Assembly: GCA_944387395.1 (NCBI GenBank)
Contig: CALXEU010000037.1
Span: forward strand, 1-35,566
DNA length: 35,566 nucleotides
Source of the DNA: an uncultured Clostridia bacterium
GTDB lineage: Bacteria; Bacillota; Clostridia; TANB77; CAG-508
Direction of reading: 5' to 3'
Of this stretch, positions 1 to 35,566 are shown in pieces (the stretch's first letter is position 1; the number at the start of each line of letters is the position of its first letter). The position numbers and the translations under genes are program-made. Below the pieces are notes generated by a model. The model saw only the letters and a program-made list of their open reading frames with translations. It was not told the DNA's origin and ran no database searches.

Positions 1-552
1 GCATCAAAAGATGGAAAATATGGTATTATTGAAGCAAATGGAGCAACAAAGTTAGATTTTAAATATAATTATCTTACATACATAAAAGAAGCAGATATTT
101 TAGAGGGAGAAACAGAAGGAGTTAACACAGACTTATTAGACAGAAACTTTGAAGTAAAATTATCAGGAATAGTTTCAGAAATAAATACAGAAATTGGATA
201 TTTAAGATTGAGAGAAGGGACCGAATACAAATACTACAATTTTAAATTCGAAGAAAAGAAAAGTCAAGAAATATTAACTTCAAACACATTATTCCTAGCA
301 AAAAAAGATGGAAAATATGGATTTGTAGATAAAAATGGAATAGTAATAATAGACTATATTTATGATGATGCAACAGAACAAAATTCTTCTGGATTTGTAG
401 CAGTAAAGAAAGATGGCAAATGGGGAGCAATAAATTCAAAAGGTGAAACTGTATTAGAACCAAGTCTAGAACTTTCAAATAATTCAGTAATTGACTTTAT
501 TGGTGTTTGGCATCTAGCAGAAGATTTAAATGCATCGTATTACACAAGATAA
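1..552 (+). CDS. WG-repeat protein, 3' part only
   Basis: The frame is open from base 1 to the stop at 550-552, so the gene begins upstream of the window and at least 183 residues are visible. Three copies of the WG (KWG) repeat can be read: KDGKYGIIEANG, KDGKYGFVDKNG and KDGKWGAINSKG, each followed by a short hydrophobic strand. The repeat is a beta-rich module of unknown biochemical function, common in secreted or surface proteins of Firmicutes and Bacteroidetes. An internal TTG at 208 could be mistaken for the start, but the repeats continue upstream of it without a break. No membrane segment or sorting signal is present at the C-terminus. Localisation cannot be judged without the N-terminus. 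Confidence 0.8.
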   Translation, partial: ASKDGKYGIIEANGATKLDFKYNYLTYIKEADILEGETEGVNTDLLDRNFEVKLSGIVSEINTEIGYLRLREGTEYKYYNFKFEEKKSQEILTSNTLFLAKKDGKYGFVDKNGIVIIDYIYDDATEQNSSGFVAVKKDGKWGAINSKGETVLEPSLELSNNSVIDFIGVWHLAEDLNASYYTR

Positions 553-616
553 TATATTATTAGGGATGGGTTATTTTACTATAAACTGTCCCTAAAAATA
601 TAGGAAAGGATAAAAA

Positions 617-1858
617 ATGGACCAAAAGATAAAGTACCAATATACATATTTTATATACCCTTATGTGGTTAGTGAAAAAAAGTTTGATAAATACATATTA
701 AAACTCTTAAATAATAAAAATTGTAAGTTAAAGATAATGCAAAGAGAAAAAGATATGGATTTATATACATATTTTTTGCCTAAAGTAAGAAGTACATTGT
801 TTTGGACAATGAATATGAATAAAAATCAAATTGATAAACTAGATAAAATTGACAAAAATATGAAAGCAGTTCTTCTAAAAGAATATCCTTGCACAATATT
901 TGAATACAACATCAAGGAGGACATACCTGGAAAAGTAGGAAAACAGGATGGAATATTCTTTAACGTATCTAAGATAGAAATAGTATGTTTTAATACGGGA
1001 GTTTGTTTCTTGCTTTTAAAAACCATGCTAGATGAGGAAAGCTATTTTTCAGACTTATTAAATTTTAATTATAAATTTAGAGATATAAAATCAAGTGTAT
1101 CAGATCTAAAGAATTACGATAATATAAAAATTCAAATAGGTAATTTTGATGATATAAAGAATTTAATCGATATCATTAAAGAAATAACAGGAACAAACAA
1201 AGCTGCAAAAGATTTAAATTTAGAAAGCGAAAGATTTATAACATATTCATACGTTTGCCTTGGACAGGAAAATTGGAACAATAAAGAATCAATGGAAATA
1301 CTACAAAAGGAATTTTATAAATTTGCAAGTTTTCAGTCTGCTGACTATAAAGCGGACTATGAGAGTCTAATAAACGGGAATATGAAATTATTCGAAAAGT
1401 CAAAATATGAGGTATATGCATTTAATAATATAGGAACCGTACTTCTTACATCAGATATTAACACCGAAAACTATACAACATTACCTCACAATTACGAACG
1501 CAAATACCTATATAATTATATATTGGAACTCTACAAAAAAATAAATTTAAATAAAATAAACAATGAATTTAGACAAATTAATAAATTTTCAATAGCACAA
1601 AACGACTTCATAGATTTTACACAGAATTTATGGATAGAAGAACCGACAACAGACAATACTGGAATAATCCTTTCAAAAATATGGAACCAAGTATTAAATA
1701 CAGAAGCAACATATGCTAAAATAAAAAATAAATATGATGTATTATATAAAAATTCTAACATTGAAAAAACACAAAAAATGACAAGTTGGATGATAGCAAT
1801 ACTTATGATTTTACTTATTATAAATGTATTAAGCTTACTAGTAAAAGGTGGAGGATAA
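617..1858 (+). CDS. Unrecognised protein with a single C-terminal membrane anchor
   Basis: A 413-aa protein with ATG at 617 and a GGAAAGGA ribosome binding site about 6 bases upstream. I do not recognise the family. Residues 1 to about 385 are soluble-looking, rich in Lys, Asn and Tyr, with predicted helical stretches near the end. One hydrophobic segment (about 388-409, MIAILMILLIINVLSLLV) is followed only by KGGG, so the protein would be tail-anchored with its bulk in the cytoplasm. The long helical lead-in to a C-terminal membrane hairpin recalls CorA-type proteins. However, there is only one membrane segment and no GMN motif, so an ion-channel role is not supported. It lies 33 bp upstream of acpS in the same direction, suggesting cotranscription. 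Confidence 0.7.
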   Translation: MDQKIKYQYTYFIYPYVVSEKKFDKYILKLLNNKNCKLKIMQREKDMDLYTYFLPKVRSTLFWTMNMNKNQIDKLDKIDKNMKAVLLKEYPCTIFEYNIKEDIPGKVGKQDGIFFNVSKIEIVCFNTGVCFLLLKTMLDEESYFSDLLNFNYKFRDIKSSVSDLKNYDNIKIQIGNFDDIKNLIDIIKEITGTNKAAKDLNLESERFITYSYVCLGQENWNNKESMEILQKEFYKFASFQSADYKADYESLINGNMKLFEKSKYEVYAFNNIGTVLLTSDINTENYTTLPHNYERKYLYNYILELYKKINLNKINNEFRQINKFSIAQNDFIDFTQNLWIEEPTTDNTGIILSKIWNQVLNTEATYAKIKNKYDVLYKNSNIEKTQKMTSWMIAILMILLIINVLSLLVKGGG

Positions 1859-1891
1859 AAGATAAGTTTTAAGTAAAGGAGATATAGGTAA

Positions 1892-2284
1892 ATGCAGATA
1901 AAAACAGGTATTGATATAATTGAAGTAAAAAGAATTAAGGACTCAATAGAAGAGTTTGAGAATGATTTTTTAAATAAAATATATACTCAAAACGAAATAA
2001 ATTATTGTAATAACACAAAAAATGCTAAATATGAACATTTTGCAGCTCGCTTTGCTGTAAAAGAAGCGGCTTTTAAAGCAGTTTCTAGTCTACTTAATAA
2101 TAAATATGATATATCGTGGAAAAATATTGAAACAATAAATGATGAAAACGGAAAGCCTACAATAAAATTTATTGCACTTACAAAAGAGATTGAGAAAAAA
2201 TTAAATAAAATAGAAAGTATAGATGTAAGTATATCTCACATTAAAGAACTTGCTATTGCTAATGTTACTATATTAGTTGCATAG
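1892..2284 (+). CDS. acpS: Holo-[acyl-carrier-protein] synthase
   Basis: A 130-aa AcpS-type phosphopantetheinyl transferase. It moves 4'-phosphopantetheine from coenzyme A to the serine of acyl carrier protein, activating it for fatty-acid synthesis. The two family signatures are present: GIDIIEVKRI near the N-terminus with metal-binding Asp8, and FAARFAVKEAAFKA with Glu58 and the catalytic-region lysines. Length is normal for the family (about 120-130 aa). The ATG at 1892 has AAAGGAG 10 bases upstream. It sits between a membrane protein of unknown role and tatD. In many Firmicutes acpS is also found among housekeeping genes rather than with fatty-acid genes. Confidence 0.95.
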   Translation: MQIKTGIDIIEVKRIKDSIEEFENDFLNKIYTQNEINYCNNTKNAKYEHFAARFAVKEAAFKAVSSLLNNKYDISWKNIETINDENGKPTIKFIALTKEIEKKLNKIESIDVSISHIKELAIANVTILVA

Positions 2285-2323
2285 TAAGATTTAAAATATA
2301 AAAACAAGGAGCAATAATAAAAA

Positions 2324-3130
2324 ATGAATTTTTTTGATTCACATGCACATTATAATGATGAAAAATTTGAGAAAGATAGAGACGAAATTATAAAAGCAAT
2401 TTATGAAAGTGAAATTACAAAATTTATTAGTGCAGGTTACGATGTAGAATCATCAAAAAAAGGAATAGAATATGCATACAAATATAGCTATGTATATACA
2501 ACTTCAGGAATTTCTCCTAACGATGTTAAAGAAACATTAGAAGAAACTCGAGATGAAATAGAAAAAATAAGGGATATAATAGAGCAAGAAAAAAAGAAAG
2601 CAACAGAAAGTAAACAAAAATCAAAGATTGTAGGAATTGGAGAAATTGGTTTAGATTATTATTGGAACAAAGAAAATAAGGAAATACAAAAATATGCATT
2701 TATAGAACAAATACATCTTGCAAACAAATTAAATTTACCGATAGTAATTCATACAAGGGAAGCAGTAATGGACACAATTCAAATACTAAAAGACTATCCG
2801 GTAAATAGAAAAGGAATATTTCATTGTTGCCCGTTAAATAGAGAACTTGTAAAAGAAGCATTAAAATTAGAATTTTATATTTCGTTTGCAGGTCCATGTA
2901 CATTTAAAAATTCTAAAAATGCAGATGAAATAATAAATATTGTACCTCTTAATAGAATATTAATAGAAACGGACAGCCCTTATCTTGCACCAGAGCCTGT
3001 AAGAGGAACTAGAAATGACTCTAGAAATGTAAAATATATAGCAAAGAAAATAGCTGAGGTAAAAGGATTAACCATAGAAGATATTGCTAAAATTACATAC
3101 GAAAATGCAATGAGAATATTTAATATATAG
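2324..3130 (+). CDS. tatD: TatD family metal-dependent DNase/hydrolase
   Basis: A 268-aa TatD-type TIM-barrel hydrolase; family members are 3'-5' exonucleases/DNases and D-aminoacyl-tRNA deacylase-like enzymes. Metal ligands are visible in order: DSHAH (Asp5, His7, His9), the Glu of GIGEIGLDYYW, the His of IHTREA, the His of HCC, and the Asp of ETDSPYLAP. Relative to many TatD proteins, the stretch between about residues 75 and 105 is an expanded Lys/Glu-rich helix before the GEIGLDY strand. The ATG has AAGGAG upstream. In Bacillus subtilis tatD (yabD) precedes yabE. Here too the next gene is a YabE-like DUF348/G5 protein, which supports conserved gene order. Confidence 0.93.
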   Translation: MNFFDSHAHYNDEKFEKDRDEIIKAIYESEITKFISAGYDVESSKKGIEYAYKYSYVYTTSGISPNDVKETLEETRDEIEKIRDIIEQEKKKATESKQKSKIVGIGEIGLDYYWNKENKEIQKYAFIEQIHLANKLNLPIVIHTREAVMDTIQILKDYPVNRKGIFHCCPLNRELVKEALKLEFYISFAGPCTFKNSKNADEIINIVPLNRILIETDSPYLAPEPVRGTRNDSRNVKYIAKKIAEVKGLTIEDIAKITYENAMRIFNI

Positions 3131-3388
3131 TAAAGTACGATATAAGAACTGTTGTAGATATATTTTGAGAATTTTTTATACCTTGTTGTCGAAACCATAT
3201 AATCAAAACTAAATAAATAAAAAAATTATCATAAAATCCTCAAAACGCGCATATAATAAAGTATGGGAAATTTAACCAAATTTGGAACAAGCTGTATTCT
3301 AAGATTTCATAAAATATATGAAATTTGACAGACTAGGAGAAAAGTGGTATAATATAAGTGTTGTTTCAAAAGGAGGAACGAAATATAT
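3131..3388. other. 258-bp intergenic region upstream of the wall hydrolase
   Basis: No gene is visible. The region holds the sigma-A promoter at 3325-3353, one match to the Spo0A-box heptamer TGTCGAA at 3187-3193, and a CATATAAT at 3250-3257 that resembles the -10 of sporulation sigma factors (7 of 8 to CATACAAT). The last two are weak, sequence-only resemblances. Confidence 0.4.
3325..3353 (+). promoter_or_regulatory. Consensus sigma-A promoter for the DUF348-G5-SleB gene
   Basis: TTGACA at 3325-3330 and TATAAT at 3348-3353, with a 17-bp spacer. Both hexamers are perfect. The start codon follows 35 bp after the -10, with AAAGGAGG in between. Confidence 0.9.
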
Positions 3389-4384
3389 ATGAAGAAAGCT
3401 AATAAAGCAATAATACCAGTAAGAAAAATAATTGGTATTTGCTTAACACTGTTATTCATAATGGGAATAGGAGTTGCAGCAACAAGCGCACAATTTAACA
3501 ATGTAAAAATAATACTTTCAAATGGTTATATAATGGAAGTAACCACAACAAAAACTACAGTTGGAGAAATACTAGATGAAAATCACATTATATTGTTACC
3601 AGAAGAAAGTGTATATCCAAGTGAAGACAGCAAACTACAAGATAACAACACAATAAGAATTTCAAAAGAAGAAATAGAAAATGTTGAAGTAGCAGAAGTT
3701 GCAGAAAATTCAAGAAATGTTACAGTAGAAGAAATACTTGCATCTTACGATTCAATCGTAGAAAAAATAGAAGTGGTACAAGAAACAATACCATATGAAA
3801 CAATAACAAAAGATGTATCAAATGATGCATCATCTAAAAGAGAAACCGTTGTACAAAATGGAAAAGACGGATTAAAAGAAGTCACTTATAAAGTAAAATA
3901 TCAGAACGATATAGAAATAGAAAGGACTGAAATTGCCTCAAACATTATCGAAGAACCAGTAGATAAAATAATAGAGGTAAGAAAAGTTACAAACAGAAGT
4001 TATGGAAGTACATCTGTAAGATATAGGAATGGTGTATGGACATATTCAGCAGAAGAATTTGACTTATTATGTGCAATAACAGCACAAGAATGTAGTTCAA
4101 GTTATGAGGGTGCATTAGCAGTTATAACTTGTGCATGCAATAGAGCAGAGAGTACAAAATGGGCAAGAAATGGATCAGATCCATTAAGCCAATACAAAGC
4201 ACCAAATCAATTCTGCTATTCGATAGATAGTTATTGGAAAAGAAGATTAAATGGAAATTACCCAGATTATGTAGTTCAAGCAGTAAACGATGCACTACAA
4301 GGAAAAAGAAACCATAATTATTTATCATTTAGATCTGCCGGTTATGCTTCAGGAGAGTATATAGGTGGAAACGTATATTTTTAA
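3389..4384 (+). CDS. Cell-wall hydrolase with DUF348, G5 and SleB-type (hydrolase_2) domains
   Basis: A 331-aa exported protein. Residues 1-12 are basic and 13-32 hydrophobic, forming a signal peptide or N-terminal anchor. Residues about 36-92 form a DUF348 (YabE-like, ubiquitin-like) domain (NGYIMEVTTTKTTVGEILDE). A second, partial copy may lie at 108-130. Residues about 128-199 are a G5 domain (starting QETIPYETITKD). Residues about 218-331 match the SleB/CwlJ hydrolase_2 lytic transglycosylase fold, with probable catalytic Glu234 (ITAQE) followed by YEGALAVITCACNRAES. B. subtilis YabE pairs DUF348 and G5 with a 3D domain, so the SleB-like end is a different combination. A role in spore germination or vegetative wall turnover is inferred. 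It has its own promoter and terminator. Confidence 0.88.
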   Translation: MKKANKAIIPVRKIIGICLTLLFIMGIGVAATSAQFNNVKIILSNGYIMEVTTTKTTVGEILDENHIILLPEESVYPSEDSKLQDNNTIRISKEEIENVEVAEVAENSRNVTVEEILASYDSIVEKIEVVQETIPYETITKDVSNDASSKRETVVQNGKDGLKEVTYKVKYQNDIEIERTEIASNIIEEPVDKIIEVRKVTNRSYGSTSVRYRNGVWTYSAEEFDLLCAITAQECSSSYEGALAVITCACNRAESTKWARNGSDPLSQYKAPNQFCYSIDSYWKRRLNGNYPDYVVQAVNDALQGKRNHNYLSFRSAGYASGEYIGGNVYF

Positions 4385-4401
4385 AATAGAAACAACTAAA
4401 A

Positions 4402-4425
4402 CGCTACAGCAATGTAGCGCTTTTT
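4402..4425 (+). terminator. Intrinsic terminator after the wall hydrolase
   Basis: A 7-bp stem CGCTACA / TGTAGCG closed by a GCAA tetraloop and followed by CTTTTT. It lies 18 bp after the stop codon. Confidence 0.92.
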
Positions 4426-4502
4426 ATATAATAGGAAAACAAAAGAGAAAGACATAAATTTTGGTAAATTTTAAGGCTTTCCAATTTGTTCTTCTAAAAT
4501 CC

Positions 4503-4531
4503 TTGTAATAGAAAGAAAATTATGGTAATAT
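4503..4531 (+). promoter_or_regulatory. Probable sigma-A promoter for xth
   Basis: TTGTAA (4503-4508), 17-bp spacer, TAATAT (4526-4531). Each hexamer matches 4 of 6, so this is weaker than the other promoters in the window. It is the best candidate between the upstream terminator and xth. Confidence 0.45.
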
Positions 4532-4600
4532 ATAATTATATGCTAAAGCTAGAAGGTTAAGGTTTAGAAAAAATAAACTTTATCCAACAGGAGGAAATAA

Positions 4601-5359
4601 ATGAAATTAATTTCATGGAATGTAAATGGGTTAAGGGCAGTAATAACAAAAGGCTTTAACGACTTTTTTAACCAAATAGATGCTGATATATTCTGTATTC
4701 AAGAAACAAAATTACAAGAAGGACAAATAGATTTCGAACCACAAGGATACAAGGTATATTGGAACAGTGCCATAAAAAAAGGTTATTCAGGAACCGCAGT
4801 TTTAACAAAAACAGAACCAATAAATGTAAATTATGGAATAAACATTGAAGAACATGATCAAGAGGGAAGAGTAATTACATTAGAATATGAAAAATTTTAT
4901 CTTGTAAATTGTTATACTCCAAACTCGAAAAGAGAACTAGAAAGATTAGACTATAGAATGAATTGGGAAAATGATTTTAGAGAATACTTAAAAGAATTAG
5001 ATAAAAAAAAGCCAGTGATTTTATGTGGGGATTTAAATGTAGCACACAAAGAAATAGATTTAAAAAATCCAAGTAGTAAACACCATAACGCAGGATTTAC
5101 AGATGAAGAAAGAGAAAAAATGACAGAATTACTAGATTCAGGATTTATTGATTCTTTTAGATATATGTATCCTGATAAAGAAGGAATATATTCTTGGTGG
5201 TCATATATGTTTCATGCAAGAGAAAAAAATGCAGGCTGGAGAATAGACTATTTTATAGTATCTGAGAAACTAAAGGAAAAAATTCAGGATAGTATTATTC
5301 ATACAGAAGTATTTGGAAGTGATCATTGTCCTGTAGAATTAGATATAGACTTATTATAA
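4601..5359 (+). CDS. xth: Exodeoxyribonuclease III (AP endonuclease)
   Basis: A 252-aa member of the ExoIII/APE1 family, which cuts DNA 5' to abasic sites and removes 3' blocking groups in base-excision repair. Motifs in order: KLISWNVNGLRAV at the N-terminus, IQETKLQ with metal-ligand Glu35, WNSAIKKGYSGTAV, NCYTPNS, CGDLNVAHKEID with the catalytic Asp/Asn pair, WRIDYFIVSE, and GSDHCPVELDI with the catalytic Asp-His. The length equals the family norm of 250-270 aa. The ATG has AGGAGG 6 bases upstream. It stands alone after a terminator and about 63 bp before the permease, so readthrough into that gene is possible. Confidence 0.96.
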   Translation: MKLISWNVNGLRAVITKGFNDFFNQIDADIFCIQETKLQEGQIDFEPQGYKVYWNSAIKKGYSGTAVLTKTEPINVNYGINIEEHDQEGRVITLEYEKFYLVNCYTPNSKRELERLDYRMNWENDFREYLKELDKKKPVILCGDLNVAHKEIDLKNPSSKHHNAGFTDEEREKMTELLDSGFIDSFRYMYPDKEGIYSWWSYMFHAREKNAGWRIDYFIVSEKLKEKIQDSIIHTEVFGSDHCPVELDIDLL

Positions 5360-5390
5360 TAAGAAAAAATAAAATATTATGAGAGGAGAT

Positions 5391-5426
5391 ATGTTAGAAT
5401 ATCGTCTAACATCTAAAAGAAAATGA
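5391..5426 (+). CDS. 11-codon leader ORF overlapping the AI-2E permease start
   Basis: ATG at 5391 sits just after GAGAGGAG (5381-5388) and encodes MLEYRLTSKRK. It stops at TGA 5424-5426, which overlaps the ATG of the next gene (AATGA). The only strong ribosome binding site in this gap lies before this ORF, 35 bases from the permease ATG. Within it, ATGTTAGA (5391-5398) and TCTAACAT (5405-5412) form an 8-bp stem with a 6-base loop. Either the ORF is translated and couples translation to the permease, or the hairpin loops out to bring the ribosome binding site closer. No homology can be claimed for so short a peptide. Confidence 0.45.
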   Translation: MLEYRLTSKRK

Positions 5427-6571
5427 AAGAAGAAAAAAATTCAACAAAAAAATGGGGATTCTGGTTCTCACTTGCAGTTGCAATTATAATTGTATTTAAT
5501 ATACTAAGCAATTTTTCACAAGTGACCAATTGGATTACCAATCTATTGTTAATACTAATGCCATTTATAGCAGGAATATTAATAGCATATTTATTATATT
5601 TACCTTGTAGAAGTATAGAAACATTATATAAAAAAGGTAATCCGAAAAAGTTTGTATATAAACATGCTAGAACATTAAGTATAACAACAGTATATATAAT
5701 GGCGACAATAGTAATAATAATTTTAATTAATGTAATACTTCCAACAGTTATTCAAAGTTTTTCAGATTTAATTGTAAACATTCCAGACTATTATAATACA
5801 GCAATAGAGAAAATTAACGAATTGCCTGAGGATAATATATTAAGAAGTGAACGTGTAACTTCATTAATAGACAATATTGTAAACTTTGAATGGACATCAC
5901 TATTAAATTTTGAAAGAATACAAACATATATAAAAAGTGCAATGAGTGTTGTAAGTGGAGTATTTGATGCATTCATTTCCATTGTAGTATCAATTTATAT
6001 TCTATCTCAAAGAAAACAAATTATTGCATTTCTATCTAGATTAACATATACAATTTTTAAGGAAGAAGTTGCAAATAAAGTAAAGAAGTATTTTACAAAT
6101 GGAAATCAAATTTTCTTTAAATATTTAACTAGTCAGATAGTTGATGCAATATTAGTAGGAATTTTAGTATCAGTTGCAATGCTAATTTTAAATGTAAAAT
6201 ATGCTGTTTTACTTGGATTCATGATAGGACTATTTAATTTAATACCATACTTTGGAGCAATAGTAGCAGTAGCAATAGCAATACTAATTACAGCACTTAC
6301 AGGCGGAATTGGAAAAGCTCTTGTAATGGCAATTGTCGTAATAATACTACAACAAATTGATGCTAATGTTATAAATCCAAAAATAGTAGGAGATTCACTA
6401 AATATAAGTCAACTATTAGTAATCTTAGCTGTAACTGTAGGAGGAGCATACTTTGGCATTCTAGGAATGTTTTTAGGAGTACCAATAGTAGCAGTAATAA
6501 AAATGATATTAGAAGATTACATGGAACAAAAAGCAAAAAATAAAGAAAAAATTGAAGAAAATCAAATATAA
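5423..6571 (+). CDS. AI-2E family transporter (PerM/YdiK/TqsA family)
   Basis: A 382-aa polytopic membrane protein. It has the layout of the AI-2E exporter family: two to three N-terminal membrane segments (about 10-60 and 85-110), a soluble loop rich in Asn/Ile/Glu (about 115-170), then membrane segments to about 365 and a charged tail. Family-typical stretches are GLFNLIPYFGAIVA and VNPKIVGDSLNISQLLVILAV-like (here NVINPKIVGDSLNIS), followed by GILGMFLGVPIVAVI. Family members export autoinducer-2 or act as Na+/H+ antiporters, and the substrate cannot be told from sequence. Start ATG 5423 is chosen from the ATGA overlap with an 11-codon leader ORF, because no ribosome binding site lies next to it. 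Confidence 0.9.
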   Translation: MKEEKNSTKKWGFWFSLAVAIIIVFNILSNFSQVTNWITNLLLILMPFIAGILIAYLLYLPCRSIETLYKKGNPKKFVYKHARTLSITTVYIMATIVIIILINVILPTVIQSFSDLIVNIPDYYNTAIEKINELPEDNILRSERVTSLIDNIVNFEWTSLLNFERIQTYIKSAMSVVSGVFDAFISIVVSIYILSQRKQIIAFLSRLTYTIFKEEVANKVKKYFTNGNQIFFKYLTSQIVDAILVGILVSVAMLILNVKYAVLLGFMIGLFNLIPYFGAIVAVAIAILITALTGGIGKALVMAIVVIILQQIDANVINPKIVGDSLNISQLLVILAVTVGGAYFGILGMFLGVPIVAVIKMILEDYMEQKAKNKEKIEENQI

Positions 6572-6611
6572 AAATATAATTTAGGAATGAGTTTATATAC
6601 ATGAATAATAT

Positions 6612-6659
6612 TCCTCTCTTTGGGAAAAATATGTGAAAAACATATTGCCAAGGAGAGGA
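6612..6659 (+). promoter_or_regulatory. Hairpin that pairs with the glucan-synthase ribosome binding site
   Basis: Left arm TCCTCTCTTTGG (6612-6623) pairs with CCAAGGAGAGGA (6648-6659), giving 12 pairs with one G-U. After an internal loop, ATATGT (6629-6634) pairs with ACATAT (6640-6645) around a 5-base loop. The right arm contains the AGGAGAGG ribosome binding site. The stem is followed by TTTTGTTG, so it could also terminate transcription from the permease. A small ORF (6601-6636, MNNIPLFGKNM) runs through the left arm. Confidence 0.7.
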
Positions 6660-6664
6660 TTTTG

Positions 6665-9600
6665 TTGAAAGAAAAAAGAAAATTAAATATAAATGGTGCA
6701 GTTCTAGATAAAAGTCAATTAACTTCTTATTTAGAAAAACTAGCATCTAGCCACATATTAACAGAAAAATCAGAAAAAGAAACATATCCAATTCCAAATT
6801 TATCAGATGATTATGAATTTATAAAACAAACATATAAGCTTTTAAACGAACATGTGAAATTGGAAATACCAATACATCCAGCTGGAGAGTGGATATTAGA
6901 CAATTTTTATATAATAGAAGAAAACGTAAAATCAATTTCTAAAGAACTTACTAAAAAGAAATATATAAAATTTTTAGGACTTGGAAGCGGAATTTATCAG
7001 GGATTTGCAAGAGACTATGTTTTAGCTGCAGAGATTGTCGCGTATACAGATGCAAAAATAGAAGCTGAAAATTTAAAATATATGCTTGAAGCCTATCAAA
7101 CTAAGAAAAAATTAAACATGGACGAAATATGGAGCATAGGAACTTTTATACAAATTGTTCTAATTCAAAATATAAGACAAATATGTGAAACTATATACTT
7201 AGCACAAATGCAAAAATATAAAGTAGAGACAATACTTGCTAAATTCTTTAAAGACGAAAAATCAGAAATAGACTTTAAACAAATCACTCCTAGAAAAAAA
7301 AGCATAATAAAAACAGCACAAATGAAAAATGCTTTTATCGAATATATGTCTTATAAACTAAAAAAATATGGAAGAAAAGCATATAGTTACTTAAATATTC
7401 TAGAAGAAGAAGTGAAAAAAGCTGGGGGAGATATATCAGACATTGTAAAAAAGGAACATTTCGATATTGCAGTTAAGAAAGTCTCTATGGGAAATAGTAT
7501 TATTTCTTTAAAAGAAATATCAAGAATAAATTTTGCAGAGATATTTGAACAAATAAATGGAGTTGAAGAAATATTAAAATTGGATCCAGCGGGTGTCTAT
7601 GAAAAAATGGACATAGATACAAAAGTTTATTATAGAAATTCAATAAAAGAAATTGCTCAGAAAACAAAAATATCAGAAATATATATTGCAAAAAAATGTC
7701 TTGAACTTTGCCAAAAAGAACAAGAAAAATTAGAATCAAGTAAATTAGAAAAAATAACAAAACAAATGCATATAGGATACTATTTAATATCAGAAGGAAA
7801 AGAAAAGTTATTATCAATTCTTCTAAATAAAAATATAAAGATAATGTCAAAAAAATCAAAAATAAGATTATATATTGGAGGAATTTGGGGACTTACTTTT
7901 TTAGGTTCATTAAGCATAGCAATTATAACGTATATAAATTTAAAAGAATATTTTAACAAATTTAGTCCAATATTTTCAGCCATAGTATTTTTATTAGCAT
8001 TAATACCTATGGAAAATATAATCTCTAAAATAGTACAAAATATATTATCCAAAATAGTAAAACCAAAGCCAATCCCAAAATTAGACTTTCAACATGGAAT
8101 TCCTAAAGAATTTTCAACAATGGTTGTAATTCCGACTATAATAAAAAATAAAGAAAAAGTAGAAGAATTAATGAAAAAGTTAGAGGTATACTATATAGCA
8201 AATAAAAGTGATAATATTTATTTTACATTGTTAGGAGACTGTTCAGGAGGATCGAAAGAAAAAGAAGAATTTGATGAAGATGTTATAAAAGAGGGAATAA
8301 ACTGGACTAAAGAATTAAATTTAAAATATAAAGAAAATAAATTCAATTTTATATATAGAAAAAGAATATGGAATCCCAATGAGAGCATTTATATGGGATG
8401 GGAAAGAAAAAGAGGATTGTTAAATCAATTTAATGAATATTTAATAGGAAAAATAAAAGATCCATTTAGAATAAATACAATTGAAAGTAGTAATAGTAAG
8501 CCTAATATAAAATATATAATTACATTAGATGGAGACACAGATTTAATACTAAATTCAGGAATAGAATTAGTGGGTGCAATGGCGCATATTTTAAACAAAC
8601 CGGAATTAAGTAAGGAACAAGATTTAGTAGTTTCAGGACACGCAATAATGCAACCAAGAGTCGGAATTGGATTATTAGAAGGAAGGAAGAGTTTATTTAC
8701 TCAAATATATGCTGGAGAAGCTGGAACAGATTCTTATACAAATGCTATATCTGATATTTATCAGGATAATTTTGATGAAGGAATTTTTACTGGTAAAGGA
8801 ATATATGATTTAAATGTTTTCTCTACAGTACTTAACAATGAAATAAAAGAAAACACAGTTTTAAGTCATGATTTACTTGAGGGTTGTTATTTAAGATGTG
8901 CTGATGTATCAGATATAATGCTTATGGACGGATATCCTAGTAATTATTTAAGCTTTAAGACAAGACTATATAGATGGATCAGAGGTGACTGGCAAGTAAC
9001 ACTTTGGCTTAAATCAAAAATAGAAAATCGAACACACCATATAAAACAAAATCCATTAAATTTTTTAAGTAAATATAAAATATTAAACAATATAATTAGA
9101 AGTAAACTAGAACTTACAGCTCTAATGTTATTAATATTATCGGTATTTACAAATTTATTTTTAAATGTTGATGCATTTGTTATACCAATAATCGCAATAT
9201 TAGCAATTACTATTCAAACATTTATAGATATTATCAATAATATAATAAATACAAAAACAGGAAATATAAAAACTAAAGTATATACAAAAACGATAGATGG
9301 AATAAAAGCGAGCATATTTAGATCTCTTTTGGATTTATCAGTGATTCCAGATAAGGCATATATTTCATTAAAGGCAGAAATAAAAACATTGTATAGAATG
9401 TACAAAAGTAAAATGCATTTATTAGAGTGGATGACCTCAGAAGAAGCGGAAAAAACTACTAAGACAGACATTGTTTCATATTATAAATCTATGTTTATAA
9501 ATGTAATTTTTGCAATTTTTACTCTACTTGGATTTGCAGTTTCAACAACTCTATATACAAAAATCCTGTGTTTATTTTTGGGAACAATGTGGTTAATTGC

Positions 9601-12600
9601 TCCATTTGTGATGTATAAGATAAGCAAAAATATAAAAAGTGAAAAACCTGTTGAAAAAATAAGTAACGAAGATAAAGAATATATAAAACAAATTGCATAT
9701 AAAACATGGTTATATTTTAAAGATAATCTCACAGAAAAGAATAACTATTTACCACCGGATAATTATCAAGAAGATAGAAAACAAAAAACAGCATTAAACA
9801 CTTCGTCAACAAATATAGGATTAGGGCTACTTGCAGTAATGTCTGCAAATGACCTAAAATTTGAGAACTTAAATTATACAATAGATTTACTATATAAAAT
9901 GATAGAAACTATAACAAAAATGCAAAAATGGAATGGACATTTATATAATTGGTATAATATAAGGACATTAGAGCCATTGATTCCTAGATATATTTCGTCT
10001 GTTGATAGTGGAAATTTCGTTGGCTATTTATATGTTACAAGACAGTTCCTTATAGAAAAAGAAAAATGTTGGGAAGAAACCTTACAAGATGAAGATAATA
10101 TATCTGAAAGCACTAAGAATTCAATAATTAGTAATATAAATAAAATAAAAATAATGATAGAACAGATTAATAATCTTATAGATAATACAGATTTTTCTAA
10201 ACTTTATAATGAAAAAAATAGACTATTTTCAGTTGGATACAATATTGAGGACGGAAAACTAACAGACTCATATTATGACTTATTGGCTTCAGAGGCAAGA
10301 CAGACAAGTTTAGTTGCAATTGCAAAAAAAGACGTATCAGAAAAACATTGGTATAATTTGAGTAGAACGTTAACAACACTAAATAATTACAAAGGCCTTA
10401 TATCATGGTCTGGTACTGCATTTGAATATTTAATGCCAAATATAAATATTCCAGGCTACCCTACTAGTATATTAGATGAATCATGTAAATTTATGATAAT
10501 GAGTCAAATAGAATATGCAAAAAGACTAGGAATACCTTGGGGAATTTCAGAGGCTGCATTTAACTTAAAAGATTTAAATAACAATTATCAATATAAAGCG
10601 TTTGGAATACCATGGCTAGGACTAAAAAGAGGTTTATCAGAAGAAATAGTTGTAGCTTCATATGGAACAATACTTGCAATAAATGAAACACCAAACGAGG
10701 TTATTGAAAATTTAAGAGAACTAGAAAATAAAGGAATGTATGATAAATATGGTTTTTATGAATCAATAGATTTCACTCCAGGAAGGAATGAAAAGAACTA
10801 TAGCATTGTAAAAACATATATGGCACATCACCAAGGTTTAATATTACTTTCAATAGATAATTTAATAAACGACAATATATTTCAGACTAGATTTATGAAA
10901 AATCCCGAAATGCAAGCTATAAACATTTTACTACAAGAACGAATGCCAGAAAACATGATAATTACTAAGGAGGAGAAGGAAAAAGTGGATAAAATTGAGT
11001 ATATGGACTATGAAGATTACACTCAAAGAAAATATACTAAAATTAACGATTATTTAAACATCTCCAATGTAATTGCAAATGACAAATATACGATTGTGAT
11101 GGATCAGTATGGTAATGGATATAGCAAATTTGGAGATATTCAAATTAATAGATATAAACCAACAGATGAAATAGATGAGGGAATACTTTTTTATATAAAG
11201 AACATTAAAACTAAAAAGATATGGACAAATAGTGTTACAAGATTTTTGCCAAGACCAGATAGATATTCTGTTATTTTTGCACCCGAGATGAATAAGTTTA
11301 AGAGAATTGACGAAAACATTGAAACATCTACAAGAGTTATAGTTGATACTGATGAACCGGTAGAGGTAAGAACAATAGAATTAAAAAATATTGGAAACAA
11401 TGATGAAATATTAGAGATTACAAGTTATTTAGAACCAATTCTTTCTAATAAAATGCAAGATTTTAGTCATAAGGCATTTAATAATTTGTTTTTAAATTTT
11501 GAATATATAGATGAAATAAATACTGTTTTAGTAAAAAGAAAAGCTCATACAGAAGGAGAAAAAGAATGCTATATGGCTGTTACCGTGAATGCTGGAGGAA
11601 AAGAAGTAGGAGAAATAGAGTACGAAATAGATAAAGAAAAATTTTTTGGACGTGATAATTTTGAAGTGCCAAAGGATGTTCAAAATTCGATACCTCTTAG
11701 TAAAAAAATTAGTTATACTACAGATCCTATTATTGCTATAAGAAGAACAATTGAAATAAAAGCTAATGAAACTACAAGTTTAAACCTTATAATAGCTGTT
11801 TCAGATTCTAGGGAGAAGGTTTTTAAAAATTTAGTTAAATTTACTAACAATGAAAACGTTAAAAGGACAGTTACGCTTTTAAGGGCAAAAAGTGAAGCTG
11901 AAAATAGATATTTAGGGATAAAAGGAAAAGATATAGAAGTTTATCAAAAAATGCTTTCATATTTACTATTTCCACAGAAGGTAGCTACCAAAAGACCTCC
12001 ATTAGGAAAAGTAAGTTTAACAACAAATGAACTTTGGAAATATGGAATATCTGGAGAATTGCCAATACTACTTGTAAAAATAAAAGAAATAAATGATGTA
12101 GATATTATAAAAGAGGTATTGAATGCTTATGAATTCTTTAGGGTTAAAAATATAAGTGTAGATTTAGTAATTTTAAACGAAGAAAAGGAGTCATATGAAA
12201 GCTATGTAAAAGATGCAATATCCTCATGCATTTTAAATAAAAACTTATCTTATTTGTTAAATATTTCTGGAGGAATTTTTTGCTTAAATAATATAGATAA
12301 AGAAGATAAGAAAATGTTAGAGGCAAGAGCAAATTTAATAATAAATGCAAATTATAGTTCTTTGGAATTACAAATGGATGATTATGAAGAAAAAATACTA
12401 GAAAACATAAAAGAAATAGCAATGGACTACAAGCCTAAAATTATAGTAGAAGATAATGATAACAAAATACAAGATCAAGATATGAACAGTTTAAAATATT
12501 ATAATGAGTATGGTGGTTTTTCAGAGGATGGCAAAGAATATATTATAAAAGTAAATAAAGAAAATAGATTACCAACAGTTTGGTGTAATATCCTAGCAAA

Positions 12601-14890
12601 TAAAAACTTTGGAACAATTACAACAGAAGGAATGGGAGGATACACATGGGATAAAAACTGTAGATTAAATAGAATAACTTCATGGTCGAATAATCAAATA
12701 ACTGATGTACCATCGGAGATTGTTTATTTAAAGGATTTAGCTACAAACAAAAAATGGTCTATTGCTGTAAATCCAATGCCAGATGATAACGATTACTATG
12801 TAACGTATGGATTTGGCTATAGTAGATATACTCATAATTCATCAAAAATAAAACAAACACTTGATATGTTTGTCCCTCAAGATGATAATGTTAAAGTAAA
12901 TTTAATAACATTGGAAAATAAAAATCCTGAACGAAAAAAATTAAGACTAATTTACTATATAAAGCCAGTTATAGATGAGGATGAAATAAAATCTAATCAA
13001 AACATTGAACTAGAATTTAATTCAGAATCTAATATGATAATTGCAAAGAATTTAATAAATGAAAATAAATCTCTAATATATGTTTCAAGTAGTGAAAAAA
13101 TAGAATCATATACAGGAAGTAAAACATCATTTTTAAAGAATAGTTCTCTTTCAAATCCTTTAGGATTAGACCAACTAGAATTAAGTAGAGAAAATTCTTA
13201 TGGACAAGATGGAATAATAGCAATTTCAATGAATGTAACAATAGAGGCATATTCAAGTAAACAAATTTCTTTATTTTTAGGTAGTGGAGAGACTTTAGAA
13301 GATATACAAGACATTAGTTATAAATATTCAAATATAAGTAATTGTAAAAGTGAATATCTTAAAACAAGAAAATATTGGAGTGATTTGTTAGATACAATTC
13401 AAGTTTCAACGCCAATGGAATCTACAAATATAATCTTAAACGGATGGCTTATGTATCAACTTATAAATGCAAGGCTTTATGCAAAAACAGGATTTTATCA
13501 ATCTGGAGGTGCTTTTGGATTTAGAGATCAACTGCAAGATACCTTGGCTGCAAAATATGTAGATAGCAATTTTGAAAGAAATCAAATACTAAAACATGCA
13601 GCTAATCAATTTGTAGAAGGTGATGTACAACACTGGTGGCATGAAGAAGTGTCTAGAGGAATTAGAACAAAAATGTCTGATGACTTATTATGGCTTCCAT
13701 ATACAACATACGATTATATAGAATTTACAAATGATTATAAGATATTGGACGAAATTGTACCATATAAAGATGGAAAAGAGCTTTCTGAAAATGAAACAGA
13801 TAGGTATGATGTATATAAAGAATCAGTACAAAAAGGAACATTGTATGAACATTGTATAAAAGCAATAGAAAGGTCACTAAATTTCGGAGAACATGGACTT
13901 CCAAAAATAGGAACAGGTGATTGGAATGATGGAATGAATAAGGTTGGAGAAAAAGGCAAGGGAGAAAGTATATGGCTTGGTTTCTTTATGTATGATGTAT
14001 TAAATAAGTTTATTAAAATATGTGAATATAAAAATGATATAGAAAAAGTAGAAAAATACACAAAAATAATAATTAAATTAAAGAAAGCATTAAATACAGA
14101 AGGTTGGGATAGCCGATGGTATAGACGTGCATTTACAGATGATGGAGATATATTAGGTAGTCTTCAAAATGAAGAGTGCAAAATAGATGGAATTTCTCAA
14201 AGTTGGTCTGTTATATCAGGAGCTGGAGATAATGATAAAAAATATATTGCTATGGATAGTTTAGAAAATCATTTAATAGATAAAGAAATAGGAATAATTA
14301 AATTGCTAGATCCTCCTTTTGAAAAAGGTAAAATAAATCCAGGATATATAAAATCTTATTTGCCTGGAACAAGAGAAAATGGTGGACAATATACACATGC
14401 CGCCATTTGGACCATAATTGCACAAGCCATATTAAATTTAAACGATAAAGCATATGAAAACTTTAGAATGATAAACCCAATAGAACATTCTAGAACAAAA
14501 GTTGAAGCAAACAAATACAAAGTAGAACCATATGTAGTAGCAGCAGACATTTATGGAAAATCAGATTTAGCAGGACGTGGTGGATGGACCTGGTACACGG
14601 GTTCAGCAGCATGGTTATATGTAACAGGAATAAAGTATATTTTAGGATTGAATATAAGTAATGGATATTTAGAAATAAAGCCACATATTCCATCTAGTTG
14701 GAATGATTATCAAATAAAATATAAATTAAATGGAAATATATATAATATAAATGTTATAAACGAGCATAAAAAAAGCACAAATTGTGAACAAACTGTGGAA
14801 AAGCTAATATACAATGGAAAAGAAATAGAAGATAAAAAAATAAAAATAGAAAATAATGCTGGAATATACAATATAGAAGTATATATATAA
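6665..14890 (+). CDS. Cyclic beta-glucan synthase-like giant protein (GT84 + glycoamylase-like + GH94)
   Basis: About 2,741 aa, similar in plan to cyclic beta-1,2-glucan synthases (NdvB/ChvB). TTG at 6665 is chosen over the in-frame TTG at 6620 because AGGAGAGG lies 6 bases upstream and 6620 falls inside the hairpin. N-terminal domain, about 1-400. Membrane segments about 402-424 and 433-452. GT2-fold GT84 domain about 470-800, with LDGDTD near 622 and RWIRGDWQ near 770. Membrane segments about 818-860 and 943-985. Glycoamylase-like cyclisation domain about 1010-1410 (TYMAHHQG near 1386). C-terminal GH94-like half with GDWNDGMN at 2418-2425. By homology it makes a beta-glucan from UDP-glucose at the membrane, trims it and closes it. 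Linkage and product are inferred. A monocistronic unit is likely: a hairpin precedes it and a terminator follows. Confidence 0.9.
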   Translation: MKEKRKLNINGAVLDKSQLTSYLEKLASSHILTEKSEKETYPIPNLSDDYEFIKQTYKLLNEHVKLEIPIHPAGEWILDNFYIIEENVKSISKELTKKKYIKFLGLGSGIYQGFARDYVLAAEIVAYTDAKIEAENLKYMLEAYQTKKKLNMDEIWSIGTFIQIVLIQNIRQICETIYLAQMQKYKVETILAKFFKDEKSEIDFKQITPRKKSIIKTAQMKNAFIEYMSYKLKKYGRKAYSYLNILEEEVKKAGGDISDIVKKEHFDIAVKKVSMGNSIISLKEISRINFAEIFEQINGVEEILKLDPAGVYEKMDIDTKVYYRNSIKEIAQKTKISEIYIAKKCLELCQKEQEKLESSKLEKITKQMHIGYYLISEGKEKLLSILLNKNIKIMSKKSKIRLYIGGIWGLTFLGSLSIAIITYINLKEYFNKFSPIFSAIVFLLALIPMENIISKIVQNILSKIVKPKPIPKLDFQHGIPKEFSTMVVIPTIIKNKEKVEELMKKLEVYYIANKSDNIYFTLLGDCSGGSKEKEEFDEDVIKEGINWTKELNLKYKENKFNFIYRKRIWNPNESIYMGWERKRGLLNQFNEYLIGKIKDPFRINTIESSNSKPNIKYIITLDGDTDLILNSGIELVGAMAHILNKPELSKEQDLVVSGHAIMQPRVGIGLLEGRKSLFTQIYAGEAGTDSYTNAISDIYQDNFDEGIFTGKGIYDLNVFSTVLNNEIKENTVLSHDLLEGCYLRCADVSDIMLMDGYPSNYLSFKTRLYRWIRGDWQVTLWLKSKIENRTHHIKQNPLNFLSKYKILNNIIRSKLELTALMLLILSVFTNLFLNVDAFVIPIIAILAITIQTFIDIINNIINTKTGNIKTKVYTKTIDGIKASIFRSLLDLSVIPDKAYISLKAEIKTLYRMYKSKMHLLEWMTSEEAEKTTKTDIVSYYKSMFINVIFAIFTLLGFAVSTTLYTKILCLFLGTMWLIAPFVMYKISKNIKSEKPVEKISNEDKEYIKQIAYKTWLYFKDNLTEKNNYLPPDNYQEDRKQKTALNTSSTNIGLGLLAVMSANDLKFENLNYTIDLLYKMIETITKMQKWNGHLYNWYNIRTLEPLIPRYISSVDSGNFVGYLYVTRQFLIEKEKCWEETLQDEDNISESTKNSIISNINKIKIMIEQINNLIDNTDFSKLYNEKNRLFSVGYNIEDGKLTDSYYDLLASEARQTSLVAIAKKDVSEKHWYNLSRTLTTLNNYKGLISWSGTAFEYLMPNINIPGYPTSILDESCKFMIMSQIEYAKRLGIPWGISEAAFNLKDLNNNYQYKAFGIPWLGLKRGLSEEIVVASYGTILAINETPNEVIENLRELENKGMYDKYGFYESIDFTPGRNEKNYSIVKTYMAHHQGLILLSIDNLINDNIFQTRFMKNPEMQAINILLQERMPENMIITKEEKEKVDKIEYMDYEDYTQRKYTKINDYLNISNVIANDKYTIVMDQYGNGYSKFGDIQINRYKPTDEIDEGILFYIKNIKTKKIWTNSVTRFLPRPDRYSVIFAPEMNKFKRIDENIETSTRVIVDTDEPVEVRTIELKNIGNNDEILEITSYLEPILSNKMQDFSHKAFNNLFLNFEYIDEINTVLVKRKAHTEGEKECYMAVTVNAGGKEVGEIEYEIDKEKFFGRDNFEVPKDVQNSIPLSKKISYTTDPIIAIRRTIEIKANETTSLNLIIAVSDSREKVFKNLVKFTNNENVKRTVTLLRAKSEAENRYLGIKGKDIEVYQKMLSYLLFPQKVATKRPPLGKVSLTTNELWKYGISGELPILLVKIKEINDVDIIKEVLNAYEFFRVKNISVDLVILNEEKESYESYVKDAISSCILNKNLSYLLNISGGIFCLNNIDKEDKKMLEARANLIINANYSSLELQMDDYEEKILENIKEIAMDYKPKIIVEDNDNKIQDQDMNSLKYYNEYGGFSEDGKEYIIKVNKENRLPTVWCNILANKNFGTITTEGMGGYTWDKNCRLNRITSWSNNQITDVPSEIVYLKDLATNKKWSIAVNPMPDDNDYYVTYGFGYSRYTHNSSKIKQTLDMFVPQDDNVKVNLITLENKNPERKKLRLIYYIKPVIDEDEIKSNQNIELEFNSESNMIIAKNLINENKSLIYVSSSEKIESYTGSKTSFLKNSSLSNPLGLDQLELSRENSYGQDGIIAISMNVTIEAYSSKQISLFLGSGETLEDIQDISYKYSNISNCKSEYLKTRKYWSDLLDTIQVSTPMESTNIILNGWLMYQLINARLYAKTGFYQSGGAFGFRDQLQDTLAAKYVDSNFERNQILKHAANQFVEGDVQHWWHEEVSRGIRTKMSDDLLWLPYTTYDYIEFTNDYKILDEIVPYKDGKELSENETDRYDVYKESVQKGTLYEHCIKAIERSLNFGEHGLPKIGTGDWNDGMNKVGEKGKGESIWLGFFMYDVLNKFIKICEYKNDIEKVEKYTKIIIKLKKALNTEGWDSRWYRRAFTDDGDILGSLQNEECKIDGISQSWSVISGAGDNDKKYIAMDSLENHLIDKEIGIIKLLDPPFEKGKINPGYIKSYLPGTRENGGQYTHAAIWTIIAQAILNLNDKAYENFRMINPIEHSRTKVEANKYKVEPYVVAADIYGKSDLAGRGGWTWYTGSAAWLYVTGIKYILGLNISNGYLEIKPHIPSSWNDYQIKYKLNGNIYNINVINEHKKSTNCEQTVEKLIYNGKEIEDKKIKIENNAGIYNIEVYI

Positions 14891-14905
14891 ATTTTATAAC
14901 AAAAG

Positions 14906-14934
14906 AGGACAGTTCAAACATAAACTGTCCTTTT
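14906..14934 (+). terminator. Intrinsic terminator after the glucan synthase
   Basis: AGGACAGTT (14906-14914) pairs with AACTGTCCT (14923-14931) around an 8-base loop, followed by TTT. It begins 16 bp after the stop codon. Confidence 0.9.
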
Positions 14935-14990
14935 ATAAATAATAAATGAAATTTTTATGAAATATTATAGTAATATTATTGAAAAAAACT

Positions 14991-15019
14991 TTGACAAGGA
15001 GATATAGTAGAGGTATAAT
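14991..15019 (+). promoter_or_regulatory. Consensus sigma-A promoter of the WalRK-lepB-holB-ricT operon
   Basis: TTGACA (14991-14996), 17-bp spacer, TATAAT (15014-15019). Both hexamers are perfect. AGGAGG and the ATG at 15051 follow. Confidence 0.92.
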
Positions 15020-15050
15020 ATATTAGAAGTTATAAAAATAGGAGGTTTTT

Positions 15051-15857
15051 ATGCCAAGACATAATAGAAGAATTTTAAATAATGTAGAAAAAAATGAAAA
15101 AAAACTGTATAGACCAAGTAATGATAAAGCAAAGGTTAAAATAGGTGTAATTGCAGCAACAGTTAGTTTTGCCCTTGGAGCAGGAACTGGTGGAATAATT
15201 ACATCTATTAGAGATTCAATAAGAGAAAAAGAAGATATAAAAGAAGCTGTAGAGTTGGCAGCAAAAACAAATACTGTATATGAGCTAGGACAATTAACAC
15301 TAGATAATGAGAGTGATGTTGTTTTAAATACAGATTTAAATTATTTAACAAGATTAATAAATAGATATTCGGAATTAAAGCAAGTAGAGATAAATGGAGA
15401 ATTAACTTTTGAAGAAGAAGAAGAATTAATAAATATAATGAAACAAATAACTCCTGAATTAGTACAGAATATTAAACAGGGAATGTTAAAAAGAAAAATT
15501 GCTGATGCATGTGGAATAGAAAATGCAAATGAAATAAATGTAGATTTGAGAAGGTATGAAACACCTGACGGAAAACAATTTAACGATTACAAAATACTTT
15601 TTGATGGTCAAGAATGCAGGGTTAATCTTAAGATGGAAGGGCTAATAGATGATGCATATGTGAAAGAAACGAATATTGATTCGAGTAGCAAACAAAAATA
15701 TGATGAAAGCATAGAAAAAATGATAACAGAGTATAACGAATATTCTGAAACATTATTAAGTGGAAAAAACGTTTTTCGTTATAATAATGGAGAGATAACA
15801 TTTACAGATAAATCATATGATGAAAAAATAAAAAATACAGATGATTATGATAGATAA
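15051..15857 (+). CDS. Unknown single-pass membrane protein, first gene of the WalRK operon
   Basis: A 268-aa protein with ATG 15051 preceded by AGGAGG. I do not recognise the family. Residues 1-28 are strongly basic and 29-51 hydrophobic (IGVIAATVSFALGAGTGGII), so it is probably an N-in, C-out membrane protein with an extracellular domain of about 215 residues. That domain is acidic and helical (EEEEELINIMKQITPELVQNIKQ), then mixed strand-like (DGKQFNDYKILFDGQECRVNLKMEG). There is one Cys pair candidate (DACG, QECR). It begins the operon with a perfect promoter and is followed 20 bp later by the response regulator. A role as an accessory or sensor partner of the kinase is a guess from position only. 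Confidence 0.75.
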   Translation: MPRHNRRILNNVEKNEKKLYRPSNDKAKVKIGVIAATVSFALGAGTGGIITSIRDSIREKEDIKEAVELAAKTNTVYELGQLTLDNESDVVLNTDLNYLTRLINRYSELKQVEINGELTFEEEEELINIMKQITPELVQNIKQGMLKRKIADACGIENANEINVDLRRYETPDGKQFNDYKILFDGQECRVNLKMEGLIDDAYVKETNIDSSSKQKYDESIEKMITEYNEYSETLLSGKNVFRYNNGEITFTDKSYDEKIKNTDDYDR

Positions 15858-15877
15858 AAATAAAGGGGAAAGTTTAT

Positions 15878-16606
15878 ATGAACGAAGAATTAGATCCAAA
15901 CAAAAAAACAATATTAGTGGTTGATGATGAGCAACCAATTATTGATGTGCTAGTATTTAATTTAAAAAAAGAAGGATATAACACAATAGAAGCTACAGAC
16001 GGAGAAGCTGGATTAAATTTAGCATTAGAAAAGAGACCTAATTTAGTATTATTAGATATAATGCTTCCAAAAATGGATGGATTAACTGTATGTAAAAGAA
16101 TAAAACAAGCATATAATGTACCAGTATTAATACTATCTGCCAAAGGTGAAGAAGTAGACAAAATAGTTGGACTAGAACTTGGGGCAGATGACTATATTAC
16201 AAAGCCTTTCAGTGTTAGAGAACTAATTGCTAGAGTAAAAGCAAATTTAAGGAAAATGGATGATGACAAAGAAGAAAAAATAAAAGAAAATGAAGCAAAT
16301 GCAAATAAAATTATTGTTGGAGACTTAGAACTAGACTTAGAAAAAGTAGAAGTAAAGGTAAAAGGACAAGTAAAGAATCTAACACCAAAAGAATTTGAAC
16401 TTGTAAAATTTTTAGCAATGCAACCAGGAGTACCAGTAACAAGAGAAGTACTACTAGAAAAAGTATGGAATTATGAATACTATGGAGACATTAGAACTGT
16501 TGATGTTACAGTATGTAGAATAAGAGAAAAACTAGGAGATAGCACAAAAAATTCTAAAATTATTATAAATAAAAAAAGAATAGAATACTATTTAGCATCA
16601 AAATAA
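15878..16606 (+). CDS. OmpR/PhoB-type response regulator, WalR-like
   Basis: A 242-aa two-domain regulator. The receiver domain (about 11-125) has the acidic pair Asp16/Asp17 (VVDDEQ), phospho-acceptor Asp60 (LLDIMLPKMDG), LSAK, and Lys109 in the TKPF motif. The winged-helix DNA-binding domain (about 145-240) has LTPKEFELVKFL and GDIRTVDVTVCRIREKL. The receiver and GDIRTVDV stretch resemble WalR (YycF), which controls wall metabolism in Firmicutes. The end of the wing is unusual: where WalR-type proteins have RGVGY, this one reads NKKRIEYYL. The kinase gene follows after 22 bp, so the pair should work together. WalR rather than PhoP or another OmpR member is likely but not proved. Confidence 0.9.
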   Translation: MNEELDPNKKTILVVDDEQPIIDVLVFNLKKEGYNTIEATDGEAGLNLALEKRPNLVLLDIMLPKMDGLTVCKRIKQAYNVPVLILSAKGEEVDKIVGLELGADDYITKPFSVRELIARVKANLRKMDDDKEEKIKENEANANKIIVGDLELDLEKVEVKVKGQVKNLTPKEFELVKFLAMQPGVPVTREVLLEKVWNYEYYGDIRTVDVTVCRIREKLGDSTKNSKIIINKKRIEYYLASK

Positions 16607-16628
16607 AATATACAAGAAAGAGAAAATA

Positions 16629-18122
16629 ATGAGAAGTATACAAAGCCGAATATTAATTATATTCTTTATAATTGGAGTTATTATAATACTTGGAATTGGA
16701 GGTTTCTTTGGATATATAATAAATAATACCAATAATATATTAAGGGAAAGTGCAGACATAGGTATTAATCAAATAACTCTGGTACAAGATATGCAACTTA
16801 AAGAAACAAAAATACTAATATTAAGTTCAATATTAGTATTTTGTTGTATTGTAATATTGTTAGGGATATATGTATATATAACTATAATTAAGCCAATGGA
16901 TGAACTAGTGAAAAATACGCAAAAAATGGCAAAGAGTACAGATAAGGAATTAATAAAACTTAAAAAAAATAAAAAGAAGAGAAGAAAAACAGAAGTAGAT
17001 GTATTATTTAATATAATTGGAAAAATGACAGGTGATCTTAAAAAAAGTTTAGACCAACTAAAAATACAAAAAAATGAGATTGAGGCAATATTTCTACATA
17101 TGAATGATGGAATAATTGCATTTGACTCAAAAGGAAAAATAGTACAAATAAACCCAGCTGCAAAGAAACTATTAAATATAGATGAAAATATGACATTTGC
17201 GGATATATTTAATAAAGAGAATACGCAAATAAAAATGGATGCAATTTTATATTTAAGCAACTGGACGTCTTCAGAACAAAGAATGACAATAGGAGACAAA
17301 ACTTTAAATATATTTTTAGCACCATTTAAGGATGAAAATAATTTCTCATCGGGAGTAATTGCAGTAATACAAGACATAACAGAGCATGTTAAATTAGATA
17401 ATATGAGAAAAGAATTTATTGCAGATGTATCTCATGAATTAAAAACACCAATAACATCAATCATAAGTTATGCAGATACCCTGCAAGACGGAGAATATGA
17501 TAGACAAACAACACATAAATTCTTATCTGTAATTTCATCTGAAGGAAGAAGGATGGCAGATTTAGTAAGTGATCTACTTACACTTTCTAGATATGACACT
17601 AACAGAATAAGTGGAAGGGAGATTACTGAATTTGATTTAGGAGAACTTGCAAAGCAATGTCAAGAAAAACTTTCAATACAAAGCAAAAATAAAAATCAAG
17701 ACATGGAATGTTTAGTTACCGCGGATGTACCACCAATTAAGGCAGATAAAACTGGAATTGAAAGAGTAATATTAAACGTAATTTCGAATGCTATAAAGTA
17801 TACTCCAGAAAATGGTACAATAAAAATATATGTGGGATTTGTTTATAACGATGCATACATTAAAGTTATTGATAACGGAATAGGAATTCCAAAAGAAGAT
17901 TTGGGAAGAATATTTGAAAGATTTTATAGGGTAGATAAAGCAAGAACAAGAGAAATGGGAGGAACAGGACTAGGACTTTCGATTGCAAAAGAAATACTAG
18001 AACAAAATAAAGGTAGTATAGACATAAAAAGTGAACTAGGAAAGGGAACAGAAGTTGTTATAAGAATTCCTGCTGTAAAAAAGAATAATATAGATTTTAA
18101 TAATTATAATAAAAACTTTTAA
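16629..18122 (+). CDS. Membrane sensor histidine kinase, WalK-like
   Basis: A 497-aa kinase, cognate to the response regulator just upstream. Two membrane segments (about 8-31 and 62-88) flank a short extracellular loop of only about 30 residues. HAMP-like linker about 89-145, interrupted by a very basic Lys/Arg stretch (about 106-121). PAS domain about 148-255 (IFLHMNDGIIAFDSKGKI). HisKA with phospho-acceptor His269 in VSHELKTPI. HATPase with N box ISNAIKYTPEN, G1 DNGIGIPKEDL, F box ERFYRVD and G2 GGTGLGLSIAKEI. HAMP-PAS-HisKA order and the SHELKTPITS sequence are WalK-like, but the usual large extracellular PAS domain is missing. The ribosome binding site is weak (AAGAAAGAGA), so coupling to the upstream gene is likely. 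Confidence 0.9.
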   Translation: MRSIQSRILIIFFIIGVIIILGIGGFFGYIINNTNNILRESADIGINQITLVQDMQLKETKILILSSILVFCCIVILLGIYVYITIIKPMDELVKNTQKMAKSTDKELIKLKKNKKKRRKTEVDVLFNIIGKMTGDLKKSLDQLKIQKNEIEAIFLHMNDGIIAFDSKGKIVQINPAAKKLLNIDENMTFADIFNKENTQIKMDAILYLSNWTSSEQRMTIGDKTLNIFLAPFKDENNFSSGVIAVIQDITEHVKLDNMRKEFIADVSHELKTPITSIISYADTLQDGEYDRQTTHKFLSVISSEGRRMADLVSDLLTLSRYDTNRISGREITEFDLGELAKQCQEKLSIQSKNKNQDMECLVTADVPPIKADKTGIERVILNVISNAIKYTPENGTIKIYVGFVYNDAYIKVIDNGIGIPKEDLGRIFERFYRVDKARTREMGGTGLGLSIAKEILEQNKGSIDIKSELGKGTEVVIRIPAVKKNNIDFNNYNKNF

Positions 18123-18158
18123 TAGTTTTTAAATTATATAAGAAAAGAAGGATAGAAT

Positions 18159-18818
18159 ATGAGTGATACAACAAAAAATATATTAGAGTGGATAGAGTGC
18201 ATATTGATTGCAGTTGTACTAGCATTATTTATAAGACATTTTGTTGGAACATTAACAGTAGTAAACCAAAGGTCAATGTATCCAACTTTAGTACAAGGAG
18301 ATAGATTAATCTTAAATAGATTAGCAAGTACATTTAATAAAATGCCAGAAAGAGGAGATATAATAACCTTTGAAGCGCCAAGTAAATCTTATTATAGAGA
18401 AGATGAAGTTGATTTATCTAATCCTGTTGCACAGTACAATAATGAGCCAAATAATATATTTAGTAAATTTATATACTATGTATTAGAAATAGGAAAAACT
18501 AGCTACATAAAAAGAGTTATAGCCCTTCCGGGAGAACATGTCGAAATTAAAGATGGAAAAGTTTACATTAATGGAGAACAATTAGATGAATCAGAATATT
18601 TACAAGATGGAGTAGAAACAACACTAGGAGAAGGTGGAGTATTTAGTGACTTTATTGTTCCAGAAGGTACAGTATTTGCAATGGGAGACAATAGACCAGA
18701 ATCAAAAGATTGTAGATGTTTTGGATGTATTCCAATAGAAAAATTAGAGGGAACTGTAGTAATAAGAATTTGGCCATTTAACAAATTTGGGACAGTAAAA
18801 AAAGCAGAAATCTTATAA
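18159..18818 (+). CDS. lepB: Signal peptidase I
   Basis: A 219-aa type I signal peptidase (S26) that cleaves Sec signal peptides at the outer face of the membrane. One N-terminal membrane segment (about 9-28). Catalytic Ser39 in QRSMYPTL, general base Lys118 in YIKRVIALPGE, and the conserved C-terminal box GDNRPESKDCRCFG (about 176-189). In that box the usual DSR is DCR, and three Cys residues lie within nine positions (CRCFGC), which is uncommon. It is longer than the minimal Bacillus SipS because of an insert at about 75-112. The stop codon is followed directly by the ATG of the next gene with no spacer, so the two genes are surely cotranscribed. Confidence 0.95.
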   Translation: MSDTTKNILEWIECILIAVVLALFIRHFVGTLTVVNQRSMYPTLVQGDRLILNRLASTFNKMPERGDIITFEAPSKSYYREDEVDLSNPVAQYNNEPNNIFSKFIYYVLEIGKTSYIKRVIALPGEHVEIKDGKVYINGEQLDESEYLQDGVETTLGEGGVFSDFIVPEGTVFAMGDNRPESKDCRCFGCIPIEKLEGTVVIRIWPFNKFGTVKKAEIL

Positions 18819-19751
18819 ATGAAAGGAAAAACTAAATTGGCTTTTGAAGAAATATTGGGAAATGATAAAATAAAGAAAAATTTGGAAGAAACAATAAATA
18901 CGGAAACAGTCAGTCATAGTTATTTATTTATGGGACCAGAAGGAATAGGAAAGAAAAAATTTGCAATAGAATTTGCAAAAATGATATTATGCCTATCTGA
19001 CAATAAACCCTGTAACAATTGTAGTTCTTGCATAAAATTCGATGGAGGGAATAATCCGGATTTTAGATTAATTGAACCTGATGGAAACTCTATAAAAATA
19101 GCACAAATAAGAGAAATGCAAGAAAGAATATATGAAAAACCAATTATATCAAATAAAAAGGTATTTATTATAAACGATAGTGATAAAATGACGGAAGAAG
19201 CACAAAATAGTTTATTAAAAACATTGGAAGAACCACCAGAATATGCAGTTATTATATTAATTGCATCAAGTGAAAGTAAAATGTTAAACACTATAAAATC
19301 CAGATGCCTTAAGGTAGGATTCACAGAAATTCCAAAAGAACAAATTAGAGAATATATATTAAAGAATAAGATTATAGATAACCCTAGCCAAAGCATTTTA
19401 GAATTTTGTGGAGGAAGTATAGGAAAATTAGATTCTATAGTAAAAAATCTAGAAATTTATAATCAATTAGAACAAACAATGAAAAACTTGATAAATATGA
19501 ATATAAAAAACATGGTTCAAATGTTTAATGAATTTCAGGTGTTATACAATTCAAAAGATTTAATAAATGAACTTCTAGATTATATGATTGTAATAATATA
19601 TGAATACATAAAGCATACATCAGAATATGAAGCAAATGTATTAAATATAATTCCAATAATAGAACGTACAAAAATAAAGTTAAATTCAAATACAAACTTT
19701 GATATGTGTATGGATGAGTTATTAATGAATATTTGTAGTAATATGCATTGA
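18819..19751 (+). CDS. holB: DNA polymerase III delta' subunit (clamp loader)
   Basis: A 310-aa AAA+ clamp-loader subunit. Walker A-like GPEGIGKKKFA (about 40-50), a zinc-binding Cys cluster (C-L-S-D-N-K-P-C-N-N-C-S-S-C), FIINDSDKMTEEAQNSLLKTLEEPP as the Walker B/sensor region (DSDKM in place of DAD/DEx), and the SRC motif TIKSRCLKV. DnaX-family proteins are much longer, so delta' fits. ATG 18819 abuts the lepB stop. An in-frame TTG at 18837, 9 bases after AAAGGA, would give the family-typical start MAFEEILGNDK and may be the true start. Next is ricT, as in B. subtilis (holB-yaaT). Confidence 0.92.
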   Translation: MKGKTKLAFEEILGNDKIKKNLEETINTETVSHSYLFMGPEGIGKKKFAIEFAKMILCLSDNKPCNNCSSCIKFDGGNNPDFRLIEPDGNSIKIAQIREMQERIYEKPIISNKKVFIINDSDKMTEEAQNSLLKTLEEPPEYAVIILIASSESKMLNTIKSRCLKVGFTEIPKEQIREYILKNKIIDNPSQSILEFCGGSIGKLDSIVKNLEIYNQLEQTMKNLINMNIKNMVQMFNEFQVLYNSKDLINELLDYMIVIIYEYIKHTSEYEANVLNIIPIIERTKIKLNSNTNFDMCMDELLMNICSNMH

Positions 19752-19783
19752 ATTAATGAAAGGAGAAAAAATAATATATACTT

Positions 19784-20716
19784 ATGAAATATGTAGTAGG
19801 AATTAGATTCAAAAAACCAGGAAAAATATACTTTTTTGATCCAGGCTTTTTACAATTGAAAATTGGTGATAAGGTAATAGTTGAAACACCAGAGGGAGAA
19901 GATATTGGAGAAGTTGCAATAAATAAAAAGACAATATCAGAAGAAAAAAAAGAGCTTCAATTAAAAAAGATTATTAGATTAGCAAACATAAAAGATCTTA
20001 ACCATGTAGAAGAGAATAAGGCAAAAGAAGAAAAGGCATTTAATGTATGTCAAAGCAAAATAAAAGAGCATAATTTAGAAATGAACCTTGTAGAAGTAGA
20101 ATGTAAATTTAATAATAGTAAAATTATATTTTACTTCACAGCTGATGGAAGAATTGATTTTAGAGATCTTGTAAAAGATTTAGCAGCGATATATAAAACA
20201 AGAATTGAAATGAGACAAATAGGAGTAAGAGATGAGGTTAGAAAAATAGGTGGAAATGGTGTATGCGGAAGAGAATTATGCTGTTGCTCGTTTCTAAATA
20301 GCTTTGATATAGTATCAATAAAAATGGCAAAAGAACAAAGCGTATCGTTAAATCCATCTAAAATATCAGGATGTTGCGGAAGACTGATGTGCTGTCTAAA
20401 ATACGAGCAAGAAGCATATGAAGATAAACTTAAAAAATTGCCTAAAGTAGGATCGATTGTAAAAACAGAAGATGGGGAAGGTGTTATTATTTCATTAGAA
20501 GTTTTAAAGGAAAACGTAAGAGTTCAGTTTAAAAAAGATGATATTAATACTTATAAGAATTACAATATAAAAGATGTTAAAGTAATAAAAAATGCTGTTG
20601 GCTCGCATGATTCTTATGATCAAGAAGAAATAGAAAATTTAAAAGAATTAAATAAATTAGAAGCATTAGAAAAGCAAGATAAGAAAAATAAAGACAAACA
20701 AGAAGATTATGAATAA
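19784..20716 (+). CDS. ricT: PSP1-domain regulatory protein RicT/YaaT
   Basis: A 310-aa PSP1 domain protein. Family features: the N-terminal KYVVGIRFKKPGKIYFFDPG, the GRIDFRDLVKDLAAIYKTRIEMRQIGVRDEV-type core (shown here only in part: IEMRQIGVRDE), and the Cys-rich segments NGVCGRELCCCSF and SGCCGRLMCCLKYEQEAYE. In B. subtilis RicT joins RicA and RicF in an Fe-S-containing complex that binds RNase Y and affects mRNA decay, sporulation and competence. The Cys clusters fit Fe-S binding. A basic/acidic low-complexity tail (about 275-310) follows. holB lies immediately upstream, as in B. subtilis. The gene ends at a bidirectional terminator. Confidence 0.93.
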   Translation: MKYVVGIRFKKPGKIYFFDPGFLQLKIGDKVIVETPEGEDIGEVAINKKTISEEKKELQLKKIIRLANIKDLNHVEENKAKEEKAFNVCQSKIKEHNLEMNLVEVECKFNNSKIIFYFTADGRIDFRDLVKDLAAIYKTRIEMRQIGVRDEVRKIGGNGVCGRELCCCSFLNSFDIVSIKMAKEQSVSLNPSKISGCCGRLMCCLKYEQEAYEDKLKKLPKVGSIVKTEDGEGVIISLEVLKENVRVQFKKDDINTYKNYNIKDVKVIKNAVGSHDSYDQEEIENLKELNKLEALEKQDKKNKDKQEDYE

Positions 20717-20719
20717 AAT

Positions 20720-20757
20720 AATACCTGAGGACTATTAAAGCCTTCAGGTATTAAATT
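20720..20757. terminator. Bidirectional terminator between ricT and thyX
   Basis: AATACCTGA (20720-20728) pairs with TCAGGTATT (20744-20752), extended by GG/CC across a one-base bulge. A/T-rich tracts flank both sides. The two genes converge here with 41 bp between stop codons. Confidence 0.85.
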
Positions 20758-22167
20758 TTATTTCTTTAATAAACTATTAATAAGTCCGCAACACTCTTTT
20801 CCCTCATAGCATACTAAATCTGTCATGCAAGTAGGCCCAAGACCTTTTCCTAAAAGAGGAGCTACTTGTTTTACTTGATTTGCAATCTCTTTTGCAATAT
20901 TTCTTATTTGCCATTGTGCCTTGGTACAACATCTCATTCGTAAAATCCATTGCAAAGATCTTCCGTTTATTGTTGTAACAACATTAAGCATTTGACATCC
21001 TAAGTAAAAATAAATCAAATCAGCTTCATAAATATCTAAGTTTTTAAACTGTTCATAAACTTCTAAGTTTTTAGAAATAGCATTATTATACATTTCAAGA
21101 GATGAAGCTGAAGCTTTTATCGTTGGAGGTGTAATATAATTTCTTAAATCCCACATACTCAAGAAATTAGGAATTAATAAAGAATGCATTCTGTGTCTTG
21201 TTAAATGTGTAAGAATAGATAATGATATAGGTATTTGGAAAGAAAAGCTTACTTGTTCTAATTCTCTACGAGCTTGTTTATGCAAAATTATATTCATTAA
21301 ATTTTCTTTGTAATTAGGATCTTTCATTGCCAACTTTTCTTGTATTTCAGATGCAACTTCTTTAGAACATTGGTAATTATACATAATACAAGACTTTACA
21401 ATAACATCATCAGGGTTAGGTGTATAACTTAAAAGCTTTGGTTTATCTAGAATTTTAATATCAGGTCTTTCATAAAGCGAACTTAAATATGTGTAGTCAT
21501 CATTTGAAGATTTTTCTGAATTTTCAATACTATCTATTAAATAAGGTACATATTCCTTTACTATATTATAAAGTTTTTCTCCAAATTCTCTAAGCTCAGA
21601 AATTTTACTTAAGTGGCCATTCAGTAGTGAGCAAATTAGATTCTCTAAATTTCTAGCATCTAGGCCCATAATTATATTACTATAAAAAGAATATGGAAGT
21701 ACAAATCTTGCATCTTCAACATCAATTCCTGAATCAACTAAATCACCATAAGTGTTAAACAAGAACTTCATGTGTTTAACGTAAATATCTTGTAATTTTT
21801 CGTTATCTTTATGTGGGGTTCCATCAGTATTTCTAAATTCAGGAATATAAAAATTAACATTTCTAAAATCAACTTCACGCCTAGATTTTATAGTAAATGA
21901 TGTTAATCTATTTCCAATTATGGTTTGTTCAACAATTGGTGTAACATCACAAATAGCAAATACTAGATAATCGTGTTCAATAATTGATTTATGTCCCATT
22001 TTAATAATGCGTTTAATTAGATTTAAATTTTTTTCATAATCATTACAACTTTCTAAAACTTCAAAAACATTTCCAGGAAATCTTGAAAGCTTTCCTGCTG
22101 CAGCTACTTTTTGAATTCTAGATTCTAGTTCATCTTTAGAACATCCGCCTAATAACTTAATTTCCAT
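20758..22167 (-). CDS. thyX: Tandem-duplicated FAD-dependent thymidylate synthase
   Basis: A 469-aa protein, about twice the usual ThyX length of 210-250. ThyX methylates dUMP to dTMP with methylene-tetrahydrofolate, FAD and NADPH. Two ThyX-like copies can be aligned. N-copy (about 1-240): GHKSIIEHDYLVFAI, then GNR (85-87) and S-R-R (95-97), then LPYSFYSN...LDARNL. C-copy (about 250-440): ARRELEQVSFSFQI, RHR (324-326), then N334 and L336, INGRSLQWILRMR and AQWQIR. The signature RHR-x7-S-x-R is split: the N-copy keeps S-x-R and the C-copy keeps RHR and AQWxIR. The tail CMTDLVCYEGKECCG matches the Cys-rich end seen in some clostridial ThyX proteins. Probably functional as a pseudo-dimer (inference). 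Its promoter carries a perfect palindrome. Confidence 0.85.
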   Translation of the reverse strand: MEIKLLGGCSKDELESRIQKVAAAGKLSRFPGNVFEVLESCNDYEKNLNLIKRIIKMGHKSIIEHDYLVFAICDVTPIVEQTIIGNRLTSFTIKSRREVDFRNVNFYIPEFRNTDGTPHKDNEKLQDIYVKHMKFLFNTYGDLVDSGIDVEDARFVLPYSFYSNIIMGLDARNLENLICSLLNGHLSKISELREFGEKLYNIVKEYVPYLIDSIENSEKSSNDDYTYLSSLYERPDIKILDKPKLLSYTPNPDDVIVKSCIMYNYQCSKEVASEIQEKLAMKDPNYKENLMNIILHKQARRELEQVSFSFQIPISLSILTHLTRHRMHSLLIPNFLSMWDLRNYITPPTIKASASSLEMYNNAISKNLEVYEQFKNLDIYEADLIYFYLGCQMLNVVTTINGRSLQWILRMRCCTKAQWQIRNIAKEIANQVKQVAPLLGKGLGPTCMTDLVCYEGKECCGLINSLLKK

Positions 22168-22209
22168 ATTTAATTATTTCCTTCCTTAGTATATATTTTT
22201 TACTATCAT

Positions 22210-22242
22210 TTGTGTTATAACACAACGAAAACAATAATGCAA
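22210..22242 (-). promoter_or_regulatory. thyX promoter with a 16-bp palindrome over the -10
   Basis: Read on the minus strand: TTGCAT (22242-22237), 17-bp spacer, TATAAC (22219-22214). The perfect palindrome TTGTGTTATAACACAA spans 22210-22225 and covers the -10, a good position for a repressor site. Confidence 0.75.
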
Positions 22243-22253
22243 TAGTGAAATTA

Positions 22254-22286
22254 TATATAAAAAGAACACATAAATTTGTGTTCTTT
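22254..22286 (-). terminator. Intrinsic terminator after the ferredoxin gene
   Basis: A 10-bp perfect stem (AAAGAACACA at 22261-22270 with TGTGTTCTTT at 22277-22286) around a 6-base loop. On the minus strand it is followed by TTTATATATAA. It lies 15 bp past the ferredoxin stop codon. Confidence 0.88.
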
Positions 22287-22300
22287 AAAAGTTAATTATT

Positions 22301-22471
22301 TTATTCTTCGCTTGGAGCACCAACTGGGCAAACAGCTGCACATGTTCCACAACTAATGCAAACTGAAGGATCTATTTCATATTTAGAACCCTTATCAGAT
22401 ATGCAACCAACAGGACAATTAGCAGCACATGTACCACATGCTATGCAAGCATCTGAAATTTTATAAGCCAT
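22301..22471 (-). CDS. Small 2[4Fe-4S] ferredoxin
   Basis: A 56-aa clostridial-type ferredoxin, read directly from the minus strand: ATG at 22471, stop at 22301. It begins MAYKISDACIACGTCAANCP and carries two C-x2-C-x2-C-x3-C-P clusters: Cys9, 12, 15, 19 and Cys38, 41, 44, 48. The length is typical of Clostridium ferredoxin (55 aa). AAAGGAGG lies just upstream of the ATG. It is encoded right after the oxidoreductase subunit genes, so it is the likely electron acceptor. It also has a promoter of its own in the 98-bp gap and its own terminator, so its level can exceed that of the enzyme. Confidence 0.95.
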   Translation of the reverse strand: MAYKISDACIACGTCAANCPVGCISDKGSKYEIDPSVCISCGTCAAVCPVGAPSEE

Positions 22472-22517
22472 TTCTAATTACCTCCTTTTTATTAATTTAT
22501 ATTTTTAGGACAATTTC

Positions 22518-22546
22518 ATTTTATATAATATAAATATATTAGTCAA
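22518..22546 (-). promoter_or_regulatory. Promoter for the ferredoxin gene
   Basis: On the minus strand: TTGACT (22546-22541), 17-bp spacer, TAAAAT (22523-22518). Each hexamer matches 5 of 6. It lies between porB and the ferredoxin gene. Confidence 0.7.
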
Positions 22547-22569
22547 TGCCTAAATTTTAAAATAAATAA

Positions 22570-23526
22570 TTATCTATTAGTTATTTCTTCTAGATTTAAT
22601 AATTCTTGCCAACGTTTGTCTACCTCATCTTGGAAGGCTTTAATCATCCATTCATTACCAGGTTTAAACATGTGTTTAAATCTCTTTTGAGGACGTAAAA
22701 ATTCCTCTATTGGTAATTTTTTAGCTGGTTTATATGATACATGATATTTTCCATTTTCAAACTCATATATAGGCCAATAACAAGTATCTGCAGCAAGTTT
22801 ATTAATTAGCATTAAATCTTCTGTATTGTATCCCCAACCACGTGGGCAAGGTGCAAGTACATTTAAAAATGTTGGACCTTCTGTATAAATAGCCTTTTCA
22901 GCCTTTTCATATAAATCTTTAAAATTACCCATAGCAAGTGTTTGTGCAACATATGGTAAATGATGAGAACACATTATTAAAGTTAAATCTTTTCTAGACT
23001 GCATTTTTCCAGGAATTACAGTTCCAGCTGGTGATGTTGTAGTATCTGCAAATTTTGGTGTTGCAGAAGAACGTTGAATACCTGTATTCATATATGCTCC
23101 GTTGTCGTAACATACATAGGTCATATCATGACCTCTTTCCATAGCGCCTGATAAACTTTGAAGACCTATGTCATAAGTTCCACCGTCTCCACCAAAAGAT
23201 ATAAATTTGGTTTGAGAGCCATCATTTTCAACTAATTTTCCTTGTCTTTTTAAAGATTTATATGCAGCCTCAACACCTGAACAAGTTGCACCAGCGCATT
23301 CAAATGCTGTGTGTATATAAGAATCTGTCCATGCAGAATAAGGATATATACAAGTTGAAACTTCCATACATCCAGTTGAATTAGCTACAACTGCTTTATC
23401 ACCATCATGTAGAGCACGCAATATCATTCTTGCAACAGGTGGAGCTCCACAACCAGCACACATTCTGTGACCCGAAGTAAATCTAGATGGTTTTTTTGCA
23501 ACTACTTCTTTTAAATTATATGCCAT
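22570..23526 (-). CDS. porB: 2-oxoacid (pyruvate):ferredoxin oxidoreductase, beta subunit
   Basis: A 318-aa thiamine-diphosphate-binding subunit. The CAGCGAPP motif near residue 23 and further Cys residues (STGCMEVSTC) supply ligands of the proximal 4Fe-4S cluster. The ThDP/Mg site is GDGGTYDIGLQSL followed by YDNGAYMNTG. Together with PorA it binds ThDP and decarboxylates pyruvate to acetyl-CoA. The start ATG 23526 has no ribosome binding site next to it. AAGGAG lies about 38 bases upstream, before a 5-codon ORF (23559-23542, MLVLN), so translation may be coupled. Pyruvate is the most likely substrate, but a 2-oxoisovalerate (VOR) enzyme of the same family is not excluded. Confidence 0.92.
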   Translation of the reverse strand: MAYNLKEVVAKKPSRFTSGHRMCAGCGAPPVARMILRALHDGDKAVVANSTGCMEVSTCIYPYSAWTDSYIHTAFECAGATCSGVEAAYKSLKRQGKLVENDGSQTKFISFGGDGGTYDIGLQSLSGAMERGHDMTYVCYDNGAYMNTGIQRSSATPKFADTTTSPAGTVIPGKMQSRKDLTLIMCSHHLPYVAQTLAMGNFKDLYEKAEKAIYTEGPTFLNVLAPCPRGWGYNTEDLMLINKLAADTCYWPIYEFENGKYHVSYKPAKKLPIEEFLRPQKRFKHMFKPGNEWMIKAFQDEVDKRWQELLNLEEITNR

Positions 23527-23541
23527 TTTATTCAGTAGATG

Positions 23542-23559
23542 TCAGTTTAAAACCAACAT
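23542..23559 (-). promoter_or_regulatory. Five-codon leader ORF with the only ribosome binding site before porB
   Basis: On the minus strand GAAAGGAGACG is followed by ATG TTG GTT TTA AAC TGA, ending 15 bases before the porB ATG. GATGT and ACATC flank a small hairpin within it. Seen in sequence; function is inferred. Confidence 0.4.
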
Positions 23560-23595
23560 CGTCTCCTTTCTTTATATTTTAACCAATTATAAATA

Positions 23596-24780
23596 TTATA
23601 TTCTTACCCCTAGATATCTATATGGATTATCTATTTTAGAGTTATCTGCAACAATTGCTTGTAAATCTTCAAATACCTTAGAAATATCTTTTGTGGTTGT
23701 ATCTCTACCACCAATTCCATATACATAATTTACTGCTGGTATGTGAACATTTTGTGTATATAATGCAGAGGTAACATCCTCAAATAGAGGACCGCCAGCT
23801 GCGTTTACACTATCGGTTTTATCCAATATTGCAACAGCTTTTAAATGAGAAAGAGCTTTTGATATTTCTTCTACAGGGAATGGTCTATATACACGTAGTT
23901 TTAAAAGACCAGCTTTAATTCCTTTTGCTCTTAAATCATCCACAACTGCTTTTGTAGTTCCTGCAGTAGAGTTCATACATACAATTGCAATTTCTGCATC
24001 ATCTAACTTATATTCTTCAAAGAAGCCATATTTTCTTCCAGTCATCTTTTCAAATTTATCTGCAACATCTAAAATTACTTTTTTAGCATTTCTCATAGCT
24101 TCTGCTTGTTGATATTTATGCTCAAATAAATATGCTTGTAAATCCATTGGACCAACTGCAATTTGTTCATTAGGGTTTAATAAATAATGTTCTGGTTTAT
24201 ATGTTCCAACAAACTCTTTGACTTTATCATCTTCAATTAATTCTATATTTTCTATAGAATGAGATGTAATAAATCCATCTTGACAAACCATTAAAGGTAA
24301 CATTACATTTGAATTTTCTGCTATTTGATGTGCCATAATTAAATTATCATAAGCTTCTTGATTGTTTTCTGAAAATAACATTATCCAGCCTGCATCACGA
24401 ACTCCCATTGCATCTGAATGGTCATTATGTATGTTTAAAGGACCAGAAACAGCTCTATTTACTAAAGAAAGTACAATAGGAAGTCTAGAGCCTGAAGCTA
24501 TATATAGCATTTCCCACATATAAGATAGTCCATTTGATGAAGTTGCAGTCATTGCTCTAGCTCCTGCAGCCTCAGCACCAATACATGAACTCATAGCACT
24601 GTGTTCACTTTCAACTGCTATAAATTCTGTATCTACTTGACCATTGCTTACAAAAGTTGAAAAATATTGAGGTATTTCTGTAGATGGTGTTATAGGAAAA
24701 GCAGCAACAACATCAGGATTAATTTGCTTCATAGCTATTGCAGATGCTTCATTTCCACTTAAACGTTCTCTAATACTCAT
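23596..24780 (-). CDS. porA: 2-oxoacid (pyruvate):ferredoxin oxidoreductase, alpha subunit
   Basis: A 394-aa subunit that forms the ThDP pyrimidine-binding domain and the domain II/III units of PFOR. Characteristic stretches: an N-terminal SGNEASAIAMKQINPDVVAAFPITPSTEI-type segment (PITPSTEIPQYF), VESEHSAMSSCIGAEAAGARAMTATSSNGL in part (AMTATSSNGL), and a C-terminal LKLRVYRPFPVEEI. Length is normal for the separate-subunit enzyme. The start ATG 24780 follows the porD stop by one base, with GGAGG inside the end of porD, so the two are translationally coupled. The enzyme is oxygen-sensitive and typical of anaerobes. Confidence 0.93.
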   Translation of the reverse strand: MSIRERLSGNEASAIAMKQINPDVVAAFPITPSTEIPQYFSTFVSNGQVDTEFIAVESEHSAMSSCIGAEAAGARAMTATSSNGLSYMWEMLYIASGSRLPIVLSLVNRAVSGPLNIHNDHSDAMGVRDAGWIMLFSENNQEAYDNLIMAHQIAENSNVMLPLMVCQDGFITSHSIENIELIEDDKVKEFVGTYKPEHYLLNPNEQIAVGPMDLQAYLFEHKYQQAEAMRNAKKVILDVADKFEKMTGRKYGFFEEYKLDDAEIAIVCMNSTAGTTKAVVDDLRAKGIKAGLLKLRVYRPFPVEEISKALSHLKAVAILDKTDSVNAAGGPLFEDVTSALYTQNVHIPAVNYVYGIGGRDTTTKDISKVFEDLQAIVADNSKIDNPYRYLGVRI

Positions 24781-24781
24781 A

Positions 24782-25090
24782 TTAAATTTTTCCTCCTTCC
24801 CTCATTTCGATTGCTCCGAAAGGACAAGCTTTACTACAAATACCACAACCCTTGCAGTAGTCATAGTTAAAATCTTCTCTATTTAGAGTTTCTTTGTTAA
24901 CAGGAATTGCGTCATCTGGACAAACTGGAAAACATAAGCCACATTGTTTACACTTTTCTTCTATCCAAACTGGACACATGCTTCGCCAATCGCCAGTCTT
25001 AAATTCAACTGCATTTCCTGCTTGATAAATAGTTCCTCCTTTAGTAATCTCACTTGCAGGAGTAGATTTATCTATATGCATTTTAGCCAT
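24782..25090 (-). CDS. porD: 2-oxoacid (pyruvate):ferredoxin oxidoreductase, delta (2[4Fe-4S]) subunit
   Basis: A 102-aa ferredoxin-like subunit that passes electrons from the proximal cluster to external ferredoxin. Two C-x2-C-x2-C-x3-C-P motifs: EKCKQCGLCFPVCP (about 46-59) and YCKGCGICSKACP (about 78-90). The N-terminal 45 residues (KGGTIYQAGNAVEFKTGDWR) are typical of PorD, where they wrap the core. ATG 25090 has AGGAAAGGAA upstream. Gene order gamma-delta-alpha-beta matches the four-subunit POR operons of thermophiles and some clostridia, not the single-chain PFOR common in Clostridium. Confidence 0.93.
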   Translation of the reverse strand: MAKMHIDKSTPASEITKGGTIYQAGNAVEFKTGDWRSMCPVWIEEKCKQCGLCFPVCPDDAIPVNKETLNREDFNYDYCKGCGICSKACPFGAIEMREGGKI

Positions 25091-25159
25091 ATTTATTCAT
25101 TCCTTTCCTTGAAGGCTAAAAGATATTTTGAATTTATAACCTTCAATTAAAATAAATTT

Positions 25160-25741
25160 TTATTGAATTTTTTTAATATTATGTAGAGCCATTTCTATAG
25201 CTTTCATATTTCCATCAATGACTTCTGGTTTCTTTGCAAATTTATGCTTAAAAGAACCTTCCATGTCATTTAAAAAATCTTGATCATCCATAATATTTGC
25301 TACCTTAACAATTGCAGCAAGCATTGGAGTATTAGGAAAATACTTTCCTAAAGCCTCTAAAGAAATCTTGCGAGCATCAATAGTATAAATTCCGCCAGTA
25401 TATCCCTTTAATACACTTTTTAAGTAATCCTCATCTTTTAAAGTATTTATAATAATTGCACCTGAATTTTTAAGGCCTGATGTTACATCAACTGTCTCAA
25501 GAAGAGTATCATCAACTACTACAACATAATCAGGTTCATAAATATTGCTATGAATAACAATTGGATTATTGCTAATACGATTATAAGCAGTAATTGGAGC
25601 ACCCATTCTTTCTGGACCATATTCAGGAAAACCTTGGATATATTTTCCAGTATTGAAAGCAGCATCTGCAAGCAAAAGTGAAGCTGTTTTTGCCCCTTGA
25701 CCGCCTCTGCCGTGCCATCTTATTTCTATTAAGTCTTTCAC
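25160..25741 (-). CDS. porC: 2-oxoacid (pyruvate):ferredoxin oxidoreductase, gamma subunit
   Basis: A 193-aa catalytic-domain subunit (PFOR domain III type). It opens with KDLIEIRWHGRGGQGAKTAS, the usual PorC N-terminus, followed by FPEYGPERMGAPI. An upstream in-frame start at 25786 would add 15 residues (MLFLTHFIKKGRNLL) that do not fit the family. GTG at 25741, 8 bases after AAGGTAGGA, is therefore chosen. First gene of the operon, transcribed from a near-perfect sigma-A promoter at 25819-25791. The 69-bp gap to porD contains only a ribosome binding site and a weak GAAGG/CCTTC inverted repeat. Confidence 0.92.
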   Translation of the reverse strand: MKDLIEIRWHGRGGQGAKTASLLLADAAFNTGKYIQGFPEYGPERMGAPITAYNRISNNPIVIHSNIYEPDYVVVVDDTLLETVDVTSGLKNSGAIIINTLKDEDYLKSVLKGYTGGIYTIDARKISLEALGKYFPNTPMLAAIVKVANIMDDQDFLNDMEGSFKHKFAKKPEVIDGNMKAIEMALHNIKKIQ

Positions 25742-25790
25742 TAATAAATTCCTACCTTTCTTTATAAAGTGCGTTAAAAATAACAACTAC

Positions 25791-25819
25791 AGTATATTCT
25801 TAAATTAAGGATATGTCAA
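25791..25819 (-). promoter_or_regulatory. Sigma-A promoter of the por operon
   Basis: On the minus strand: TTGACA (25819-25814), 17-bp spacer, TATACT (25796-25791). The -35 is perfect and the -10 matches 5 of 6. Confidence 0.88.
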
Positions 25820-25924
25820 GAAAATTTAAATATAAAAAAACGAGTAAATAATACTTAAATTTAGAAATAAATCTATTTAAAAATAATATTATTATTAATG
25901 TCGAAAAATGTAATACGATTTTAG

Positions 25925-25952
25925 TTGAAAATTATAAGAAAGTATGTATAAT
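25925..25952 (+). promoter_or_regulatory. Promoter for the sortase/surface-protein locus
   Basis: TTGAAA (25925-25930), 16-bp spacer, TATAAT (25947-25952). It is the only good rightward promoter before the locus. Confidence 0.7.
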
Positions 25953-26088
25953 AAAAGTATTATATTTACAGAAATAGTTTCAAAATGGATTTTTTTATCA
26001 TAAAAGTTTTAATTCATAAAATTATTAATTCTTAAAATTCCAAAAGCTATTATAAAAATATAAAATTTGCTAAAAAGGAGGAAAAATT

Positions 26089-26740
26089 ATTAAGAAAAAT
26101 GCATTAAAAGGTGCAATTGTGTTTATAGTTAGTATCCAAATAGTGTTAATATTCTTTTTTATCATATTACCACAAATTAAAATTAAGTTTGCAAATAAAA
26201 ACGCAGAAAAAATAATAGTAGGAGATTTTATAGGTCAAAATTTTTTAGAAGAAAATATAATTGTAAACAATGAAAATTCAGAATTAAATAATAATTTAGA
26301 ACAAAATAGTAAAAAAATAAATAAACAATTAGTACGGGTTAGACGACTCTAACATCTTAGGATATTTAACAATACCAGATATTTTACTAGAAAAAGCTCC
26401 AATACAAGAAAGTACCGAACTTACAACTCTTTCGAAAGCAATAGGACATTTTACAAGTACAAGCATATATTCAGGAAATGTTGGACTTGCTTCACACAAT
26501 TCAGGAGGTCAAGGAGATTATTTTAAAAACTTAAAAAATATCAAAATTGGTAGCAAAATTTATTATCAAACACAATATGGAAACAAAAGATATATTGTAA
26601 CTTTCAAACAAATTATTTCTCAAAATGATTTTACATATCTAAAAGAAACCCAAGATAATAGAATTACATTAATTACTTGCGTAAAAGGACAAAAAGACAA
26701 AAGACTATGTATTCAAGCGTTAGAAAATGAGCAGACATAA
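26089..26740 (+). pseudogene. Sortase, frameshifted and without a standard start codon
   Basis: Two frames together make one sortase. Frame 1 has a membrane segment (about 26107-26170, IVFIVSIQIVLIFFFIILP) and a linker and ends at TAA 26350-26352. Frame 2 continues with GLDDSNILGYLTIPDI, GLASHNSGG (catalytic His) and RITLITCVKGQ...KRL (catalytic Cys and Arg), ending at TAA 26738-26740. A +1 shift is needed between about 26333 and 26349; removing one G of GGG at 26335-26337 would restore the frame. The AAGGAGG at 26075-26081 points at ATT 26089, not at ATG, so the normal start also seems lost; GTG 26119 is the first usual start and would cut into the membrane segment. A CTC-TAA-C at the junction resembles the RF2 frameshift site, so programmed shifting or a sequencing error remain possible. 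Confidence 0.8.
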
Positions 26741-26776
26741 AATAAATTTTAAATATTACAAAATAGGAGGAATTTT

Positions 26777-29700
26777 ATGAATTTAAAAAAGATTATATCA
26801 GTTTTAATTCTAATAATAACTTTGTTTTCAAACATATCGCCAGTAATGGCAGTAACTTTTGAAGAAGGAAAAACTATAAAATTACAAAAAGATCACGATT
26901 GCATTTCGTTATTAAAAATTAAAGGTCAAGACATTTTAAAAGGAGTAACGTATGTAATGTATTACAACAGTGAAACAAACGAAAAGCAGCCAGCATTTTG
27001 TGTAGAACCAGAAAAGGAAGGTATTGGCACGGGAGCAGGGGATAGCTACGATGTAACATTAAGTATGCTAGAAGATGAAGCACTGTGGAGAATTCTTTTC
27101 AAAGGTTATATGGGAAGCAAATATGAAAAGTGGGGATTAGAAACAGATGACGATTTATATTATGCTACAAAAACAGCAGTACATTGTTTAGTTCAAAATA
27201 TATCTCCGGTTGATAAATACGAAATCCCAAATAGAGTAGGATGGGGAGAGAATATAAGTTTAGAAGATGTTCAAAGAAGAGGTAAGAAAGTTTTAGAAGT
27301 AGCACAAGAATTATATGAATATGGATTAAATGGTAACGAGAAATACATGGAGCCTGAAGTTTCTATAAACAAAAATGGAGAGATAATAAATGAGACGATA
27401 AATGGAAAAAAATATTTAGTTCAAAAGTATTTAATATCTGGAAATAGAGAAATATCAACTTATAACATTTCCATAGAAAACTTTCCAGATGGAACAAAAA
27501 TATTTAATAATAAAAATGAAGAAGTTAATAAAACAAATGAACATAGCTTTAAAATAGCTGTGCCTGAAGAAAAAATAACATTAAATATCGAAGGAAAAAT
27601 TAACATAACAGATGTAAAGATAAAATCATATCCTGTATTTTATGCAAGAGCATATGACGAAAATAAACAAGACTATATTACTTATGCTTCTGTTTATGAT
27701 GAAGTTAGTACAAGTACAACATTAAATATAAATGCTTATAGGTCAGGATTAAAAATATATAAAATAGATGAAGAAACCGGGAAAAAACTTTCTGGTGTGG
27801 TCTTTAATGTAAAATATACAGATACAAACGAAAATATCGGAAATTTCACAACAGATGAACAAGGGAAAATAGAGATAAATGGATTAAGACAAGGTAATAT
27901 AACAGTAACAGAAATTAAAACCAAAGACCAATACATACTAAAAACAGAACCAATAAATGTAGCTTTAAAATATAATGAAATAAAAGAAATAACTGTAGAA
28001 AATAGTACTAAAAAGGGACAAATAAAAGTAATAAAAATAGATGCAGAGGATAAAGAAATAAAAATCCCAGGTGTTGAATTTACTTTGTATAATTCTGATA
28101 AAGAAGAAATAGGAAAATATGTAACTGATGAAAATGGAGAGATAAAAATAGAAAATCTAAAGGTAGGGACATATTACTTAAAAGAAAGTAAAGAAAATGC
28201 TAAATATTGTCCTTTAGAGGAAGAAATAAAAGTAGAGGTAAAGTGGAATGAGACAACTGAAAAAATTATAGAAAACGAAAAGAAAAAAGGACAAGTAAAA
28301 GTAATAAAGATAGATGAAGATTATAATGAGATAAAACTAGAAGGAGTAAAATTTGAGGTAATAGATTCAAATGAAAAAGTGGTAGAAACATTAGTTACAG
28401 ATAAAAATGGAGAGGCAACCACCTCTATGTTACCAATAGGAAAATATAGGATTAGAGAAATTTCTACACAAGAAAATTACATATTAGACGAGAAGAACAT
28501 AACTGTTGAAATAAAATGGAATGAAGTAACAGAGCAAGTTGTAACCAATAAACACAAAGTGGGAAATTTAAAAATATATAAGGTAGATGCTGATAATCAT
28601 AAAATTGCCTTAGGAGGAATTGTATTTGATTTATATAGTGAAGAATTTGAAAAAGTAGTAGGAACCTATATTACAGATAGCAATGGAGAAATTAATATAG
28701 AAAACTTAAGAACCGGAAATTATAAGCTAATAGAAAAACAGACCAATGAATGGTATGATTTAGGAAATAGCGTAGATATAAAGATAGAGTGGGATACTAC
28801 AATAAATGAAATTATAGAAAATGAGTTAAAAAAAGGAAGCATAAAAATAATAAAAGTTGACTCTGAAAATAATGAAATAAAAATTGCTGGAGCAATTTTT
28901 GAGGTACTAGACGATGAAGGAAGAGTATTAGAAACTATAACAACAAATGAAAGTGGAGAAGCAATAACATTAAAATACAGTGTAAGAGATTATGAATCGT
29001 TAACAATTAGAGAAGTAGCAACAAATCAAGATTATGTTTTAAATGACCAACCAATAACAATAAAACTACAAGCACACCAAATACAGGAAATTATAGTACC
29101 AAACAGCAAAAAGAAGGGAAGAATAAAAGTAATTAAAGTAGATTCAAAAAACAATGAAATAAAATTATCAGGTGTAAAGTTTGAAATATATAATAAAAAT
29201 AATGAATTAGTAGAAACATTAATAACAGATAAAAACGGTGAAGCAATTTCAAAGGAATTATTATGTAAAGATGAATACACTATAAAAGAAGTGGAGACAC
29301 AGGAATATTATATTTTAAATGAAGCTACACAAACCGTTACATTACAACAAGATGAAATAAAAGAAGTAATATTTGAAAACGAAGCGGTAGAAATAAAAGT
29401 AAAAATAGAAAAGGAGGGAGTGTTAGAAACAGAAGCCGGAAAAAATATAAGCTACGATTTTAAAAATATACGAAATAATTCAAATGTTTCACTAGACGAT
29501 TTTGTATGGACAGATATTTTACCAACAGATGCTATAAGAGCTGATAGACTACTAACAGGAACATGGAACGAAGATTTAACATATTCAGTATGGTATAAAA
29601 CTAACAAAAATGATTTTAAATGTATCAAAGAAGGTCTTAGTACACAAGTAAACAACGAAATAAAATTTAAAGAGTTACAATTAGATGAAGATGAATATAT

Positions 29701-29932
29701 AACAGAATATCAATTAAGATTTGGAACAGTAAAAGTAGGTTTCAGTGAGGTAGAAGCTCCAAAATTATATTGTGACGTATTAGAAAATCTAGATAACGGT
29801 TATAAATTTACAAACAAGACGAAAGTATCAGGAAGTTACAAAGAAAGAGATACAAGTGATGAAGACGAATGGACAACAATAGTTTATAACAAGGAACCAG
29901 AAAAAGAAGAATTACCAAGGACAGGATATTAA
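26777..29932 (+). CDS. Cna_B-repeat surface protein with thioester-like domain and truncated sorting signal
   Basis: A 1,051-aa exported protein with AGGAGG before ATG 26777. Signal peptide 1-25 (ends SPVMA). Thioester-domain-like region about 40-200 with Cys75 in PAFCVEP. The partner motif, usually T-Q-x-A-I-W, reads ATKTAVHC (130-137), so the bond-forming Gln is not seen. About 325-872: six Cna_B (SpaA-type) repeats of 90-93 aa. Each begins like KVIKID, has a central Glu strand (for example YRIREIS) and ends near Asn (for example IIENEKKKG), consistent with Lys-Asn isopeptide bonds. A distinct beta domain follows (about 872-1040), then EELPRTGY and stop. LPRTG is a sortase motif, but no hydrophobic segment or basic tail follows. 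Such proteins act as pilus backbones or adhesins. The neighbouring sortase is broken. Confidence 0.88.
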   Translation: MNLKKIISVLILIITLFSNISPVMAVTFEEGKTIKLQKDHDCISLLKIKGQDILKGVTYVMYYNSETNEKQPAFCVEPEKEGIGTGAGDSYDVTLSMLEDEALWRILFKGYMGSKYEKWGLETDDDLYYATKTAVHCLVQNISPVDKYEIPNRVGWGENISLEDVQRRGKKVLEVAQELYEYGLNGNEKYMEPEVSINKNGEIINETINGKKYLVQKYLISGNREISTYNISIENFPDGTKIFNNKNEEVNKTNEHSFKIAVPEEKITLNIEGKINITDVKIKSYPVFYARAYDENKQDYITYASVYDEVSTSTTLNINAYRSGLKIYKIDEETGKKLSGVVFNVKYTDTNENIGNFTTDEQGKIEINGLRQGNITVTEIKTKDQYILKTEPINVALKYNEIKEITVENSTKKGQIKVIKIDAEDKEIKIPGVEFTLYNSDKEEIGKYVTDENGEIKIENLKVGTYYLKESKENAKYCPLEEEIKVEVKWNETTEKIIENEKKKGQVKVIKIDEDYNEIKLEGVKFEVIDSNEKVVETLVTDKNGEATTSMLPIGKYRIREISTQENYILDEKNITVEIKWNEVTEQVVTNKHKVGNLKIYKVDADNHKIALGGIVFDLYSEEFEKVVGTYITDSNGEINIENLRTGNYKLIEKQTNEWYDLGNSVDIKIEWDTTINEIIENELKKGSIKIIKVDSENNEIKIAGAIFEVLDDEGRVLETITTNESGEAITLKYSVRDYESLTIREVATNQDYVLNDQPITIKLQAHQIQEIIVPNSKKKGRIKVIKVDSKNNEIKLSGVKFEIYNKNNELVETLITDKNGEAISKELLCKDEYTIKEVETQEYYILNEATQTVTLQQDEIKEVIFENEAVEIKVKIEKEGVLETEAGKNISYDFKNIRNNSNVSLDDFVWTDILPTDAIRADRLLTGTWNEDLTYSVWYKTNKNDFKCIKEGLSTQVNNEIKFKELQLDEDEYITEYQLRFGTVKVGFSEVEAPKLYCDVLENLDNGYKFTNKTKVSGSYKERDTSDEDEWTTIVYNKEPEKEELPRTGY
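27748..29392 (+). repeat. Six tandem Cna_B-coding repeats of about 270-280 bp
   Basis: Repeat starts lie near 27748, 28018, 28288, 28564, 28840 and 29119. The third and sixth are alike at the protein level (KLEGVKFEV / KLSGVKFEI, VETLVTDKNGEA / VETLITDKNGEA), suggesting duplication within the gene. Confidence 0.85.
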
Positions 29933-29939
29933 AATTTTA

Positions 29940-29968
29940 TTGAAATTGGATTATATTTATGGTAACAT
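29940..29968 (+). promoter_or_regulatory. Probable promoter for trmB
   Basis: TTGAAA (29940-29945), 17-bp spacer, TAACAT (29963-29968). No terminator is visible between the surface-protein gene and this site. Confidence 0.5.
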
Positions 29969-30036
29969 ATGAACCAAGGATTTATAGGAAAATAACCATA
30001 AAGCCAAAATATATTAAGTAAGGAAAAAAGAATAAA

Positions 30037-30711
30037 ATGAGAATACGTTACAAAAAATGGGCAAGACCAGAACTAGAATCAAGTAATTTTTATGAAGACA
30101 ATCCAGAAGAATACAAAGGAAAATGGAAATCAAAGTTTGAGAATGCAAATCCACTACATATAGAATTAGGGTGTGGCAAGGGAAGTTTTATATCAAAATT
30201 AGCTTCACAAAAACAAAATATAAATTACATTGCTATAGACTTAATAGATGCAATGCTAGGTCTAGCTAAAAGAAATATAGAAGAAACATATAAACAATTA
30301 AATTTAGAAATAAAAAATGTTATAATTACAAGATATGATATAGAAAGAATTTTAAATATATTCGATGAAACAGATAACATAGAAAGAATATATATAAATT
30401 TTTGTAATCCTTGGCCAAGAGGAAAACACCATAAAAAAAGATTAACTCATACAAAACAATTAGAAAAATATAGAAGCTTTTTAAAAGATGGAGGGAAGAT
30501 ATATTTTAAAACCGATGATGATACATTATTTACACAGAGTATATCATATTTTAGTCAGGCAGGTTTCCAAATAGAAAAAATAACACATGATTTAGCAAGT
30601 GAACAAGCATTTTGGAATGGAGAAGAAAATATTGAAACAGAACATGAAATAATGTTTAAGGAACAAGGAATAAAGATAAAGGCCCTAATTGCAAAAAAGA
30701 TTACCATATAA
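30037..30711 (+). CDS. trmB: tRNA (guanine-N7-)-methyltransferase
   Basis: A 224-aa TrmB-type Rossmann methyltransferase that makes m7G46 in the variable loop of tRNAs using S-adenosylmethionine. Motifs: the N-terminal RIRYKKWARPEL, the SAM-binding loop IELGCGKGSFI, an acidic strand end YIAIDL, the catalytic-region NFCNPWPRGKHHKKRLTH (family: NFSDPWPKKRHxKRRLT), and GGKIYFKTDD. The usual SDPWP is CNPWP here; Cys and Asn in place of Ser and Asp is an unusual change at a conserved position. Length is standard. ATG 30037 has AAGGAAAAAAG upstream. Confidence 0.94.
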   Translation: MRIRYKKWARPELESSNFYEDNPEEYKGKWKSKFENANPLHIELGCGKGSFISKLASQKQNINYIAIDLIDAMLGLAKRNIEETYKQLNLEIKNVIITRYDIERILNIFDETDNIERIYINFCNPWPRGKHHKKRLTHTKQLEKYRSFLKDGGKIYFKTDDDTLFTQSISYFSQAGFQIEKITHDLASEQAFWNGEENIETEHEIMFKEQGIKIKALIAKKITI

Positions 30712-30784
30712 ATAAAAATAAGATGTTAATACAAATTTAATAATAATTTAATACCCATAAATTGGACAAAATCCTTAATCTTAC

Positions 30785-30813
30785 TTGACTTTTTACTAAT
30801 TTGCGTATAAGAT
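30785..30813 (+). promoter_or_regulatory. Probable promoter for minD-minE-rodA-dusB
   Basis: TTGACT (30785-30790), 17-bp spacer, TAAGAT (30808-30813). It is the best candidate in the 155-bp gap before minD. Confidence 0.6.
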
Positions 30814-30866
30814 ATAAATGCATAAAAGTTTGTTAAAAAAAGTAAAAAATAAGAATGGAGGATTCT

Positions 30867-31658
30867 ATGGGAGAGGTTATAGTAATAACATCAGGAAAAG
30901 GTGGAGTAGGAAAAACAACTACAACAGCAAATCTTGGTTCAGCTCTAGCACTAAAAGGAAAAAAAGTAGTATTAGTAGATACTGACATAGGGCTAAGAAA
31001 CTTAGATGTTGTAATGGGACTAGAGAACAGAATAGTTTATGATATAATAGATGTTGTTGAAGAAAAATGCAAACTAAGACAAGCTCTAATTAAAGACAAA
31101 AGATTCGAACAATTATTCCTATTACCAGCTGCCCAAACTCGAGACAAAAGCGCAATAAACGAAGAACAAATGAAAGAACTAACTAACAAACTAAAAGAAG
31201 AATTTGATTATATTTTAATAGACTGTCCTGCAGGTATTGAACAAGGATTTAAAAATGCAATAGCTGGTGCAGATAGAGCAATAGTAGTTACAAATGCAGA
31301 AATATCTTCAATAAGGGATGCAGACAGAATTATAGGATTGCTAGAGGCCTCTGAAATAAAGAACCCCGAACTAATAGTAAACAGATTAAGACCTAATATG
31401 GTAAAAAAAGGTGAAATGATGGATGTCGATGATATTGTAGATTTATTATCAATAAACTTAATAGGAGTAGTACCTGATGATGAATTTATAATAACACAAA
31501 CAAATAAAGGAGAACCAGCAGTAGTAAATAAAAAAGCTCCATCAGGCAAAGCATATATGGAAATTGCTCAAAGAATACTTGGAGAAAACATAGATGTTAC
31601 AATACCAGGAAAAGATGAAGGCTTTTTTAGCAAAATAAAAAATATATTCAGAAAATAA
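30867..31658 (+). CDS. minD: Septum site-determining ATPase MinD
   Basis: A 263-aa ParA/MinD ATPase. ATG 30867 is chosen over the upstream in-frame ATG 30855 because GGAGG (30857-30861) lies between them and the family begins MGEVIVITSGKGGVGK. Deviant Walker A GKGGVGKTT with Lys11 and Lys16, switch I DTDIGLRNLD, Walker B-like YILIDCPAGIE, and a C-terminal amphipathic membrane-targeting helix (FFSKIKNIFRK). MinD with MinE sets the division site by controlling MinC. The minE gene follows after 16 bp. No minC is present in this window, which is unusual because minC normally precedes minD. Confidence 0.96.
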   Translation: MGEVIVITSGKGGVGKTTTTANLGSALALKGKKVVLVDTDIGLRNLDVVMGLENRIVYDIIDVVEEKCKLRQALIKDKRFEQLFLLPAAQTRDKSAINEEQMKELTNKLKEEFDYILIDCPAGIEQGFKNAIAGADRAIVVTNAEISSIRDADRIIGLLEASEIKNPELIVNRLRPNMVKKGEMMDVDDIVDLLSINLIGVVPDDEFIITQTNKGEPAVVNKKAPSGKAYMEIAQRILGENIDVTIPGKDEGFFSKIKNIFRK

Positions 31659-31674
31659 TCTATGGAGGAAAAGA

Positions 31675-32265
31675 ATGTTTGAAAATGTATTTGGCTTCTT
31701 TAAGAAGATTGGAAAAAAAGATAGACTAGAAGAAAAATCAAAAGATACTGCAAAAGAAAGACTACATTTAGTATTAATGCAAGATAGAGCAAATGTATCA
31801 GCAGATTTTCTAGATATGATGAGACAAGAAATAATAGAAGTTATAAAAAAGTATATAGATGTGGATGAAAGAGATATAGATGTTAGACTTACAAACAAGA
31901 CAAATGAAGATGGCACTACAGGAGCCCCAGCACTATATGCAAATATTCCAATTGCAGGAATAAAAGAAAATGTAAAACAAAAAGAACAGGAAACAAAAAA
32001 GCAAGATACAGAAGCTGAAGTAAGTAGCAAAATTGAAAATAATCAAGAAAGTATTAAAGAAGATACTGGTGATTTAGAAGAAAGCAAATGCAATAATGAA
32101 GATGGAGAAGTAGTAGAAGAAGAAAAAACAGAAAATCCAGAAAAAATAGAAGCCGATAACATAGAGAGTGATATTCAAATAGAAAATCAAGAAAAAGAAG
32201 AACAACAAGCAGAGAATAAAGAGCAGATAGAATCAAAAGAAAAAATAAAATCAAACAAAAAATAA
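31675..32265 (+). CDS. minE: MinE with a long charged C-terminal extension
   Basis: A 196-aa protein, about twice the usual MinE length of 85-95. Residues 1-96 are a normal MinE: membrane-targeting start MFENVFGFFKKI, the MinD-binding stretch AKERLHLVLMQDRANVS, and the dimer domain (EVIKKYIDVDERDIDVRL). Residues about 97-196 are low-complexity and rich in Glu, Lys, Gln and Asn (for example EVVEEEKTENPEKIEADN), with no hydrophobic segment, and are probably disordered. The extension is in the same frame and has the AT-rich codon use of its surroundings, so it is not a simple readthrough of a short spacer. MinE stimulates MinD ATPase and drives pole-to-pole or ring patterns. Whether the tail matters is unknown. 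Confidence 0.9.
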   Translation: MFENVFGFFKKIGKKDRLEEKSKDTAKERLHLVLMQDRANVSADFLDMMRQEIIEVIKKYIDVDERDIDVRLTNKTNEDGTTGAPALYANIPIAGIKENVKQKEQETKKQDTEAEVSSKIENNQESIKEDTGDLEESKCNNEDGEVVEEEKTENPEKIEADNIESDIQIENQEKEEQQAENKEQIESKEKIKSNKK

Positions 32266-32277
32266 GAGGTTTGACAA

Positions 32278-33393
32278 ATGTGGAAAAGAATAATAAAGAA
32301 TATGGATTGGGGAATTGTTGTCTGCATAGCAATTTTAATGACCATAGGGCTGGTTGCTTTATTTTCGGCGACTCAGGGCTCAGGATATGAAGAATTCTCA
32401 AAACAATTAATGTGGCTAGGAATTAGCCTGCCAATAACAATATTGGTAATATTTATAAATTACAATACAATTGCAAAAGTTTCTCCAATATTATATATTT
32501 TAATGTTAATATCTTTGGTTGCAGTATTGTTTACAGATCCTATAAATGGTGCAACAAGTTGGTTTACAATAGGGTCAGCCTCAATACAACCAGCAGAATT
32601 TGCAAAAGTTATAACTATAATTGTTCTATCAGCATATATAGCTAAAATTCAACAAAATGGAAAAGATGAGGTAAGTAGATTTTTTAAATTAATAAAATGC
32701 TTACTAATAGTTGTTGTACCAATGCTTCTTATAATTAAACAACCAGATTATGGAACTGCAATAGCATTCTTTGTAGCAACAATAGCAATATTGTTTGTTG
32801 CGGGAATAAAGAAAAGATATATTTTTACTGGAATAATTCTGGCAATTGTTCTATTACCAATTTTATATTTTTATGTGTTACCTGAGCATGCAAAAACAAG
32901 AATAGAGGTATTTTTAAATCCAGACTTAGATCCTAGAGGTGCTGGTTATAATGTTATTCAATCAAAACTAGCAATAGGTGCTGGTGAATTTTTAGGAATG
33001 GGAATTTTAAAAGGAAATCAAACACAACTTGGATTCTTATATCCTAAGACTACGGACTTTATATTTGCAGTAATAGGTGAAGAAATGGGATTTATAATTG
33101 CTGCAACAGTAATAATAACATACGTAATATTAATAACAAAGGCTATATATATAGCAAAAACATCTAAAGATAATTTAGGTTCATATATAGCAGCGGGAAT
33201 TGCGGGAGTTTTTATATTTCATATGGCGGAAAATATAGGAATGACAATGGGATTGCTTCCAATTACAGGAGTACCATTACCATTTGTAAGTTATGGAGGA
33301 AGCTCTCTTCTTACAAACTTTATAATGATAGGATTATTGCTAAATATCAGTGGAAGAAGACAAAAAGCAATTTTTGTTGATCAGAGTATTTAA
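32278..33393 (+). CDS. rodA: SEDS glycosyltransferase RodA
   Basis: A 371-aa polytopic SEDS-family peptidoglycan polymerase with about ten membrane segments. Family motifs: ALFSATQG in the first loop, WFTIGSASIQPAEFAKV, IKQPDYGTA, ARTRIEVF-like HAKTRIEVFLNPDLDP, GEFLGMGILKGNQTQLGFLYP, TTDFIFAVIGEEMGF, and GVPLPFVSYGGSSLLTN. RodA works with a class B PBP and MreBCD in side-wall synthesis. FtsW and SpoVE share the fold. Position right after minDE and the MDWG start fit RodA, because mre-min-rodA clusters are common in Clostridia. Only 12 bp separate it from minE, and the ribosome binding site (AAGAGGTT) overlaps the minE stop region. Confidence 0.9.
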   Translation: MWKRIIKNMDWGIVVCIAILMTIGLVALFSATQGSGYEEFSKQLMWLGISLPITILVIFINYNTIAKVSPILYILMLISLVAVLFTDPINGATSWFTIGSASIQPAEFAKVITIIVLSAYIAKIQQNGKDEVSRFFKLIKCLLIVVVPMLLIIKQPDYGTAIAFFVATIAILFVAGIKKRYIFTGIILAIVLLPILYFYVLPEHAKTRIEVFLNPDLDPRGAGYNVIQSKLAIGAGEFLGMGILKGNQTQLGFLYPKTTDFIFAVIGEEMGFIIAATVIITYVILITKAIYIAKTSKDNLGSYIAAGIAGVFIFHMAENIGMTMGLLPITGVPLPFVSYGGSSLLTNFIMIGLLLNISGRRQKAIFVDQSI

Positions 33394-33423
33394 AATTCTA
33401 ATCTTGATGAAGGGAAGAAAAAA

Positions 33424-34389
33424 TTGAAGATAGGAAATGTAGAATTAGATAATAATATTTTTTTAGCTCCAATGGCAGGTATCACAGACCTGCCATTTAG
33501 ACTAATATGTAAAGAAATGGGAGCTGGTCTTGTATATACAGAAATGGTAAGCAGTAAGGCCTTGCTATATGGAGATGAAAAAACCAAGCTATTATTAAAA
33601 TCAAGCCCAAAAGAAAGACCGCTTGCGGTTCAAATATTTGGAAGTGATTTAGAAGCAATTGCATATAGTGCTAGATATGTGAGTGATTTTGCAGATATAA
33701 TAGATATAAATATGGGGTGTCCTGCTCCTAAAGTTACCAAAAATGGAGATGGAAGTAAGCTATTACTTGACCTAAATTTAATTAGACAGATTGTAGAAAC
33801 AGCGACTAAAAATTCAAGAGTTCCAGTGACTGTTAAAATAAGAATAGGTTGGGATGAAAATAATATTGTTGCGCTAGATGTTGCAAAAATAGTAGAAGAA
33901 GCAGGTGCATCAGCAATAACAGTTCATGGAAGAACTAGAAGTCAGTTTTACTCAGGTCAGGCAAACTGGGATATAATTAAGAAAGTAAAAGAAAATGTAA
34001 AAATTCCAGTAATAGGAAATGGAGATATTACATCTGGAGAAATTGCAAAAAAAAGATTAGAAGAAACAAAAGTAGATGCATTAATGGTAGGAAGAGCAAC
34101 TCTAGGAAATCCATGGATTTTTAGAGAAATTTTAGAATATATAAAAAATGGAAAAATTACTTCAAAAGTATCTATAGATGAAAGAATGAATTTAATATTA
34201 AAACATATTAACATGGAAATTGAGGAAAAAGGCGAAAATATTGCCATAAAAGAAATGAGAAAACATATAAGTGCATATACAAAAAATTTACCAAACTCTG
34301 GTGAATTTAGGAATAAAATAAATATGCTAAATACAAGAAAAGAAGTAGAAGATTGTCTTGTAAAATATTTTAATAATATAAAAAATTAG
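33424..34389 (+). CDS. dus: tRNA-dihydrouridine synthase, DusB type
   Basis: A 321-aa FMN-dependent enzyme that reduces uridine to dihydrouridine in tRNA D-loops. TTG start at 33424, preceded by AAGGGAAG. Motifs: NNIFLAPMAGITDLPFR at the N-terminus, QIFGSD, DINMGCPAPKVTKNGDGSKLL with catalytic Cys99, PVTVKIRIGWDE, ITVHGRTRSQFYSG, IPVIGNGDI and VGRATLGNPWIF for FMN binding. The C-terminal helical tRNA-binding domain (about 240-321) includes KEMRKHISAYTKNLP. DusB-type is favoured because of length and the MRKH motif. It is the last gene of the minD operon and ends at a bidirectional terminator. Confidence 0.95.
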   Translation: MKIGNVELDNNIFLAPMAGITDLPFRLICKEMGAGLVYTEMVSSKALLYGDEKTKLLLKSSPKERPLAVQIFGSDLEAIAYSARYVSDFADIIDINMGCPAPKVTKNGDGSKLLLDLNLIRQIVETATKNSRVPVTVKIRIGWDENNIVALDVAKIVEEAGASAITVHGRTRSQFYSGQANWDIIKKVKENVKIPVIGNGDITSGEIAKKRLEETKVDALMVGRATLGNPWIFREILEYIKNGKITSKVSIDERMNLILKHINMEIEEKGENIAIKEMRKHISAYTKNLPNSGEFRNKINMLNTRKEVEDCLVKYFNNIKN

Positions 34390-34405
34390 AAGGTAAAAAT
34401 TAATT

Positions 34406-34451
34406 ATAGGGTAAAAAATATAACGCTAATCGCGTTTTACATTTACCCTAT
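34406..34451. terminator. Bidirectional terminator between dus and an XRE gene
   Basis: ATAGGGTAAA (34406-34415) pairs with TTTACCCTAT (34442-34451), and AACGC (34422-34426) pairs with GCGTT (34432-34436) in the inner part. T-rich sequence follows on the plus strand. It overlaps the stop codon of the minus-strand gene. Confidence 0.85.
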
Positions 34452-34712
34452 TTTATTTTGTCTATTTTCAAATCTATCTATAGCTTCTACATCCTTAAAA
34501 CAAGGAGAATCAAAAAAATCTTTTAATTCGATGTTTAAGCCTTCACATATATGTATTATAGAGCTTAAAGTAGGCTCTTTTACTTTCCCTCGTTTACAAT
34601 CGCTTATAATGGAATTAGAAATTCCTGCTAAATAAGAAAGCCTATAGGCAGATAAATTATGTTCTTTTAGTAGTTCTTTAATTCTAATATTAATTGCATC
34701 TGATAATATCAT
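34443..34712 (-). CDS. XRE-family helix-turn-helix regulator
   Basis: An 89-aa protein with an HTH_XRE domain at about 6-62: INIRIKELLKEHNLSAYRLS, then LAGISNSIISDCKRGK as the recognition helix, and TLSSIIHICEGLNIELKDFF. ATG 34712 is chosen because GGGAGG lies 7 bases upstream; a start at 34730 would translate the ribosome binding site itself (MQGGCF). It belongs to the small Cro/C1-type regulators that often sit near mobile or accessory DNA. The target is unknown. It lies 172 bp from a second XRE gene on the same strand, with no promoter I can name with confidence between them. Confidence 0.88.
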   Translation of the reverse strand: MILSDAINIRIKELLKEHNLSAYRLSYLAGISNSIISDCKRGKVKEPTLSSIIHICEGLNIELKDFFDSPCFKDVEAIDRFENRQNKIG

Positions 34713-34884
34713 AAAACAGCCTCCCTGCAAATAAAAGACAAATAAAGTATAACAAAATAATTATATTTTGTATGCGGAAGTATCCGAATTGACCTAAAAA
34801 TTTGGTTTGAAGTCTGTAAAATGATAAAGTATAGATAAATTACTTAATATTAAATAATATAGAAAAGCTTTATATAGTAACAAG

Positions 34885-35121
34885 TTACTTAGAAGAGGTC
34901 TTTTTATCATGTGGATAAGGTGTTATTTCATCGGTTCTATATAACAAATAATCAATACTAGTATTATAAAAATCTGCTAATTTACACAATAGCTCCAAAG
35001 GAATATTTCTTTTATTAAGTTCATAATAAGAATATGCAACTTGAGAAACATTAAGAAATTTACTTAATTGTTTTTGAGTAAGATCATTATCTTCTCTAAG
35101 ATTTTTTATACGAGTTTCCAT
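34885..35121 (-). CDS. XRE-family helix-turn-helix regulator, divergent from the prepilin-like gene
   Basis: A 78-aa protein with an HTH_XRE domain over almost its whole length: TRIKNLREDNDLTQKQLSKF, then LNVSQVAYSYYELNKRNIP as the recognition region, and LLCKLADFYNTSIDYLLYRT. ATG 35121 is chosen (AAGGAAGG 9 bases upstream) over 35163, because METRIKNLRED is the family-typical start. It faces away from the prepilin-like gene with 160 bp between. In that gap TGTTATAT occurs twice (35203-35210 and 35228-35235), 25 bp apart and overlapping the prepilin promoter, so this regulator may control that gene. That is inference from layout. Confidence 0.88.
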   Translation of the reverse strand: METRIKNLREDNDLTQKQLSKFLNVSQVAYSYYELNKRNIPLELLCKLADFYNTSIDYLLYRTDEITPYPHDKKTSSK

Positions 35122-35209
35122 TTTTTTTAATCCTTCCTTATAAAAATATTTAAAATTGAACAAACTATAAGAAAAACTAAAAAATTATAAAATAAAACAA
35201 AATGTTATA

Positions 35210-35238
35210 TTGCGTTTTAAAACATATTGTTATATAAT
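35210..35238 (+). promoter_or_regulatory. Promoter for the prepilin-like gene
   Basis: TTGCGT (35210-35215), 17-bp spacer, TATAAT (35233-35238). AAAAGGAGAG precedes the ATG at 35282. Confidence 0.7.
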
Positions 35239-35281
35239 AAATTTATGATAATAAAAAAAGAGAAAAAAGGAGAGAAAACTT

Positions 35282-35386
35282 ATGAAAAAATTTAGAAAAG
35301 ATTATGGTATTACGCTTATAGCACTAGTAGTAACGATAGTACTAAACTGCGTACGCAGTGGTCGTAAATTGGGAAATATAGCTTAA
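35282..35386 (+). pseudogene. Prepilin-like gene cut off after its hydrophobic signal
   Basis: ATG 35282 with AAAAGGAGAG upstream. The protein begins MKKFRKDYGITLIALVVTIV, the form of a class III/type IV prepilin-like leader in Clostridia: basic leader, Gly cleavage site before ITLIALVVTIV. The hydrophobic helix normally continues (LLILAG). Here it stops after about base 35343, and the frame runs through the palindrome at 35346-35359 to TAA 35384-35386, adding LNCVRSGRKLGNIA. Promoter and ribosome binding site are intact, so the break is at the C-terminal side and coincides with the start of the integrase element. The rest of the gene may lie beyond the right edge of the element. Confidence 0.7.
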
Positions 35387-35417
35387 AATAGAATAAATAC
35401 TTGAAAATATAGACAAT

Positions 35418-35469
35418 CTCCTTTAAAATATATTATGTAAAATAATTACAAAAATATATTTTAAAGGAG
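35418..35469 (+). promoter_or_regulatory. Hairpin that pairs with the integrase ribosome binding site
   Basis: A perfect 17-bp inverted repeat: 35418-35434 (CTCCTTTAAAATATATT) with 35453-35469. The loop contains a further 5-bp stem (TGTAA 35436-35440 / TTACA 35446-35450). The right arm ends in AAAGGAG, the ribosome binding site of the integrase, whose ATG is at 35479. Confidence 0.8.
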
Positions 35470-35478
35470 GTTTTGCTT

Positions 35479-35566
35479 ATGACAAACAAAAAATTATTAG
35501 AAAAACTGCGAGAAGATATGGAAATGCGAGGCTTTTCACATTATACAAAATACAGTTATTATCATA
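35479..35566 (+). CDS. Tyrosine recombinase/integrase, 5' end only
   Basis: ATG 35479 follows AAAGGAGG by 8 bases. Only 29 codons are in the window. The peptide (LLEKLREDMEMRGFSHYTK and on to YSYYH) matches the N-terminal SAM-like core-binding helix of tyrosine recombinases, where L-x-x-L-R-E-D-M-x-x-R-G-F-S-x-x-T is common. The catalytic domain (R-H-R-Y) lies outside. Integrases of this kind occur in stand-alone insertion elements and next to IS91-type HUH transposases in Firmicutes; which one applies cannot be told here. Its translation is probably held low by the hairpin around its ribosome binding site when read from outside promoters. Confidence 0.7.
   Translation, partial: MTNKKLLEKLREDMEMRGFSHYTKYSYYH

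Follow-up and report, generated by a model that had tools for sequence, protein, structure and literature searches.

A main result of the analysis conducted here is that the double-length thyX gene of the window (the whole stretch of DNA that was analysed, 35,566 nucleotides from an uncultured Clostridia bacterium) can with good confidence be read, from its residue pattern, as encoding an active flavin-dependent thymidylate synthase in which two fused ThyX domains divide one active site between them. A pair of such chains would very probably hold two shared active sites, as opposed to four in ordinary ThyX. The pattern lends support to an earlier note on this DNA, which had proposed a fused ThyX with composite sites. 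That note had also spoken of subfunctionalisation rather than simple decay; the term fits the distribution of residues, which leaves either an adaptive process or a neutral ratchet behind it.

The gene (20758..22167, minus strand, on which all its features described below also lie) has an ATG start, encodes 469 amino acids with no internal stops and is annotated as a class I double-length flavin-dependent thymidylate synthase on the basis of the reading frame, two PF02511 matches and the TIGR02170 equivalog. PF02511 (Thy1) matches the frame with E-values of 1.1e-30 for the C-terminal copy (C-copy) and 1.6e-27 for the N-terminal copy (N-copy), and the whole protein exceeds the curated cut-offs of both PF02511 (198 vs 24.8 bits) and TIGR02170 (135 vs 87.9 bits). 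The N-copy domain spans residues 20-212 (21532..22110), scores 92 bits with a local single-ThyX profile and aligns with T. maritima ThyX 1kq4 (2.8e-11). The C-copy domain spans residues 242-466 (20770..21444) and scores 134 bits with the same kind of profile, and residues 239-451 of the structural model match ThyX structures. The claim that one chain holds two ThyX copies is thus borne out by two matches to the Pfam family and two to the single-ThyX profile. The same stretch also carries, at 6620-14890 on the plus strand, an open reading frame of 2756 amino acids with a TTG start.

Neither copy has a contiguous RHR-x7-S-x-R signature; its halves are split between the two, and the window protein is therefore filed as a ThyX variant rather than a typical member of the family. 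It fits a class that we propose, the composite-site double-length ThyX, whose N-copy has S-x-R and R147 but neither R78 nor R174 and whose C-copy shows the opposite set. In alignment with T. maritima ThyX, the N-copy reads G85-N86-R87 (21907..21915) where RHR has been lost, the first arginine being gone in 63/63 double-length proteins, and retains S-x-R as S95-R96-R97, followed by E98 at the lid tyrosine position (21874..21885; S and R in 63/63 N-copies). Conversely, the C-copy retains R324-H325-R326 (21190..21198; 63/63 C-copies), the motif that contacts FAD, and N1/O2 of the isoalloxazine, and reads N334-F335-L336-S337 (21157..21168) where S-x-R-Y has been lost. The spacing of the two half-motifs is ten residues in both copies, like that of R78 and S88 in T. 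maritima. Also confined to the C-copy are R412 (20932..20934; T. maritima R174, Mtb R199), which activates dUMP and is kept in 63/63 C-copies and 0/63 N-copies, and, five residues further on, the A417-Q-W-Q-I-R422 helix (20902..20919). The residue readings of the earlier note prove exact, as does its statement that S-x-R is found only in the N-copy and the full RHR and AQWxIR helix only in the C-copy. It had overlooked two features: the N-copy alone retains the H53, T/S55 and E-D-A-R positions, and the lid tyrosine (T. maritima Y91) is gone from both copies, E98 standing in its place in the N-copy and S337 in the C-copy. The former comprise H59-K-S61-I-I-E64 (21976..21993; T. maritima H53, T55 and E58), whose H and S are gone from the C-copy, and R154 of E-D-A-R (21706..21708; T. 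maritima R147), kept in 63/63 N-copies and 2/63 C-copies. Equivalents of R78, H79, R80, R174, S88, R90, R147, T55 and R165 are all present somewhere in the window protein, and the sole change among the FAD- and dUMP-contacting side chains scored is that of the lid Y91 to Glu. The arginine that binds the dUMP phosphate in Mtb ThyX (R87) is absent from class I, as it is from T. maritima ThyX (I70).

Six classes of double-length ThyX emerged from surveying 398 genomes from the phylum and the order, as well as plasmids and virus-labelled contigs. The window's own family, together with its relatives, makes up class I. Plasmids of Bacillus licheniformis and Paenibacillus are among the sources of class II, other families of the phylum supplied classes III and IV, and the class VI sequences are those found on Miltoncostaea, Euzebya and Parabacteroides plasmids. 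Class V, of about 390 amino acids, is common in the window's own order (about 35/143 genomes; L201-L216) and scores weakly with Pfam and below the NCBIfam cut-off, so that motif filters would miss it. Residues were counted in T. maritima numbering over 63 aligned double-length proteins of the six classes, with 28 single ThyX for comparison, in which R78, R174, H79, S88, R90, R147 and Y91 are all kept (28/28). R78 and R174 are kept in 63/63 C-copies and 0/63 N-copies, and H79 in 63/63 and 3/63, respectively. The opposite distribution is seen for S88, R90 and R147, each kept in 63/63 N-copies and in only 7, 1 and 2 of the 63 C-copies, and for Y91, kept in 46/63 N-copies and 0/63 C-copies. A split found in 63 of 63 proteins is far beyond chance. 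The earlier note had made its reading depend on the conservation of both half-motifs among double-length homologues; both are kept throughout the aligned set, R78 and R174 in the C-copy and S88 and R90 in the N-copy, and the equivalents of S95 and R97, far from being freely lost, persist in every N-copy.

The close relatives of the window protein (53-74% identity) retain both half-motifs without exception, and an additional class I member outside the 63-protein count (L197) carries RQR in its C-copy. Of 39 further virus-labelled loci, many of them on contigs of 200-530 kb, 38 are double-length and carry RHR only in the second half, and 37 of these 38 have S-x-R-Y in the first half; none of the 39 has a reversed or intact motif layout. 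In classes II and III, the equivalent of Mtb R87 is likewise kept by N-copies and lost by C-copies. As read from these alignments, the split recurs in about 100 bacterial and large-phage relatives, which are related proteins and not independent events, yet the pattern has survived very deep divergence. Other positions are more variable. Glu replaces the lid tyrosine in 15/25 class I proteins (residue 98 of the window protein, codon 21874-21876), a change limited to the window's family and one sister family, the remaining class I proteins having Tyr. The T55/R165 pair reside in the N-copy in classes I, II, IV and V, in the C-copy in class III and in a mixed arrangement in class VI, with R165 present in both copies in class I and scattered losses of R165 in classes II, IV and V. 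Since these residues, which belong to subunit B of the ordinary site, sort unevenly among the classes, the geometry of the site cannot be identical in all of them. Symmetry predicts that T55 and R165 travel together, as they do in class III and, those losses apart, in classes II, IV and V; with class VI mixed, they were dropped as a proof.

Several loci encountered in the survey merit separate mention. In L181 (G177:C1:173800-178700), an insertion of about 3 kb breaks up a class III double thyX directly behind the E-D-A-R codons of its N-copy; it encodes a reverse transcriptase/maturase of 620 amino acids whose C-terminal part is HNH-like, and it resembles a group II intron. A class I double thyX was also found in L178 (MT835736.1, 13515-19785), labelled Bacteriophage sp. 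and derived from human faeces, with a thymidylate kinase-like reading frame nearby on the opposite strand; this may be a mislabelled bacterial contig. Five genomes with two Thy1 matches (G037, G079, G176, G341 and G392) were rejected as tandems, each having a single ThyX with an insert. In L074, L075, L076 and L079 (G079, G037, G341 and G176, respectively), the single ThyX carries an insert of about 150 amino acids behind S-L-R-Y-N-N-P-F, immediately downstream of the signature motif, possibly an insertion domain or a mini-intein.

The significance of the split becomes apparent when it is set against the architecture of the ordinary enzyme. In Mtb and H. pylori ThyX each active site is built by three subunits: subunit A provides RHR and R199 (T. 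maritima R174), subunit B the FAD-phosphate contacts S71 and R190 (T. maritima T55 and R165), and subunit C holds dUMP through R87, S105, R107 and the lid Y108 (PMC6514825). Similarly, Arg182 and Ser88 of PBCV-1 ThyX lie on different monomers (PMC3498832). The literature thus upholds the premise that ThyX sites are assembled from several subunits, with the two half-motifs coming from different subunits around one FAD/dUMP pair (PMC6514825, PMC3498832). To judge from the alignment, the C-copy has retained the subunit-A residues and the N-copy those of subunit C, so that the split follows real subunit borders. This is the partition that composite sites need, and not what the decay of one copy leaves.

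We suggest that two chains associate as a pseudo-tetramer that corresponds to the homotetramer of ordinary ThyX. The C-copy would act as subunit A, with R324-H325-R326 holding FAD and contacting dUMP and R412 activating dUMP, and an N-copy as subunit C, with S95 and R97 holding dUMP and E98 at the lid position. In the window family the T55 equivalent is found in the N-copy only (S61) and that of R165 in both copies (R172 and R403); hence an N-copy can also play the part of subunit B, in which S61 and R172 would sit on the FAD phosphates. The outcome would be two composite sites per dimer and one FAD per 469-aa chain, and the remaining two positions, where GNR of the N-copy would face NFLS of the C-copy, would be dead. 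The chemistry is presumed to be that of ordinary ThyX, in which FADH- accepts the methylene of CH2-THF and hands it on to dUMP, here activated by R412. A point against an active enzyme is the absence of the lid tyrosine from the window's clade. In T. maritima ThyX, Y91 has been proposed as the general acid, and the Y91A variant is strongly impaired (PMC8316439); by analogy, the Glu found at the lid position in the window's clade could serve as the acid.

Structure prediction provides a partial view of this arrangement. AlphaFold reached a pLDDT of 79 and a pTM of 0.77 for the window protein with 27 aligned rows, single viral ThyX included, and a pLDDT of 48 with six double-length sequences alone. 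The C-half of the model matches ThyX crystal structures (Z 14.9, 2.5-2.8 A) and the Foldseek/VIA structure matches fall mainly on residues 239-451; the ThyX fold is recognised by structure match in the C-half and by sequence profile only in the N-half. All ThyX structures matched are single-length, and no solved double-length ThyX was found among them.

The genomic context suggests that the gene is in use. The window's genome is rated 100% complete (86 contigs), and thyA, another thyX and thymidine kinase (tdk) were all searched for in it and not found, making the window gene its only recognisable dTMP source. In its two sampled congeners the place of this gene is taken by a single thyX of the ordinary type. 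A count over 143 genomes of the order gave 14 with class I, 51 with canonical thyA, 20 with single thyX and 35 with class V, and the 14 class I carriers overlap with none of the other three groups (expected 5.0, 2.0 and 3.4, respectively; P = 2.6e-9 for zero overlap with any of 103 genomes, a figure that is not corrected for phylogeny). The estimated dN/dS is about 0.2 and similar in both halves of the gene, a sign of purifying selection; the earlier note had pointed to a second functional thymidylate synthase, with this gene under no selection, as the finding that would undermine its reading. The absence of another dTMP source, the zero overlap with thyA and thyX and the dN/dS value together suggest, indirectly, a gene that behaves as a working alternative thymidylate synthase. 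In 26/143 genomes of the order no thymidylate synthase was found, and 12 of these 26 also lack tdk. The type of thymidylate synthase (thyA, single thyX, class I, class V or none found) varies across these 143 genomes even among species of one genus. Weighing somewhat against the reading of an active enzyme, one genome, G499, carries a double thyX together with a divergent ThyA-like reading frame of about 209 amino acids (L220, G499:C57:10000-12000), which is not canonical ThyA; its weak thyA match was considered as a pseudogene and this was rejected, the frame being open and without a clear break.

These results bear on several other explanations. An assembly or annotation artefact, namely a chimeric gene in a metagenome-assembled genome, might be suspected from the metagenome-style, 86-contig assembly, but it is refuted by the presence of a stop-free double gene in 14 or more genomes of the order, as well as in independent records that share 53-74% identity, and its probability is negligible. 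It is also highly improbable that only one copy works as the enzyme while the other has decayed into a structural or regulatory passenger. The C-copy would be the natural candidate for the enzyme, as it scores higher against ordinary ThyX (134 vs 92 bits) and keeps RHR, R174 and the AQWxIR helix, but it lacks S88, R90, Y91 and R147 in essentially all members, the N-copy has kept its S, R and R147 in 63/63 proteins, and, by pN between the window protein and L003, the N-half (0.134) is not evolving faster than the C-half (0.159).

Slim, too, is the probability that the double protein has left thymidylate synthesis to act on some related substrate, in the manner of PolB, a UMP/dUMP methylase, or of the atypical C. 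glutamicum ThyX, without which dTMP can still be made. Relatives of the PolB/C. glutamicum type do occur among the solved structures matched, and both the lid Tyr to Glu change and the absence of Mtb R87 from class I could be taken in this sense, though T. maritima ThyX also lacks the latter. Nonetheless, all other dUMP- and FAD-contacting side chains are retained, no dTMP source other than the double thyX could be recognised in the window's genome, and across the order this gene stands in for thyA or single thyX without co-occurring with either. A less remote, if still unlikely, explanation accepts the composite site as real and places it within one chain, as a pseudo-dimer monomer, or in some oligomer other than the two-chain pseudo-tetramer. 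The pTM of the full-length model does suggest a defined packing of both domains, but a two-domain chain cannot supply the three subunits that an ordinary site needs (PMC6514825).

The origin of the proposed two-chain enzyme was approached through trees of N- and C-copies built with the motif columns left out, in which, class by class, the N-copies group together in one clade and the C-copies in another. Classes II, IV and VI trace to one common fusion (N clade 100/98, C clade 96/97), all N-copies fall weakly on one side of the best tree (43/92) and the AU test allows all C-copies to form a single clade (p = 0.40). For the six classes as a whole the trees are compatible with either one ancient fusion or a recent origin within each class, neither of which is shown or rejected. 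In L198-L200 the N-copy reads E-H-R, the first arginine having been lost ahead of the rest of the motif, as expected for an early disabling of one of two redundant sites, and the gene neighbourhood of double thyX differs in every relative, as expected for a gene moving alone. The case appears evenly balanced for a broader scenario in which an ancient duplication and fusion turned homotetrameric ThyX into a widespread dimeric class with obligately trans-complementing half-sites, its N-copies always carrying the dUMP half and its C-copies the flavin half, a class which spread as a single gene among bacteria, plasmids and jumbo phages, and in which the window's clade replaced the lid Tyr with Glu, placing a carboxylate at the proposed general-acid position.

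Known systems offer several points of comparison. Homotetrameric ThyX/FDTS (T. maritima TM0449, Mtb, H. pylori, PBCV-1) shares with the window protein the fold, the FAD and dUMP residues and, presumably, the reaction, and its sites are already shared by three subunits (PMC6514825). Those sites are four and identical, in identical chains of about 230 amino acids, whereas in the window protein, as far as its residues allow one to judge, the copies differ, neither motif is complete and no more than two sites could function in each dimer. The double-length proteins annotated as FAD-dependent thymidylate synthase in Bacillus licheniformis, Paenibacillus, Miltoncostaea, Euzebya and Parabacteroides plasmids and in jumbo-phage contigs show the same complementary partition, but they are very divergent from the window protein, bear N-terminal extensions and distribute the subunit-B residues differently. 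Microcystis phage LMM01 A0A7D4 is likened to double-length ThyX by fold match alone. The ThyX of Chlamydia trachomatis is longer than usual. It has been purified and assayed (PMC3498832). Our literature search, in which subscription journals were sparsely covered and an earlier mention is possible, found no description of tandem, fused or duplicated ThyX or of the partition of its motif. More generally, enzymes that arose by duplication and fusion and whose sites are complementary or half dead exemplify the degenerative division of a homomeric site after duplication, a process that one study has reportedly modelled for heteromers, and the window ThyX shows the same principle.

ThyX is an antibiotic target, and its three-subunit site is hard to dissect because all subunits are identical. 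With the flavin and nucleotide halves on distinguishable domains, each could be mutated alone, the roles of subunits A, B and C could be assigned, and the active sites of a double ThyX could be counted as two, not four. The analysis also corrects the view of double ThyX proteins that fail the RHR-x7-S-x-R motif as decayed: motif filters would discard them, though they are apparently the only thymidylate synthase of some gut bacteria.
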